Shown piece by piece: positions 1-38,201 of a stretch of DNA of 38,201 bases. Source of the stretch: Chitinispirillaceae bacterium (GTDB taxonomy: Bacteria > Fibrobacterota > Chitinivibrionia > Chitinivibrionales > Chitinispirillaceae); NCBI GenBank assembly GCA_016929595.1, contig JAFGIN010000069.1, positions 1 through 38,201 on the forward strand, written 5' to 3'. The notes beneath the pieces were generated by a model that was not told the origin of the DNA, searched no databases, and saw nothing but the letters and a program-made list of their open reading frames with translations. How positions within the stretch are numbered: position 1 is the first letter of the stretch; the number at the start of each line of letters is the position of its first letter. A program made the translations under genes and the position numbers.

Positions 1-24
1 CCTTCCCCCGTTAACGGGGGAAGG
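1..24. repeat. Perfect GC-rich palindrome at window edge
   Basis: The 12-base half CCTTCCCCCGTT is followed directly by its exact reverse complement. A G-rich tail (GCCGAAGGCGGATGGGGG) follows at about 26-43. The very high GC content contrasts with the AT-rich surroundings. It resembles a dispersed REP-type intergenic palindrome, but no second copy occurs in this window, so the repeat status is inferred. It may continue beyond the left edge. Confidence 0.6.
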
Positions 25-395
25 TGCCGAAGGCGGATGGGGGAAAATCAGATCTATTCGCGATATACTATGTCGCTATGTATAAATAGAAACTAATATG
101 AAACAGATTCTTAATTTGAAAGGTAAGAATGAATATTCAAATAGATACCATCAGAAAATCTATGATAATTTCGTTAGCACACAATTAACCCGGAGTGATC
201 CAATTCTTTCAGATACTTTAAAACTCTTACTCCTGCCAGACTTCCCCAGCCCCCAGGGACACCTGATAAACGTAACAGGTGTCCTTTCTTTTTTTTCAAA
301 AAACAAGTATACATATACATATTATTTATAGTTAAGTTATGCTTAACACAATTTTTTTCATAAATTTACTATCATACCTTGCAAAAGGAGATACT
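25..395 (+). other. Leader region upstream of the PHP/GT4 gene
   Basis: No convincing gene is visible. The stretch holds the tail of the palindrome, a strong intrinsic terminator at 257-296, and then very AT-rich DNA (about 297-380) with an inverted pair GTTAAG/CTTAAC at about 331-347. It ends in the ribosome binding site AAAAGGAG at 383-390. A frame open across 98-331 runs through the terminator and is not credible as a gene. Confidence 0.5.
257..296 (+). terminator. Rho-independent terminator without an evident upstream gene
   Basis: The arms GGACACCTG (257-265) and CAGGTGTCC (276-284) pair perfectly over 9 bp around a 10-base loop. TTTCTTTTTTTT follows on the + strand. It ends some transcript that starts to its left, but no coding region is convincing there. 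The source could be a small RNA or a transcript from outside the window. Confidence 0.85.
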
Positions 396-2846
396 ATGGC
401 TAAAGTTGATCTACATGTACATTCATCCTTTTCCGAACGACCATCGGAATGGTTTCTTCAGCGTCTTGGGACACGTGAGTCCTATATAGATCCGGAAGAG
501 GTATACAGAAATGCCAAACGGGAAGGCATGGATTTCGTCACCATAACAGACCATAATACAATTGACGGTGTTCTTCGCTTACGAGATAAACACCCGGCAG
601 ATGTGTTCACTGGAGTAGAAACTACCACCTACTTCCCGGAAAATGGTACAAAAATTCATATTCTAGTCTGGGGGCTTGATGAAAACCAGTTCCGCCTTTT
701 AGACAGTGCGAGAAACAATATCTTTGAACTGCGTCAATTACTGTTATCAGAAGGTCTCATTCACGCTGTTGCACACCCGACTTTTGCAGTAAATGGGTTA
801 CTTACCTTTGAACAAACAGAACAACTATTTCTGATGTTTGACATTTTCGAGACTAACAACGGAAGTCGGGAGCGTCACAGCACCGATATCCTCACACAGG
901 TGTTTGATTCATTTATGCCAGATACGATCATTGCCTTATCGCAAAAACACAAAATCTCTCCTATAAATGCTAATTCATGGTGCAAGGGAAGAGTTGGCGG
1001 ATCTGATGATCACAGCGGACTTTTCATTGGTAAAACATATACTATTGCAGACGCTTTGACACCAGATGAATTCCTTGCAAGAATTCAGCAGAAGCAGACC
1101 AGAACTCAAGGCAGAAATAATGATTATCAGGGTCTTGCATTTGCCATATATAAGATTGCCTATGATTTTTCATGTTCAAAATCAAGATTCACCAACAGCT
1201 TTCTAGGTGCTATAAACTCCCTGATTTTTGATGAAAAAGCCTCAAACGTAAAAAACAACAGTATTCTTAACAAGATTAAGTTATCAAAATTTTCAAAATC
1301 AAATATTTTCAACACCACACTTTCCGACCTTGTCCAATCACTTCAGGAACATCGGTACAGTTCACCCGACCAGAAGCTCTCCATAATCAGTGCTGCCGTT
1401 ACAAAAGTATCAGATGAGATGATCAGGGATCTTTTTATCCGTCTGAGAAAGTCACTTCAGGAAGGCGATATTATTGAGTTTGTTAAAAGTGTCTCAGGTT
1501 TTTTACCGGGAATATTCCTTTCCATACCGTTTTTCTCTTCCCTGAATCTTTTAAACCAGTCAAGATCATTGCATGATCAGCTTACGTTTAATTTCATACC
1601 GCTTCAGGACCGAAAACGTAAAAAAATTCTGTGGTTCACCGATACTCTTCTTGAGTTAAACGGTGTAGGCGCAACATTGCAGGAACTCGGGCAAATTGCA
1701 TTTGAAAATAATCTCCAGCTCATGCTTGTTACCTGTCTTCCTCCTGTAAAGAAACGCCCTGAAAACAGTAAGCTCCCGCCCAACGTTATCGACCTCCCCT
1801 CTATTTATTCATATACACCTGAATTTTTTGATACGTATACACTGAGAGTCCCCTCACTTCTTGATTCAATACGAATTGTTTCGCAGGAAGCTCCTGATGA
1901 AATTTACATCTCAACTCCCGGACCGGTGGGATTACTGGGGATACTGGCATCAAAACTTCTTCATGTACCAGTAACAGCTGTCTATCATACTGATTTTACC
2001 AGCCAGTTTAAACAGATTATTGGTGATGATACCATGTGCAGTACTACAGAAGAATATGTCAACTGGTTTTATTCGCTTGCCGACCGTGTTGCTTCACCAA
2101 CCAGAGAATACTCAGAAATGCTGTGTAGACGTGGATATAACCCTGAAAAAATAAAACTGTTCAAACGTGGTATCAACCCGCGGATTTTTACCCCTGTAGG
2201 CTCAAGTGAATTTTTAAAAAAAAGGTTTGGTATTACCGATGGGATCACACTTCTGCACAGTGGACGAGTCAGCAAAGAAAAAAATCTTGATTTTCTTGCG
2301 GAGGTATACGCTGAAATCAACAAAAATATTACTTCTGTAAATCTAATTTTTGCAGGAGACGGTCCATATTTTGATATATATAGGAAAAAAATGCGTAAAT
2401 TCAAGCGGGTTTACTTTACAGGAAGAGTACCCCGGACCGAATTACCATCACTTTACGCATCATCGCAGCTGCTTGTCTTTCCCAGCATTACCGATACATT
2501 CGGTATGGTAGTTCTTGAAGCACAGGCGTGCGGTACTCCAGCACTTGTTTCCACTACCGGCGGTCCGCAGGAGATAATAATAAATGGCAAAACAGGTTTC
2601 GCAGCTAATGCTCTAAGCGTTCAGGACTGGTCATCAACTCTGCTGGGACTTTTTGAACTGATAAACTCCTATCCGCATATTTACCTTGAAATGCGTGCTG
2701 CATCACGTAAACATGCTATGAAAACGTATAGCTGGAGCGTAGTACTGGATGATATTTTTAATCCAGGCATTTATGATAACAAAGTACCAAAGAGCGGATA
2801 CAGCTTTAAAAATGATACGATTCCATTTTACCGTGATATGTTTTGA
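396..2846 (+). CDS. PHP-domain phosphoesterase fused to GT4 glycosyltransferase
   Basis: The product is 816 aa. The N-terminal third is a PHP metal-dependent phosphoesterase domain: HVHS at residues 7-10, TDHN at 51-54, HAVAHP further on and GGSDDHSG near 200, all expected metal ligands. A linker of about 200 residues has no recognised motif. From about residue 407 there is a GT-B fold group-1 glycosyltransferase: a glycine-rich NGVGAT start, LLHSGRVSKEKN, FAGDGPY and the donor-site motif TDTFGMVVLEA, a D-x7-E variant of the usual E-x7-E. The start is the ATG after AAAAGGAG with a 5-base spacer; a longer frame from 339 lacks such a site. There is no signal peptide, so it is cytosolic and probably makes a glycolipid or surface glycan from a nucleotide sugar. 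The substrate is unknown. The 3' end overlaps the convergent reductase gene by 19 bases. Confidence 0.9.
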   Translation: MAKVDLHVHSSFSERPSEWFLQRLGTRESYIDPEEVYRNAKREGMDFVTITDHNTIDGVLRLRDKHPADVFTGVETTTYFPENGTKIHILVWGLDENQFRLLDSARNNIFELRQLLLSEGLIHAVAHPTFAVNGLLTFEQTEQLFLMFDIFETNNGSRERHSTDILTQVFDSFMPDTIIALSQKHKISPINANSWCKGRVGGSDDHSGLFIGKTYTIADALTPDEFLARIQQKQTRTQGRNNDYQGLAFAIYKIAYDFSCSKSRFTNSFLGAINSLIFDEKASNVKNNSILNKIKLSKFSKSNIFNTTLSDLVQSLQEHRYSSPDQKLSIISAAVTKVSDEMIRDLFIRLRKSLQEGDIIEFVKSVSGFLPGIFLSIPFFSSLNLLNQSRSLHDQLTFNFIPLQDRKRKKILWFTDTLLELNGVGATLQELGQIAFENNLQLMLVTCLPPVKKRPENSKLPPNVIDLPSIYSYTPEFFDTYTLRVPSLLDSIRIVSQEAPDEIYISTPGPVGLLGILASKLLHVPVTAVYHTDFTSQFKQIIGDDTMCSTTEEYVNWFYSLADRVASPTREYSEMLCRRGYNPEKIKLFKRGINPRIFTPVGSSEFLKKRFGITDGITLLHSGRVSKEKNLDFLAEVYAEINKNITSVNLIFAGDGPYFDIYRKKMRKFKRVYFTGRVPRTELPSLYASSQLLVFPSITDTFGMVVLEAQACGTPALVSTTGGPQEIIINGKTGFAANALSVQDWSSTLLGLFELINSYPHIYLEMRAASRKHAMKTYSWSVVLDDIFNPGIYDNKVPKSGYSFKNDTIPFYRDMF

Positions 2847-3706
2847 AGCCCTTTTAATTCATCACTGAACATCCCCGGTGAAAACCCGATAGAAAAGGCT
2901 TTTGAACTGTCCATCGACACATTAAGAGGACGGGGAGCTGACATTTTAACCCCGCTTTGTTTACAAGCCTGTATGCAGCCATTATCCAGCCCCGCTGCCT
3001 CAGCCAGTTTCATCCCCATCTCATATCGTGACAAAACTTCTCTACCGCCAAGATGTATAACACCGCTCACCTTTTCTGCTGCAAGCAAAAGACCACAAGC
3101 AGCATCCCGTGCGGAAACTGGTGTCCTCATTTCATCGATAAACAATTTAAGAGCAGTACCGTTCCTTACCATTTCCAACCAGGGGATGATAAAACTTGTT
3201 GCACCCTCAGGTGCATCACCGTACATCAAAGGCATTCTGCAGACAGCAGCATCAGGACATTCTTGCATGATCAACTGTTCGGCATCCGCTTTCTGTTTGC
3301 CGTAAATATTAACAGGTGATACAGGGGAATTCTCACTGTAAGGTGCTTCTTCTCCACTGAAAACCTGATCACTTGATGTAAACACGAACTTTACATCACG
3401 CTGATGGCAGATCCTGGCAAGCGCTCCGGACACATCAACATTAATACCTCTTGATGCTACTGGCTCCTTCTGGCACTGATTGGGCGCAGAAATCGCGGCA
3501 GTATGAATAATAATTGACGGTCCAATTCCGGATATGATCTGGTCAAGTTTTTTCGTATCGGTTATATTGCACTGTATATAATCTACACCTGGTACTGAGC
3601 AGTTGTGTGAATTGTACAACCCTGTGACCATATAGTTCTTTGTTGCAATCCTGCAACAGTTCCAACCGAGAAAACCTGATGCGCCGGTAATAAGCAGTTT
3701 TTTCAT
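2828..3706 (-). CDS. RmlD-like NAD(P)-dependent SDR sugar reductase
   Basis: The product is 292 aa of the extended SDR family, closest in layout to dTDP-4-dehydrorhamnose reductase. The N-terminal Rossmann motif GASGFLG occupies residues 8-14. FTSSDQVFSGE and the active-site YGKQK (Y-x3-K) follow, then an RMPLMYGD segment typical of RmlD. It probably reduces a nucleotide-linked 4-keto sugar. It starts 38 bases after the end of pdhC and is probably the last gene of that operon, although a link with pyruvate oxidation is not obvious. No other dTDP-rhamnose genes are nearby, so the exact substrate is open. Its stop overlaps the end of the opposing PHP/GT4 gene by 19 bases, and both genes may concern surface sugars. 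Confidence 0.85.
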   Translation of the reverse strand: MKKLLITGASGFLGWNCCRIATKNYMVTGLYNSHNCSVPGVDYIQCNITDTKKLDQIISGIGPSIIIHTAAISAPNQCQKEPVASRGINVDVSGALARICHQRDVKFVFTSSDQVFSGEEAPYSENSPVSPVNIYGKQKADAEQLIMQECPDAAVCRMPLMYGDAPEGATSFIIPWLEMVRNGTALKLFIDEMRTPVSARDAACGLLLAAEKVSGVIHLGGREVLSRYEMGMKLAEAAGLDNGCIQACKQSGVKMSAPRPLNVSMDSSKAFSIGFSPGMFSDELKGLQNISR

Positions 3707-3744
3707 GTTTCAAAAATATATCAAAAACCATGTATGTACAAATC

Positions 3745-4971
3745 CTACAGCAGAACAGCCATAGGATCTTCCATACACGTTTTCAGATCTGCAGCAAAGA
3801 GTGCCGCTACCGCACCATCGATAACCCGGTGATCACACGAAAGAGTCAGAAGCATGGTGCTTCTGGCCATTTCTTCATCATTTTCATCAAAAACGACCTC
3901 TTTAAATATTTCTCCAACTGCAAGTATAGCCGAGGCCGGCGGATTTATTATTGCAGTAAATTGACGTATTCCATAGGAGCCCAGATTGCTGATGGTGAAC
4001 GAGCATCCGGTATACTCCTCAGGAAGAAGTTTATTACCCCTTGCTTTTGTCACCAGTTCCTTTAATTCAATGTCGATCGCCAGTATACCCTTTGATTCAC
4101 AATTTCTTATTACCGGTGTTATCAGGCCGTCTTTCTGTGCTACTGCGATAGCAATATCCACTGAACCATACTGCACAATAGAATCACCATTCCAGCTCGA
4201 CAACATCGCCGGATGTTTACGCAGCACCTCTGCAAGGAGCTTGATCAGGAATGCATTCATCGATATTTTTGACTCCCGATGAGCATTTACCTTTTTCCTG
4301 GCATCCAAAAGGGTATCAACCCCCACCGAAACAGTCATATAATAATGTGGTGCAGTAAACATCGATTCAGAAAGCCTTCTGGCGATTGCTTTGCGTTTTT
4401 CAGTTAAGGGAATTTTTCTGGATTCCCCCCCCCCAGCAATCAATGCCGGCGCAAGCGACGACACAGGGGTTGATTTTTGTTCAATAGCCTGTTCAACATC
4501 ATTCTTTACAATACGTCCTTGCGGACCACTGCCTTCAATTCTGTTCAAATCAACACCATTGCGTGTTGCTATTTCACGAGCAAGAGGTGAAACTTTTATA
4601 CGCCTGCCGTCCTGCCTCTGTTCATGAGGCATTTCATACTCTCCCTCTTTTTTCTTGACAGGTTCTGAAACGTTCTTCTCTTTTTCCCGTTTTGATGCCA
4701 CTGGTTTTGTAAGCAATGAAGTAACATCCTCTCCATCTTTGCCAGCAATAGCAATCAAATCACCTACTTTTACACTGCTTCCCTCTTGCGCAACTATTTT
4801 AATTAATTTCCCCTCAACAGTTGACTCATAATCCATGGTTGCTTTGTCAGTTTCGACCTCACAAAGTACATCACCGCTGCTCACGTTATCACCTTCATGT
4901 TTATTCCAATGCGCTATAGTCCCGGTTTCCATCGTCGGAGAGAGCGCAAGCATGAGAATTTTATCAGCCAT
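3745..4971 (-). CDS. pdhC: Pyruvate dehydrogenase E2, dihydrolipoamide acetyltransferase
   Basis: The product is 408 aa. It has one lipoyl domain (residues 1-78, lipoyl lysine K43 in ETDKATMD), a Pro/Lys/Glu-rich linker, and a peripheral subunit-binding domain (VSPLAREIATRNGVDL to GRIVKNDV). After a second linker comes the catalytic CoA acyltransferase domain, ending in the active-site motif DHRVIDGA. It moves acetyl groups from E1 to CoA and forms the core of the complex. The ATG at 4971 is chosen because AAGGAG lies 6 bases upstream; a longer in-frame start would run into pdhB. It starts 13 bases after the pdhB stop. A run of ten G on the coding strand (4425-4434) encodes Gly-Gly-Gly in the second linker. 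The length is normal for a one-lipoyl bacterial E2. A branched-chain or acetoin E2 cannot be fully excluded. Confidence 0.93.
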   Translation of the reverse strand: MADKILMLALSPTMETGTIAHWNKHEGDNVSSGDVLCEVETDKATMDYESTVEGKLIKIVAQEGSSVKVGDLIAIAGKDGEDVTSLLTKPVASKREKEKNVSEPVKKKEGEYEMPHEQRQDGRRIKVSPLAREIATRNGVDLNRIEGSGPQGRIVKNDVEQAIEQKSTPVSSLAPALIAGGGESRKIPLTEKRKAIARRLSESMFTAPHYYMTVSVGVDTLLDARKKVNAHRESKISMNAFLIKLLAEVLRKHPAMLSSWNGDSIVQYGSVDIAIAVAQKDGLITPVIRNCESKGILAIDIELKELVTKARGNKLLPEEYTGCSFTISNLGSYGIRQFTAIINPPASAILAVGEIFKEVVFDENDEEMARSTMLLTLSCDHRVIDGAVAALFAADLKTCMEDPMAVLL

Positions 4972-4984
4972 TGTTTTCTCCTTA

Positions 4985-5965
4985 TTACATCGTATATGTT
5001 GCCCGCTTAACCGCATCGATCACTTTTTTAACCGATGGTTGAGCGGAGAGTTCTAGGTGATGATTATAGGGCATGGGTACATCTTCCAAAGTCACAAGCT
5101 CAACAGGTGCATCAAGATAGTCAAAACAGTTTCTGGAAATGAGCCAGGCAACATGTGAGCCCACACTTGCGTACGGCCATGCTTCATCAACAACCACACA
5201 CCTGTTTGTTTTTCGTACAGATTGATATATGGTTTCTTCGTCAAGAGGACGTAAACTTCTTAAATCAATCACTTCCGCCTCTATACCATCTTTTTCCAGC
5301 AGATCGGCAGCTTCAAGTATCATTTTGACCGGTTTTGAAAAACCAGCAATAGTAACGCTTTTTCCAGTTTTTTTTATATCTGCTTTACCAAAAGGTATGA
5401 GGTGCTCCGTCTCAGGCACCTCTCCCTTCCACCCGTACATAAGTTCAGCTTCAAGGAAAATAACCGGATTATCATCACGTATAGCAGTCTTGAGCATCCC
5501 TTTGGCATCGGCTGGAGTTGACGGAGCCATAACTTTCAATCCCGGACAATGACAATAGAGCGACTGAAGAGCCTGGGAATGTTGCGATCCGAGAAATTCC
5601 GCGGGTCCATTGGGCCCCCTGAAAACAATCGGAACGTTTAACTGACCTCCCGACATATACAGCATCTTGGCTGCGTTATTATACACCTGGTCGACTGCCT
5701 GCAGTGAAAAATTTAATGTCATCCATTCCACTACAGGACGTAAACCAGCCAATGCAGCTCCAACTCCTAACCCGGTAAAACCCTCCTCGGAAATCGGAGT
5801 ATCAATAACCCTGAGCGATCCATACTTCTCCAGTAACCCCTGACTTACCTTGTACGCCCCGTTATATTGAGCTACCTCTTCACCAAGAAGAATAACTTTT
5901 TCATCACGGGCCATCTCTTCATCAAGTGCCTGCCTCAAAGCTTCGCGAAATGTTATGACTGCCAT
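4985..5965 (-). CDS. pdhB: Pyruvate dehydrogenase E1 component, beta subunit
   Basis: The product is 326 aa, the usual length for the beta chain of an alpha2-beta2 thiamine-diphosphate dehydrogenase. Recognisable segments are ITFREALRQALDEEM, the active-site region LLGEEVAQYNGAYKV, PISEEGFTGLGVGAA, and the C-terminal transketolase part with AWPYASVGSHVA and EDVPMPYNHHLE. With the alpha subunit it decarboxylates pyruvate and reductively acetylates the E2 lipoyl group. The ATG at 5965 follows GAGGG; a frame open to 6067 would overlap pdhA and is not used. The gene lies 23 bases after pdhA and 13 before pdhC, so the three subunits should be made from one transcript. Confidence 0.93.
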   Translation of the reverse strand: MAVITFREALRQALDEEMARDEKVILLGEEVAQYNGAYKVSQGLLEKYGSLRVIDTPISEEGFTGLGVGAALAGLRPVVEWMTLNFSLQAVDQVYNNAAKMLYMSGGQLNVPIVFRGPNGPAEFLGSQHSQALQSLYCHCPGLKVMAPSTPADAKGMLKTAIRDDNPVIFLEAELMYGWKGEVPETEHLIPFGKADIKKTGKSVTIAGFSKPVKMILEAADLLEKDGIEAEVIDLRSLRPLDEETIYQSVRKTNRCVVVDEAWPYASVGSHVAWLISRNCFDYLDAPVELVTLEDVPMPYNHHLELSAQPSVKKVIDAVKRATYTM

Positions 5966-5988
5966 AGAACCCTCACTTGTGAATGAAA

Positions 5989-6969
5989 TCAGACAAGTAC
6001 ATCCTGATAGAGCATCTCTAAAACCGGCTCCGGACTCTCTTCTGCAAATGTAACAGCATCCTTGCACTGTGCCTTGATTGTGCTATCGATTGTTTCATAT
6101 TCCTGTTCACTGAGAAACCCTGCATCTACCATTTTTGATTTCAGAATAATAATCGGATCCTGTATCCGGTAACTTTCCAGTTCCTGACGAGTCCGATACT
6201 TTGCCGGATCACTCATTGAATGCCCTTTGTAACGATAGGTTTTAATTTCAAGAAAACCGGGTAATTTCTCTTTACGTATCCTCGCAACCTCTTCAGATAC
6301 CACTTCATATACCGTAAGGACATCCATTCCGTTTACCTGCTTACCCTCAATACCGTATGATGCACCCATAATAGTAAAGTCTTCAACAGCACTCACTCTT
6401 CTGAAATCGGTCCCCATACCGTACTGATTATTTTCACAAATGTAGAGTACTGGAAGGTTCCAGATCTTTGCCATGTTCAGCGACTCATGAAACGTCCCCT
6501 GATGAATCGCACCATCACCAAAGAAACACAACACAACACCATTGCTTTTACTGTTTCTAATCGCAAGCGCACTGCCTGCAGCAAGGGGAATATGAGCGCC
6601 AACAATACCGTTACCACCCATGAAGTGCTTTGACTTATCGAAAAAGTGCATCGATCCACCTTTACCTTTACTGCAACCGGTTGCCTTACCAAAAAGCTCA
6701 GCCATCAGGCTGTTAATATCCATTCCGCAGGCAATTGCCAACCCATGGTCCCGATATGCAGTGTAGATATAATCTGTTGAAAGGTCCACCGCTTCAACCG
6801 CTCCTACACCCGTGGCTTCCTGCCCTATATACAAATGACAAAATCCACCTATTTTCTGAAGCCCGTACATCTGCGCCGCCAGCTCTTCAAACCTGCGGAT
6901 GAGAATCATCTTTTTAAGTAAGTTAAGCATAAATTCTTTCGGATACTTTTCATTACTCCTATCTATCAT
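5989..6969 (-). CDS. pdhA: Pyruvate dehydrogenase E1 component, alpha subunit
   Basis: The product is 326 aa. It carries the thiamine-diphosphate motif from GDGAIHQGTFHES to NNQYG, the early signature RRFEELAAQMYG, and the YRYKGHSMSDPAKYRT loop equivalent to the phosphorylation loop of E1-alpha. It binds thiamine diphosphate together with the beta subunit and decarboxylates the 2-oxoacid. GGAGGA lies just upstream of the ATG. The ATG overlaps the stop of the preceding flavin-type gene in an ATGA arrangement (6966-6969), pointing to translational coupling. Pyruvate is the expected substrate by gene order alpha-beta-E2. Acetoin dehydrogenase has the same layout and is the main alternative. No E3 gene is present in this window. 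Confidence 0.92.
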   Translation of the reverse strand: MIDRSNEKYPKEFMLNLLKKMILIRRFEELAAQMYGLQKIGGFCHLYIGQEATGVGAVEAVDLSTDYIYTAYRDHGLAIACGMDINSLMAELFGKATGCSKGKGGSMHFFDKSKHFMGGNGIVGAHIPLAAGSALAIRNSKSNGVVLCFFGDGAIHQGTFHESLNMAKIWNLPVLYICENNQYGMGTDFRRVSAVEDFTIMGASYGIEGKQVNGMDVLTVYEVVSEEVARIRKEKLPGFLEIKTYRYKGHSMSDPAKYRTRQELESYRIQDPIIILKSKMVDAGFLSEQEYETIDSTIKAQCKDAVTFAEESPEPVLEMLYQDVLV

Positions 6970-7418
6970 GACTCCTCCAATCCAAACCGGACATTTTCTA
7001 TCGAACCGTTTAAAGGATGGTAAAAACGCGCATTCTCTATCAGAAATTCCAGAACGACAAGATCACGCTTTCCATGTTTAAGGTTCCAGAAAGCATGCAG
7101 GTGCTTCCCTACACACTCGAGAGTCTCTGCGAGAATTGATGGTGCAGTTATGATATTTACTTTCCCATAAACAGTTATGACCTTATCAAGAGACACCGTC
7201 TGGAACATCATCGTGGCGAACGGATTTTCTGTTAACTGTTTAACTTTAGAAAAATGAGATTCACTGACTATGTAGATCGCATCGAAGCGTTCCCGCACAC
7301 AACCAGGTGTTACCCAACGCATGTCGGGGTGTCCGTTGTGATCTACCGTTGCAAGAACTGCTGCTCTGGAGTTTTCAATACAATCCAGAATAATCTCCAT
7401 CACTTTATTTTTCGTCAT
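6966..7418 (-). CDS. Pyridoxamine-phosphate-oxidase-like flavin split-barrel protein
   Basis: The product is 150 aa and fits the small PPOX-like/general stress protein 26 group. The pattern AAVLATVDHNGHPDMRWVTPG followed by IYIVSES, KVKQLTENPFATMMF and a VYGKVNI strand is characteristic of the FMN-binding split barrel. The family binds FMN, F420 or heme, and the role in this organism is unknown. The start at 7418 follows GGGAGGG with a short spacer; an upstream extension would translate the GAAGGGTGA-type repeats and is rejected. The stop overlaps the pdhA ATG by 4 bases, making this the first gene of the PDH operon. A redox or flavin-linked role beside PDH is possible but only inferred from position. 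Confidence 0.85.
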   Translation of the reverse strand: MTKNKVMEIILDCIENSRAAVLATVDHNGHPDMRWVTPGCVRERFDAIYIVSESHFSKVKQLTENPFATMMFQTVSLDKVITVYGKVNIITAPSILAETLECVGKHLHAFWNLKHGKRDLVVLEFLIENARFYHPLNGSIENVRFGLEES

Positions 7419-7485
7419 TATACCCTCCCTTGTGGGAACTGTAATGTATACAGGAGTTGTAGAAGAAGCAAAGAGTGTGCCTTTT

Positions 7486-7585
7486 GAAGGATGAAGGAGG
7501 AAGAGTGAAGGGTGAAGGGTGAAGAGTGTGAACAACTTTGGTTTTTCTTCATTTCACACTTCACACTTCTCACTTCAAACTTCAA
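7486..7585. repeat. Mirrored heptad repeats in the PDH operon leader
   Basis: On the + strand, 7486-7533 is a run of degenerate 7-base units such as GAAGGRT, GAAGAGT and GAAGGGT. After a spacer, 7547-7585 carries the complementary type (CTTCATTTCACACTTCACAC and onward). The two arms can pair imperfectly into a long hairpin. They lie directly upstream of the PPOX/pdhABC operon and would be in its 5' leader if transcription starts farther upstream. They could instead be a spreading short-repeat family. Confidence 0.7.
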
Positions 7586-7654
7586 CGTGACAGCGAATAC
7601 TATCCGGCATTTAACTGACTATCGATAAAACTTGGGACAGAAAAAGGATGTAAT

Positions 7655-7768
7655 ATGTCGGGGGGAGGAGAATCGGAAGTGGATCAATTCTCAATTACTG
7701 CACTTTTCGATACCGATACCGAAATGAAAACCTGTGCATTGTATCATGGGATAATTAATATATTTTGA
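7655..7768 (+). CDS. Possible 37-aa small protein
   Basis: ATG follows AAAGGA with a 6-base spacer. The frame runs 37 codons to TGA and starts MSGGGESEVDQFSITALFD. An imperfect hairpin follows (GCGTGAAATTT at about 7770 against AATTTTCACCCACGC near 7825) and could end the transcript. No family is recognised. It lies alone in a 520-base gap between genes on the other strand, so the frame may be chance. Confidence 0.25.
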   Translation: MSGGGESEVDQFSITALFDTDTEMKTCALYHGIINIF

Positions 7769-7884
7769 AGCGTGAAATTTAAAATAAAAAAACACATCTG
7801 TCTTCTAATTTTCACCCACGCCCCCCTTCATTCTTCTTTTCTGGAGAGAGTGCGGAAATGTATTGATATACTGATATGTTCAGA
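7769..7884. other. Rest of the PPOX-ferredoxin intergenic gap
   Basis: Together with 7586-7654 this completes the roughly 520-base gap between the PDH operon start and the ferredoxin. Apart from the mirrored repeats, the candidate small frame, the imperfect hairpin at about 7770-7830 and the ferredoxin terminator, nothing else is seen. Confidence 0.4.
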
Positions 7885-7922
7885 AAAGATATCGGCCTTC
7901 TGTAAAAAACAAAAGGCCGATA
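7885..7922 (-). terminator. Terminator of the ferredoxin gene
   Basis: Arms TATCGGCCTT (7890-7899) and AAGGCCGATA (7913-7922) pair perfectly over 10 bp. On the minus strand the stem is followed by TCTTTT, a short T tract. It sits 16 bases past the ferredoxin stop, so the ferredoxin is probably the end of its transcript. Confidence 0.75.
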
Positions 7923-7938
7923 AACTAGATGATGTCAC

Positions 7939-8106
7939 TTAGCCTTTGATAGCTTCAGCGGGACATGTGTCAACACATGCTCCACAATCGGTGCACTTAT
8001 TTGCATCTATCACATAGATAGGATCACCCTCGCTAATTGCTTCGACTGGGCATTCCGGTACACATGTTCCGCATGCAAGACATGCATCTGTAATCTTATG
8101 AGCCAT
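7939..8106 (-). CDS. 2[4Fe-4S] ferredoxin, 55 aa
   Basis: The product is 55 aa with two classical cluster motifs: CLACGTCVPECP (cysteines 9, 12, 15, 19) and CTDCGACVDTCP (38, 41, 44, 48). This is the clostridial-type low-potential ferredoxin of anaerobes, and the length is typical. It carries electrons in the cytosol between oxidoreductases and hydrogenases or other acceptors. A strong site, AAAGGAGGT, lies 7 bases before the ATG, and a terminator follows the stop. It is on the same strand as, and about 1.1 kb downstream of, the 2-oxoacid:ferredoxin oxidoreductase genes, which makes it a plausible acceptor for them, although it is probably transcribed separately. Confidence 0.97.
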   Translation of the reverse strand: MAHKITDACLACGTCVPECPVEAISEGDPIYVIDANKCTDCGACVDTCPAEAIKG

Positions 8107-8426
8107 TAAAGACCTCCTTTGATAAAATTGATTAATATGAATCCGAGGGTTTCGATCTACACTACGACTTGATTACTCGTTTTATTTATAAACCTGAAAA
8201 TTTCAATCTGGTTTACACTCAAAAAATAAAACGATCACGCCTGTCGGGTATTAGGTTCTGTTTTCAGCTGCGAATACGCAGAAAAAAAACAACGATCTGA
8301 TAACCTCCAGAAGATTAAACTGATAATAAATATAATCCGCGCAAACAGAACTACAAGTGGGTTGATAAAAAATTTTAATCTCTGGAAATCATCATTCTGA
8401 TAAGTAATTGCGGACCCAAACCGATA
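8107..8426. other. Intergenic gap upstream of the ferredoxin
   Basis: This is 320 bases with no supported gene. It must hold the ferredoxin promoter (minus strand), but no clear -35/-10 pair could be settled. The sequence is AT-rich with a moderately GC-rich patch around 8240-8280. No terminator or riboswitch-like structure was recognised. Confidence 0.4.
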
Positions 8427-8732
8427 CTATTCCAAATCAAAATCATTGACCAGTTCAGTTAAAACCGCGTCCAACCCCTGATTTGAAATCAACTCGGTAT
8501 ACTCCTGACTATTTAACCGGTTAATATGAGACTGGACAACCCGAGCCTCCGGGTATAATGATACATTTTGAAGGGCATCTGACAGTTCCGACAGCCTGGT
8601 GATGATTAATGACATATTTTTTTCTCCGGATGGTGTGATGGTCTTTAAATCAATATAATCGATTAAATTACTTCTATCTCTGGAATTTTCTTCTATTGTG
8701 TAATCATTGGTTGCGTGAAAGAGTAAAAACAT
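8427..8732 (-). CDS. Small hypothetical protein, 101 aa
   Basis: No family is recognised. The 101-aa product starts MFLLFHATNDYTIEE and is mostly polar and predicted helical, with a leucine-patterned middle (IITRLSELSDALQNVSLY) and an acidic end (ELVNDFDLE). There is no signal peptide or membrane segment from this start. GGAAAGGAT just before the ATG supports it; an upstream extension to 8840 would add a hydrophobic leader but has no such site. It follows another small gene on the same strand by 67 bases. Confidence 0.6.
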   Translation of the reverse strand: MFLLFHATNDYTIEENSRDRSNLIDYIDLKTITPSGEKNMSLIITRLSELSDALQNVSLYPEARVVQSHINRLNSQEYTELISNQGLDAVLTELVNDFDLE

Positions 8733-8799
8733 TGTAGTATCCTTTCCACTAAAATTCAAGATTATTTTAAAAAAAATTAAACCTGTGTTTCCTCTGCAT

Positions 8800-9099
8800 T
8801 CATAGCAGAAGACGAGTGGAAAGAAAATGTAAGGCAACAATTTGTATATCTGTAGAGATTATTTTTTTACAAAAGGAATCTGGAACCTCACCGCAGTATT
8901 GGTATTCAGATGAGTATTCCGATACGTTTTTTGTTTTCTCTGGTTTCAATAAAGAAGATACTGAAGCGATACCAGAAACATCAGAATCTCCGGAAGCAAT
9001 CTTAAGAGGCTCGTTCACCAGGTCAGAAGTATGCAGGGAACTCCGGCTTAATGAAGCGCAAGCTATAATAATCAATAATAAAACAGTTTGAATGATCAT
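8800..9099 (-). CDS. Possible small secreted protein, 99 aa
   Basis: No family is recognised. The N-terminus MIIQTVLLLIIIACASLS is a good hydrophobic signal or anchor, possibly a lipobox with cysteine 14. A Ser/Glu/Lys-rich region and two cysteines near residue 70 follow. No strong ribosome binding site precedes the ATG. An opposing frame at 8816-9091 occupies almost the same bases. The minus frame is preferred because of the signal-like start and agreement with neighbouring gene direction. Confidence 0.4.
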   Translation of the reverse strand: MIIQTVLLLIIIACASLSRSSLHTSDLVNEPLKIASGDSDVSGIASVSSLLKPEKTKNVSEYSSEYQYCGEVPDSFCKKIISTDIQIVALHFLSTRLLL

Positions 9100-9251
9100 A
9101 CACTACTACTTCGTTTCCAATAAAGGGATTATTTTCACATAATGAAACCGGCTAACCTGAGGGGCATCAATAAACCCCAAACCACCGGCAACTAAAAAAT
9201 AAACTGCAATAATCAGTATGGTCCCTGATCGTGATCACATATCGTTAAAAA

Positions 9252-10037
9252 TTATGCTTCAAAAAAGGTTCCAACTGGCAGAACTGCTGGCGATTCCCGT
9301 GATGGAAAGATACAGCGGGACGCGCATTGAAGGGCTGAGCTGTAATCTTTCATGTCAAACTGCATTGTTTCGTTAACATCAACAATCGAAATCTGTTTCT
9401 CTGATGGAAAATATTCGGGATTAAATGTCCTACACGGGGCAACGATATCAACAAATGAAAATCCACGGTGCTTTAAAGCTCTGATAATTGTTTTTTCAAG
9501 ATGATCCGGAGTGAATGTCGTTGACCTTGCAACAAACGATGATTTGCAGCAGATGGCAAACTCTACAGTATTAAGCGGAAGAGTTTGATTTCCGGCCGGA
9601 GTAAAAGAACCGGCATGATCAAATCCAGATGTTGGAGATGACTGATTTTTTGTCATTGCATACGTCATATTGTTCAGGCAAAACACTGTAATATCGATAT
9701 TCTTACGTGCAGCGTGAACAAAATGCCCGGCCCCTATGGAAAACAGATCACCATCACCAGCAATTACAAGCACCGAAACATCACTTCGCGAAAGACGAAT
9801 ACCTGTCGCCACAGGAATAGCCCGCCCATGAATAGTGTGCATTCCAAATGCAGAGGTATATAAGGATATTCTGGATGAGCAACCTATTCCAGAAACAAAT
9901 ACCGTACTGAGCGGGTCATAGTTCAAACGCTGGAGCAGTCCGTTCAATACTTTCTGAAAAATGAAATAGGTACACCCTTTACACCAGGTTGGTTTAAGTT
10001 TTCCGGAAAAGGACCTCTTATTTTCAGAGCATCTCAT
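9252..10037 (-). CDS. korB: 2-oxoacid:ferredoxin oxidoreductase, beta subunit
   Basis: The product is 261 aa from the ATG at 10037. It has the thiamine-diphosphate motif GDGDLFSIGAG (about residues 94-104) with NNMTYAMT downstream. Cluster cysteines are in WCKGC, SGIGC and APCRTFNP, matching the four [4Fe-4S] ligands of KorB/PorB-type subunits. With the alpha/gamma subunit it oxidatively decarboxylates a 2-oxoacid with CoA and passes electrons to ferredoxin. The start overlaps the end of korA by 14 bases, so translation is coupled. A TTG at 10043, 4 bases after AAAGGG, is an alternative start. The substrate (2-oxoglutarate, pyruvate or a branched-chain or aryl oxoacid) cannot be read from the sequence. 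Confidence 0.9.
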   Translation of the reverse strand: MRCSENKRSFSGKLKPTWCKGCTYFIFQKVLNGLLQRLNYDPLSTVFVSGIGCSSRISLYTSAFGMHTIHGRAIPVATGIRLSRSDVSVLVIAGDGDLFSIGAGHFVHAARKNIDITVFCLNNMTYAMTKNQSSPTSGFDHAGSFTPAGNQTLPLNTVEFAICCKSSFVARSTTFTPDHLEKTIIRALKHRGFSFVDIVAPCRTFNPEYFPSEKQISIVDVNETMQFDMKDYSSALQCASRCIFPSRESPAVLPVGTFFEA

Positions 10038-11862
10038 TTTCAAAACACCCTTTTACAATTCTGACACAACTATCATACAATGTATCTGAAAGAATCGGCG
10101 AACCAGTTTGTGACAGTATAGAATGCGGTTTGACATCAGCATACATTTTCAAGAGCCGGGCATACTGCCCGTGCCCATTGGACTCAACAACAATTATATG
10201 ATCAGTCATCGATTGAAGGCGTTTTATTGCATTCAAACAAACGGGAAAAAGTAACCGTGGATAGAGAGCCGCAATACGAAATCCATCGGATCGCAATCTT
10301 TCAACAACGCTTCCTGCCGCCGCTACAGTTATCCCCCATGCAATCAATCCAAAATCGATTTCATCAGTACAGTAATCCCACTCAACCAGTGATGGGAACA
10401 TCGTCTCAATCAAATTGAGTTTATTCATACGGCGCTTCTGCTGAAGCGTTCGCATCTCTGCTGAATCGGTTGGATTCCCATACTCGTCGTGTTCAAGCCC
10501 GGTTATCCGGCATGATACTGAAGAATATCCGGGAACAGGGATCGGTGCAACAGCAGTTTCAAGACTGTACCTTTTGAACTCCTCACCATTCAGCTCCCCA
10601 CGGATATCTTTACATTCTGAAACACCTGCCGTACTTTCACCGTAAGTTTCTTTACATTCTCCGGAAACGACAGATCTGTTAATAATCCTGACATCCTGAC
10701 GTTCCGGAACTGGAATAATTCCCTTAGTGAGTCCCAGCACACTATCGCTGAGTATAATTACAGGGCACTGGAAATACTCGGAGCAGTTAAAAGCATCAAT
10801 TGTCAAGTTAAAACAGTTCCCGATTGAATCGGGGGCAAGTACAATTCGTGATGTTTCTCCATGAGAACCGAACACGGCAGCAAAAAGATCTTCCTGAGCA
10901 AACTGCGCTGGTGAACCGGTTGATGGTCCAGGCCGCTGAACATCAACAACAACCAGTGGAAGTTCGACCATTGAAGCATACCCCAGAAACTCCTGCATCA
11001 ATGACAGCCCCGGTCCGCTGGTCGCAGTCATGCTTTTGACACCCGCAAATGATGCTCCGATCGCAGCTCCAATAGCCGCAATCTCATCTTCAGCCTGACA
11101 CGAAACTGCACCCCTGGCAGGTAACACCCTGGCAAGGAAATTTCCAATACCCGTTGATGGAGTAATGGGGTATGAAGAAAAAAAACCACATCCGACACTG
11201 ACTGCCGCCCTCGCAACAGCTTCATTTCCATCAAGGATCTCATATTCAAATGGTTTTTTATCTTGTAAAGGCAGTTTACTGTAGTGGCTGCCCTGCTGAA
11301 TTTGATAACCACGGGAAACCATGTCACAATTTCTCTGAAGCGTGGATAAATTTTTATATTGAAACCTGTTTCGAACTGTATACTCTAAATTACTCAGAGG
11401 TATGGATAAAAAGCGGCCAACAACACCAAGTATTTCAGATGAATAGAACTTTTTACTGCCGGGATCATTCCCGCTCTCTATCAATGATATCGCTATCAAT
11501 TGAATATCAGATCTTTTCAGTTTTTTGAGCAAAGCAAGTAATTCATCTTCTGAACACTGACTGGAATCATCATATATGAGAACTGCACCCCTGCGGCAAT
11601 GCCCGATCTCTTTTTCCACAGCTGCTATATAACGAACAAACAGACAATCGATATTATTTACCGGTAAATATGATAATTTGTCTGAAATCTGAATAGTAAC
11701 AGCACAATAGCCACCCTCAATACTTGATGGGAATTCTCTGTAGGCTGCACCATGAAAACCCAGCCTGGAAAGGGCTTCCAGAAGCATCTCCCCTGCGCAG
11801 ATAACACCTTCACCAGCACAACCTGTTATTTTTAACGTATATGGAAGTGTGAGCAGAACCAT
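10024..11862 (-). CDS. korA: 2-oxoacid:ferredoxin oxidoreductase, fused gamma-alpha subunit
   Basis: The product is 612 aa. Residues 1-190 form the gamma domain (KITGCAGEGVICAGEMLLEA, then YREFPSSIEGGYCAV), which binds CoA and shuttles between sites. From about residue 205 comes the pyrimidine-binding alpha domain (GNEAVARAAVSVGCGFFSSY, PITPSTGIG, QAEDEIAAIGAAIGASFAG, TATSGPGLSLM, QRPGPSTGSPAQ), with a C-terminal domain ending VVESNGHGQYARLL. This gamma-alpha fusion is a known architecture of KorA-type enzymes. No cluster-binding delta domain is present, so the nearby small ferredoxin is a plausible acceptor. It follows the ABC exporter by 26 bases and overlaps korB. No good ribosome binding site precedes the ATG at 11862, but no better start lies nearby. 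Confidence 0.92.
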   Translation of the reverse strand: MVLLTLPYTLKITGCAGEGVICAGEMLLEALSRLGFHGAAYREFPSSIEGGYCAVTIQISDKLSYLPVNNIDCLFVRYIAAVEKEIGHCRRGAVLIYDDSSQCSEDELLALLKKLKRSDIQLIAISLIESGNDPGSKKFYSSEILGVVGRFLSIPLSNLEYTVRNRFQYKNLSTLQRNCDMVSRGYQIQQGSHYSKLPLQDKKPFEYEILDGNEAVARAAVSVGCGFFSSYPITPSTGIGNFLARVLPARGAVSCQAEDEIAAIGAAIGASFAGVKSMTATSGPGLSLMQEFLGYASMVELPLVVVDVQRPGPSTGSPAQFAQEDLFAAVFGSHGETSRIVLAPDSIGNCFNLTIDAFNCSEYFQCPVIILSDSVLGLTKGIIPVPERQDVRIINRSVVSGECKETYGESTAGVSECKDIRGELNGEEFKRYSLETAVAPIPVPGYSSVSCRITGLEHDEYGNPTDSAEMRTLQQKRRMNKLNLIETMFPSLVEWDYCTDEIDFGLIAWGITVAAAGSVVERLRSDGFRIAALYPRLLFPVCLNAIKRLQSMTDHIIVVESNGHGQYARLLKMYADVKPHSILSQTGSPILSDTLYDSCVRIVKGCFENEML

Positions 11863-11888
11863 GTTCTATCAACATTCACTGTCGGTAA

Positions 11889-13724
11889 TCAAACTTTTTT
11901 TGCAGCAAACTGTATATCAAAAAAATATTTGTATCTGTTGTTAAGAGTAAGCAGTTCATCATGAGAACCCTGTTCAACAATAAGCCCCTTTTCAAGGACA
12001 ATAATCGTATCTGCATGTCTTATTGTAGATAGCCTGTGTGCAACAACTAATACCGTTCTGTTTTCCATTAGATTGTTAATCGCTCTCTGAACCAGAAGTT
12101 CAGACTCGGTATCAAGCGCCGAAGTAGCTTCATCAAGGATAAGAACAGGTGGATTTCGGAGAATTGCACGTGCAATGGAAAGCCGCTGACGCTGGCCACC
12201 GGAAAGCATAACACCCCGTTCCCCTATAACAGTGTTCAATTCATCTGGCAATTTCTCGATAAATTCCCAGGCATTCGCCACATTGGCTGCATGAATCACC
12301 ATTTCTCTGGTAGCACCATCTGTACCGTACGCAATGTTATTAAAAATAGTTTCATTGAACAGGAATGTTTCCTGTGAGACAATACCGAAAAGTTGACGTA
12401 ACTGTAAAAGATCCATTGAACGGATATCTTCACCATCAATGGTTATAGTGCCGCTGTTGACATCATAAAAACGCGGTACAAGATCGAGTATGGTACTCTT
12501 ACCAGCCCCGCTTGACCCAACGAGTGCTACTATAGACCCTTTTTTTATGGTGAAATTTACATTGCGCAACACCTGTTCCGCAGTACCAGGGTAGGTGAAA
12601 TCGATGTTATTAAATGATATTTCCGACTTGAACTCCGGTACTATGAATGACTTCTTTCGAGCAAGATTCTCAACCGCAGTATCGAGAACAGAAAAGACCC
12701 GTTCCGCAGCGGCAAAGCCACGCTGAAGCGTATTGTGGATATTTGATAAAGCTTTCAGTGGAGTAAAAGTGACAAATAGAAACAGTAGAAACCGCACAAA
12801 ATCTTCACTGCTGAAACCGCCGCTTGAAAGCACCTGCTGTCCGCCATACCACAGCAGAATAATAACTACTACAACACCCAGCACTTCGGTCAAAGGGCTG
12901 GAAATCGATCCAAGACTTATCGAATGAAAAGAGTGATGGACAAAATTCTGATTTTCTTTCCGGAATTTGCCATACTCATGTTCGTGCATATTAAACATCT
13001 TGACCGCCCGGATACCGCTCACCGTTTCATGGAGAATCGACTGGAGTCCAGCCTGATGTTCCAATACGCGACGACTTCTTCGCCGCACAGATTTTCCAAT
13101 CATTGTAGTAAGAAAACCGATTGTGGGGAATATGATTAACACAGCCAGGGTAAGTTTGACATTTATCATAAAGAGAGTTGCTGTAAAAACAATGACACGC
13201 AGTGGTTCGACAAAAAGTTTATCAAAAGTACCTGTCATCGCCTCATTAACCGTAGCAATATCATTAACAATGAGTGAAATAATATCACCAGAGCGCGTCC
13301 TGTCATAATGACTCACCGGCAGCTTGAGTGCATGGTTATAAAGTTGATTACGCATATCACGCACAATGTTAAGCTTGAGCCTGGCCACAACAAGCGCTTT
13401 GAGGTATATGAAAAGATTCTTGAGAAGAAAAGTGGAGGCCATCAGCAAGCAAACAAATTTCAATGAATCGAACGGGTCGCTACGCTGAACAAACCGATAT
13501 GTATAATATTTTAATATTTCATTAAGATTTGACACAGACATCTCTGGCCGTGTCATGTGCGCCTGATCCGGATTGAACAATGTCTGTATGAGACTTGCAC
13601 CGAACCACACCGAGAGCGCCTCAAAATTGACGACAAGGAAAGAAATCAGGATAGACAGCAGCAACAGAGGCCAATAGACCAGCAGATAGGCAATCATCCT
13701 TCTGTAAAGACTTACATTGCTCAT
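11889..13724 (-). CDS. MsbA-type ABC exporter (fused membrane and ATPase domains)
   Basis: The product is 611 aa. Residues 1-340 hold about six membrane helices of a type I exporter domain, with an unusually long periplasmic loop in the first part (about residues 45-80). The ATPase domain carries Walker A GSSGAGKST, a Q-loop (VSQETFLFNE), signature LSGGQRQRLSIARAIL, Walker B VLILDEATSALD and switch histidine in VVAHRLST. All catalytic motifs are intact. It works as a homodimer, and lipid A or another lipid or peptide is the likely cargo; the sequence alone does not say. It sits 72 bases after the coiled-coil/zinc-ribbon gene and 26 before korA, on the same strand, so these four may be cotranscribed. 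Confidence 0.92.
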   Translation of the reverse strand: MSNVSLYRRMIAYLLVYWPLLLLSILISFLVVNFEALSVWFGASLIQTLFNPDQAHMTRPEMSVSNLNEILKYYTYRFVQRSDPFDSLKFVCLLMASTFLLKNLFIYLKALVVARLKLNIVRDMRNQLYNHALKLPVSHYDRTRSGDIISLIVNDIATVNEAMTGTFDKLFVEPLRVIVFTATLFMINVKLTLAVLIIFPTIGFLTTMIGKSVRRRSRRVLEHQAGLQSILHETVSGIRAVKMFNMHEHEYGKFRKENQNFVHHSFHSISLGSISSPLTEVLGVVVVIILLWYGGQQVLSSGGFSSEDFVRFLLFLFVTFTPLKALSNIHNTLQRGFAAAERVFSVLDTAVENLARKKSFIVPEFKSEISFNNIDFTYPGTAEQVLRNVNFTIKKGSIVALVGSSGAGKSTILDLVPRFYDVNSGTITIDGEDIRSMDLLQLRQLFGIVSQETFLFNETIFNNIAYGTDGATREMVIHAANVANAWEFIEKLPDELNTVIGERGVMLSGGQRQRLSIARAILRNPPVLILDEATSALDTESELLVQRAINNLMENRTVLVVAHRLSTIRHADTIIVLEKGLIVEQGSHDELLTLNNRYKYFFDIQFAAKKV

Positions 13725-13796
13725 ATCTGTTTTGTTACTTTTTTCTGTATATAAGCGGCTGTTGGGATTGATTTCACTCTACCAGCAGAACCGGCA

Positions 13797-14525
13797 TTAA
13801 CTTTTTGATGTGTAGTCGCCATTCCACACCATTATAGAACCACAGTTTTCGCAAATAATAAGCTTCAATCCTCTTTTTATCTCGTTGTACAGCTGTGGTT
13901 CAAGTACTTTGAAACATACCGAACAATTCCTATTGTTATTAATCAGACTGAGAGCTTTCCCATTCTTTCTTTTTTTGCGGATAAGATCGTACGGCCGAAG
14001 TATATGCTTGCCAATCTGAGGAACAAGAACATCCCGTTCCTTGACAATAGTGGCTATAGTTGAGTCGATTGCTGTAATTTTTTCTTTAAGCTCCTTAATT
14101 TTGGGCTCATTATTGGAGACTGCTGCCTCATACATACTCTGAGCTTCATTCACCGCTTCCTGCAATCTCTCAATTTCTTCAATTATATTTTTTTTGCGGG
14201 TTTCTGCTGTGTTAACCATATGCTTCTGTGCCTCTATCTCGGCATGAACAGCATCATACTCCCTGTTTGTTTTAATATTGTTAAGACGATCCTGACTTTT
14301 ATCCAGACCGTCTTTTGCTTTCTGTATCTGCTCTTCAAACGTTGTTTTTTCAGCAGTCGCCTTACGGAGTTTTTCATTCGCGTGGTCTAAAGCTGCTTTC
14401 ATTTTTGTAATTTCCTGTTCCAGCTGGGTAACCTCTACAGGGAAATTTTCCTGAGCGAGTTCCTGTTCTTTGATCCTGAGATCAATCTCCTGAAGTTGCA
14501 TCAACAACACCAGATCTTGCAACAT
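13797..14525 (-). CDS. Coiled-coil protein with C-terminal C4 zinc ribbon (CT398/DUF164 type)
   Basis: The product is 242 aa. Residues 1-175 are a long charged antiparallel coiled coil (heptads such as LEQEITKMKAALDHANEKL and LKEKITAIDSTIATIVKERD). The C-terminal region has two CxxC knuckles, CSVC and CENC, forming a zinc ribbon. This architecture is widespread in bacteria, where a nucleic-acid or secretion-related role has been proposed but is not settled. The ATG at 14525 follows GGAGG; a longer frame would run into the terminator stem. A strong terminator ends only 31 bases upstream of the ATG, which makes the gene's transcription unusual (see findings). Confidence 0.88.
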   Translation of the reverse strand: MLQDLVLLMQLQEIDLRIKEQELAQENFPVEVTQLEQEITKMKAALDHANEKLRKATAEKTTFEEQIQKAKDGLDKSQDRLNNIKTNREYDAVHAEIEAQKHMVNTAETRKKNIIEEIERLQEAVNEAQSMYEAAVSNNEPKIKELKEKITAIDSTIATIVKERDVLVPQIGKHILRPYDLIRKKRKNGKALSLINNNRNCSVCFKVLEPQLYNEIKRGLKLIICENCGSIMVWNGDYTSKS

Positions 14526-14556
14526 AATGAAAGTCCTCCAAACCGAAACAAAATAG

Positions 14557-14591
14557 AAAAAAAAAAGCACCTTTGTATAAAGGGTGCTTTT
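14557..14591 (-). terminator. Strong terminator between the tRNA and the zinc-ribbon gene
   Basis: On the minus strand the stem AAAAGCACC/GGTGCTTTT is extended by CTTT/AAAG across a short loop and followed by a run of ten T (14557-14566). It lies 87 bases after the tRNA and 31 bases before the zinc-ribbon ATG. It should end the tRNA transcript and could act as an attenuator for the downstream gene. Confidence 0.9.
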
Positions 14592-14678
14592 ATGATTTTA
14601 CGGGAGTAGTTCTGTTGTTTTCAACCAACATGATCTTAGACGGTTGCAAAATTCCTCCCTATATACTTTCAAAAAAAA

Positions 14679-14752
14679 TGGGCCCACAAGGACTCGAACC
14701 TTGGACTAACGGATTATGAGACCGCTACTCTAACCGACTGAGTTATGGGCCC
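14679..14752 (-). tRNA. tRNA with CAU anticodon (Ile2 or elongator Met)
   Basis: This is a 74-nt cloverleaf with 7-bp acceptor stem GGGCCCA/TGGGCCC, D arm ACTC/GAGT, anticodon loop CTCATAA (anticodon CAT) and T arm CAAGG/CCTTG with loop TTCGAGT. The discriminator is A73 and no CCA is encoded. The loop fits either elongator tRNA-Met or the lysidine-modified tRNA-Ile for AUA. Pairs C4-G69 and C5-G68, which favour TilS in E. coli, are present and lean towards Ile2. It is not an initiator, because the three G-C pairs at the base of the anticodon stem are missing. The anticodon stem has a U31-U39 mismatch next to the loop and a G27-U43 wobble. Confidence 0.93.
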
Positions 14753-14793
14753 GGTATCAGGCAATATTGGTGACACCACCAAATTACCGCTAT

Positions 14794-14823
14794 AATATAA
14801 TTTTCGGGTTATACGAGTATCAA
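14794..14823 (-). promoter_or_regulatory. Candidate sigma70-type promoter of the tRNA
   Basis: On the minus strand TTGATA (14818-14823) and TATATT (14794-14799) are 18 bases apart. The -10 lies about 42 bases upstream of the tRNA 5' end, leaving a short leader to be processed. The call rests on consensus match and position only. Confidence 0.45.
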
Positions 14824-14998
14824 GACAGATCTTTGCAGCCTTTGTGAATGATTTATTTTATCTCTATCAATCACCTGAATTACAGTATTTAACTCTTTGC
14901 CAGATTGGCACATTCTTTTCAGTTTAAACGTTGCAACATTAAGGGCATAATGCTATAACTATATGTATGCCAGAGCATTTGAGAAATAATCTTAACTG

Positions 14999-15029
14999 TT
15001 GATGAATTACCAGATTAATTCGTTATAAT
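14999..15029 (+). promoter_or_regulatory. Candidate promoter of the CsgG/LpoB-like module
   Basis: TTGATG (14999-15004) and a perfect TATAAT (15024-15029) are separated by 19 bases, slightly longer than ideal. Transcription would begin about 65 bases before the ATG at 15102. The rest of the gap 14824-15101 is AT-rich and shows no other structure. Confidence 0.4.
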
Positions 15030-15101
15030 TCAATATTTTAGTGATAAATTAATATTATACCTGAGTTAAAAGTATTCTCCATAGCTCTGGGGGGCGAACT
15101 G

Positions 15102-15755
15102 ATGATTGTATTTAAAAAAACCCTTCAAATTTCGTTATTTATAATGTTCATTTCTGCCGTTTCTCTGATAGCTCAAACGGTAGTTAAACCCCGAAAAACA
15201 CTTGCATTGCTTCAACTAAGTGTACACGGTCTTCCCTCTGGAACGGCCGCTGAAATTTCAGATGGAATAAGTTCTGAATTGAAAAAGCTGGGTGTTTTTG
15301 AGCTGATCGACCCAATGACGATCAAGAGTGTCCTTCAAGATCAGGAGATGCTGAGCGCTGGAATCTGTAACCAGAGTTCCTGTGCAATTCAGATCGGTCA
15401 GTTACTTGGAGCCGATCGGGTAGCAATCGGAAGCATCAGTTTCATCAATGAAACCTATTCTGTCAACATTCGAACAATAGAGATCAACACCGGTAAGATA
15501 ATTAATGATGTCAATGAGTATTACAAAGATAAACCACGTTACTTCCAAACCGATCTTATACCTGTTGTCGCAGCAAAAATGAGTGACACACCAGTACCAC
15601 TGATTAAAAAACGAAAAAAACCAATCGTAAAAGTTATCATTATCGGAGCAGCGGTCATAGTTGCAGTGCCCGTTGCCTACTTCGTCTGGAAAGGTATTTC
15701 TCACGAAGATGAACACACACCACAGACAGAGGTCCTTGTGCAATGGAAACAATAA
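15102..15755 (+). CDS. Secreted CsgG/LpoB-like protein with C-terminal membrane anchor
   Basis: The product is 217 aa. A signal peptide (residues 1-25, ending ISAVSLIAQ) is followed by a domain of about 120 residues of the CsgG/LpoB/TolB-N type: LALLQLSVHGLP, SDGISSELKKLGVFELID, a CNQSSCAIQIGQLLGADRVA segment and SIRT-like strands (YSVNIRTIEINTGKI). A basic patch (LIKKRKKP) precedes a membrane helix at about 176-200 and a short tail. This family binds outer-membrane lipoproteins or forms secretion pores, but the exact role is unknown here. GGGGGG lies 7 to 12 bases before the ATG. The gene overlaps the downstream FN3 lipoprotein by 13 bases, so the two are coupled. A longer paralogue lies at 29615-30967. 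Confidence 0.75.
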   Translation: MIVFKKTLQISLFIMFISAVSLIAQTVVKPRKTLALLQLSVHGLPSGTAAEISDGISSELKKLGVFELIDPMTIKSVLQDQEMLSAGICNQSSCAIQIGQLLGADRVAIGSISFINETYSVNIRTIEINTGKIINDVNEYYKDKPRYFQTDLIPVVAAKMSDTPVPLIKKRKKPIVKVIIIGAAVIVAVPVAYFVWKGISHEDEHTPQTEVLVQWKQ

Positions 15756-16978
15756 AAAAAACAGTTCTCTTTCTCTTACTGACAGCATGCACACTCTTTT
15801 TCATTCAATGCTCTCAGGAGCAGGCAGCTCCACTCAACCCCGAAACATCAGTGATGGCTGATGTTGTCTGGAGATCTCAGGGGATTGAACTCAATCCTGC
15901 AGCTGTAGAATTTGTACGCATAACAGTTACTTCATCGTGCGACAAACCTACCACTAATGTTTTCCCGTATTCGATGAGTTCCGTTGCAGCTGCAATGGTA
16001 ACAACAGGATGCGTCTTTTCTATTCTGTTTGAGGGGCTGGGCTTTAACAATCTTTTACTCTACAAAGGTGAAGTTTTAAACATTCCAGCAACAGGACCGA
16101 CTGCATCAGTTGCAATCACTGCAGATGCCTGCACTCCGACACCTCCGGACAGCCTGAAAGCTGCACCTGCAGGACGAAAGATTATCCTTTCCTGGGTAAA
16201 TCGCGCAAATAATCAGGCCGGCTATATCATCAAACGTGCATTCTGGAGCAATAAAAACCACTTGATTCTTGACACTGTAACAGAATGTCACTATATTGAT
16301 ACTTTTTCTATCACAAGACAAGGTCCTTATTACTACCAGGTCTATTCCTACAATGCAATTGGAATTTCCACAATCGCAGCTACTATCGATAGTTTTACTC
16401 TTAGTAAAAATACACGACCTTTTTTTATTTCAGACACTACAGATATGAACTCTGTTGCAGTTATCGGTATCCCATACATTGACACGGTAAGATTTGCTGA
16501 CGATGATCCTGGTGACAGTCTTTCACTATCGCTGTTTTCAGCACCCAAAGGAGCTACCCTTCAAGATTCTATAATTACCTGGCTCCCCGACAGCAGCCAG
16601 GCCGACTCACTCTGCACCATCGTTACAATAGTCAGTGATCAGGATGATGCAAAAGATACTCTTATCTGGTCCGTTAACGTAACAACACTTGCCCTGATAT
16701 CACTTCCTCCCGAATTTTCTGTAAACGAACTCAGTCTCAATGCCGCTGTGACCTTAGGCTCAGAGTATATAGATAGTCTTAAAGCCACCGACCCTGAAAA
16801 TCAACCTCTGACATACAGATTACTCACCGCACCCACATCAGCAACAATAGACAGTAGCCTGGGAATTGTCCGATGGGTAGCAGACTCCCTCTACAAAATA
16901 AATTTTACAGCAATTGTATCTGATAACACAGACAAGTCAGATACAGTTTCATGGAGTGTCACGGTATCATCGGAATGA
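15743..16978 (+). CDS. Lipoprotein with FN3 and cadherin-like (He_PIG) domains
   Basis: The product is 411 aa. The signal region METIKKTVLFLLLTACTLFF contains a canonical lipobox LTAC (Cys16), and a second possible one, FIQC, ends at Cys23. A beta-rich N-terminal domain (residues 35-125) is followed by one FN3 domain (about 130-215, with the PYYYQVYSYNAIG strand) and two He_PIG/cadherin-like domains (ending LIWSVNV and TVSWSVTVSSE). It is probably anchored in a membrane and exposed as an adhesin or structural protein. It starts inside the 3' end of the CsgG/LpoB-like gene, so both are made together. No catalytic residues are visible. Confidence 0.8.
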   Translation: METIKKTVLFLLLTACTLFFIQCSQEQAAPLNPETSVMADVVWRSQGIELNPAAVEFVRITVTSSCDKPTTNVFPYSMSSVAAAMVTTGCVFSILFEGLGFNNLLLYKGEVLNIPATGPTASVAITADACTPTPPDSLKAAPAGRKIILSWVNRANNQAGYIIKRAFWSNKNHLILDTVTECHYIDTFSITRQGPYYYQVYSYNAIGISTIAATIDSFTLSKNTRPFFISDTTDMNSVAVIGIPYIDTVRFADDDPGDSLSLSLFSAPKGATLQDSIITWLPDSSQADSLCTIVTIVSDQDDAKDTLIWSVNVTTLALISLPPEFSVNELSLNAAVTLGSEYIDSLKATDPENQPLTYRLLTAPTSATIDSSLGIVRWVADSLYKINFTAIVSDNTDKSDTVSWSVTVSSE

Positions 16979-17303
16979 TTATAAATAAGCATCATTGTTT
17001 AAATTTACCCACACTAAGTACCCCCTCTCCATGAATATGATCACAGGAAAACGCATCCATTTTTCTCTTATCGAGAAACGAGGAAGGCGAATAAACTGGT
17101 TGCATTTAACTGACAAGTGTCAAAGATAAAAAAAAGAACAAGTTATAAGTGATTATATTTATGAAATGGGGGTACTAAACCCTGTTCATCCATCAGAATA
17201 TCTACGATCCGAATCCTGGACATTATCGTTATGGCTTTTAAGACCATTTTTAAAATTTTTGAATGTATCTTACTAACCAGGTACTCGTTTGAAAGGATCG
17301 CTA
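16979..17303. other. Gap between the FN3 lipoprotein and the GH30 gene
   Basis: This is 325 bases without a gene. No strong terminator follows the lipoprotein stop. A weak complementary pair, GGGGGTAC near 17168 and GTACCCCC near 17018, is far apart. The end carries the GH30 ribosome binding site AAAGGA at 17292-17297. Nothing else was recognised. Confidence 0.4.
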
Positions 17304-18983
17304 ATGAAACACCCCTTCCAGAAATACTTACTTATCGCTATTATTTTTTTACGATTTCCACCTGACTTATCATCAGTAACGGTCACAATCGACCCATCAA
17401 TCAAATACCAGCATTTTGAAGGTTGGGGTACAAGCCTTTGCTGGTGGGCCGTACAGGCCGGCAAATGGAGTAAAAAGAACCGGGAGGCGTTGATAGGTGC
17501 CATTGTTGACCCAGATACCGGTCTTGGTTATAACTGTTTCAGATATAATATTGGCGGTGGTGATCAACCGGGACATACACACCTCAGTGAGGCACGTGCA
17601 GTTCCTGGATTCAAAACAAGTGAAAACGGACCGTACGACTGGACTGCTGATCAAAACCAGAGGAATATTCTGCTTGCAATAGCATCGAGAGGAAAAAATC
17701 TGATCTTTGAAGCATTCTCAAATTCACCCCCCTGGTGGATGACTATCAGTGGCTGTGTTTCAGGAAATACCAATGGAGCTGACAATCTCAAACCAGCATA
17801 TTTTAGTGCGTTTGCCGAATACCTCGCAACAGTTGTTAAACAGTACAAAGACACATGGGGAATCACGTTCAGAACAGTAGAGCCATTCAATGAACCATCA
17901 TCAGGTTACTGGAAAAAAAACGGAGGCCAGGAAGGATGCGGATTTAAAAATCGTCAATCGCAAATGGTAAAGGAGCTTGGAAAGCAGCTCGTGGCAAAAG
18001 GGCTCTTCCCCGAAACAACAGTCAGTGCTGCGGATGAAACATCACTGGAGCACACAATTACGGCCCTTAAATCCTATGATGACAGCGCTTTTTCGTTTCT
18101 CTCACAGATCAATTCACACTCCTATGGAGGCTGGAAATTCAGAAAAACTGTAGATTCACTGGCAAAAGCCCGGAAAAAAATACTCTGGCAGTCTGAATCC
18201 GGCCCCTTGGAAAAAGGTAATGATCCATCAGATATTGCAATGTGGATGTCACATGTGATTATTCAGGATTTACGAACAATGAAAGCCAATGCCTGGATTG
18301 ACTGGCAGGTTGGTGATCCAGTCGGAGACTGGATGACTATTCAGCTGGACCACAGCAGACAGATATTCAAATATACAAAACGATACTACATGCATGCGGC
18401 ATTCAGCCGCTTTATACGCCCGGGATCACGGATAATAAGCAGCAGCGACACCAACAGCATTGCAGCACTTGATTCTTCAACAGGGGATCTTACAGTAGTA
18501 CTAAGAAACAATGCTAATTCCAATCAGACCTATTCGATTGACCTCTCTAAATTCGGTCGCATCGGCACAACCGCACACCTCTACCGGTTTTCTTTGCCCG
18601 GAAGCCTTAAAAAGGAGACGGATATCACTATAAGCAATAAGTTGCTTTCATTTACCGCTCCAAAGCTGTCACTTACCACATGTGTAATTCCGATATCTGC
18701 TACACAAATTAAAAATCAGGGATCCTGTAAAGTCACGGGTGAGCCGATGCTGTTAAACAGCATTCACAACGGGTGGCTCAGGCTTTCATCTGTATTAACA
18801 ACACCTTTTACACTCTCAATCTACGATTGCAGGGGAAGGTTGATTTTTTCAAAAAATGAATCTGGCGCTGGAAATACAAACAGTATTTATATCGGAAATC
18901 ATATAGTGGCCGCCGGTATGTACTTTTTTGAGCTGAAAAGAGGTACAACAATCGAACAATTCAGTTATATCATTAAGAAATAA
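17304..18983 (+). CDS. Secreted GH30-family glycoside hydrolase with T9SS-like C-terminus
   Basis: The product is 559 aa: signal peptide (1-24), a GH30-type (beta/alpha)8 catalytic domain (about 25-380), a beta-sandwich (about 385-475) and a C-terminal domain. Clan A residues are visible: acid/base E197 in VEPFNEPSSG and nucleophile E298 in ILWQSESG. FEGWGTSLCWWA and YNIGGGDQPGHTH resemble endo-beta-1,6-galactanase-like GH30 members; beta-1,6-glucan or another beta-glycan is possible. The C-terminus (SIYDCRGRLIF to AAGMYFFELKRG to SYIIKK) resembles a type IX secretion sorting domain. ATG 17304 is preferred over a TTG at 17289 because AAAGGA sits 6 bases before it. The gene stands alone and points tail-to-tail at the Calx-beta lipoprotein gene. 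Confidence 0.88.
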   Translation: MKHPFQKYLLIAIIFLRFPPDLSSVTVTIDPSIKYQHFEGWGTSLCWWAVQAGKWSKKNREALIGAIVDPDTGLGYNCFRYNIGGGDQPGHTHLSEARAVPGFKTSENGPYDWTADQNQRNILLAIASRGKNLIFEAFSNSPPWWMTISGCVSGNTNGADNLKPAYFSAFAEYLATVVKQYKDTWGITFRTVEPFNEPSSGYWKKNGGQEGCGFKNRQSQMVKELGKQLVAKGLFPETTVSAADETSLEHTITALKSYDDSAFSFLSQINSHSYGGWKFRKTVDSLAKARKKILWQSESGPLEKGNDPSDIAMWMSHVIIQDLRTMKANAWIDWQVGDPVGDWMTIQLDHSRQIFKYTKRYYMHAAFSRFIRPGSRIISSSDTNSIAALDSSTGDLTVVLRNNANSNQTYSIDLSKFGRIGTTAHLYRFSLPGSLKKETDITISNKLLSFTAPKLSLTTCVIPISATQIKNQGSCKVTGEPMLLNSIHNGWLRLSSVLTTPFTLSIYDCRGRLIFSKNESGAGNTNSIYIGNHIVAAGMYFFELKRGTTIEQFSYIIKK

Positions 18984-19066
18984 GCGTAATTATTCAGATA
19001 CATAGACTTCAAATGTTTACAGGACCGTTCGTTTTGATTCCGTTTGCGGGAGAGCTCGTGTCCTGA

Positions 19067-22000
19067 TCAATTGCTGATCACTCTAATCTCCGTATTTTTC
19101 TTTTCCTCTAATATGTAAGCTCTTTTCAAATCCGAAACACCTGTTATTACCAGACGTATTGATTCGATAGCTTCACTCTTTTCATCATCAACAATTTTGA
19201 TCCCGAGACTTTTATCGGTCTCACCGGGGTTGAAAGTAACCTGATTCATCTCAGGTATTGTCATCGTATAATCAGATCCATATTCGGCTGTCGAGCCATC
19301 TGTTGTAAAAGTGACCGTTATCGGAACGTCTGAGGGTCCAGTCAGCATGATATTGCAATATGGAGTACTGTAATTTTCTTCATCGGCCGACTGAAATTGA
19401 CTTGCAAAAAACGCCCCTACTTCGTTTTTAAGAATATAAAACTTACACTCTGTGAAACTTCCCGGTCTGACCACGCTATTTGGAGATTCTAATTTCAGCG
19501 TAAAAAATTCATCATTTAACTCTGGTAGAGTATCATCGAAAAGTTCTATGGTAATCAATTTGCTTATTTCACCAGTATTAAATACAATACTATCTGATGT
19601 CTCGGCTATTCGAAAATCAACCCCTGTTGTTGCTGTTGTTTTTTCCGGAATTATCGAAAATTTAACAACTACTGTGGAATCGACTGTTCTATCAAGCCTT
19701 ACCGGAACAGTCATCTGTATATCCTGTTCCTTCCATGACACTTCTGCGGAAGCAAAAGAAAACTGAAAAGGTGTGTCATCATTCATAATGGTGTAGACAA
19801 ATTTTGCCGAATCCTTCGGAAGAGCGAATGCAGTCTCCGAACGCAATCGTATAGTAATCTTTTCATTCTCCTCCTGAATATTGTCATCAATGATATCTAT
19901 CTCAATCTGAGCCTGTGTTTCTCCTGGAGCAAATATCAATCTATAATCAGTCGATCCCAGAACAAAATCAGACAACGTATCGGCATCGGTTCCCGACCAG
20001 ACAATTTCATAATACAACACCAATTCAGTCTGAAGTGCTTTTGAAATTTTTACTTCTGCTACCAGATTTTTCCTGCCCTCAAGACCTTCCGCTTCTGTTT
20101 CCACAAAACTATAGGTAACATTGTCATTATCAATAATCTCTCCCACAAAAACAGGATCGGATAAATCACACACCTTTATACTGTCATTACCGGTAATCCT
20201 GATCTCAAATCGTTCTACATATTCAGGAATTTTGTCATCTGTAATAGTAATATTTATTGACGCACTTGTATCACCATTTCCATCAAAGGTAAATACATCT
20301 GACAATACAGGTCCAAGGTCAGCAGCACTTGCAGCGTTCATTTCATTCGGGAAAGTAATGGTATAGGGGATGCTTACTTTAAAATCAAGTGGATTGCTTA
20401 ATGCAATACTAACTCTGGCACTATTAAAAAAATTCATATTTTCATGAAACTGTGCAGTATTCTGCTTCCATCGAACACAGGCAAGTATTTTTTTCATAAC
20501 CCTGAAATGCACATCCATCGAATCCTTAAAATTGAGACTATCAGTGACCATAACCCGCAGTATTCTCAATCCTGTATCTGCAACTGAGGGTACCCAATTA
20601 ATCATAGTGTCGGTACTGTTGTGAATGTTTTTCTCTCTTTCACCAACAAAAGCTGCTGAGTAGGTAAGCGCCCCTGTTCCGGTAAGCGGTACAGTGCTCA
20701 GTGCAACCTTGAGAGGCTCACCTACGGTCACTGTATCAGGAAATTTGATTCCGTTTTTTAACAACTTTACAGGTACCGCGCCTGTTCCTTTAACTATTAA
20801 TGTAAATTCCGCATCTATATACTCCGTACGATCAGTTGCATTTAAATACACTTTATATTGCCCGCTGTCAGAGAGCTGCGGATACCAGGTCACATGCCCG
20901 CTTGTCGCGTCCAGAAGCGTATCAATACTGCCACCTTTTATCATCATTGTTACAAACAGAGAGTCCTGATCAGGATCTGAAACCACAATGTCAAATACAC
21001 TCTCCTCACCCGCAGTAACAACCGTCGTATATTCAGGTGTTTTTACCCATTGCGGTGGACGATTATATTTTACATAAAAAGAATAGAACACAGCATACCC
21101 GGCACTGTCCAGAGCCTTTATCTCAACATGTGTATAGTTTTTTGTACGTGGAATTATTACACTGGCTGTAAAAAACAGACTGCCGGGTTCTTTTTCCGCC
21201 TTGTTTCCATTTACATAAACGAACAATTGATTACTGTTATCCACTGCATCGATATCCAGTTGGAGTGTGTCAGTCCGGCTGATTATTGAATCAACAACCG
21301 ACTCATCATTACACCTGATACTTCTGATCTGAGGAGCTATGGTATCGATATATGCCGGATTATAGTAAACATGAAAGTCAGCAACATCATATTTCGAACC
21401 GATCATAAGTGAATCAGCATACAGTTCCAGCGTTATGTGATTTGAATAGTCAGTCAATGGAACATTGAAAGAAAATGTTGCCTTTTTTGAGGTGATTACA
21501 GCGCTATCAGTTACTTTCCCGTTTTTAAGTGCAAGAAGATACAACGTATTGTAGTGCTGGTTATTAATAACTGTACCACGGACATCAGCGACTGATGATG
21601 CGATTGTAATGCTGTCCTCAGCAGGCGTATAGATACTAATTGATGGATTCACTTTGATGAAATGGACTAGCCAGATCTTATTTACAATGTTGCCTTTGTT
21701 ATCTGTTACCAGAACGTCCATTTTAAAAGGAGAATTAATAGTATCAAGATTGTATAGATACCTGCTTAATACAAATGATTCTCCGGCCCTCAGACTGTCA
21801 TCAAAGGGAATGTTATTCACTCTGGCACTTTTTAATTGATTGGCACCGGTAACTACCACAGTGAATTTAAATTCAGAATTTTTTGAATACACAGAATCTG
21901 CAACAATTGAGTCGTGAAGACAGAAAACTGACAGCTGCGATTCCGTATCCACAGGACTGCTGATCTGAAAAATATATGACGGCGAACGATAACCAGACAG

Positions 22001-22588
22001 ATCCTCAACATACAGCTCACCAGAACGGCCCGTGAAGTGATTTGTTAATTTGATACCGACAGAAGCTCTGGTTTCTTTGACAATTGTCTCATTGTGAAGA
22101 TTCCAGACATACATTACCTGATCATCAACTGGCGGGGTACTTAGAAACAGAGAATCGCCAGCTTTTCCACTGATACTTTTCTGTCTGAGCGGTGAAACCG
22201 CATACAGTGAACAGCTGTCAACAACAACATCCCCATTGTTGATATAGGAAACAAGACGAATTGTCTGTTTCCCGGGTATAAAAAAAGAGTATTGAAATGA
22301 AAGCTCACCAGTGATATCACCCTGCCTTACTACGGATGGTAACTGACCTTGAAGTCTGTTGTTGTCAATATGCACTTTAATACTGTCAATATGCTCTCTG
22401 AGATACACATGCGCAAGAAATCTCTGTGTAGAGAAAATTTCAACGGTATCGGAGTTCAAAGTATTTATACTGACAATTTTTGCAATCGAATCCGCTTTAT
22501 TAAGAAATGGATTAGACTGGTTGCTGCAGGTAATCACGATGAGTAAAAGTACCACACAAACCAATACTGCCATCATATTTCTTTTCAT
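19067..22588 (-). CDS. Large lipoprotein with four Calx-beta domains
   Basis: The product is 1173 aa. The signal VLLLIVITC places the lipid on Cys21. The N-terminal half has several Ig-like beta domains, then two cadherin/He_PIG-like domains (from about 510, WVKTPEYTTVVTAGEESVFD, to about 700). The last 470 residues form four Calx-beta domains, marked by repeated acidic motifs such as ITDDKIPEYVERFEI, IIDDNIQEENEKITI, LFDDTLPELNDEFFTL and IVDDEKSEAIESIRL. These loops are typical calcium sites, so the protein is probably a calcium-stabilised surface stalk or adhesin. AGGGG lies 11 bases before the ATG. It is on its own, convergent with the GH30 gene. No enzyme motif is visible. Confidence 0.85.
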   Translation of the reverse strand: MKRNMMAVLVCVVLLLIVITCSNQSNPFLNKADSIAKIVSINTLNSDTVEIFSTQRFLAHVYLREHIDSIKVHIDNNRLQGQLPSVVRQGDITGELSFQYSFFIPGKQTIRLVSYINNGDVVVDSCSLYAVSPLRQKSISGKAGDSLFLSTPPVDDQVMYVWNLHNETIVKETRASVGIKLTNHFTGRSGELYVEDLSGYRSPSYIFQISSPVDTESQLSVFCLHDSIVADSVYSKNSEFKFTVVVTGANQLKSARVNNIPFDDSLRAGESFVLSRYLYNLDTINSPFKMDVLVTDNKGNIVNKIWLVHFIKVNPSISIYTPAEDSITIASSVADVRGTVINNQHYNTLYLLALKNGKVTDSAVITSKKATFSFNVPLTDYSNHITLELYADSLMIGSKYDVADFHVYYNPAYIDTIAPQIRSIRCNDESVVDSIISRTDTLQLDIDAVDNSNQLFVYVNGNKAEKEPGSLFFTASVIIPRTKNYTHVEIKALDSAGYAVFYSFYVKYNRPPQWVKTPEYTTVVTAGEESVFDIVVSDPDQDSLFVTMMIKGGSIDTLLDATSGHVTWYPQLSDSGQYKVYLNATDRTEYIDAEFTLIVKGTGAVPVKLLKNGIKFPDTVTVGEPLKVALSTVPLTGTGALTYSAAFVGEREKNIHNSTDTMINWVPSVADTGLRILRVMVTDSLNFKDSMDVHFRVMKKILACVRWKQNTAQFHENMNFFNSARVSIALSNPLDFKVSIPYTITFPNEMNAASAADLGPVLSDVFTFDGNGDTSASINITITDDKIPEYVERFEIRITGNDSIKVCDLSDPVFVGEIIDNDNVTYSFVETEAEGLEGRKNLVAEVKISKALQTELVLYYEIVWSGTDADTLSDFVLGSTDYRLIFAPGETQAQIEIDIIDDNIQEENEKITIRLRSETAFALPKDSAKFVYTIMNDDTPFQFSFASAEVSWKEQDIQMTVPVRLDRTVDSTVVVKFSIIPEKTTATTGVDFRIAETSDSIVFNTGEISKLITIELFDDTLPELNDEFFTLKLESPNSVVRPGSFTECKFYILKNEVGAFFASQFQSADEENYSTPYCNIMLTGPSDVPITVTFTTDGSTAEYGSDYTMTIPEMNQVTFNPGETDKSLGIKIVDDEKSEAIESIRLVITGVSDLKRAYILEEKKNTEIRVISN

Positions 22589-22895
22589 TAATTTGCAAAC
22601 CCCTGTTACACTGAGTAGTTAAATTTTAGTTAAGCGCATAACATCCAACCTATTAATAATCAAGAGATTATACATATTGTGCCGTCAAAATTTCATCATA
22701 ATTTTTAAATAAATGGTGGGGTATTCGAATAATTAGTGGAATTTTAATGGTATATCGTTTCATATTTTACCACGATCTGATAGTTTAACAGTAATTAAAT
22801 TAACAGATTTTTCCAATTTTGATTTTGAACAGAGTATCAGAGCAACAACTGATCCTTTTCCCCTTTTTTACCTGATGTAAGATTGCAAAGTATCG
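22589..22895. other. Gap between the glycerate kinase and Calx-beta genes
   Basis: This is 307 AT-rich bases. It should hold the Calx-beta gene promoter (minus strand), where TTGATT near 22664 and TTATGC near 22643 form a weak candidate pair. No convincing terminator follows the glycerate kinase stop. Nothing else was recognised. Confidence 0.35.
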
Positions 22896-23744
22896 CTAAG
22901 ATACCAGAAACCCTGTTTCATCAAAGAGTATTGCCGCTTCTTCCCACCCATCACCACGACAACCGAAACGTCCTATTACTTTCAGTCCAAGAGCACGGGC
23001 CTTTCGGGCAACAACGACAGGCAGTTTTCCTTCAAGGGATGAACTGTCGAGTCGTCCTTCTCCGGTAATTACAGCATCGCACCCCTGACTTGCAGCTGTA
23101 AAATTGAGTGAGTTCAATATACCTTCTGCGCCATCAATAAGCCTTGCACCCAGTGATAACAGTTTCGCACCTATTCCCCCTGCAGCACCAGTTCGTGGTC
23201 CGCGGGGAAGGCCAAGTTTCAGCAACCGTTCTGTAAGCAGTGGAATATCCTTTTCACGGGCACCTTTCTGGGGAGCGAAAATTCTTGCAGCATCTGCAAG
23301 GTCAGTGATCACATCACAGAACACCGTCGTTTCCGGCAGCGACATCACTGGCCAGTCACGCCCCCCATCAACAGTTGCACTTCCACCCAGCCCTATCCAG
23401 ATGCGCGGTACATGCTGAAACTGTTTCAGAACAACTCCCAAACCACGACTTGATGCTGCAACCGGATCGGGGTGATCAAGCCCGGCAAGACCAATTACCT
23501 TTGCACATTCAACTGCAACACCTCCATCGTTAAACCGCAATACCGGGACTGAACGAATATTTCCAAAAGGATCGGGAGCGGATGTATACTCAGTTGTACC
23601 TCCCAATACAAATTGCAGACATTCAAGAAACCCGTCTCCCCCATCACTGAGAGGAAGCAGCCGATCACCAGGGACTGCGAAAAATCCCGCAGCCTCAAGC
23701 GGACTCATTGTTCCTTTAAACGCGGTCGGCGCAACAAGATTCAC
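22896..23744 (-). CDS. Compact glycerate kinase (GlxK/GarK family)
   Basis: The product is 282 aa, versus roughly 370-380 for ordinary glycerate 2-kinases. Family motifs are present in order: APTAFKGTMSPLEAA, LSDGGDGFLE, GLGGSATVDGG, GAAGGIGAKLLSLGARLIDG and ITGEGRLDSSSLEGK. The segment between the N-terminal motif and the DGGDG motif, and the C-terminus, are shorter than usual. It would phosphorylate D-glycerate with ATP in the cytosol. The start is a GTG at 23744 with only a weak GAG site upstream; no ATG fits without losing the conserved N-terminal motif. It begins 9 bases after the stop of a surface lipoprotein gene, so it is probably cotranscribed with it, an unusual partner. Activity of so short a version is uncertain. 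Confidence 0.82.
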   Translation of the reverse strand: MNLVAPTAFKGTMSPLEAAGFFAVPGDRLLPLSDGGDGFLECLQFVLGGTTEYTSAPDPFGNIRSVPVLRFNDGGVAVECAKVIGLAGLDHPDPVAASSRGLGVVLKQFQHVPRIWIGLGGSATVDGGRDWPVMSLPETTVFCDVITDLADAARIFAPQKGAREKDIPLLTERLLKLGLPRGPRTGAAGGIGAKLLSLGARLIDGAEGILNSLNFTAASQGCDAVITGEGRLDSSSLEGKLPVVVARKARALGLKVIGRFGCRGDGWEEAAILFDETGFLVS

Positions 23745-23753
23745 ACAGATTTC

Positions 23754-25493
23754 TCAACGTGTACTATATTTAATTATCGGTAACTCATTAGAACCTGAAA
23801 AAGAGACTTTGTTCCCATTACGATCTGTAATGTTAGAAAAGTCAACCACAATGGAATCGTATGCTGCATTTTTTGAGGCCGGAATGACAGCCTGAACCAC
23901 TAATTGTGTCAGCGTTGACCAGCTGCAACGAACAGAGTCTTTTGGAAGCACATAGGTAGAGTCACCATAATAGGAATATGATGCTTCCTTTACTGTGAAC
24001 GTTGGCTTTTTTGTTGTATCCATCGGCTCTGAGAACCTCAGGGGAGAATATAATTGACGCAGCAAACTCGCTGATGATGCACTGTTATTGCAGTCGTATA
24101 CGGTGTAGACAGTTCCTGCCGAACTGGACGTAATTTTTGGCCTGGTATTGTCTCTGAGTTTAAGTATCGTCGCGTTTGCAGGATCAGACTTTGTTGAATC
24201 ATAGACTCCAAGCACCATCACCTCAAAAGTATTACCTTCTATAAACTTTCCGTAAGTGGATAACACTATGGATGTATCATGTACTAACTCACTGGCAAAA
24301 TAAATCGACCAGATAGAATCGCTACTCGCTCTTGCATAAATTTCATATCCCCGTACACCAGGTAGTTTCGACCATTGAAGCCTTACTGAAGCAGTGCCAT
24401 AATCAATTGTTTCCGGACTGATTAACCGCAAATTTTTAACATCAGTTTCTGCACTGGAAAAAGCAACTTTAAATGTGATATTTCTATTTTTCAAAAGCAT
24501 CTTTCCAGATATACTGTATACAGTTCCAACTGTCACTGTATACATTTCTCCCGGTTGCCACACACCATCAAACGGCTTCAAAGAAAGAACTGTTACTGTT
24601 TTATTCCATTTCTGACTATGAAGAACTCTTCCGGGAAGTGAAGCGCCATTTATGTACGTACCGTTAGGATTGTACCGTGATGTGTCCACAGGTTCTGAAA
24701 AAGTAATCGAGAATGCGGTAGAACCTGTAATAGAATCGGAATTATCCGAAAGAATGGTAAAATGTCCATTGATCTCAGGTGTTAGAATTATCGGACGGAA
24801 ATTATTTGTGTCTCCTGCAGCCTTACTATATATGATTTCACCGTAAACCCTTCCATACAGCACGCCTCCGACCTGATGGTTTTGAGTTATTAATCTTCCC
24901 ACTGTAAATTCAGGTATACTGTCAAAGAAATAACTGCCATCAGGTAAAGTTTTTACACTCCGGACTGGTTGCAGAAAGTCTACAGTTTCAACTTCTTCCC
25001 ATCCATCGTAAACAGCTATTGATGGTGATAATTCCAGTTCTACAGACATCTGACTGATTGGGTAAAGCGCATTTTCTTTCTGGTAATAGATTTTTCCACG
25101 AACGACAGTTCCCTTTCTATACATCAGCAATGACATGGAAGTCTGTAATGCCAGAGGAGTGGAGTAACTGCTATCAGCATGAATAATTAGCTCCGATACA
25201 ACAGGTTCATACCCGGCAAGGGAAGCACTGATTACATGTGAACCAATGCACAGGTCATCAAATCGGGCAACTCCATTAACATTTGTTGTACAGCTTCCGT
25301 TTCCTTCAATGGTGACAAGGACACCTTTTACAGGGGCCTCATTTTTGACATTCTGAACCTTTATGAATGCTGATGCGGTCGCCCCATCCTGAAATTGAGT
25401 TCCTGAAACCGGATTGTCAGCCTCATTGCAATTCAAAAGTATTCCTGCACCCACTGCTAAAACGGAGCAATATATCCCTTTAATCATTCTCAA
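23754..25493 (-). CDS. Lipoprotein with carboxypeptidase-regulatory-like, Big_5 and FN3 domains
   Basis: The product is 579 aa. The signal ends in GILLNC with lipid on Cys22. Residues 40-115 are a carboxypeptidase-regulatory-like sandwich (PVKGVLVTIEGNGSCTTNVN, then GSHVISASLAGYEPV). A second such strand set follows, then a bacterial Ig-like Big_5 domain (ITGSTAFSITFSEPVDTSRY, YTVTVGTVYSISG), an FN3 domain (VRLQWSKLPGVRGYEIYARA) and a second Big_5-like end (PLRFSEPMDTTKKPTF). It is likely an exposed structural protein. The start is taken as TTG 25493, which is 7 bases after AAAGGAG; the ATG at 25487 is 13 bases away. It lies 12 bases after the FN3-array gene and 9 before glycerate kinase, in one operon. 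Confidence 0.82.
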   Translation of the reverse strand: MRMIKGIYCSVLAVGAGILLNCNEADNPVSGTQFQDGATASAFIKVQNVKNEAPVKGVLVTIEGNGSCTTNVNGVARFDDLCIGSHVISASLAGYEPVVSELIIHADSSYSTPLALQTSMSLLMYRKGTVVRGKIYYQKENALYPISQMSVELELSPSIAVYDGWEEVETVDFLQPVRSVKTLPDGSYFFDSIPEFTVGRLITQNHQVGGVLYGRVYGEIIYSKAAGDTNNFRPIILTPEINGHFTILSDNSDSITGSTAFSITFSEPVDTSRYNPNGTYINGASLPGRVLHSQKWNKTVTVLSLKPFDGVWQPGEMYTVTVGTVYSISGKMLLKNRNITFKVAFSSAETDVKNLRLISPETIDYGTASVRLQWSKLPGVRGYEIYARASSDSIWSIYFASELVHDTSIVLSTYGKFIEGNTFEVMVLGVYDSTKSDPANATILKLRDNTRPKITSSSAGTVYTVYDCNNSASSASLLRQLYSPLRFSEPMDTTKKPTFTVKEASYSYYGDSTYVLPKDSVRCSWSTLTQLVVQAVIPASKNAAYDSIVVDFSNITDRNGNKVSFSGSNELPIIKYSTR

Positions 25494-25505
25494 AGCAATA
25501 CTCCT

Positions 25506-28500
25506 TTATCGACGTGAACCGGGAAGTGTGTCTGATGGCGCACTTTCTCCTGCTGCGTTCCTTGAAGTAACATAATACCAGTATTTATCAGGAAATGTTT
25601 TTGACACGTAATCATAATACGAAGTGCTGGTTATACTGTCAATTACAGCGAATGGTCCGGCCTCATTCTCTGATCTATAAATTTTATACGAATAGCCCGA
25701 AAGTGTGCCGGAAGGCATAGACCAGTACATGTAAATGTACGAAGAACTATTGTTATTCACTTGAAATGATTCAGGTATCGGTGGTACCGAAGTTGGGGAA
25801 CGATACCCCCTTACATATCCACTACTCAGAGAACTCTCCTGGCCAAATGAACCGACAGATTTACACTTGTAATAATACATAGAATCTGACGGTACAGTAT
25901 CTATAAAGAAAGTGTCGGCAACCGATCCGACCAGTACCGAATTTGTGAAATCTGTGGATCTGCTCCTGTACAATTTATAGGATTTCGCATCACTTACCTT
26001 TCTCCAGTTTACAGATATTACCCCGACAGATCCAGTGCTTGCTGATCCCATTACCGGTAATGCGGGGCTTGACAGTCGGCCACTTAAATAACTACTCAGT
26101 TCACTTTCTCCTTTATTGACCGAAGATATTTTGTAATAATAAATATCTGGTGAAGTAACTGAATCAACATAAGAATAAGCTACCGTAGAATCAAGAATTG
26201 TAAATGGCCCTCCAGATGAAATCGCACGATAGATTTTGTAATAAACCCCGCTTACAGTACTGCCACTCCAGCTTAAATGAAGGTAATTTATATACGCTGT
26301 GATCCTTATTGAGCTTGGAAAGGCCAGCCCCCGACCACTTACCGATTCTGTACTGTAAGAGCTCGCCATCCCATTGACAGTTAGTTGTCGCACAAAGTAA
26401 AAATAGGCTAGACCTGCTGAAACAGTAGTGTCAAAAAACGATGTGTCGCTAACGGTGTCGAGTACCGTTTTACTACCACTGAAATATGATGCCCGGCTCA
26501 CTACATATGATGTTGCACCGCTGCTCTTTTTCCATGTAAATAAAATTCCTTTTGGATAGATATCATAGGACGCACTCACTGCTACCGGAGCAGAAGGTGA
26601 AGCTGCATATCCAATTGCATAACTGGAACGCGGTCCCTCACCCACACTGTTGAGAGCACTGACTTTGTAATAGTAATTTCGGGTTAAGGAAACACTATCG
26701 TTAAAATAAAATACCTCTACAGTATCCAGAGGTTCATATAAACCTAATGATGATGTCGATCGGTAAACAATATATGAAGTTGGAGTCGAACCGGATGAAT
26801 TCGGTGTCCAGGAAACACGGATGTACCCTTGATATGTAGTTGAAGCAGAGACGGTTGGTGCAAGTGGTTTTACAATTACGGAAACCTTGACTACCGGACT
26901 TCCGGTAGTAATAAATGAACCGGATGAAAAATTTGCGCGAACCTGATAGTAATAATTTCCGGAACGGGTTAACGAAATATCCTTGAAATTGGTATCTGAG
27001 GTAGTAGCTATGCTGCTCACAATAGAATCGGCGCGCTCTGAACGGTATATCGTGTAGTATGATGCAGAACTTACTTTCGGCCACCAGAGTTTCACCGTGC
27101 TGTCTGAAAAATTACCATTCAAAGCAGCAGGACCCGGTAAAAAATTTACTGTCAATAACAGTCCAGATTTACTTTCCCCGGAATCACTGGATGAAGTTAC
27201 CCGGTAATAATAGGTGCCACTGGTCGTAAAAACCGAATCTGACATAAAACGTTCCTGCGTCGAACCAATCAGTGAGAAGTTACTCTGTCCACCGTATGAG
27301 CGGTAAACTTTGTACAGCTTCGCTTTACGAACAGAACTCCAGGTAACCATCGCTCTGTCGTTCTGATTGTATATGGTTCCGCTTGATGGGGGTAGAAGTA
27401 TGGATCCCTTGACAGTTGTACTTCGCATTCCGATTCTCGTCTTGAGACCGGCGCAAACCTGATAATAAGCACTGGTTACATTACCAGGAAGAAGAGTATC
27501 AATATACACAGGATTTGTTACCGTATCTATCGGGGTGAGTCCAGTGGATGACAATGAACGATATACGATATAGTATTGCGCTTGTGCAACACTGTCCCAT
27601 CTGACATAAACCTTAGACGGATGATTATCGATTGCATATACATTCTGAGGACTTCCAAACGTTTGAACAAATCCCATTGTATAATCAGACTGTTTCCCGA
27701 CCTTCATAGAGTCCCCAATGACTGCAGCAACCCGGTAATAGTAGTAATTATCTGTAGTTATTGTAGAGTCATTATAGGTGTTTGTATCAACAGTAGCGAT
27801 TTGAAGGTATGGACCGGTTGCGGTAACAGCGCGATATATTACATATTTACTGCTTCCCTGAAACTCCCGCCATTGCAGCATAATATGCGAAATATAGGAT
27901 CCAAGTGATGCAGTTAGATTGGAGGGTGCGTTATCAGCCATTGTCCATCCATTAACAGCGGGAGAAAATTCACTTTCAATCCTGCCAATCCGGCAGCTCA
28001 CCCTGTAATAACAACTGCTGTCCATTCCGACAACATCATTGAACACTGTTGCAGCTGTAGAGCAGGCACGTGTATACGAACCTTTTTCTGTTGCTGATTT
28101 GTATAGAAAATAGCTATTTGCAGTGGGAACAGAATCCCATGTAACAGTTATTTCAGAAAGACTCGTGCCCTGTGAAGCAGCCAGATTACCCGGAATAGCG
28201 ATCGATTTCAGTGTCCCTGATGCATAAGCGCTCTTGAGCGATTCGACCCCGTTGGAATCCACTGCTGACACTTTATAATAATTTACAATTCTTGTAACCA
28301 GTGAATCGGTAAAAAAGTTATCAGAACCCGACACTGTGGCAACACGTTCATACGGCCCCTCAGAGAATACAGCCTTGTAGATGTTATATGCTGCAGCATT
28401 CCTGACAAGAGACCAGAATACCATAACTCTGTCGTTGATAACCCCGATTGTCGCGGTCACATCACCCGGCACACCAATACTGTCAATAATCCACCCTTTA

Positions 28501-29450
28501 ACAGTAGCCCCCGCCCCCCCGGTGTACCCGCTGTCATTAATCGATGCAATCCGATAATAAAGAGCGCCCTTACTGACATTACTATCTTTAAACACTGTAT
28601 CCGTAATGACACCGATGCTTGTAAACAATCCTTCAGGTGCAGCTGATCGATATACTCTATATGAACTGGCTTCCACTACAGGTGTCCAGTTTAAAAGAAC
28701 GTAATCCGGATAGACACCCTTTGATGCAAAACATGTATCGGGAGGTGAGATCGAAGTAATTTTACGCAATTCCAAAATTGAATCGCTGTATGCAACACCG
28801 TATTGATTAACAGATCCAACACGGTAACGGTGTGTATTGTAATCGGAAAGAATATCGGTACAGACAGTACTCTCCCGCAATAAGACAAGCTTCTCCCCCT
28901 CTGCTGTTGTTCTTTGAATACTGTATTCCTGCGCAGTTGCAACTGCATCCCATTGCAGCATCGCCCCCTGTAACGTACCTTCACCCCGAATTCCTGATGG
29001 CGGCAGAGGAGGAATTCCCGCAGGTGTTGTATCTGTAAAAGATTCGGAATTACTCTCTCCATTGCGGAAATAGCCAGTAAACTTGAAAATACAGGGTCGA
29101 TTAACTTCAAACCCGTCTAAAGTAAATACAGATTTTCCACTGATGTTGATCTGTTGAAGCGAATCTGCATCAAGGCCATAATTAAGAGTGATATATTCAT
29201 ACGTTTGCATCAATGAGCACTGAAGCGATCCGGTAGTATCCCGGAAAGAAAAATTGCTCCACTTTTGTGAAACTGCAACATATGATGTTTTAGGAGATGA
29301 CAGATCGTCTGGCTTCTCTATCAGCGGATCAAGCGGATTCATTCGCCCCTTGACATCACCATCCCGCATCGTACAATGAAAAACCAGCAATATTGCAGGC
29401 AAACTATAGAAAAAGATCCTGACAAATGTTTTTGTGTTAAATGATTTCAT
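25506..29450 (-). CDS. Giant lipoprotein made of thirteen FN3 repeats
   Basis: The product is 1314 aa. The signal ends LLVFHC with lipid on Cys26. A short region at 35-135 precedes thirteen FN3 domains of about 85-95 residues covering the rest of the chain. Each has a conserved tryptophan strand (such as VRWDSV, VTWSSV, LHLSWSG), a KVYRS-like strand and a YYYKVSA-like strand. The protein ends directly after the last FN3 domain (SDTLPGSRR) with no sorting tail. It would form a long stalk on the cell surface. GAGGG lies shortly before the ATG. It follows the CsgG/LpoB-like gene by 164 bases on the same strand and precedes a second lipoprotein by 12 bases. FN3 arrays of this kind are common in polymer-degrading bacteria. 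No enzyme domain is present. Confidence 0.88.
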   Translation of the reverse strand: MKSFNTKTFVRIFFYSLPAILLVFHCTMRDGDVKGRMNPLDPLIEKPDDLSSPKTSYVAVSQKWSNFSFRDTTGSLQCSLMQTYEYITLNYGLDADSLQQINISGKSVFTLDGFEVNRPCIFKFTGYFRNGESNSESFTDTTPAGIPPLPPSGIRGEGTLQGAMLQWDAVATAQEYSIQRTTAEGEKLVLLRESTVCTDILSDYNTHRYRVGSVNQYGVAYSDSILELRKITSISPPDTCFASKGVYPDYVLLNWTPVVEASSYRVYRSAAPEGLFTSIGVITDTVFKDSNVSKGALYYRIASINDSGYTGGAGATVKGWIIDSIGVPGDVTATIGVINDRVMVFWSLVRNAAAYNIYKAVFSEGPYERVATVSGSDNFFTDSLVTRIVNYYKVSAVDSNGVESLKSAYASGTLKSIAIPGNLAASQGTSLSEITVTWDSVPTANSYFLYKSATEKGSYTRACSTAATVFNDVVGMDSSCYYRVSCRIGRIESEFSPAVNGWTMADNAPSNLTASLGSYISHIMLQWREFQGSSKYVIYRAVTATGPYLQIATVDTNTYNDSTITTDNYYYYRVAAVIGDSMKVGKQSDYTMGFVQTFGSPQNVYAIDNHPSKVYVRWDSVAQAQYYIVYRSLSSTGLTPIDTVTNPVYIDTLLPGNVTSAYYQVCAGLKTRIGMRSTTVKGSILLPPSSGTIYNQNDRAMVTWSSVRKAKLYKVYRSYGGQSNFSLIGSTQERFMSDSVFTTSGTYYYRVTSSSDSGESKSGLLLTVNFLPGPAALNGNFSDSTVKLWWPKVSSASYYTIYRSERADSIVSSIATTSDTNFKDISLTRSGNYYYQVRANFSSGSFITTGSPVVKVSVIVKPLAPTVSASTTYQGYIRVSWTPNSSGSTPTSYIVYRSTSSLGLYEPLDTVEVFYFNDSVSLTRNYYYKVSALNSVGEGPRSSYAIGYAASPSAPVAVSASYDIYPKGILFTWKKSSGATSYVVSRASYFSGSKTVLDTVSDTSFFDTTVSAGLAYFYFVRQLTVNGMASSYSTESVSGRGLAFPSSIRITAYINYLHLSWSGSTVSGVYYKIYRAISSGGPFTILDSTVAYSYVDSVTSPDIYYYKISSVNKGESELSSYLSGRLSSPALPVMGSASTGSVGVISVNWRKVSDAKSYKLYRSRSTDFTNSVLVGSVADTFFIDTVPSDSMYYYKCKSVGSFGQESSLSSGYVRGYRSPTSVPPIPESFQVNNNSSSYIYMYWSMPSGTLSGYSYKIYRSENEAGPFAVIDSITSTSYYDYVSKTFPDKYWYYVTSRNAAGESAPSDTLPGSRR

Positions 29451-29614
29451 ACATCCCTCTGTGTACCGCCATTCCCCACCGTTACGGTTTCATTTTCTAA
29501 CAGATTAGTTTAAAAAATAGAATTAATTGCCGTTTTGTCTTTAACCAGAATCGGACAGCTCCTTTGCGCGCGCTATACGTGATCTCATCGTCAAAAAAAA
29601 CGCACAAATCAGGT

Positions 29615-30967
29615 TTAAAACTTAATCGAGATTCCGCAGGCTGCAAGACCGAGACCACTGAGAACATACAATAAATTCCGCTGCTGCATTTTTTTGTCGG
29701 TCTTTTCTGTCTTGTTGATGTATTGCTGATAAGCAACCCCGGTTTGTTCTGCACTGGCATTCATATAGTTTTTGAATAATACTTTCTCATCTTTGAGATT
29801 CTCTTTTACTTTACTATTAGTTACAATTCCCCCGGTAATCCCGCAAAGCGCTGCCACTCCAAACCCGGTTATACGTATTCTTTTGGAAATTTTAGTTCTG
29901 TTATCTTTTTTTAATGCCCCCGTTGGTACTGAAGGACCTTCTGCCTGAAAAGCGAGAGGTGATGATTGTTCATTCTCAGAACCTGTATCTACAGATGTTT
30001 CCGCAACTGCAGTTGCCTGCGCAACTGAATCAGCTGATTCAAGAGTATCTGCATCTGCCAATTCAACGACTTCAACGTCACTTGATGATACTGCAATGGA
30101 AGAATCCTGCTGTACTGGCTCAAGTGTTTCACTTTCGACCTGCATAGTTACATCATCAGTGGCTGGAACCTCCTGTACCAGACTCCCTGATTGTCCAACA
30201 CGTTCCACAGCAGGAGATTGCACACTCTGCTCAAGAGGCTCAACAGGCTGTGGCTGCTGAGCCTCTGGAAGATCCTGTGCCCAACTGTCAGGAAGACTAT
30301 TTACAGCATCAGTACCGGCTGTATCAGCAGTTTCCGGACTTCCCTGTGAATCTGACACTTCCGGCTGATCACCTGAGCTGACAGCAGATGCTGTAGTGCC
30401 AGAAGAAGAGTTCTGTATAGTCTGACCTGAAACTCCGCCTTTTGCTTCCGACTTTTTGGCATCACTCAATATTCGATCTGTAAACTCACGTATCTCCGCT
30501 GCCGATTCCTGCAAATTTTTATTAAAAGAGTCCATCTGTACAGAAATCAATGCATTTGCGGGAACATCAACAATATGCAGCTCTACAACAAGTTCTGAAG
30601 ATGAGTCGGAATAGAGCGTTCCATGCATAACATACCGGGTACCCACCTGCTTTACCAGTTCAGTCATGCATGCTGAAGTAGTGCATGCTTCAAGAGAGCC
30701 AAATCGTGAATCCAGTATAATACTTCTCAGATATCGGGTGCTTACAGCATTATGCCCTCGCATTCTGATCACGTTTATAACTTCATCCATGAACTGCTCG
30801 CACGTTGCATCCAGTTGCTGTGTTGAACGCAACGGCAAAAACACAAAAGACAGTGGAGCAGTATCCCGCGATCTCTCCTGAGCTATCAACGACAATCCCG
30901 TAGTAGTTAAACCAAAAACTGCGGCAGCTACAAACATTCTTCTGAAATAATATAATGGTGTTCTCAT
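29615..30967 (-). CDS. CsgG/LpoB-like secreted protein with long acidic linker
   Basis: The product is 450 aa from ATG 30967. A signal peptide (1-29, ending GLSLIAQ) is followed by a CsgG/LpoB-type domain (about 37-165: SFVFLPLRSTQQ, EQFMDEVINVIRMRG, CTTSACMTELVKQVGTRYVM, VELHIVDVPANALIS). A Ser/Glu/Gln/Ala-rich linker (about 175-360) leads to a basic patch (KKDNRTKISKRIR) and two hydrophobic stretches at the C-terminus. The layout matches the 217-aa protein at 15102-15755, including the Cys-x4-Cys segment, but with a long linker inserted before the membrane part. It sits first in the FN3 lipoprotein operon. Starts at 30982 and farther upstream lack a ribosome binding site; the one chosen has only GAAGAG. 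Function is unknown, and a role in assembling or anchoring the downstream lipoproteins is inference. Confidence 0.75.
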   Translation of the reverse strand: MRTPLYYFRRMFVAAAVFGLTTTGLSLIAQERSRDTAPLSFVFLPLRSTQQLDATCEQFMDEVINVIRMRGHNAVSTRYLRSIILDSRFGSLEACTTSACMTELVKQVGTRYVMHGTLYSDSSSELVVELHIVDVPANALISVQMDSFNKNLQESAAEIREFTDRILSDAKKSEAKGGVSGQTIQNSSSGTTASAVSSGDQPEVSDSQGSPETADTAGTDAVNSLPDSWAQDLPEAQQPQPVEPLEQSVQSPAVERVGQSGSLVQEVPATDDVTMQVESETLEPVQQDSSIAVSSSDVEVVELADADTLESADSVAQATAVAETSVDTGSENEQSSPLAFQAEGPSVPTGALKKDNRTKISKRIRITGFGVAALCGITGGIVTNSKVKENLKDEKVLFKNYMNASAEQTGVAYQQYINKTEKTDKKMQQRNLLYVLSGLGLAACGISIKF

Positions 30968-31449
30968 GATATGTCTCTTCATGACTGATAATTTATGGCG
31001 CTTTGCATTTAAACGCTCAAATTGCATATACAAGTTATATGAGCCCGGCATTTCTACATTTGTATAATAATACATTACATAGGTAGTGCGCAAAAATATT
31101 TGATATGATTCGTAAAAATTTGTATTCACCAGAAAACTTGTGCTTTAAGCCAAACCCACAATTTCTTGACATGTCTCGCTTCAATCCATTTACTTACAGG
31201 CTCAGAACATCTCGACCACGTCACCTCTGTTCTATGTCTTGAACCTCTATAGAATTGTCTTATTTTTTAATAAATTAGCGAATGCAATTCAATCTTGAGT
31301 TTACTCTGAAAAGCCATTTTGGCAAAAAAATGAAACATTATCCAGTATTTTTCAGTTCTTTTAAATTTTCGGCATATAAAACATAAAAGCACGTCCCAAC
31401 CGTGTTCGGGTTTGTTCGTGCTCAGAACCTTCTCGATAAGGTATTCACC
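30968..31449. other. Upstream region of the second CsgG/LpoB-like operon
   Basis: No gene is supported. On the minus strand TTGCGC (31088-31093) and TATTAT (31064-31069), 18 bases apart, form a weak promoter candidate that would start transcription about 90 bases before the ATG at 30967. The rest is AT-rich with no recognised structure. Its far end may be decayed transposase sequence. Confidence 0.3.
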
Positions 31450-31939
31450 AGTATTTAGATAATGGTTGAGAAGCCGGTTGTGAAAGTTGAAAAATGTTGC
31501 TGGCCAAAAGGAGTATCTTCAATGTTGTGAAAACGTATCAAAAATTCTGTATGATCTTTAAATATACTGAAAATGCGGTCTTTTGCTAAAACTTTTTCTT
31601 TAAAAACATATTTCCGTTTTGATTACTCAACCACAATCTCTATTTTCTGAAGTAATTCTCTAAACTTTTCATAATCCCAGCTACATTATAAGCGCAATGT
31701 TCTTAGTACAAATATCTTCCATAAATCCATGCCACTACGACCGTTGTTAGGATCAATATTTTTGGGAATCATATTCAGAAGAATTCTGAAGATTTTGTGC
31801 CGAATTTTCTTTATCTGCGTACAAATGCTTGCAAACCGCGAAGTAGTTGCGGAATCTCATCCCGGTTATCTAATTCAATAATAACATCGGCAATGTCGAT
31901 TTGTCCCATCTGCATCTGCTCAGGAATTATTTTTCTCAT
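31450..31939 (-). pseudogene. Decayed ISNCY-family transposase remnant
   Basis: Starting at ATG 31939 the minus strand reads MRKIIPEQMQMGQIDIADVI, then DNRDEIPQLLRGLQ, typical of an ISNCY transposase N-terminus. A stop at 31811-31813 interrupts it. The next frame continues with KIFRILLNMIPKNIDPNNG, then RSGMDLWKIFVLRTLRL, a stop, SWDYEKFRELLQ and another stop near 31623. A third piece (31459-31580) reads KDRIFSIFKDHTEFLI, resembling the FSIFEPHTE region near the catalytic core. The usual middle (about 200 residues) is missing. The element is dead through stops, frameshift and deletion. Its terminal repeats were not identified. Confidence 0.8.
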
Positions 31940-32109
31940 ATTTTCTGTCCGGCGAAGTTTATTTCTTTTTGGTAGTGTGTTTTGTTATTTTACACGATTA
32001 AAACACTTTGTGCAATTAATAAACAAGTCTTTCTCGGACTTTTTTGCATTTTAGCACTGATTTTATTGGATAAAACCACATTTCGGTCAGACTATAATTA
32101 GAAATGAAC
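31940..32109. other. Gap between the transposase remnant and the GT2 gene
   Basis: This is 170 AT-rich bases. It presumably includes the upstream end of the eroded insertion sequence and the end of the GT2 transcript. No clear terminator or inverted repeat is visible. Confidence 0.3.
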
Positions 32110-32856
32110 TCACTCTTCAAAATGAATTTTTATCTTTTTAACCTTTTTAATATATAAACAAGATAAAAAACCTTCAGTTAACCTCCCTCTCACAAGACCA
32201 AATTTTGAATCTCCTTGAGTTCTCTCATAATGTCTAATTGGTACTTCTACAATTCTTAAACCATGTATCTTTGCGATAGAAGGATAAAAACAATGAGCTG
32301 TACCATGTAAGAAAGGAGTATGTTTCGCAATCTCTTGTTCTAAACTTTTCGAAAATATACGCATTGCACAACCTGCATCATTATAGTAATCCATAGTAAT
32401 AAGCTTTCTAAAAACATTAGCTATCCAGGATACAGTTCTTTTCCTCAATGTGTCTTTTCTTCCTGTTCTAAAACCGCATACCATATTTGCATTATTATAC
32501 GATGCATATAATCGTGGAATATCATTTGGATCATTTTGACAATCTCCATCCATAGTAATAATGATATTACTATTTGCATATTTAATTCCCATCAGCAAGG
32601 CTTCATCTTTTCCTGTTTTACTAGAAAGATTTAACAATGCTATCTCGCATTTTCCAGTACGGTTTTCTTGTATTATTTTTTTTGCAATTTCAACAGTGTT
32701 ATCGGTTGAATGATCATTAATAAGGATAATTTCTGAACTACTATAATTTTTAACAAGGACATTATGCAATTTTCTTAGTAGCTCAGGAATATTTTCAGCT
32801 TCATTTTTTAAAGGAATTACCACAGAACAATACGGAATCATTACTAATTCATTCAC
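32110..32856 (-). CDS. GT2 glycosyltransferase, dolichyl-phosphate-mannose-synthase-like
   Basis: The product is 248 aa. The N-terminus SVVIPLKNEAENIPELLRKL, the acidic ILINDHSTDNT and the metal-binding DGDCQNDP are the classical GT2 (GT-A fold) motifs. VPIRHYERTQGDSKFGL near the end matches the DPM1/polyprenyl-phosphate sugar transferase group. There are no C-terminal membrane helices, so it is a soluble or peripheral enzyme. It probably moves a sugar from a nucleotide to a polyprenyl phosphate. The start is GTG 32856, 5 bases after AGGA; it overlaps the GH2 gene by 8 bases, so translation is coupled. An ATG five codons later lacks a ribosome binding site. The codons are AT-richer than in genes left of 31 kb. 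Confidence 0.88.
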   Translation of the reverse strand: MNELVMIPYCSVVIPLKNEAENIPELLRKLHNVLVKNYSSSEIILINDHSTDNTVEIAKKIIQENRTGKCEIALLNLSSKTGKDEALLMGIKYANSNIIITMDGDCQNDPNDIPRLYASYNNANMVCGFRTGRKDTLRKRTVSWIANVFRKLITMDYYNDAGCAMRIFSKSLEQEIAKHTPFLHGTAHCFYPSIAKIHGLRIVEVPIRHYERTQGDSKFGLVRGRLTEGFLSCLYIKKVKKIKIHFEE

Positions 32857-34636
32857 ATTTTTCCTGTCCAGCTATTTTCTTTAATATTTTCTGAACTTCT
32901 GCGAAAGCGAGCTTTCGGTTTCTATCTTCACTGAAAATACCCATAGTGTTCAAGCCTGGAAGTACAGTTTGTGTTTTTTCTCTTATCCTGCTTTCCATAA
33001 AGTCATTAAAACACCATATTGTAAACCCTCTGCATATATTCTGGTACTTTAAAATTTCATCTACATGGGAAGTAAGATAAAGCGCCTGGTGATCCTCACT
33101 GAAGTCTTTTTTAAAAATGCATTGCAGACTGCCACCTAATTGTGCTTTCTTATTATAATAGCCATAATTTGCTGCTGCTCCAAATTCAGAAATAATAATT
33201 GGCTTTTCCGGCCATTGCTCATGAATACCCTTTAACATTGGCCCTATGAGTTCGATTGATCCAATAAACCAGCCGAAATATTCATTTACAGAAATTACAT
33301 CTACAAAGGTATATGCCTTATCAAACTGGTAGAAATAGCTACAGTATGTCACCAACCTGGAACTATCTATTTTTTTGATTTTCCCAGTAACTTCTTTTAC
33401 GTACTCTCCGATGCTTTTTTTATAACTTTTAAATTCATTTCCAATAGACCAGAGTGCTATTGATACATAATTGCCGTGGTCACTAATAAGATTCTCAACA
33501 TAATCAGAAGCAGCTTTTATCCCAGTTTTACTACATAAAAAATCTGCATCCGTTTTCCAGGCTGGAATTTCATCCATCACAAGCAGCCCTAAGCTGTCAC
33601 AAAATTCATAAATTTTTTTTCTTTGTGGGAAATGGGCGATCCTTAAAAAATTAAAGCCCATTTTTTTTATTTGTACTAAATCCCAAAGACATGCAGAATC
33701 TGAAAGGAATGGTTTGTTATGTGTCGCAACATCATGTCGACCTATACCTTTCAGATAAATACACTCATTATTAAGATACAGCAAACCATTTTCACATCTG
33801 AATTGAGCAAACCCTCTTTTAATACTGAAAACTTTCCCTCTTTTGTTATTCTTTATTGGAATAAAATCCAGTCTGTATAAAACAGGGTTTTCAGGGGACC
33901 ACTCCTGCGCATTCACTCTACAACTGAACTGTTCTCCTCTCGCGACATAAGTGGTTATTACCCTGTTTTCATTAAGATCGTTCACTAAAAACAAAATACT
34001 ATCGAAACCATTTACAGTTATTAAATCTGCAGCAAAATCAAAAGTTCCACTTTCAACAAAAATTGTTCTCGTCAAAACATTTTCAATTGTAGAGCCACTG
34101 TCAATTTCAAGACTTACATTCCTGGCAATGCCGCCATATAACCACCAGCCATTACAGTTTACATCGGGTATATCATTTTCTTTTATTGTATTATCGATTC
34201 TGACAGCAATTATGTTCTTACCTTTCCGCAAGAACGAATTAATTTTGAATTTAAAAGGTAGATAGGGCTGGTTACTTTTTCCTACATAGTTTCCATTCAC
34301 AAAAACAGATGCCCTTAAGCAAACACCCTCAAATAGTAAATTATATGAACAAATTTTGTCATATTTCAAGTCCTCGATTTCATGTACATACCAACCATAT
34401 CCAGCCCATTGATCAGTATGTGAAACAAAATTATTATATGTATGAGGAATCTGTACTATTTGCCAGTTTCTATTCTTAAGAAATTCACCAGTTACCGAAA
34501 ACGAACTATCGGTTCCGGTATATTTAAAATTCCAGTTTTGAAGTAGTTCTGCAAATGCAGGATTTGTGGTGAAATATACAAAAATAAAAAGTAGTTTTAA
34601 TGTATATACCGGGAAGGGAAATTGAATCATCTGCAT
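32849..34636 (-). CDS. Secreted GH2-family glycoside hydrolase
   Basis: The product is 595 aa with a signal peptide (1-29, ending NPAFA). The three GH2 parts are visible: the sugar-binding jelly roll (residues 30-180, IPHTYNNF, GYGWYVHEI), an Ig-like domain (about 185-285) and the TIM barrel (GIGRHDVATHNK at about 297). Catalytic residues are acid/base E401 in LWSIGNEF and nucleophile E484 in PIIISEFGA. WCFNDFMESR near the end fits beta-glucuronidase or beta-galactosidase-like members; substrate specificity is uncertain. No ribosome binding site precedes the ATG at 34636, but only 12 bases separate it from the previous gene, so it may be translated by coupling. Its end overlaps the GT2 start by 8 bases. 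Confidence 0.9.
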   Translation of the reverse strand: MQMIQFPFPVYTLKLLFIFVYFTTNPAFAELLQNWNFKYTGTDSSFSVTGEFLKNRNWQIVQIPHTYNNFVSHTDQWAGYGWYVHEIEDLKYDKICSYNLLFEGVCLRASVFVNGNYVGKSNQPYLPFKFKINSFLRKGKNIIAVRIDNTIKENDIPDVNCNGWWLYGGIARNVSLEIDSGSTIENVLTRTIFVESGTFDFAADLITVNGFDSILFLVNDLNENRVITTYVARGEQFSCRVNAQEWSPENPVLYRLDFIPIKNNKRGKVFSIKRGFAQFRCENGLLYLNNECIYLKGIGRHDVATHNKPFLSDSACLWDLVQIKKMGFNFLRIAHFPQRKKIYEFCDSLGLLVMDEIPAWKTDADFLCSKTGIKAASDYVENLISDHGNYVSIALWSIGNEFKSYKKSIGEYVKEVTGKIKKIDSSRLVTYCSYFYQFDKAYTFVDVISVNEYFGWFIGSIELIGPMLKGIHEQWPEKPIIISEFGAAANYGYYNKKAQLGGSLQCIFKKDFSEDHQALYLTSHVDEILKYQNICRGFTIWCFNDFMESRIREKTQTVLPGLNTMGIFSEDRNRKLAFAEVQKILKKIAGQEKCE

Positions 34637-34648
34637 GACTGTTTTATT

Positions 34649-35584
34649 TTAATTCCCAATCAAAGTCCAGTCGGTAGAGGCCTCTCCAAATTTCATGTAT
34701 AATTTTCTATTTGTAATATCAACAAAAGATGCTCCGACAGGGGCATCAACTATGCCGATTGGTGAACCACTACCATTTAGATTGAAGTCGTTTTTTACAC
34801 TGTATGCACTTCCTGTCAATGGAATTTTGCCCTCTGTAACAGTAAAACCCTGCATAATTACTTCATAGTATAAATTTTTATTCTGTCTCAAAATTGGTAA
34901 AATATTTTCCGAAACACCAAGACAGATTGAATAAAAACCATTCACGACAGAAACACTATCGAATAATTCTTCATATAGGGCATTCAATCCATTATTCCCC
35001 TGGTAGATCTTTACAAGAGCTGGAAACACAGCGTTTGCATTAACCTGATCTGTTGAAACCATTCCAGATATTGTTACCATTTCTGATGTTAATTTTCCTG
35101 CCCCACAGTACAGTGTCATTACACATACAATATTTGAGCTACCGGACGAAGTAGTATTATCGAAGGCTTCAACATAGTAATAATATTTTTTGTTGCATTG
35201 AACACTGTAATCTGTATACACTTCAGTATTTGCACTGAGAGAACTTTCCAATACTTCATAATTAGGGTCATTATCCAGTTTTCGAAAAATACGATATCCA
35301 TTTTCATTATTAGCATTATCACTCCAGTTAAGAGTTATCTGGTTAGGGATAGTCGAATCGGCAGTAAGATTTGTTGGAGTTTGAATAGCACAAGCTTGTG
35401 TTGTTCGATTTAAAATATTCACCCAATTTGATTCACCAGCCGGATTCTCCGACCTTATTCGAAAATTATATACAGTATTGCATTTCAATCCTTGTGTCAT
35501 GCAAGTCCTGGCAGATCCGGTATACGCAATTGTCCAGCTCCCACTATTTTCATTCATTTCAATTCTATATAATTCTGCACTCAA
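34649..35584 (-). pseudogene. 5'-truncated FN3 protein with tail-fibre-like C-terminus
   Basis: The open frame of 311 residues begins inside a first FN3 domain (LYRIEMNENSGSWTIAY, then YNFRIRSENPAGESNW). It has a complete second one (ITLNWSDNANNENGYRIFRK, then KYYYYVEAFD), then a beta domain (GMVSTDQVNANAVFPALVKI) and an end like short tail-fibre/coat modules (VDAPVGASFVDITNRKLYMK). An in-frame TGA lies directly upstream (35585-35587) and the only start is a TTG without a ribosome binding site. The missing strands and signal peptide show that the 5' part is lost. The break coincides with the start of transposon-derived sequence. The fragment lies 12 bases before the GH2 gene and may once have been part of that operon. 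Confidence 0.7.
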
Positions 35585-35664
35585 TCACAAAACCAAACCG
35601 CTCAACAATGCAGCGTCGGGTTCTGATTGAAGTAAACGCAGCAGAATAACCTGTAGCGGAGTGA

Positions 35665-35969
35665 GCTATCAACACGAAGAGGTCATTAAACAAAAAACCG
35701 ATTATAACAAATGATCGAGACCCTATGTATGATGACTCTTTTACCGATTATCCGTCATGGATGCCAAAACCGCAATTAGAAGAGGCTATTGTATTTGAAA
35801 GGCTTTATCTGTACAATCTTGGTAAACCTTGTGGGGCTCAGGCATTACGGAAGCATTTACAGAATTTAGGATTGGTACAAGTTCCTTCAATTAGCACATA
35901 CACCGGGTTCTTGTCAGAAATTGTTTAACTAATAGAAGAACCGGATATTATCCAGAAGATTATTGCTGA
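35665..35969 (+). pseudogene. Remnant of an rve-type integrase/transposase
   Basis: The frame contains FERLYLYNLGKPCGAQALRK, then HLQNLG and VPSISTYT, the helical region before the catalytic core of IS481/IS3-like integrases. It stops at 35926-35928. One base out of frame it continues as LTNRRTGYYPEDYC, which matches the usual LTHRRTGRY-type continuation, so a frameshift is evident. The DDE core is absent. No start codon or terminal repeats could be fixed. It borders the truncated FN3 gene and probably marks the event that removed its 5' end. Confidence 0.7.
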
Positions 35970-36041
35970 AAATCAAACGAAGCGTTGTTAAAGCAACAGC
36001 CCGCTTCAAGACCCAACGCTCATCAGAAAAAATGTTTTTTT

Positions 36042-36143
36042 AAGTCAGGTTTACGGCGTTTCGTTCCGCCCTCCGCCTTCGGCGGCCACTCTCCCGCAAG
36101 CGGGATTGTGGTCGGGCTCAACTGCACACCGTAAACCTGACTT
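36042..36143 (+). repeat. 102-bp structured inverted repeat, attC-like
   Basis: Perfect 15-bp arms AAGTCAGGTTTACGG (36042-36056) and CCGTAAACCTGACTT (36129-36143) enclose two smaller stems, CCGCC/GGCGG (36073-36085) and TCCCGC/GCGGGA (36092-36105). TTCGTTC (36060-36066) and GGCTCAACT (36115-36123) match the L'' and L' box sequences common in integron attC sites. The outer boxes do not match the RYYYAAC/GTTRRRY cores, so it is not a canonical attC. A miniature element with 15-bp terminal repeats is the alternative; no target duplication is visible. Its GC content is far above the surroundings. Confidence 0.6.
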
Positions 36144-36351
36144 TCCAGAAAACAACAGCATCTCATCGGATTTATATATTACTCATTCTTTAAACATGCA
36201 ACTTTCAAGTGGGTCTGTTTAAATTGTTTAATGGGTCCGTTCTTTTCCGGCGGTAGCACTACTGCAAGTTGTGCAAGTTTTGATAAAGTAATTTTTTGAA
36301 AAAAGATGCTAATTTTTGATAAAGTGTGACAAAAAAGAAGAATTGTATAAG
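36144..36351. other. AT-rich gap with a short direct repeat
   Basis: No supported gene. TTTTGATAAAGT occurs twice, at about 36280 and 36315. A 63-codon frame on the minus strand (36179-36370) has no ribosome binding site or recognised motif and is not called. Confidence 0.35.
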
Positions 36352-36389
36352 ATAAAGGGTTAGCGCTCATAAAAACACTAACCCTTTAT
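36352..36389. repeat. Perfect 12-bp stem-loop
   Basis: Arms ATAAAGGGTTAG (36352-36363) and CTAACCCTTTAT (36378-36389) pair perfectly around a 14-base loop. Neither strand has a clear T tract, so terminator function is uncertain; it could end minus-strand transcription from the gene at 36807-37535 or mark an old element end. Confidence 0.6.
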
Positions 36390-36806
36390 TCCTATCCATA
36401 TAAATTATCTATTCTACCTTAAATTCGGATCAACGATTAAATCAATGGCAGCTCCTCAATTTATTGTAATACCATTAGTGGTGATTTAAGATATTCGTTC
36501 CAGAATTAAACGTGTCCTTCAGCATTTCTGATGGAAGATTTTCAAACATATAGCCAATATTGTGCCATAATCAGAAAGATAATGATATTTAGTGTGCTCT
36601 ACGTGTAGTCTACAACATGTACTCAAGGGAGTATGAACCGTATGAACCCAACGTGCTCGATACTAGTGCGATAGAAACCGATACTATTTACAATCAGGCT
36701 GAGATAGGAAGCGAAGTGACAATGTTTAAGTATTAATGAATGTAAATTTAAGAGTGCTGCATTGTAATTTGCAATGCAATACAATGCAGTGAGATAGGGC
36801 GTTACC
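36390..36806 (+). other. Gap with a possible coding tail
   Basis: This is 417 bases without a confident gene. On the + strand about 36594-36736 is an open stretch of about 47 codons that reads like real protein near its end (YSREYEPYEPNVLDTSAIET) and ends in TAA, but it is preceded by a stop and has no start. It could be the last piece of a decayed gene or chance. Confidence 0.25.
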
Positions 36807-37535
36807 TTATTTTTTGTGCAATACTTTTTGTGTGACTATATTGCCTGATGGAGAAACTGCCCGGGAAATTATAATTCCTGTGAGATATTGCCTGTATTGA
36901 AATGGGACTGAAACGAATTTCCTGCCGGAAAAAGTAAAGTATTCGTTGTTTGATCCCTTTGAAAAGCTTTTTGAATGCATTTTAATACCATAGGAATGCA
37001 ATGGATAGGTGTCTTCAAAAACTTCAATTTTTGTAATATATGGTAGTTTAGACAAATCCGTAATATTAGCTACTCGCAATTGACAGGTAATGACACCAGT
37101 TTTCTCAAAAGTCATTTTGTCACGGCTGTTTTCTGACGTAATTCTCATGGCTGTATCATTTAGATGTCGTAGATCAAAGGTATTACATAACGTATCAGCC
37201 TTTCTATTGAGTATAGAAATATTCGTCTGGAGCCATGGAGCATATACGGAATCATAAAAATATTGCGCTTCTGAAGGTGAATTCTTATCAGCAGGACTAA
37301 TCGGTTCATCAAGACTTGTCTTGAAATTTATTAATACCCTGACAAACTCGGCACTATGTTTACTGACCAGTGAATCGCATAATTTTTCAGTAACTATTAA
37401 TTGTGCTGAATCACCCAAACTACTACATGAAATTGCATATACCGACGATTTTATTAATACTACTAAAATCAAAAAAAGAAAAAAATGCCTCAAAAAAGAA
37501 AATGCCGAAAACTTGTTGTATGTTGCTAATCCCAT
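36807..37535 (-). CDS. Secreted protein with propeptide-like segment and T9SS-like tail
   Basis: The product is 242 aa. A signal peptide (about 1-37, FFLFLILVVLIKSSVYA) is followed by SAEFVRVLINFKTSLDEPI and, about 100 residues later, ITDLSKLPYITKIEVFED. That pair resembles the inhibitor-I9-like propeptide of subtilisin-type proteases, with no catalytic domain following. The last 55 residues (YFTFSGRKFVSVPFQYRQ, then LTGIIISRAVSPSGNIVTQK) resemble a type IX sorting domain. ATG 37535 follows GGGAGGGG. The upstream neighbour on the same strand is the C-terminal piece of a subtilisin-like peptidase. It could be a protease inhibitor or foldase, or a propeptide left after deletion of the catalytic domain. 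Function is unproven. Confidence 0.6.
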   Translation of the reverse strand: MGLATYNKFSAFSFLRHFFLFLILVVLIKSSVYAISCSSLGDSAQLIVTEKLCDSLVSKHSAEFVRVLINFKTSLDEPISPADKNSPSEAQYFYDSVYAPWLQTNISILNRKADTLCNTFDLRHLNDTAMRITSENSRDKMTFEKTGVITCQLRVANITDLSKLPYITKIEVFEDTYPLHSYGIKMHSKSFSKGSNNEYFTFSGRKFVSVPFQYRQYLTGIIISRAVSPSGNIVTQKVLHKK

Positions 37536-37641
37536 AACCCCTCCCTTTTTAAAGTTAAAAATGTAGGATTGATGCATCTATATAATAATATACCAACACC
37601 TAACCCTGGATACAATTTAAAATTTTTAAAAAAACCATTAT

Positions 37642-37688
37642 CTGTTTTCTACCAGAAAACAGTTTTGTGCCAAGAAGAATGGCACAAA
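37642..37688. repeat. Two adjacent perfect 9-bp hairpins
   Basis: The first is CTGTTTTCT/AGAAAACAG (37642-37662) with loop ACC. The second is TTTGTGCCA/TGGCACAAA (37664-37688) with a 7-base loop. They lie 21 bases past the peptidase fragment stop. One may serve as a terminator for it on the minus strand, although the T tracts are short. Confidence 0.6.
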
Positions 37689-37708
37689 CAAAATATCAAA
37701 TCTTACAC

Positions 37709-38164
37709 TCAATCGGCATGATCTTTTACCCATGTCCAAGCGATTGAGTAGTATATATGATCCCCGTTATAAGAACCTGCTGGAATCCGGAGTGTATAAG
37801 GAGATACAATTGCCGTGTATGTTGACCCGGCTGTTAAATGTGAGGCGTTTATATCGATTATTTCTACATTGCTTTCATAACTGACAGATGAATAATATTG
37901 TGAATTTGATTGGAAACTTAGGTCAAGATCACTTAGTTCATTTATATCACTGGACTCATATGGGCTGCTGTCCCATGTGAGGACAATTTTCAAATGTTTT
38001 CCGGCAGGTTTTGGGTTAGGAATTGCGATATTAAAATTCTTATAGGTCCCCGCTTCAGAGTTGTATAAGGCTCCACCATATATTCCATGTGCCACACTGT
38101 TATTATTTGGGTCCAAAATATTGATGGCGTAGAAAATAAAAGACCTTAAAAAAATAGCCTCTTT
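37709..38164 (-). pseudogene. C-terminal fragment of a subtilisin-like (S8) peptidase
   Basis: The open frame of about 151 residues contains IAIPNPKPAGKHLKIVLTWD, then SSPYESSDINELSDLDLSFQ, with the LTWD/DLDL pattern of the jelly-roll domain that follows S8 catalytic domains. It ends IYYSIAWTWVKDHAD. The catalytic Asp/His/Ser part is not here. An in-frame TAA lies at 38165-38167, with only a TTG (38116) as possible start and no ribosome binding site. The gene is therefore broken, or a frameshift joins it to sequence beyond the right edge. Confidence 0.65.
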
Positions 38165-38201
38165 TTACGATAAACAGAATAGGTCAAAACAAACATCGTA
38201 G

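Follow-up and report, generated by a model that had tools for sequence, protein, structure and literature searches.

Small adaptor-fold membrane proteins encoded beside surface proteins in Fibrobacterota and related phyla: a candidate dedicated partnership

Introduction

Fibrobacterota and their relatives degrade plant polymers by means of surface attachment. A question that these bacteria raise is by which route their lipoproteins arrive at the outside of the cell. In the window analyzed here (the whole stretch of 38,201 nucleotides) two loci bear on this question, as in each of them a small exported protein with a CsgG/LpoB-like domain is encoded upstream of a modular lipoprotein on the same strand. 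A first-pass annotation had described these loci as a repetition of one module and proposed, from gene order, that the small protein serves the lipoprotein. This article describes the relationship between the two small proteins, the conservation of the gene pairs and the role that the small proteins may play.

The two loci

Gene A (15102-15755, + strand) encodes a protein of 217 residues with a signal peptide, a domain of the TolB-N/LpoB/CsgG type (15186-15608, +; residues 29-169, range from structure alignment), one C-terminal transmembrane (TM) helix and a short tail; the genes beside it encode a surface lipoprotein and a GH30 protein. The signal peptide has no lipobox, the first Cys being residue 89, which together with C94 forms a Cys-x4-Cys segment (CNQSSC; 15366-15383, +). 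The protein ends about 48 residues past its TolB-N-type domain in a predicted TM helix (residues 177-197), an acidic linker and a tail of about 20 residues that closes with V-x-V-x-W (...TEVLVQWKQ; together 15630-15752, +). The partner gene (15743-16978, +) overlaps gene A by 13 bases (15743-15755, +), and its ATG lies within the codons for ...Q-W (caATGGaa). It encodes a lipoprotein of 411 residues with the lipobox Cys23, an N-terminal beta-sandwich (34-125), an FN3-like domain (136-218) and two He_PIG Ig domains; the beta-sandwich is conserved and the lipobox Cys is invariant among aligned A-type partners. This protein had been annotated as carrying FN3; the Pfam matches are the He_PIG domains, and homologues and a fold model (pLDDT 83.4) argue for the FN3 domain. 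In a fold search this model matched generic Ig/cadherin chains at low TM-scores, which was uninformative on the N-terminal domain.

Gene B (29615-30967, - strand) encodes 450 residues when counted from its ATG; the GTG at 31129 opens the longest frame. A signal peptide without lipobox Cys is followed by a FlgO/CsgG-type domain, a Pro/Ser/Gln-rich linker and a TM hairpin that ends at the C-terminus; the Cys-x4-Cys segment is CTTSAC (C95, C100). Across the B alignment the hairpin is conserved and the linker is usually filled by PEGA domains. The partner lipoprotein (25506-29450, -; 1314 residues) starts 164 bases downstream and combines an N-terminal NPLDP motif with FN3-like repeats, the only Pfam models found in it being FN3-like (GH85_C, tissue factor). 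In another genus, that of genome G006, a full-length homologue of this partner (32% identity over about 1,300 residues) lies directly behind a B homologue. A third gene (23754-25493, -), for a lipoprotein with CarboxypepD_reg and Big_5 domains, follows the FN3 gene after 12 bases and probably does not belong to the two-gene unit, since it is not conserved behind homologous pairs. The coordinates, the same-strand layout and the 13-base overlap given by the first-pass annotation are all correct.

Relationship and fold of the small proteins

Gene A matches Pfam CsgG (PF03783) above the curated cutoff (23.2 bits vs 20.8, E 4.8e-5), and 28 of the 28 aligned A-type members match it at E <= 0.01. Gene B has no match to Pfam CsgG and exceeds the cutoff of Pfam FlgO marginally (22.7 and 23.1 bits vs 22.6, E 7e-5). 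Pairwise BLASTP detects no similarity between A and B; a family profile grown from A recovers B at E 5e-6, and hhalign superimposes their Cys-x4-Cys segments at E 0.0024, yet with a probability of just 12%. Judged from these comparisons, A and B are distant members of one superfamily that belong to different branches. The Cys pair, already pointed out in both proteins, is invariant in all 28 A-type sequences (the alignment comprises 28 rows, of which a 10-row subset was used for the alignment-based search) and is thus a family hallmark rather than a coincidence of A and B. At least four more superfamily members occur in the same genome without a tail of the A or B kind. The two loci share an exported domain, a Cys pair, a C-terminal membrane segment and a lipoprotein encoded next, but they represent different architectures rather than one repeated module; the membrane part of A consists of one helix plus tail, that of B of a helix-loop-helix with which the protein ends.

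The AlphaFold model of A (pLDDT 82.8) retrieves TolB, LpoB, PelC, FlgT and CsgG in Foldseek/VIA searches. Residues 29-169 align with the TolB N-domain, FlgT, LpoB and PelC at Z 12-13, the TolB N-domain fold being covered over 122 residues at 2.4 Å (6pnv, Z 12.9). It is the fold of a clan whose members are adaptors of the periplasm and the outer membrane.

Conservation of the gene pairs

In a survey of about 120 loci from related genomes, a lipoprotein gene follows 22 of 23 members with the W tail of A and 12 of 14 members with the hairpin of B, against 2 of 50 members without TM segment and a background of 19% (Fisher p ~1e-13). The two-gene unit occurs in many copies per genome in Fibrobacterota and some related phyla. 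Distances between A-type domains correlate with distances between the N-terminal domains of their partners (Mantel r 0.40, 0/5000 permutations; r 0.37 when kinship is coarsely corrected for). At L055 an A-type gene has lost the W tail, and there the partner is missing too. The apparent fusion of an A-type gene to an extra protein at L063 was discarded, as the A frame breaks inside the TM segment and unrelated sequence follows, indicating a rearrangement or assembly join. Because the small proteins belong to one superfamily and their genes are kept together in relatives, the link between small protein and lipoprotein is now far better supported than by two loci. Literature searches on CsgG with PEGA or on Fibrobacterota lipoproteins turned up no account of this pairing, which is weak evidence given their thin coverage of subscription journals. 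The pairing of a small adaptor-fold protein with a surface protein appears undescribed so far, and it points to each surface protein having a helper of its own.

The partners are more diverse than the two loci implied. A lipoprotein is found at both; FN3, however, is not constant among partners in related genomes, which carry Flg_new/InlB-B, FISUMP, Ig, kelch, WD40 or sulfatase-modifying-factor domains. Beyond the phylum, and in part within it, the partners are cargo of the type IX secretion system (T9SS) instead of lipoproteins. Small proteins from other phyla have a Pro-rich tail in place of the W tail, and their partners are secreted by the type IX route and bear the type A CTD of T9SS sorting; no CTD match was found among 25 W-tail partners. 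Tail type tracks partner type, but largely confounded with phylum, the within-genome contrast being limited to the fibrobacterial genome G041, where four W-tail genes are followed by lipoproteins and two Pro-tail genes by T9SS-sorted proteins.

Tail and membrane topology

Besides A itself, 22 of the 27 remaining sequences in its alignment have a V-x-V-x-W-type tail. Among 22 W-tail pairs, 17 have the ATG of the lipoprotein within the codons of the terminal Trp, the frames overlapping by 7-16 bases across genera. The tail is not a by-product of the overlapping start site: the motif survives in pairs whose genes do not overlap (L067, L069, L071, L079) and is thus a feature of the peptide. The A tail also resembles the first strand of the partner N-domain (x-I-x-W-K). 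Scores for such strand mimicry were 13.36 for the own partner, 13.03 for other partners and 13.34 for shuffles, and donor-strand exchange was dropped because there was no excess. The mean net charge is +3.5 before the TM segment and -2.4 after it, in the same order in 44 of 44 proteins; the positive-inside rule would predict the opposite for an inner-membrane protein whose N-domain is periplasmic.

Proposed role

The explanation that best accommodates these observations, to which we give about an even chance, is that the small protein is a periplasmic adaptor anchored in the membrane, made together with one large modular surface protein and devoted to it. Such an adaptor would be exported by Sec, place its TolB-N/LpoB/PelC-type domain with the conserved Cys pair in the periplasm and be held by its C-terminal membrane segment. 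Translational coupling would keep its synthesis in step with that of the partner. The short, beta-like V-x-V-x-W tail or the TM hairpin goes with lipoproteins and the Pro-rich tail with type IX-secreted partners. The adaptor would most likely bind the partner, or an envelope machine that handles it, and binding may deliver one surface protein to the cell surface or hold it there. The shared fold, the architecture-specific pairing, the overlap of reading frames, the gene co-variation and the match between tail and partner types are observed; physical contact, escort or anchoring, and the periplasmic location of the domain are inferred. Several points count against this role: co-expression by itself would also keep genes adjacent, the charges around the TM segment run opposite to the positive-inside rule, tail type is largely confounded with phylum, and at L058 a W tail occurs without a partner.

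A more speculative extension, which we consider rather unlikely, is that these proteins form a new escort class in several related phyla, TolB-N-like membrane proteins whose tail matches the export route of the partner (V-x-V-x-W or TM hairpin for lipoproteins, PLPPxRP-like Pro-rich tails for type IX cargo) and possibly lies on the outer side of a membrane.

The alternative that fares best, although we consider it unlikely, is co-expression without contact, in which adaptor-fold and surface proteins would take part in the same process, for instance polymer attachment, and the overlap would set their synthesis ratio. Gene overlap is common in bacterial operons, and the great diversity of partner domains would be unusual if each adaptor recognized its partner; however, co-expression does not account for a pairing specific to TM-tailed members, for tails that go with the export class of the partner or for the co-variation of A with the partner N-domain. 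A role like that of LpoB or Pal/Tol, connecting the surface protein with the Tol system or with the peptidoglycan machinery and acting on the wall instead of on partner export, seems quite improbable: LpoB and the TolB N-domain are the closest folds and the LpoB model is weakly matched, but the score for the LpoB equivalog is far below cutoff (TIGR02722, 27.4 bits vs 110.55), lipidation is missing, and a protein that occurs many times in a genome, each time with a separate partner, is ill-suited to a general wall function. Somewhat more doubtful still is a sensor or quality-control device that would monitor the condition of the surface protein through its periplasmic domain and signal to the cytoplasm through its tail; the usual cleaved-signal topology would place the conserved tail there for a possible regulator contact, but the charge distribution speaks against a cytoplasmic tail and in the loci examined regulator genes do not regularly accompany the pairs. 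That A secretes the lipoprotein as a genuine CsgG-like channel, as suggested by the Pfam match and by HfaB, a CsgG relative that works together with surface anchor proteins in the holdfast anchor complex of Caulobacter (PMC6707917), is very improbable, as A has no lipobox, has an alpha-helical TM segment instead and spans with about 140 residues what takes about 227 in CsgG, leaving no room for the pore hairpins.

The repeated pair offers a direct handle on the surface delivery of lipoproteins in Fibrobacterota and related phyla, as many genomes contain a number of independent natural pairs, and tail variants and orphans can serve as controls. The pairing would also account for the many unassigned CsgG/LpoB-like genes in these genomes, which automated pipelines might mistake for curli secretion or wall synthesis genes.

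Comparison with known systems

LpoB, an activator of penicillin-binding protein (PBP1B), shares with A the fold (Foldseek E 5.8e-7, Z about 12) and an exported periplasmic domain, but it is an outer-membrane lipoprotein, whereas A lacks a lipobox and has a C-terminal TM segment, a Cys pair and a dedicated surface protein downstream; the score and the missing lipidation given above rule out A as LpoB. TolB, also exported to the periplasm, has the same N-domain fold; A is not TolB, since it ends in a TM helix and tail in place of the C-terminal beta-propeller, besides having the Cys pair and the dedicated surface protein. PelC, from the export ring of the Pel exopolysaccharide, has the fold of A (Z about 12) and is a component of an outer-membrane export complex (PMC12141448); it is, however, a lipoprotein dodecamer docked on PelB, while A has no lipobox, and no polysaccharide export genes were seen directly beside the pairs. 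The FlgO/FlgT proteins are related through the FlgO match of B and the similarity of FlgT to the A model (Z 12.5), but differ from A and B in C-terminal architecture; FlgO is an outer-membrane lipoprotein, unlike B, and no flagellar genes are among the identified genes of the window.

In T9SS sorting by the type A CTD, too, a surface protein depends on a delivery factor dedicated to it, the shuttle proteins that engage CTDs (PMC12618676), whereas W-tail partners are lipoproteins without a CTD match. The CsgG match of the A-type members contrasts with the lipidated nonameric beta-barrel pore formed by CsgG: residues 28-171 of the A model span CsgG 30-256 with the pore-forming insertions missing, and the predicted secondary structure shows no transmembrane beta-hairpins. 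CsgG in curli and HfaB in the holdfast anchor complex (PMC6707917) provide a precedent for CsgG relatives that serve surface adhesins.

Two small exported proteins and their lipoproteins

The window encodes two small exported proteins of the CsgG/LpoB type, here A and B, each followed on the same strand by a lipoprotein gene, the layout that the first-pass annotation had described. A (15102-15755, forward strand; 217 residues) precedes a lipoprotein at 15743-16978 (forward strand) that starts 13 bases upstream of A's end, confirming the overlap first reported, and B (30967-29615, reverse strand; 450 residues) precedes a lipoprotein of 1314 residues with FN3-like repeats (29450-25506, reverse strand) that begins 164 bases past B. 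The domain assignment also stands: A matches Pfam CsgG and B Pfam FlgO, both weakly and both above the curated cutoffs, and the structural model of A (pLDDT 82.8) adopts the TolB-N/LpoB/PelC/FlgT/CsgG fold (best matches Z 12-13 across ~120 residues). Pairwise BLASTP detected no similarity between A and B; a profile grown from A recovered B (E 5e-6), and the two do not belong to unrelated families. Both cysteines of the Cys-x4-Cys pair are retained in every one of 28 A-type sequences.

At the C-terminus of A, a single transmembrane (TM) helix leads through an acidic linker to a tail with the motif V-x-V-x-W (W tail). B ends in a helix-loop-helix hairpin, the last residue of which is the protein's C-terminus, and in its relatives the stretch separating the CsgG-type domain from the hairpin is usually occupied by at least one PEGA domain. 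Two tail classes of one superfamily are therefore represented in the window, each by one member. The single repeated module with a common C-terminal membrane part, as originally proposed, is thus one superfamily with recurrent pairing but two architectures. Directly behind the A pair lies a GH30-type glycoside hydrolase with a weak sorting-domain match for type IX secretion (T9SS) (17289-18983, forward strand), and between the two pairs a probable lipoprotein of 1173 residues with four Calx-beta domains and no adjoining adaptor gene (19067-22588, reverse strand).

Pairing according to tail class

A search of 61 genomes from the same family, order and phylum recovered the protein family in 42, and in none of the family f8 genomes covered. 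A wider scan gave matches named as Fibrobacterota, Chitinispirillaceae, Chitinivibrionales and Candidatus Raymondbacteria, and further ones in UBP2, Edwardsbacteria, KSB1, Calditrichota and Marinimicrobiota. Some 120 loci and their flanks were retrieved, and a script classified the next same-strand gene, using a hydrophobicity heuristic for the lipobox (the partner at locus L070 was assigned by eye); alignments of A-type partners show no variation at the lipobox Cys.

The co-occurrence expected in related genomes was observed: a lipoprotein comes next in 22/23 strict W-tail members and in 12/14 hairpin members. Among all proteins with one TM helix and a short tail the next gene is a lipoprotein in 26, another gene in 4 and absent in 2. 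Members lacking a TM helix are followed by a lipoprotein in 2/50, and one of these two, L079, has a W tail and a helix that scores under the cutoff. Pooled TM-bearing classes reach 42/60 vs 2/50 (Fisher p 1.2e-13), and the background for same-strand neighbours within the same loci is 59/309. Two exceptions fit the pattern: L055 has lost the W tail and lacks a partner, and L058 keeps the tail and has no partner gene, with a 21-codon frame at the usual start. The B pair is kept in genome G006, where 27 bases separate the B homologue from a full-length homologue (32% identical) of the 1314-residue lipoprotein.

The start codon of the partner falls within the terminal Trp region (ATGG) in 17 of 22 W-tail pairs, which therefore overlap by 7-16 bases. 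Four other pairs retain the motif without overlap, so it is conserved as peptide.

Other arrangements were also noted. On a short contig (L063, 3792-4805) an A-type gene is broken within the TM helix and runs into unrelated sequence, possibly an assembly join. Tandem CsgG-type genes, 21 and 34 bases apart, occur at L194 (two adjacent ORFs) and L197, in an unclassified bacterium and Calditrichia. A third class (~450 aa; L076, L078, L114, L115, L122, L123) has a C-terminus that resembles a beta-barrel and ends in NFYF/NFYY; the gene behind it repeatedly encodes a secreted protein of ~1000 aa starting FNHPEI.W..V.T.HF. A fourth (~335 aa, no TM helix; L095, L099, L111, L128, L131) repeatedly precedes a conserved 310-residue protein (MKVTIDNVELILSHP...IGQ.E.LRQLLACW).

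Partner proteins

W-tail partners share the lipobox, and most also have a beta-sandwich of ~90 residues at the N-terminus. The remainder is variable: in a set of 25, four of them paired with beta-like tails that lack Trp, divergent InlB-B repeats occur in 8, fn3 in 8, Flg_new in 7, FISUMP in 6 and He_PIG in 4, besides CshA repeats, WD40, laminin-G and FGE-sulfatase. Hairpin-class partners carry fn3 (8/15), FGE-sulfatase (5/15), Ig, kelch and FISUMP. Since domains vary across both classes, the FN3 lipoprotein of the initial description is only one partner form. FISUMP and FGE-sulfatase (C-type-lectin-like) domains, present in several partners, are known targets of diversity-generating retroelements.

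Distances among A-type domains correlate with those among partner N-domains (Mantel r 0.40, 0/5000 permutations as high; 0.37 after a coarse kinship correction), and the partners of close same-genome paralogues (L071/L079, L067/L069) are likewise mutual nearest.

Outside the phylum, in UBP2, Edwardsbacteria, Marinimicrobiota and Calditrichota, the A-like architecture carries a Pro-rich tail (PLPPxRP, PPGPPSN), and the gene behind it encodes in most cases a large secreted protein that has no lipobox. Six of seven C-termini of such partners tested (L177, L184, L185, L200, L201, L248) contain a T9SS type A sorting domain above cutoff; the seventh, L247, gave no such match. Genome G041 combines two Pro-tail genes with T9SS-sorted partners (23.7 and 34.7 bits vs cutoff 23) and four W-tail genes with lipoproteins. 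Beta-like tails with lipoprotein partners occur in KSB1 (L192) and at two fibrobacterial loci (L210, L244). The sorting domain was detected in 0/25 lipoprotein partners; the window's genome has a T9SS (SprA and 66 sorting-domain matches).

Membrane topology

A cleaved signal peptide would lead one to expect a periplasmic domain and a cytoplasmic tail. This contradicts the positive-inside rule, because the C-terminal TM helix is preceded by basic (mean +3.5) and followed by acidic (mean -2.4) residues, in this order in 44/44 A-type and Pro-tail proteins. Either the rule is overridden here, or the tail lies outside the cytoplasm, for example by insertion into the outer membrane.

Proposed role

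The pairing of small protein and surface protein is very likely real and selected. The observation of the first-pass annotation is confirmed, and its interpretation is supported in part and broadened. On the most economical reading, the small protein would be a periplasmic adaptor that is anchored in a membrane, is produced in concert with a single surface protein and acts on the delivery or anchoring of that protein through a putative contact; we give such a dedicated role an even chance. Pairing with tail-specific partners seems undescribed within the searchable papers. The fold itself is already known: the clan of A includes periplasmic adaptors, and CsgG and HfaB illustrate that it is able to serve surface adhesins (PMC6707917).
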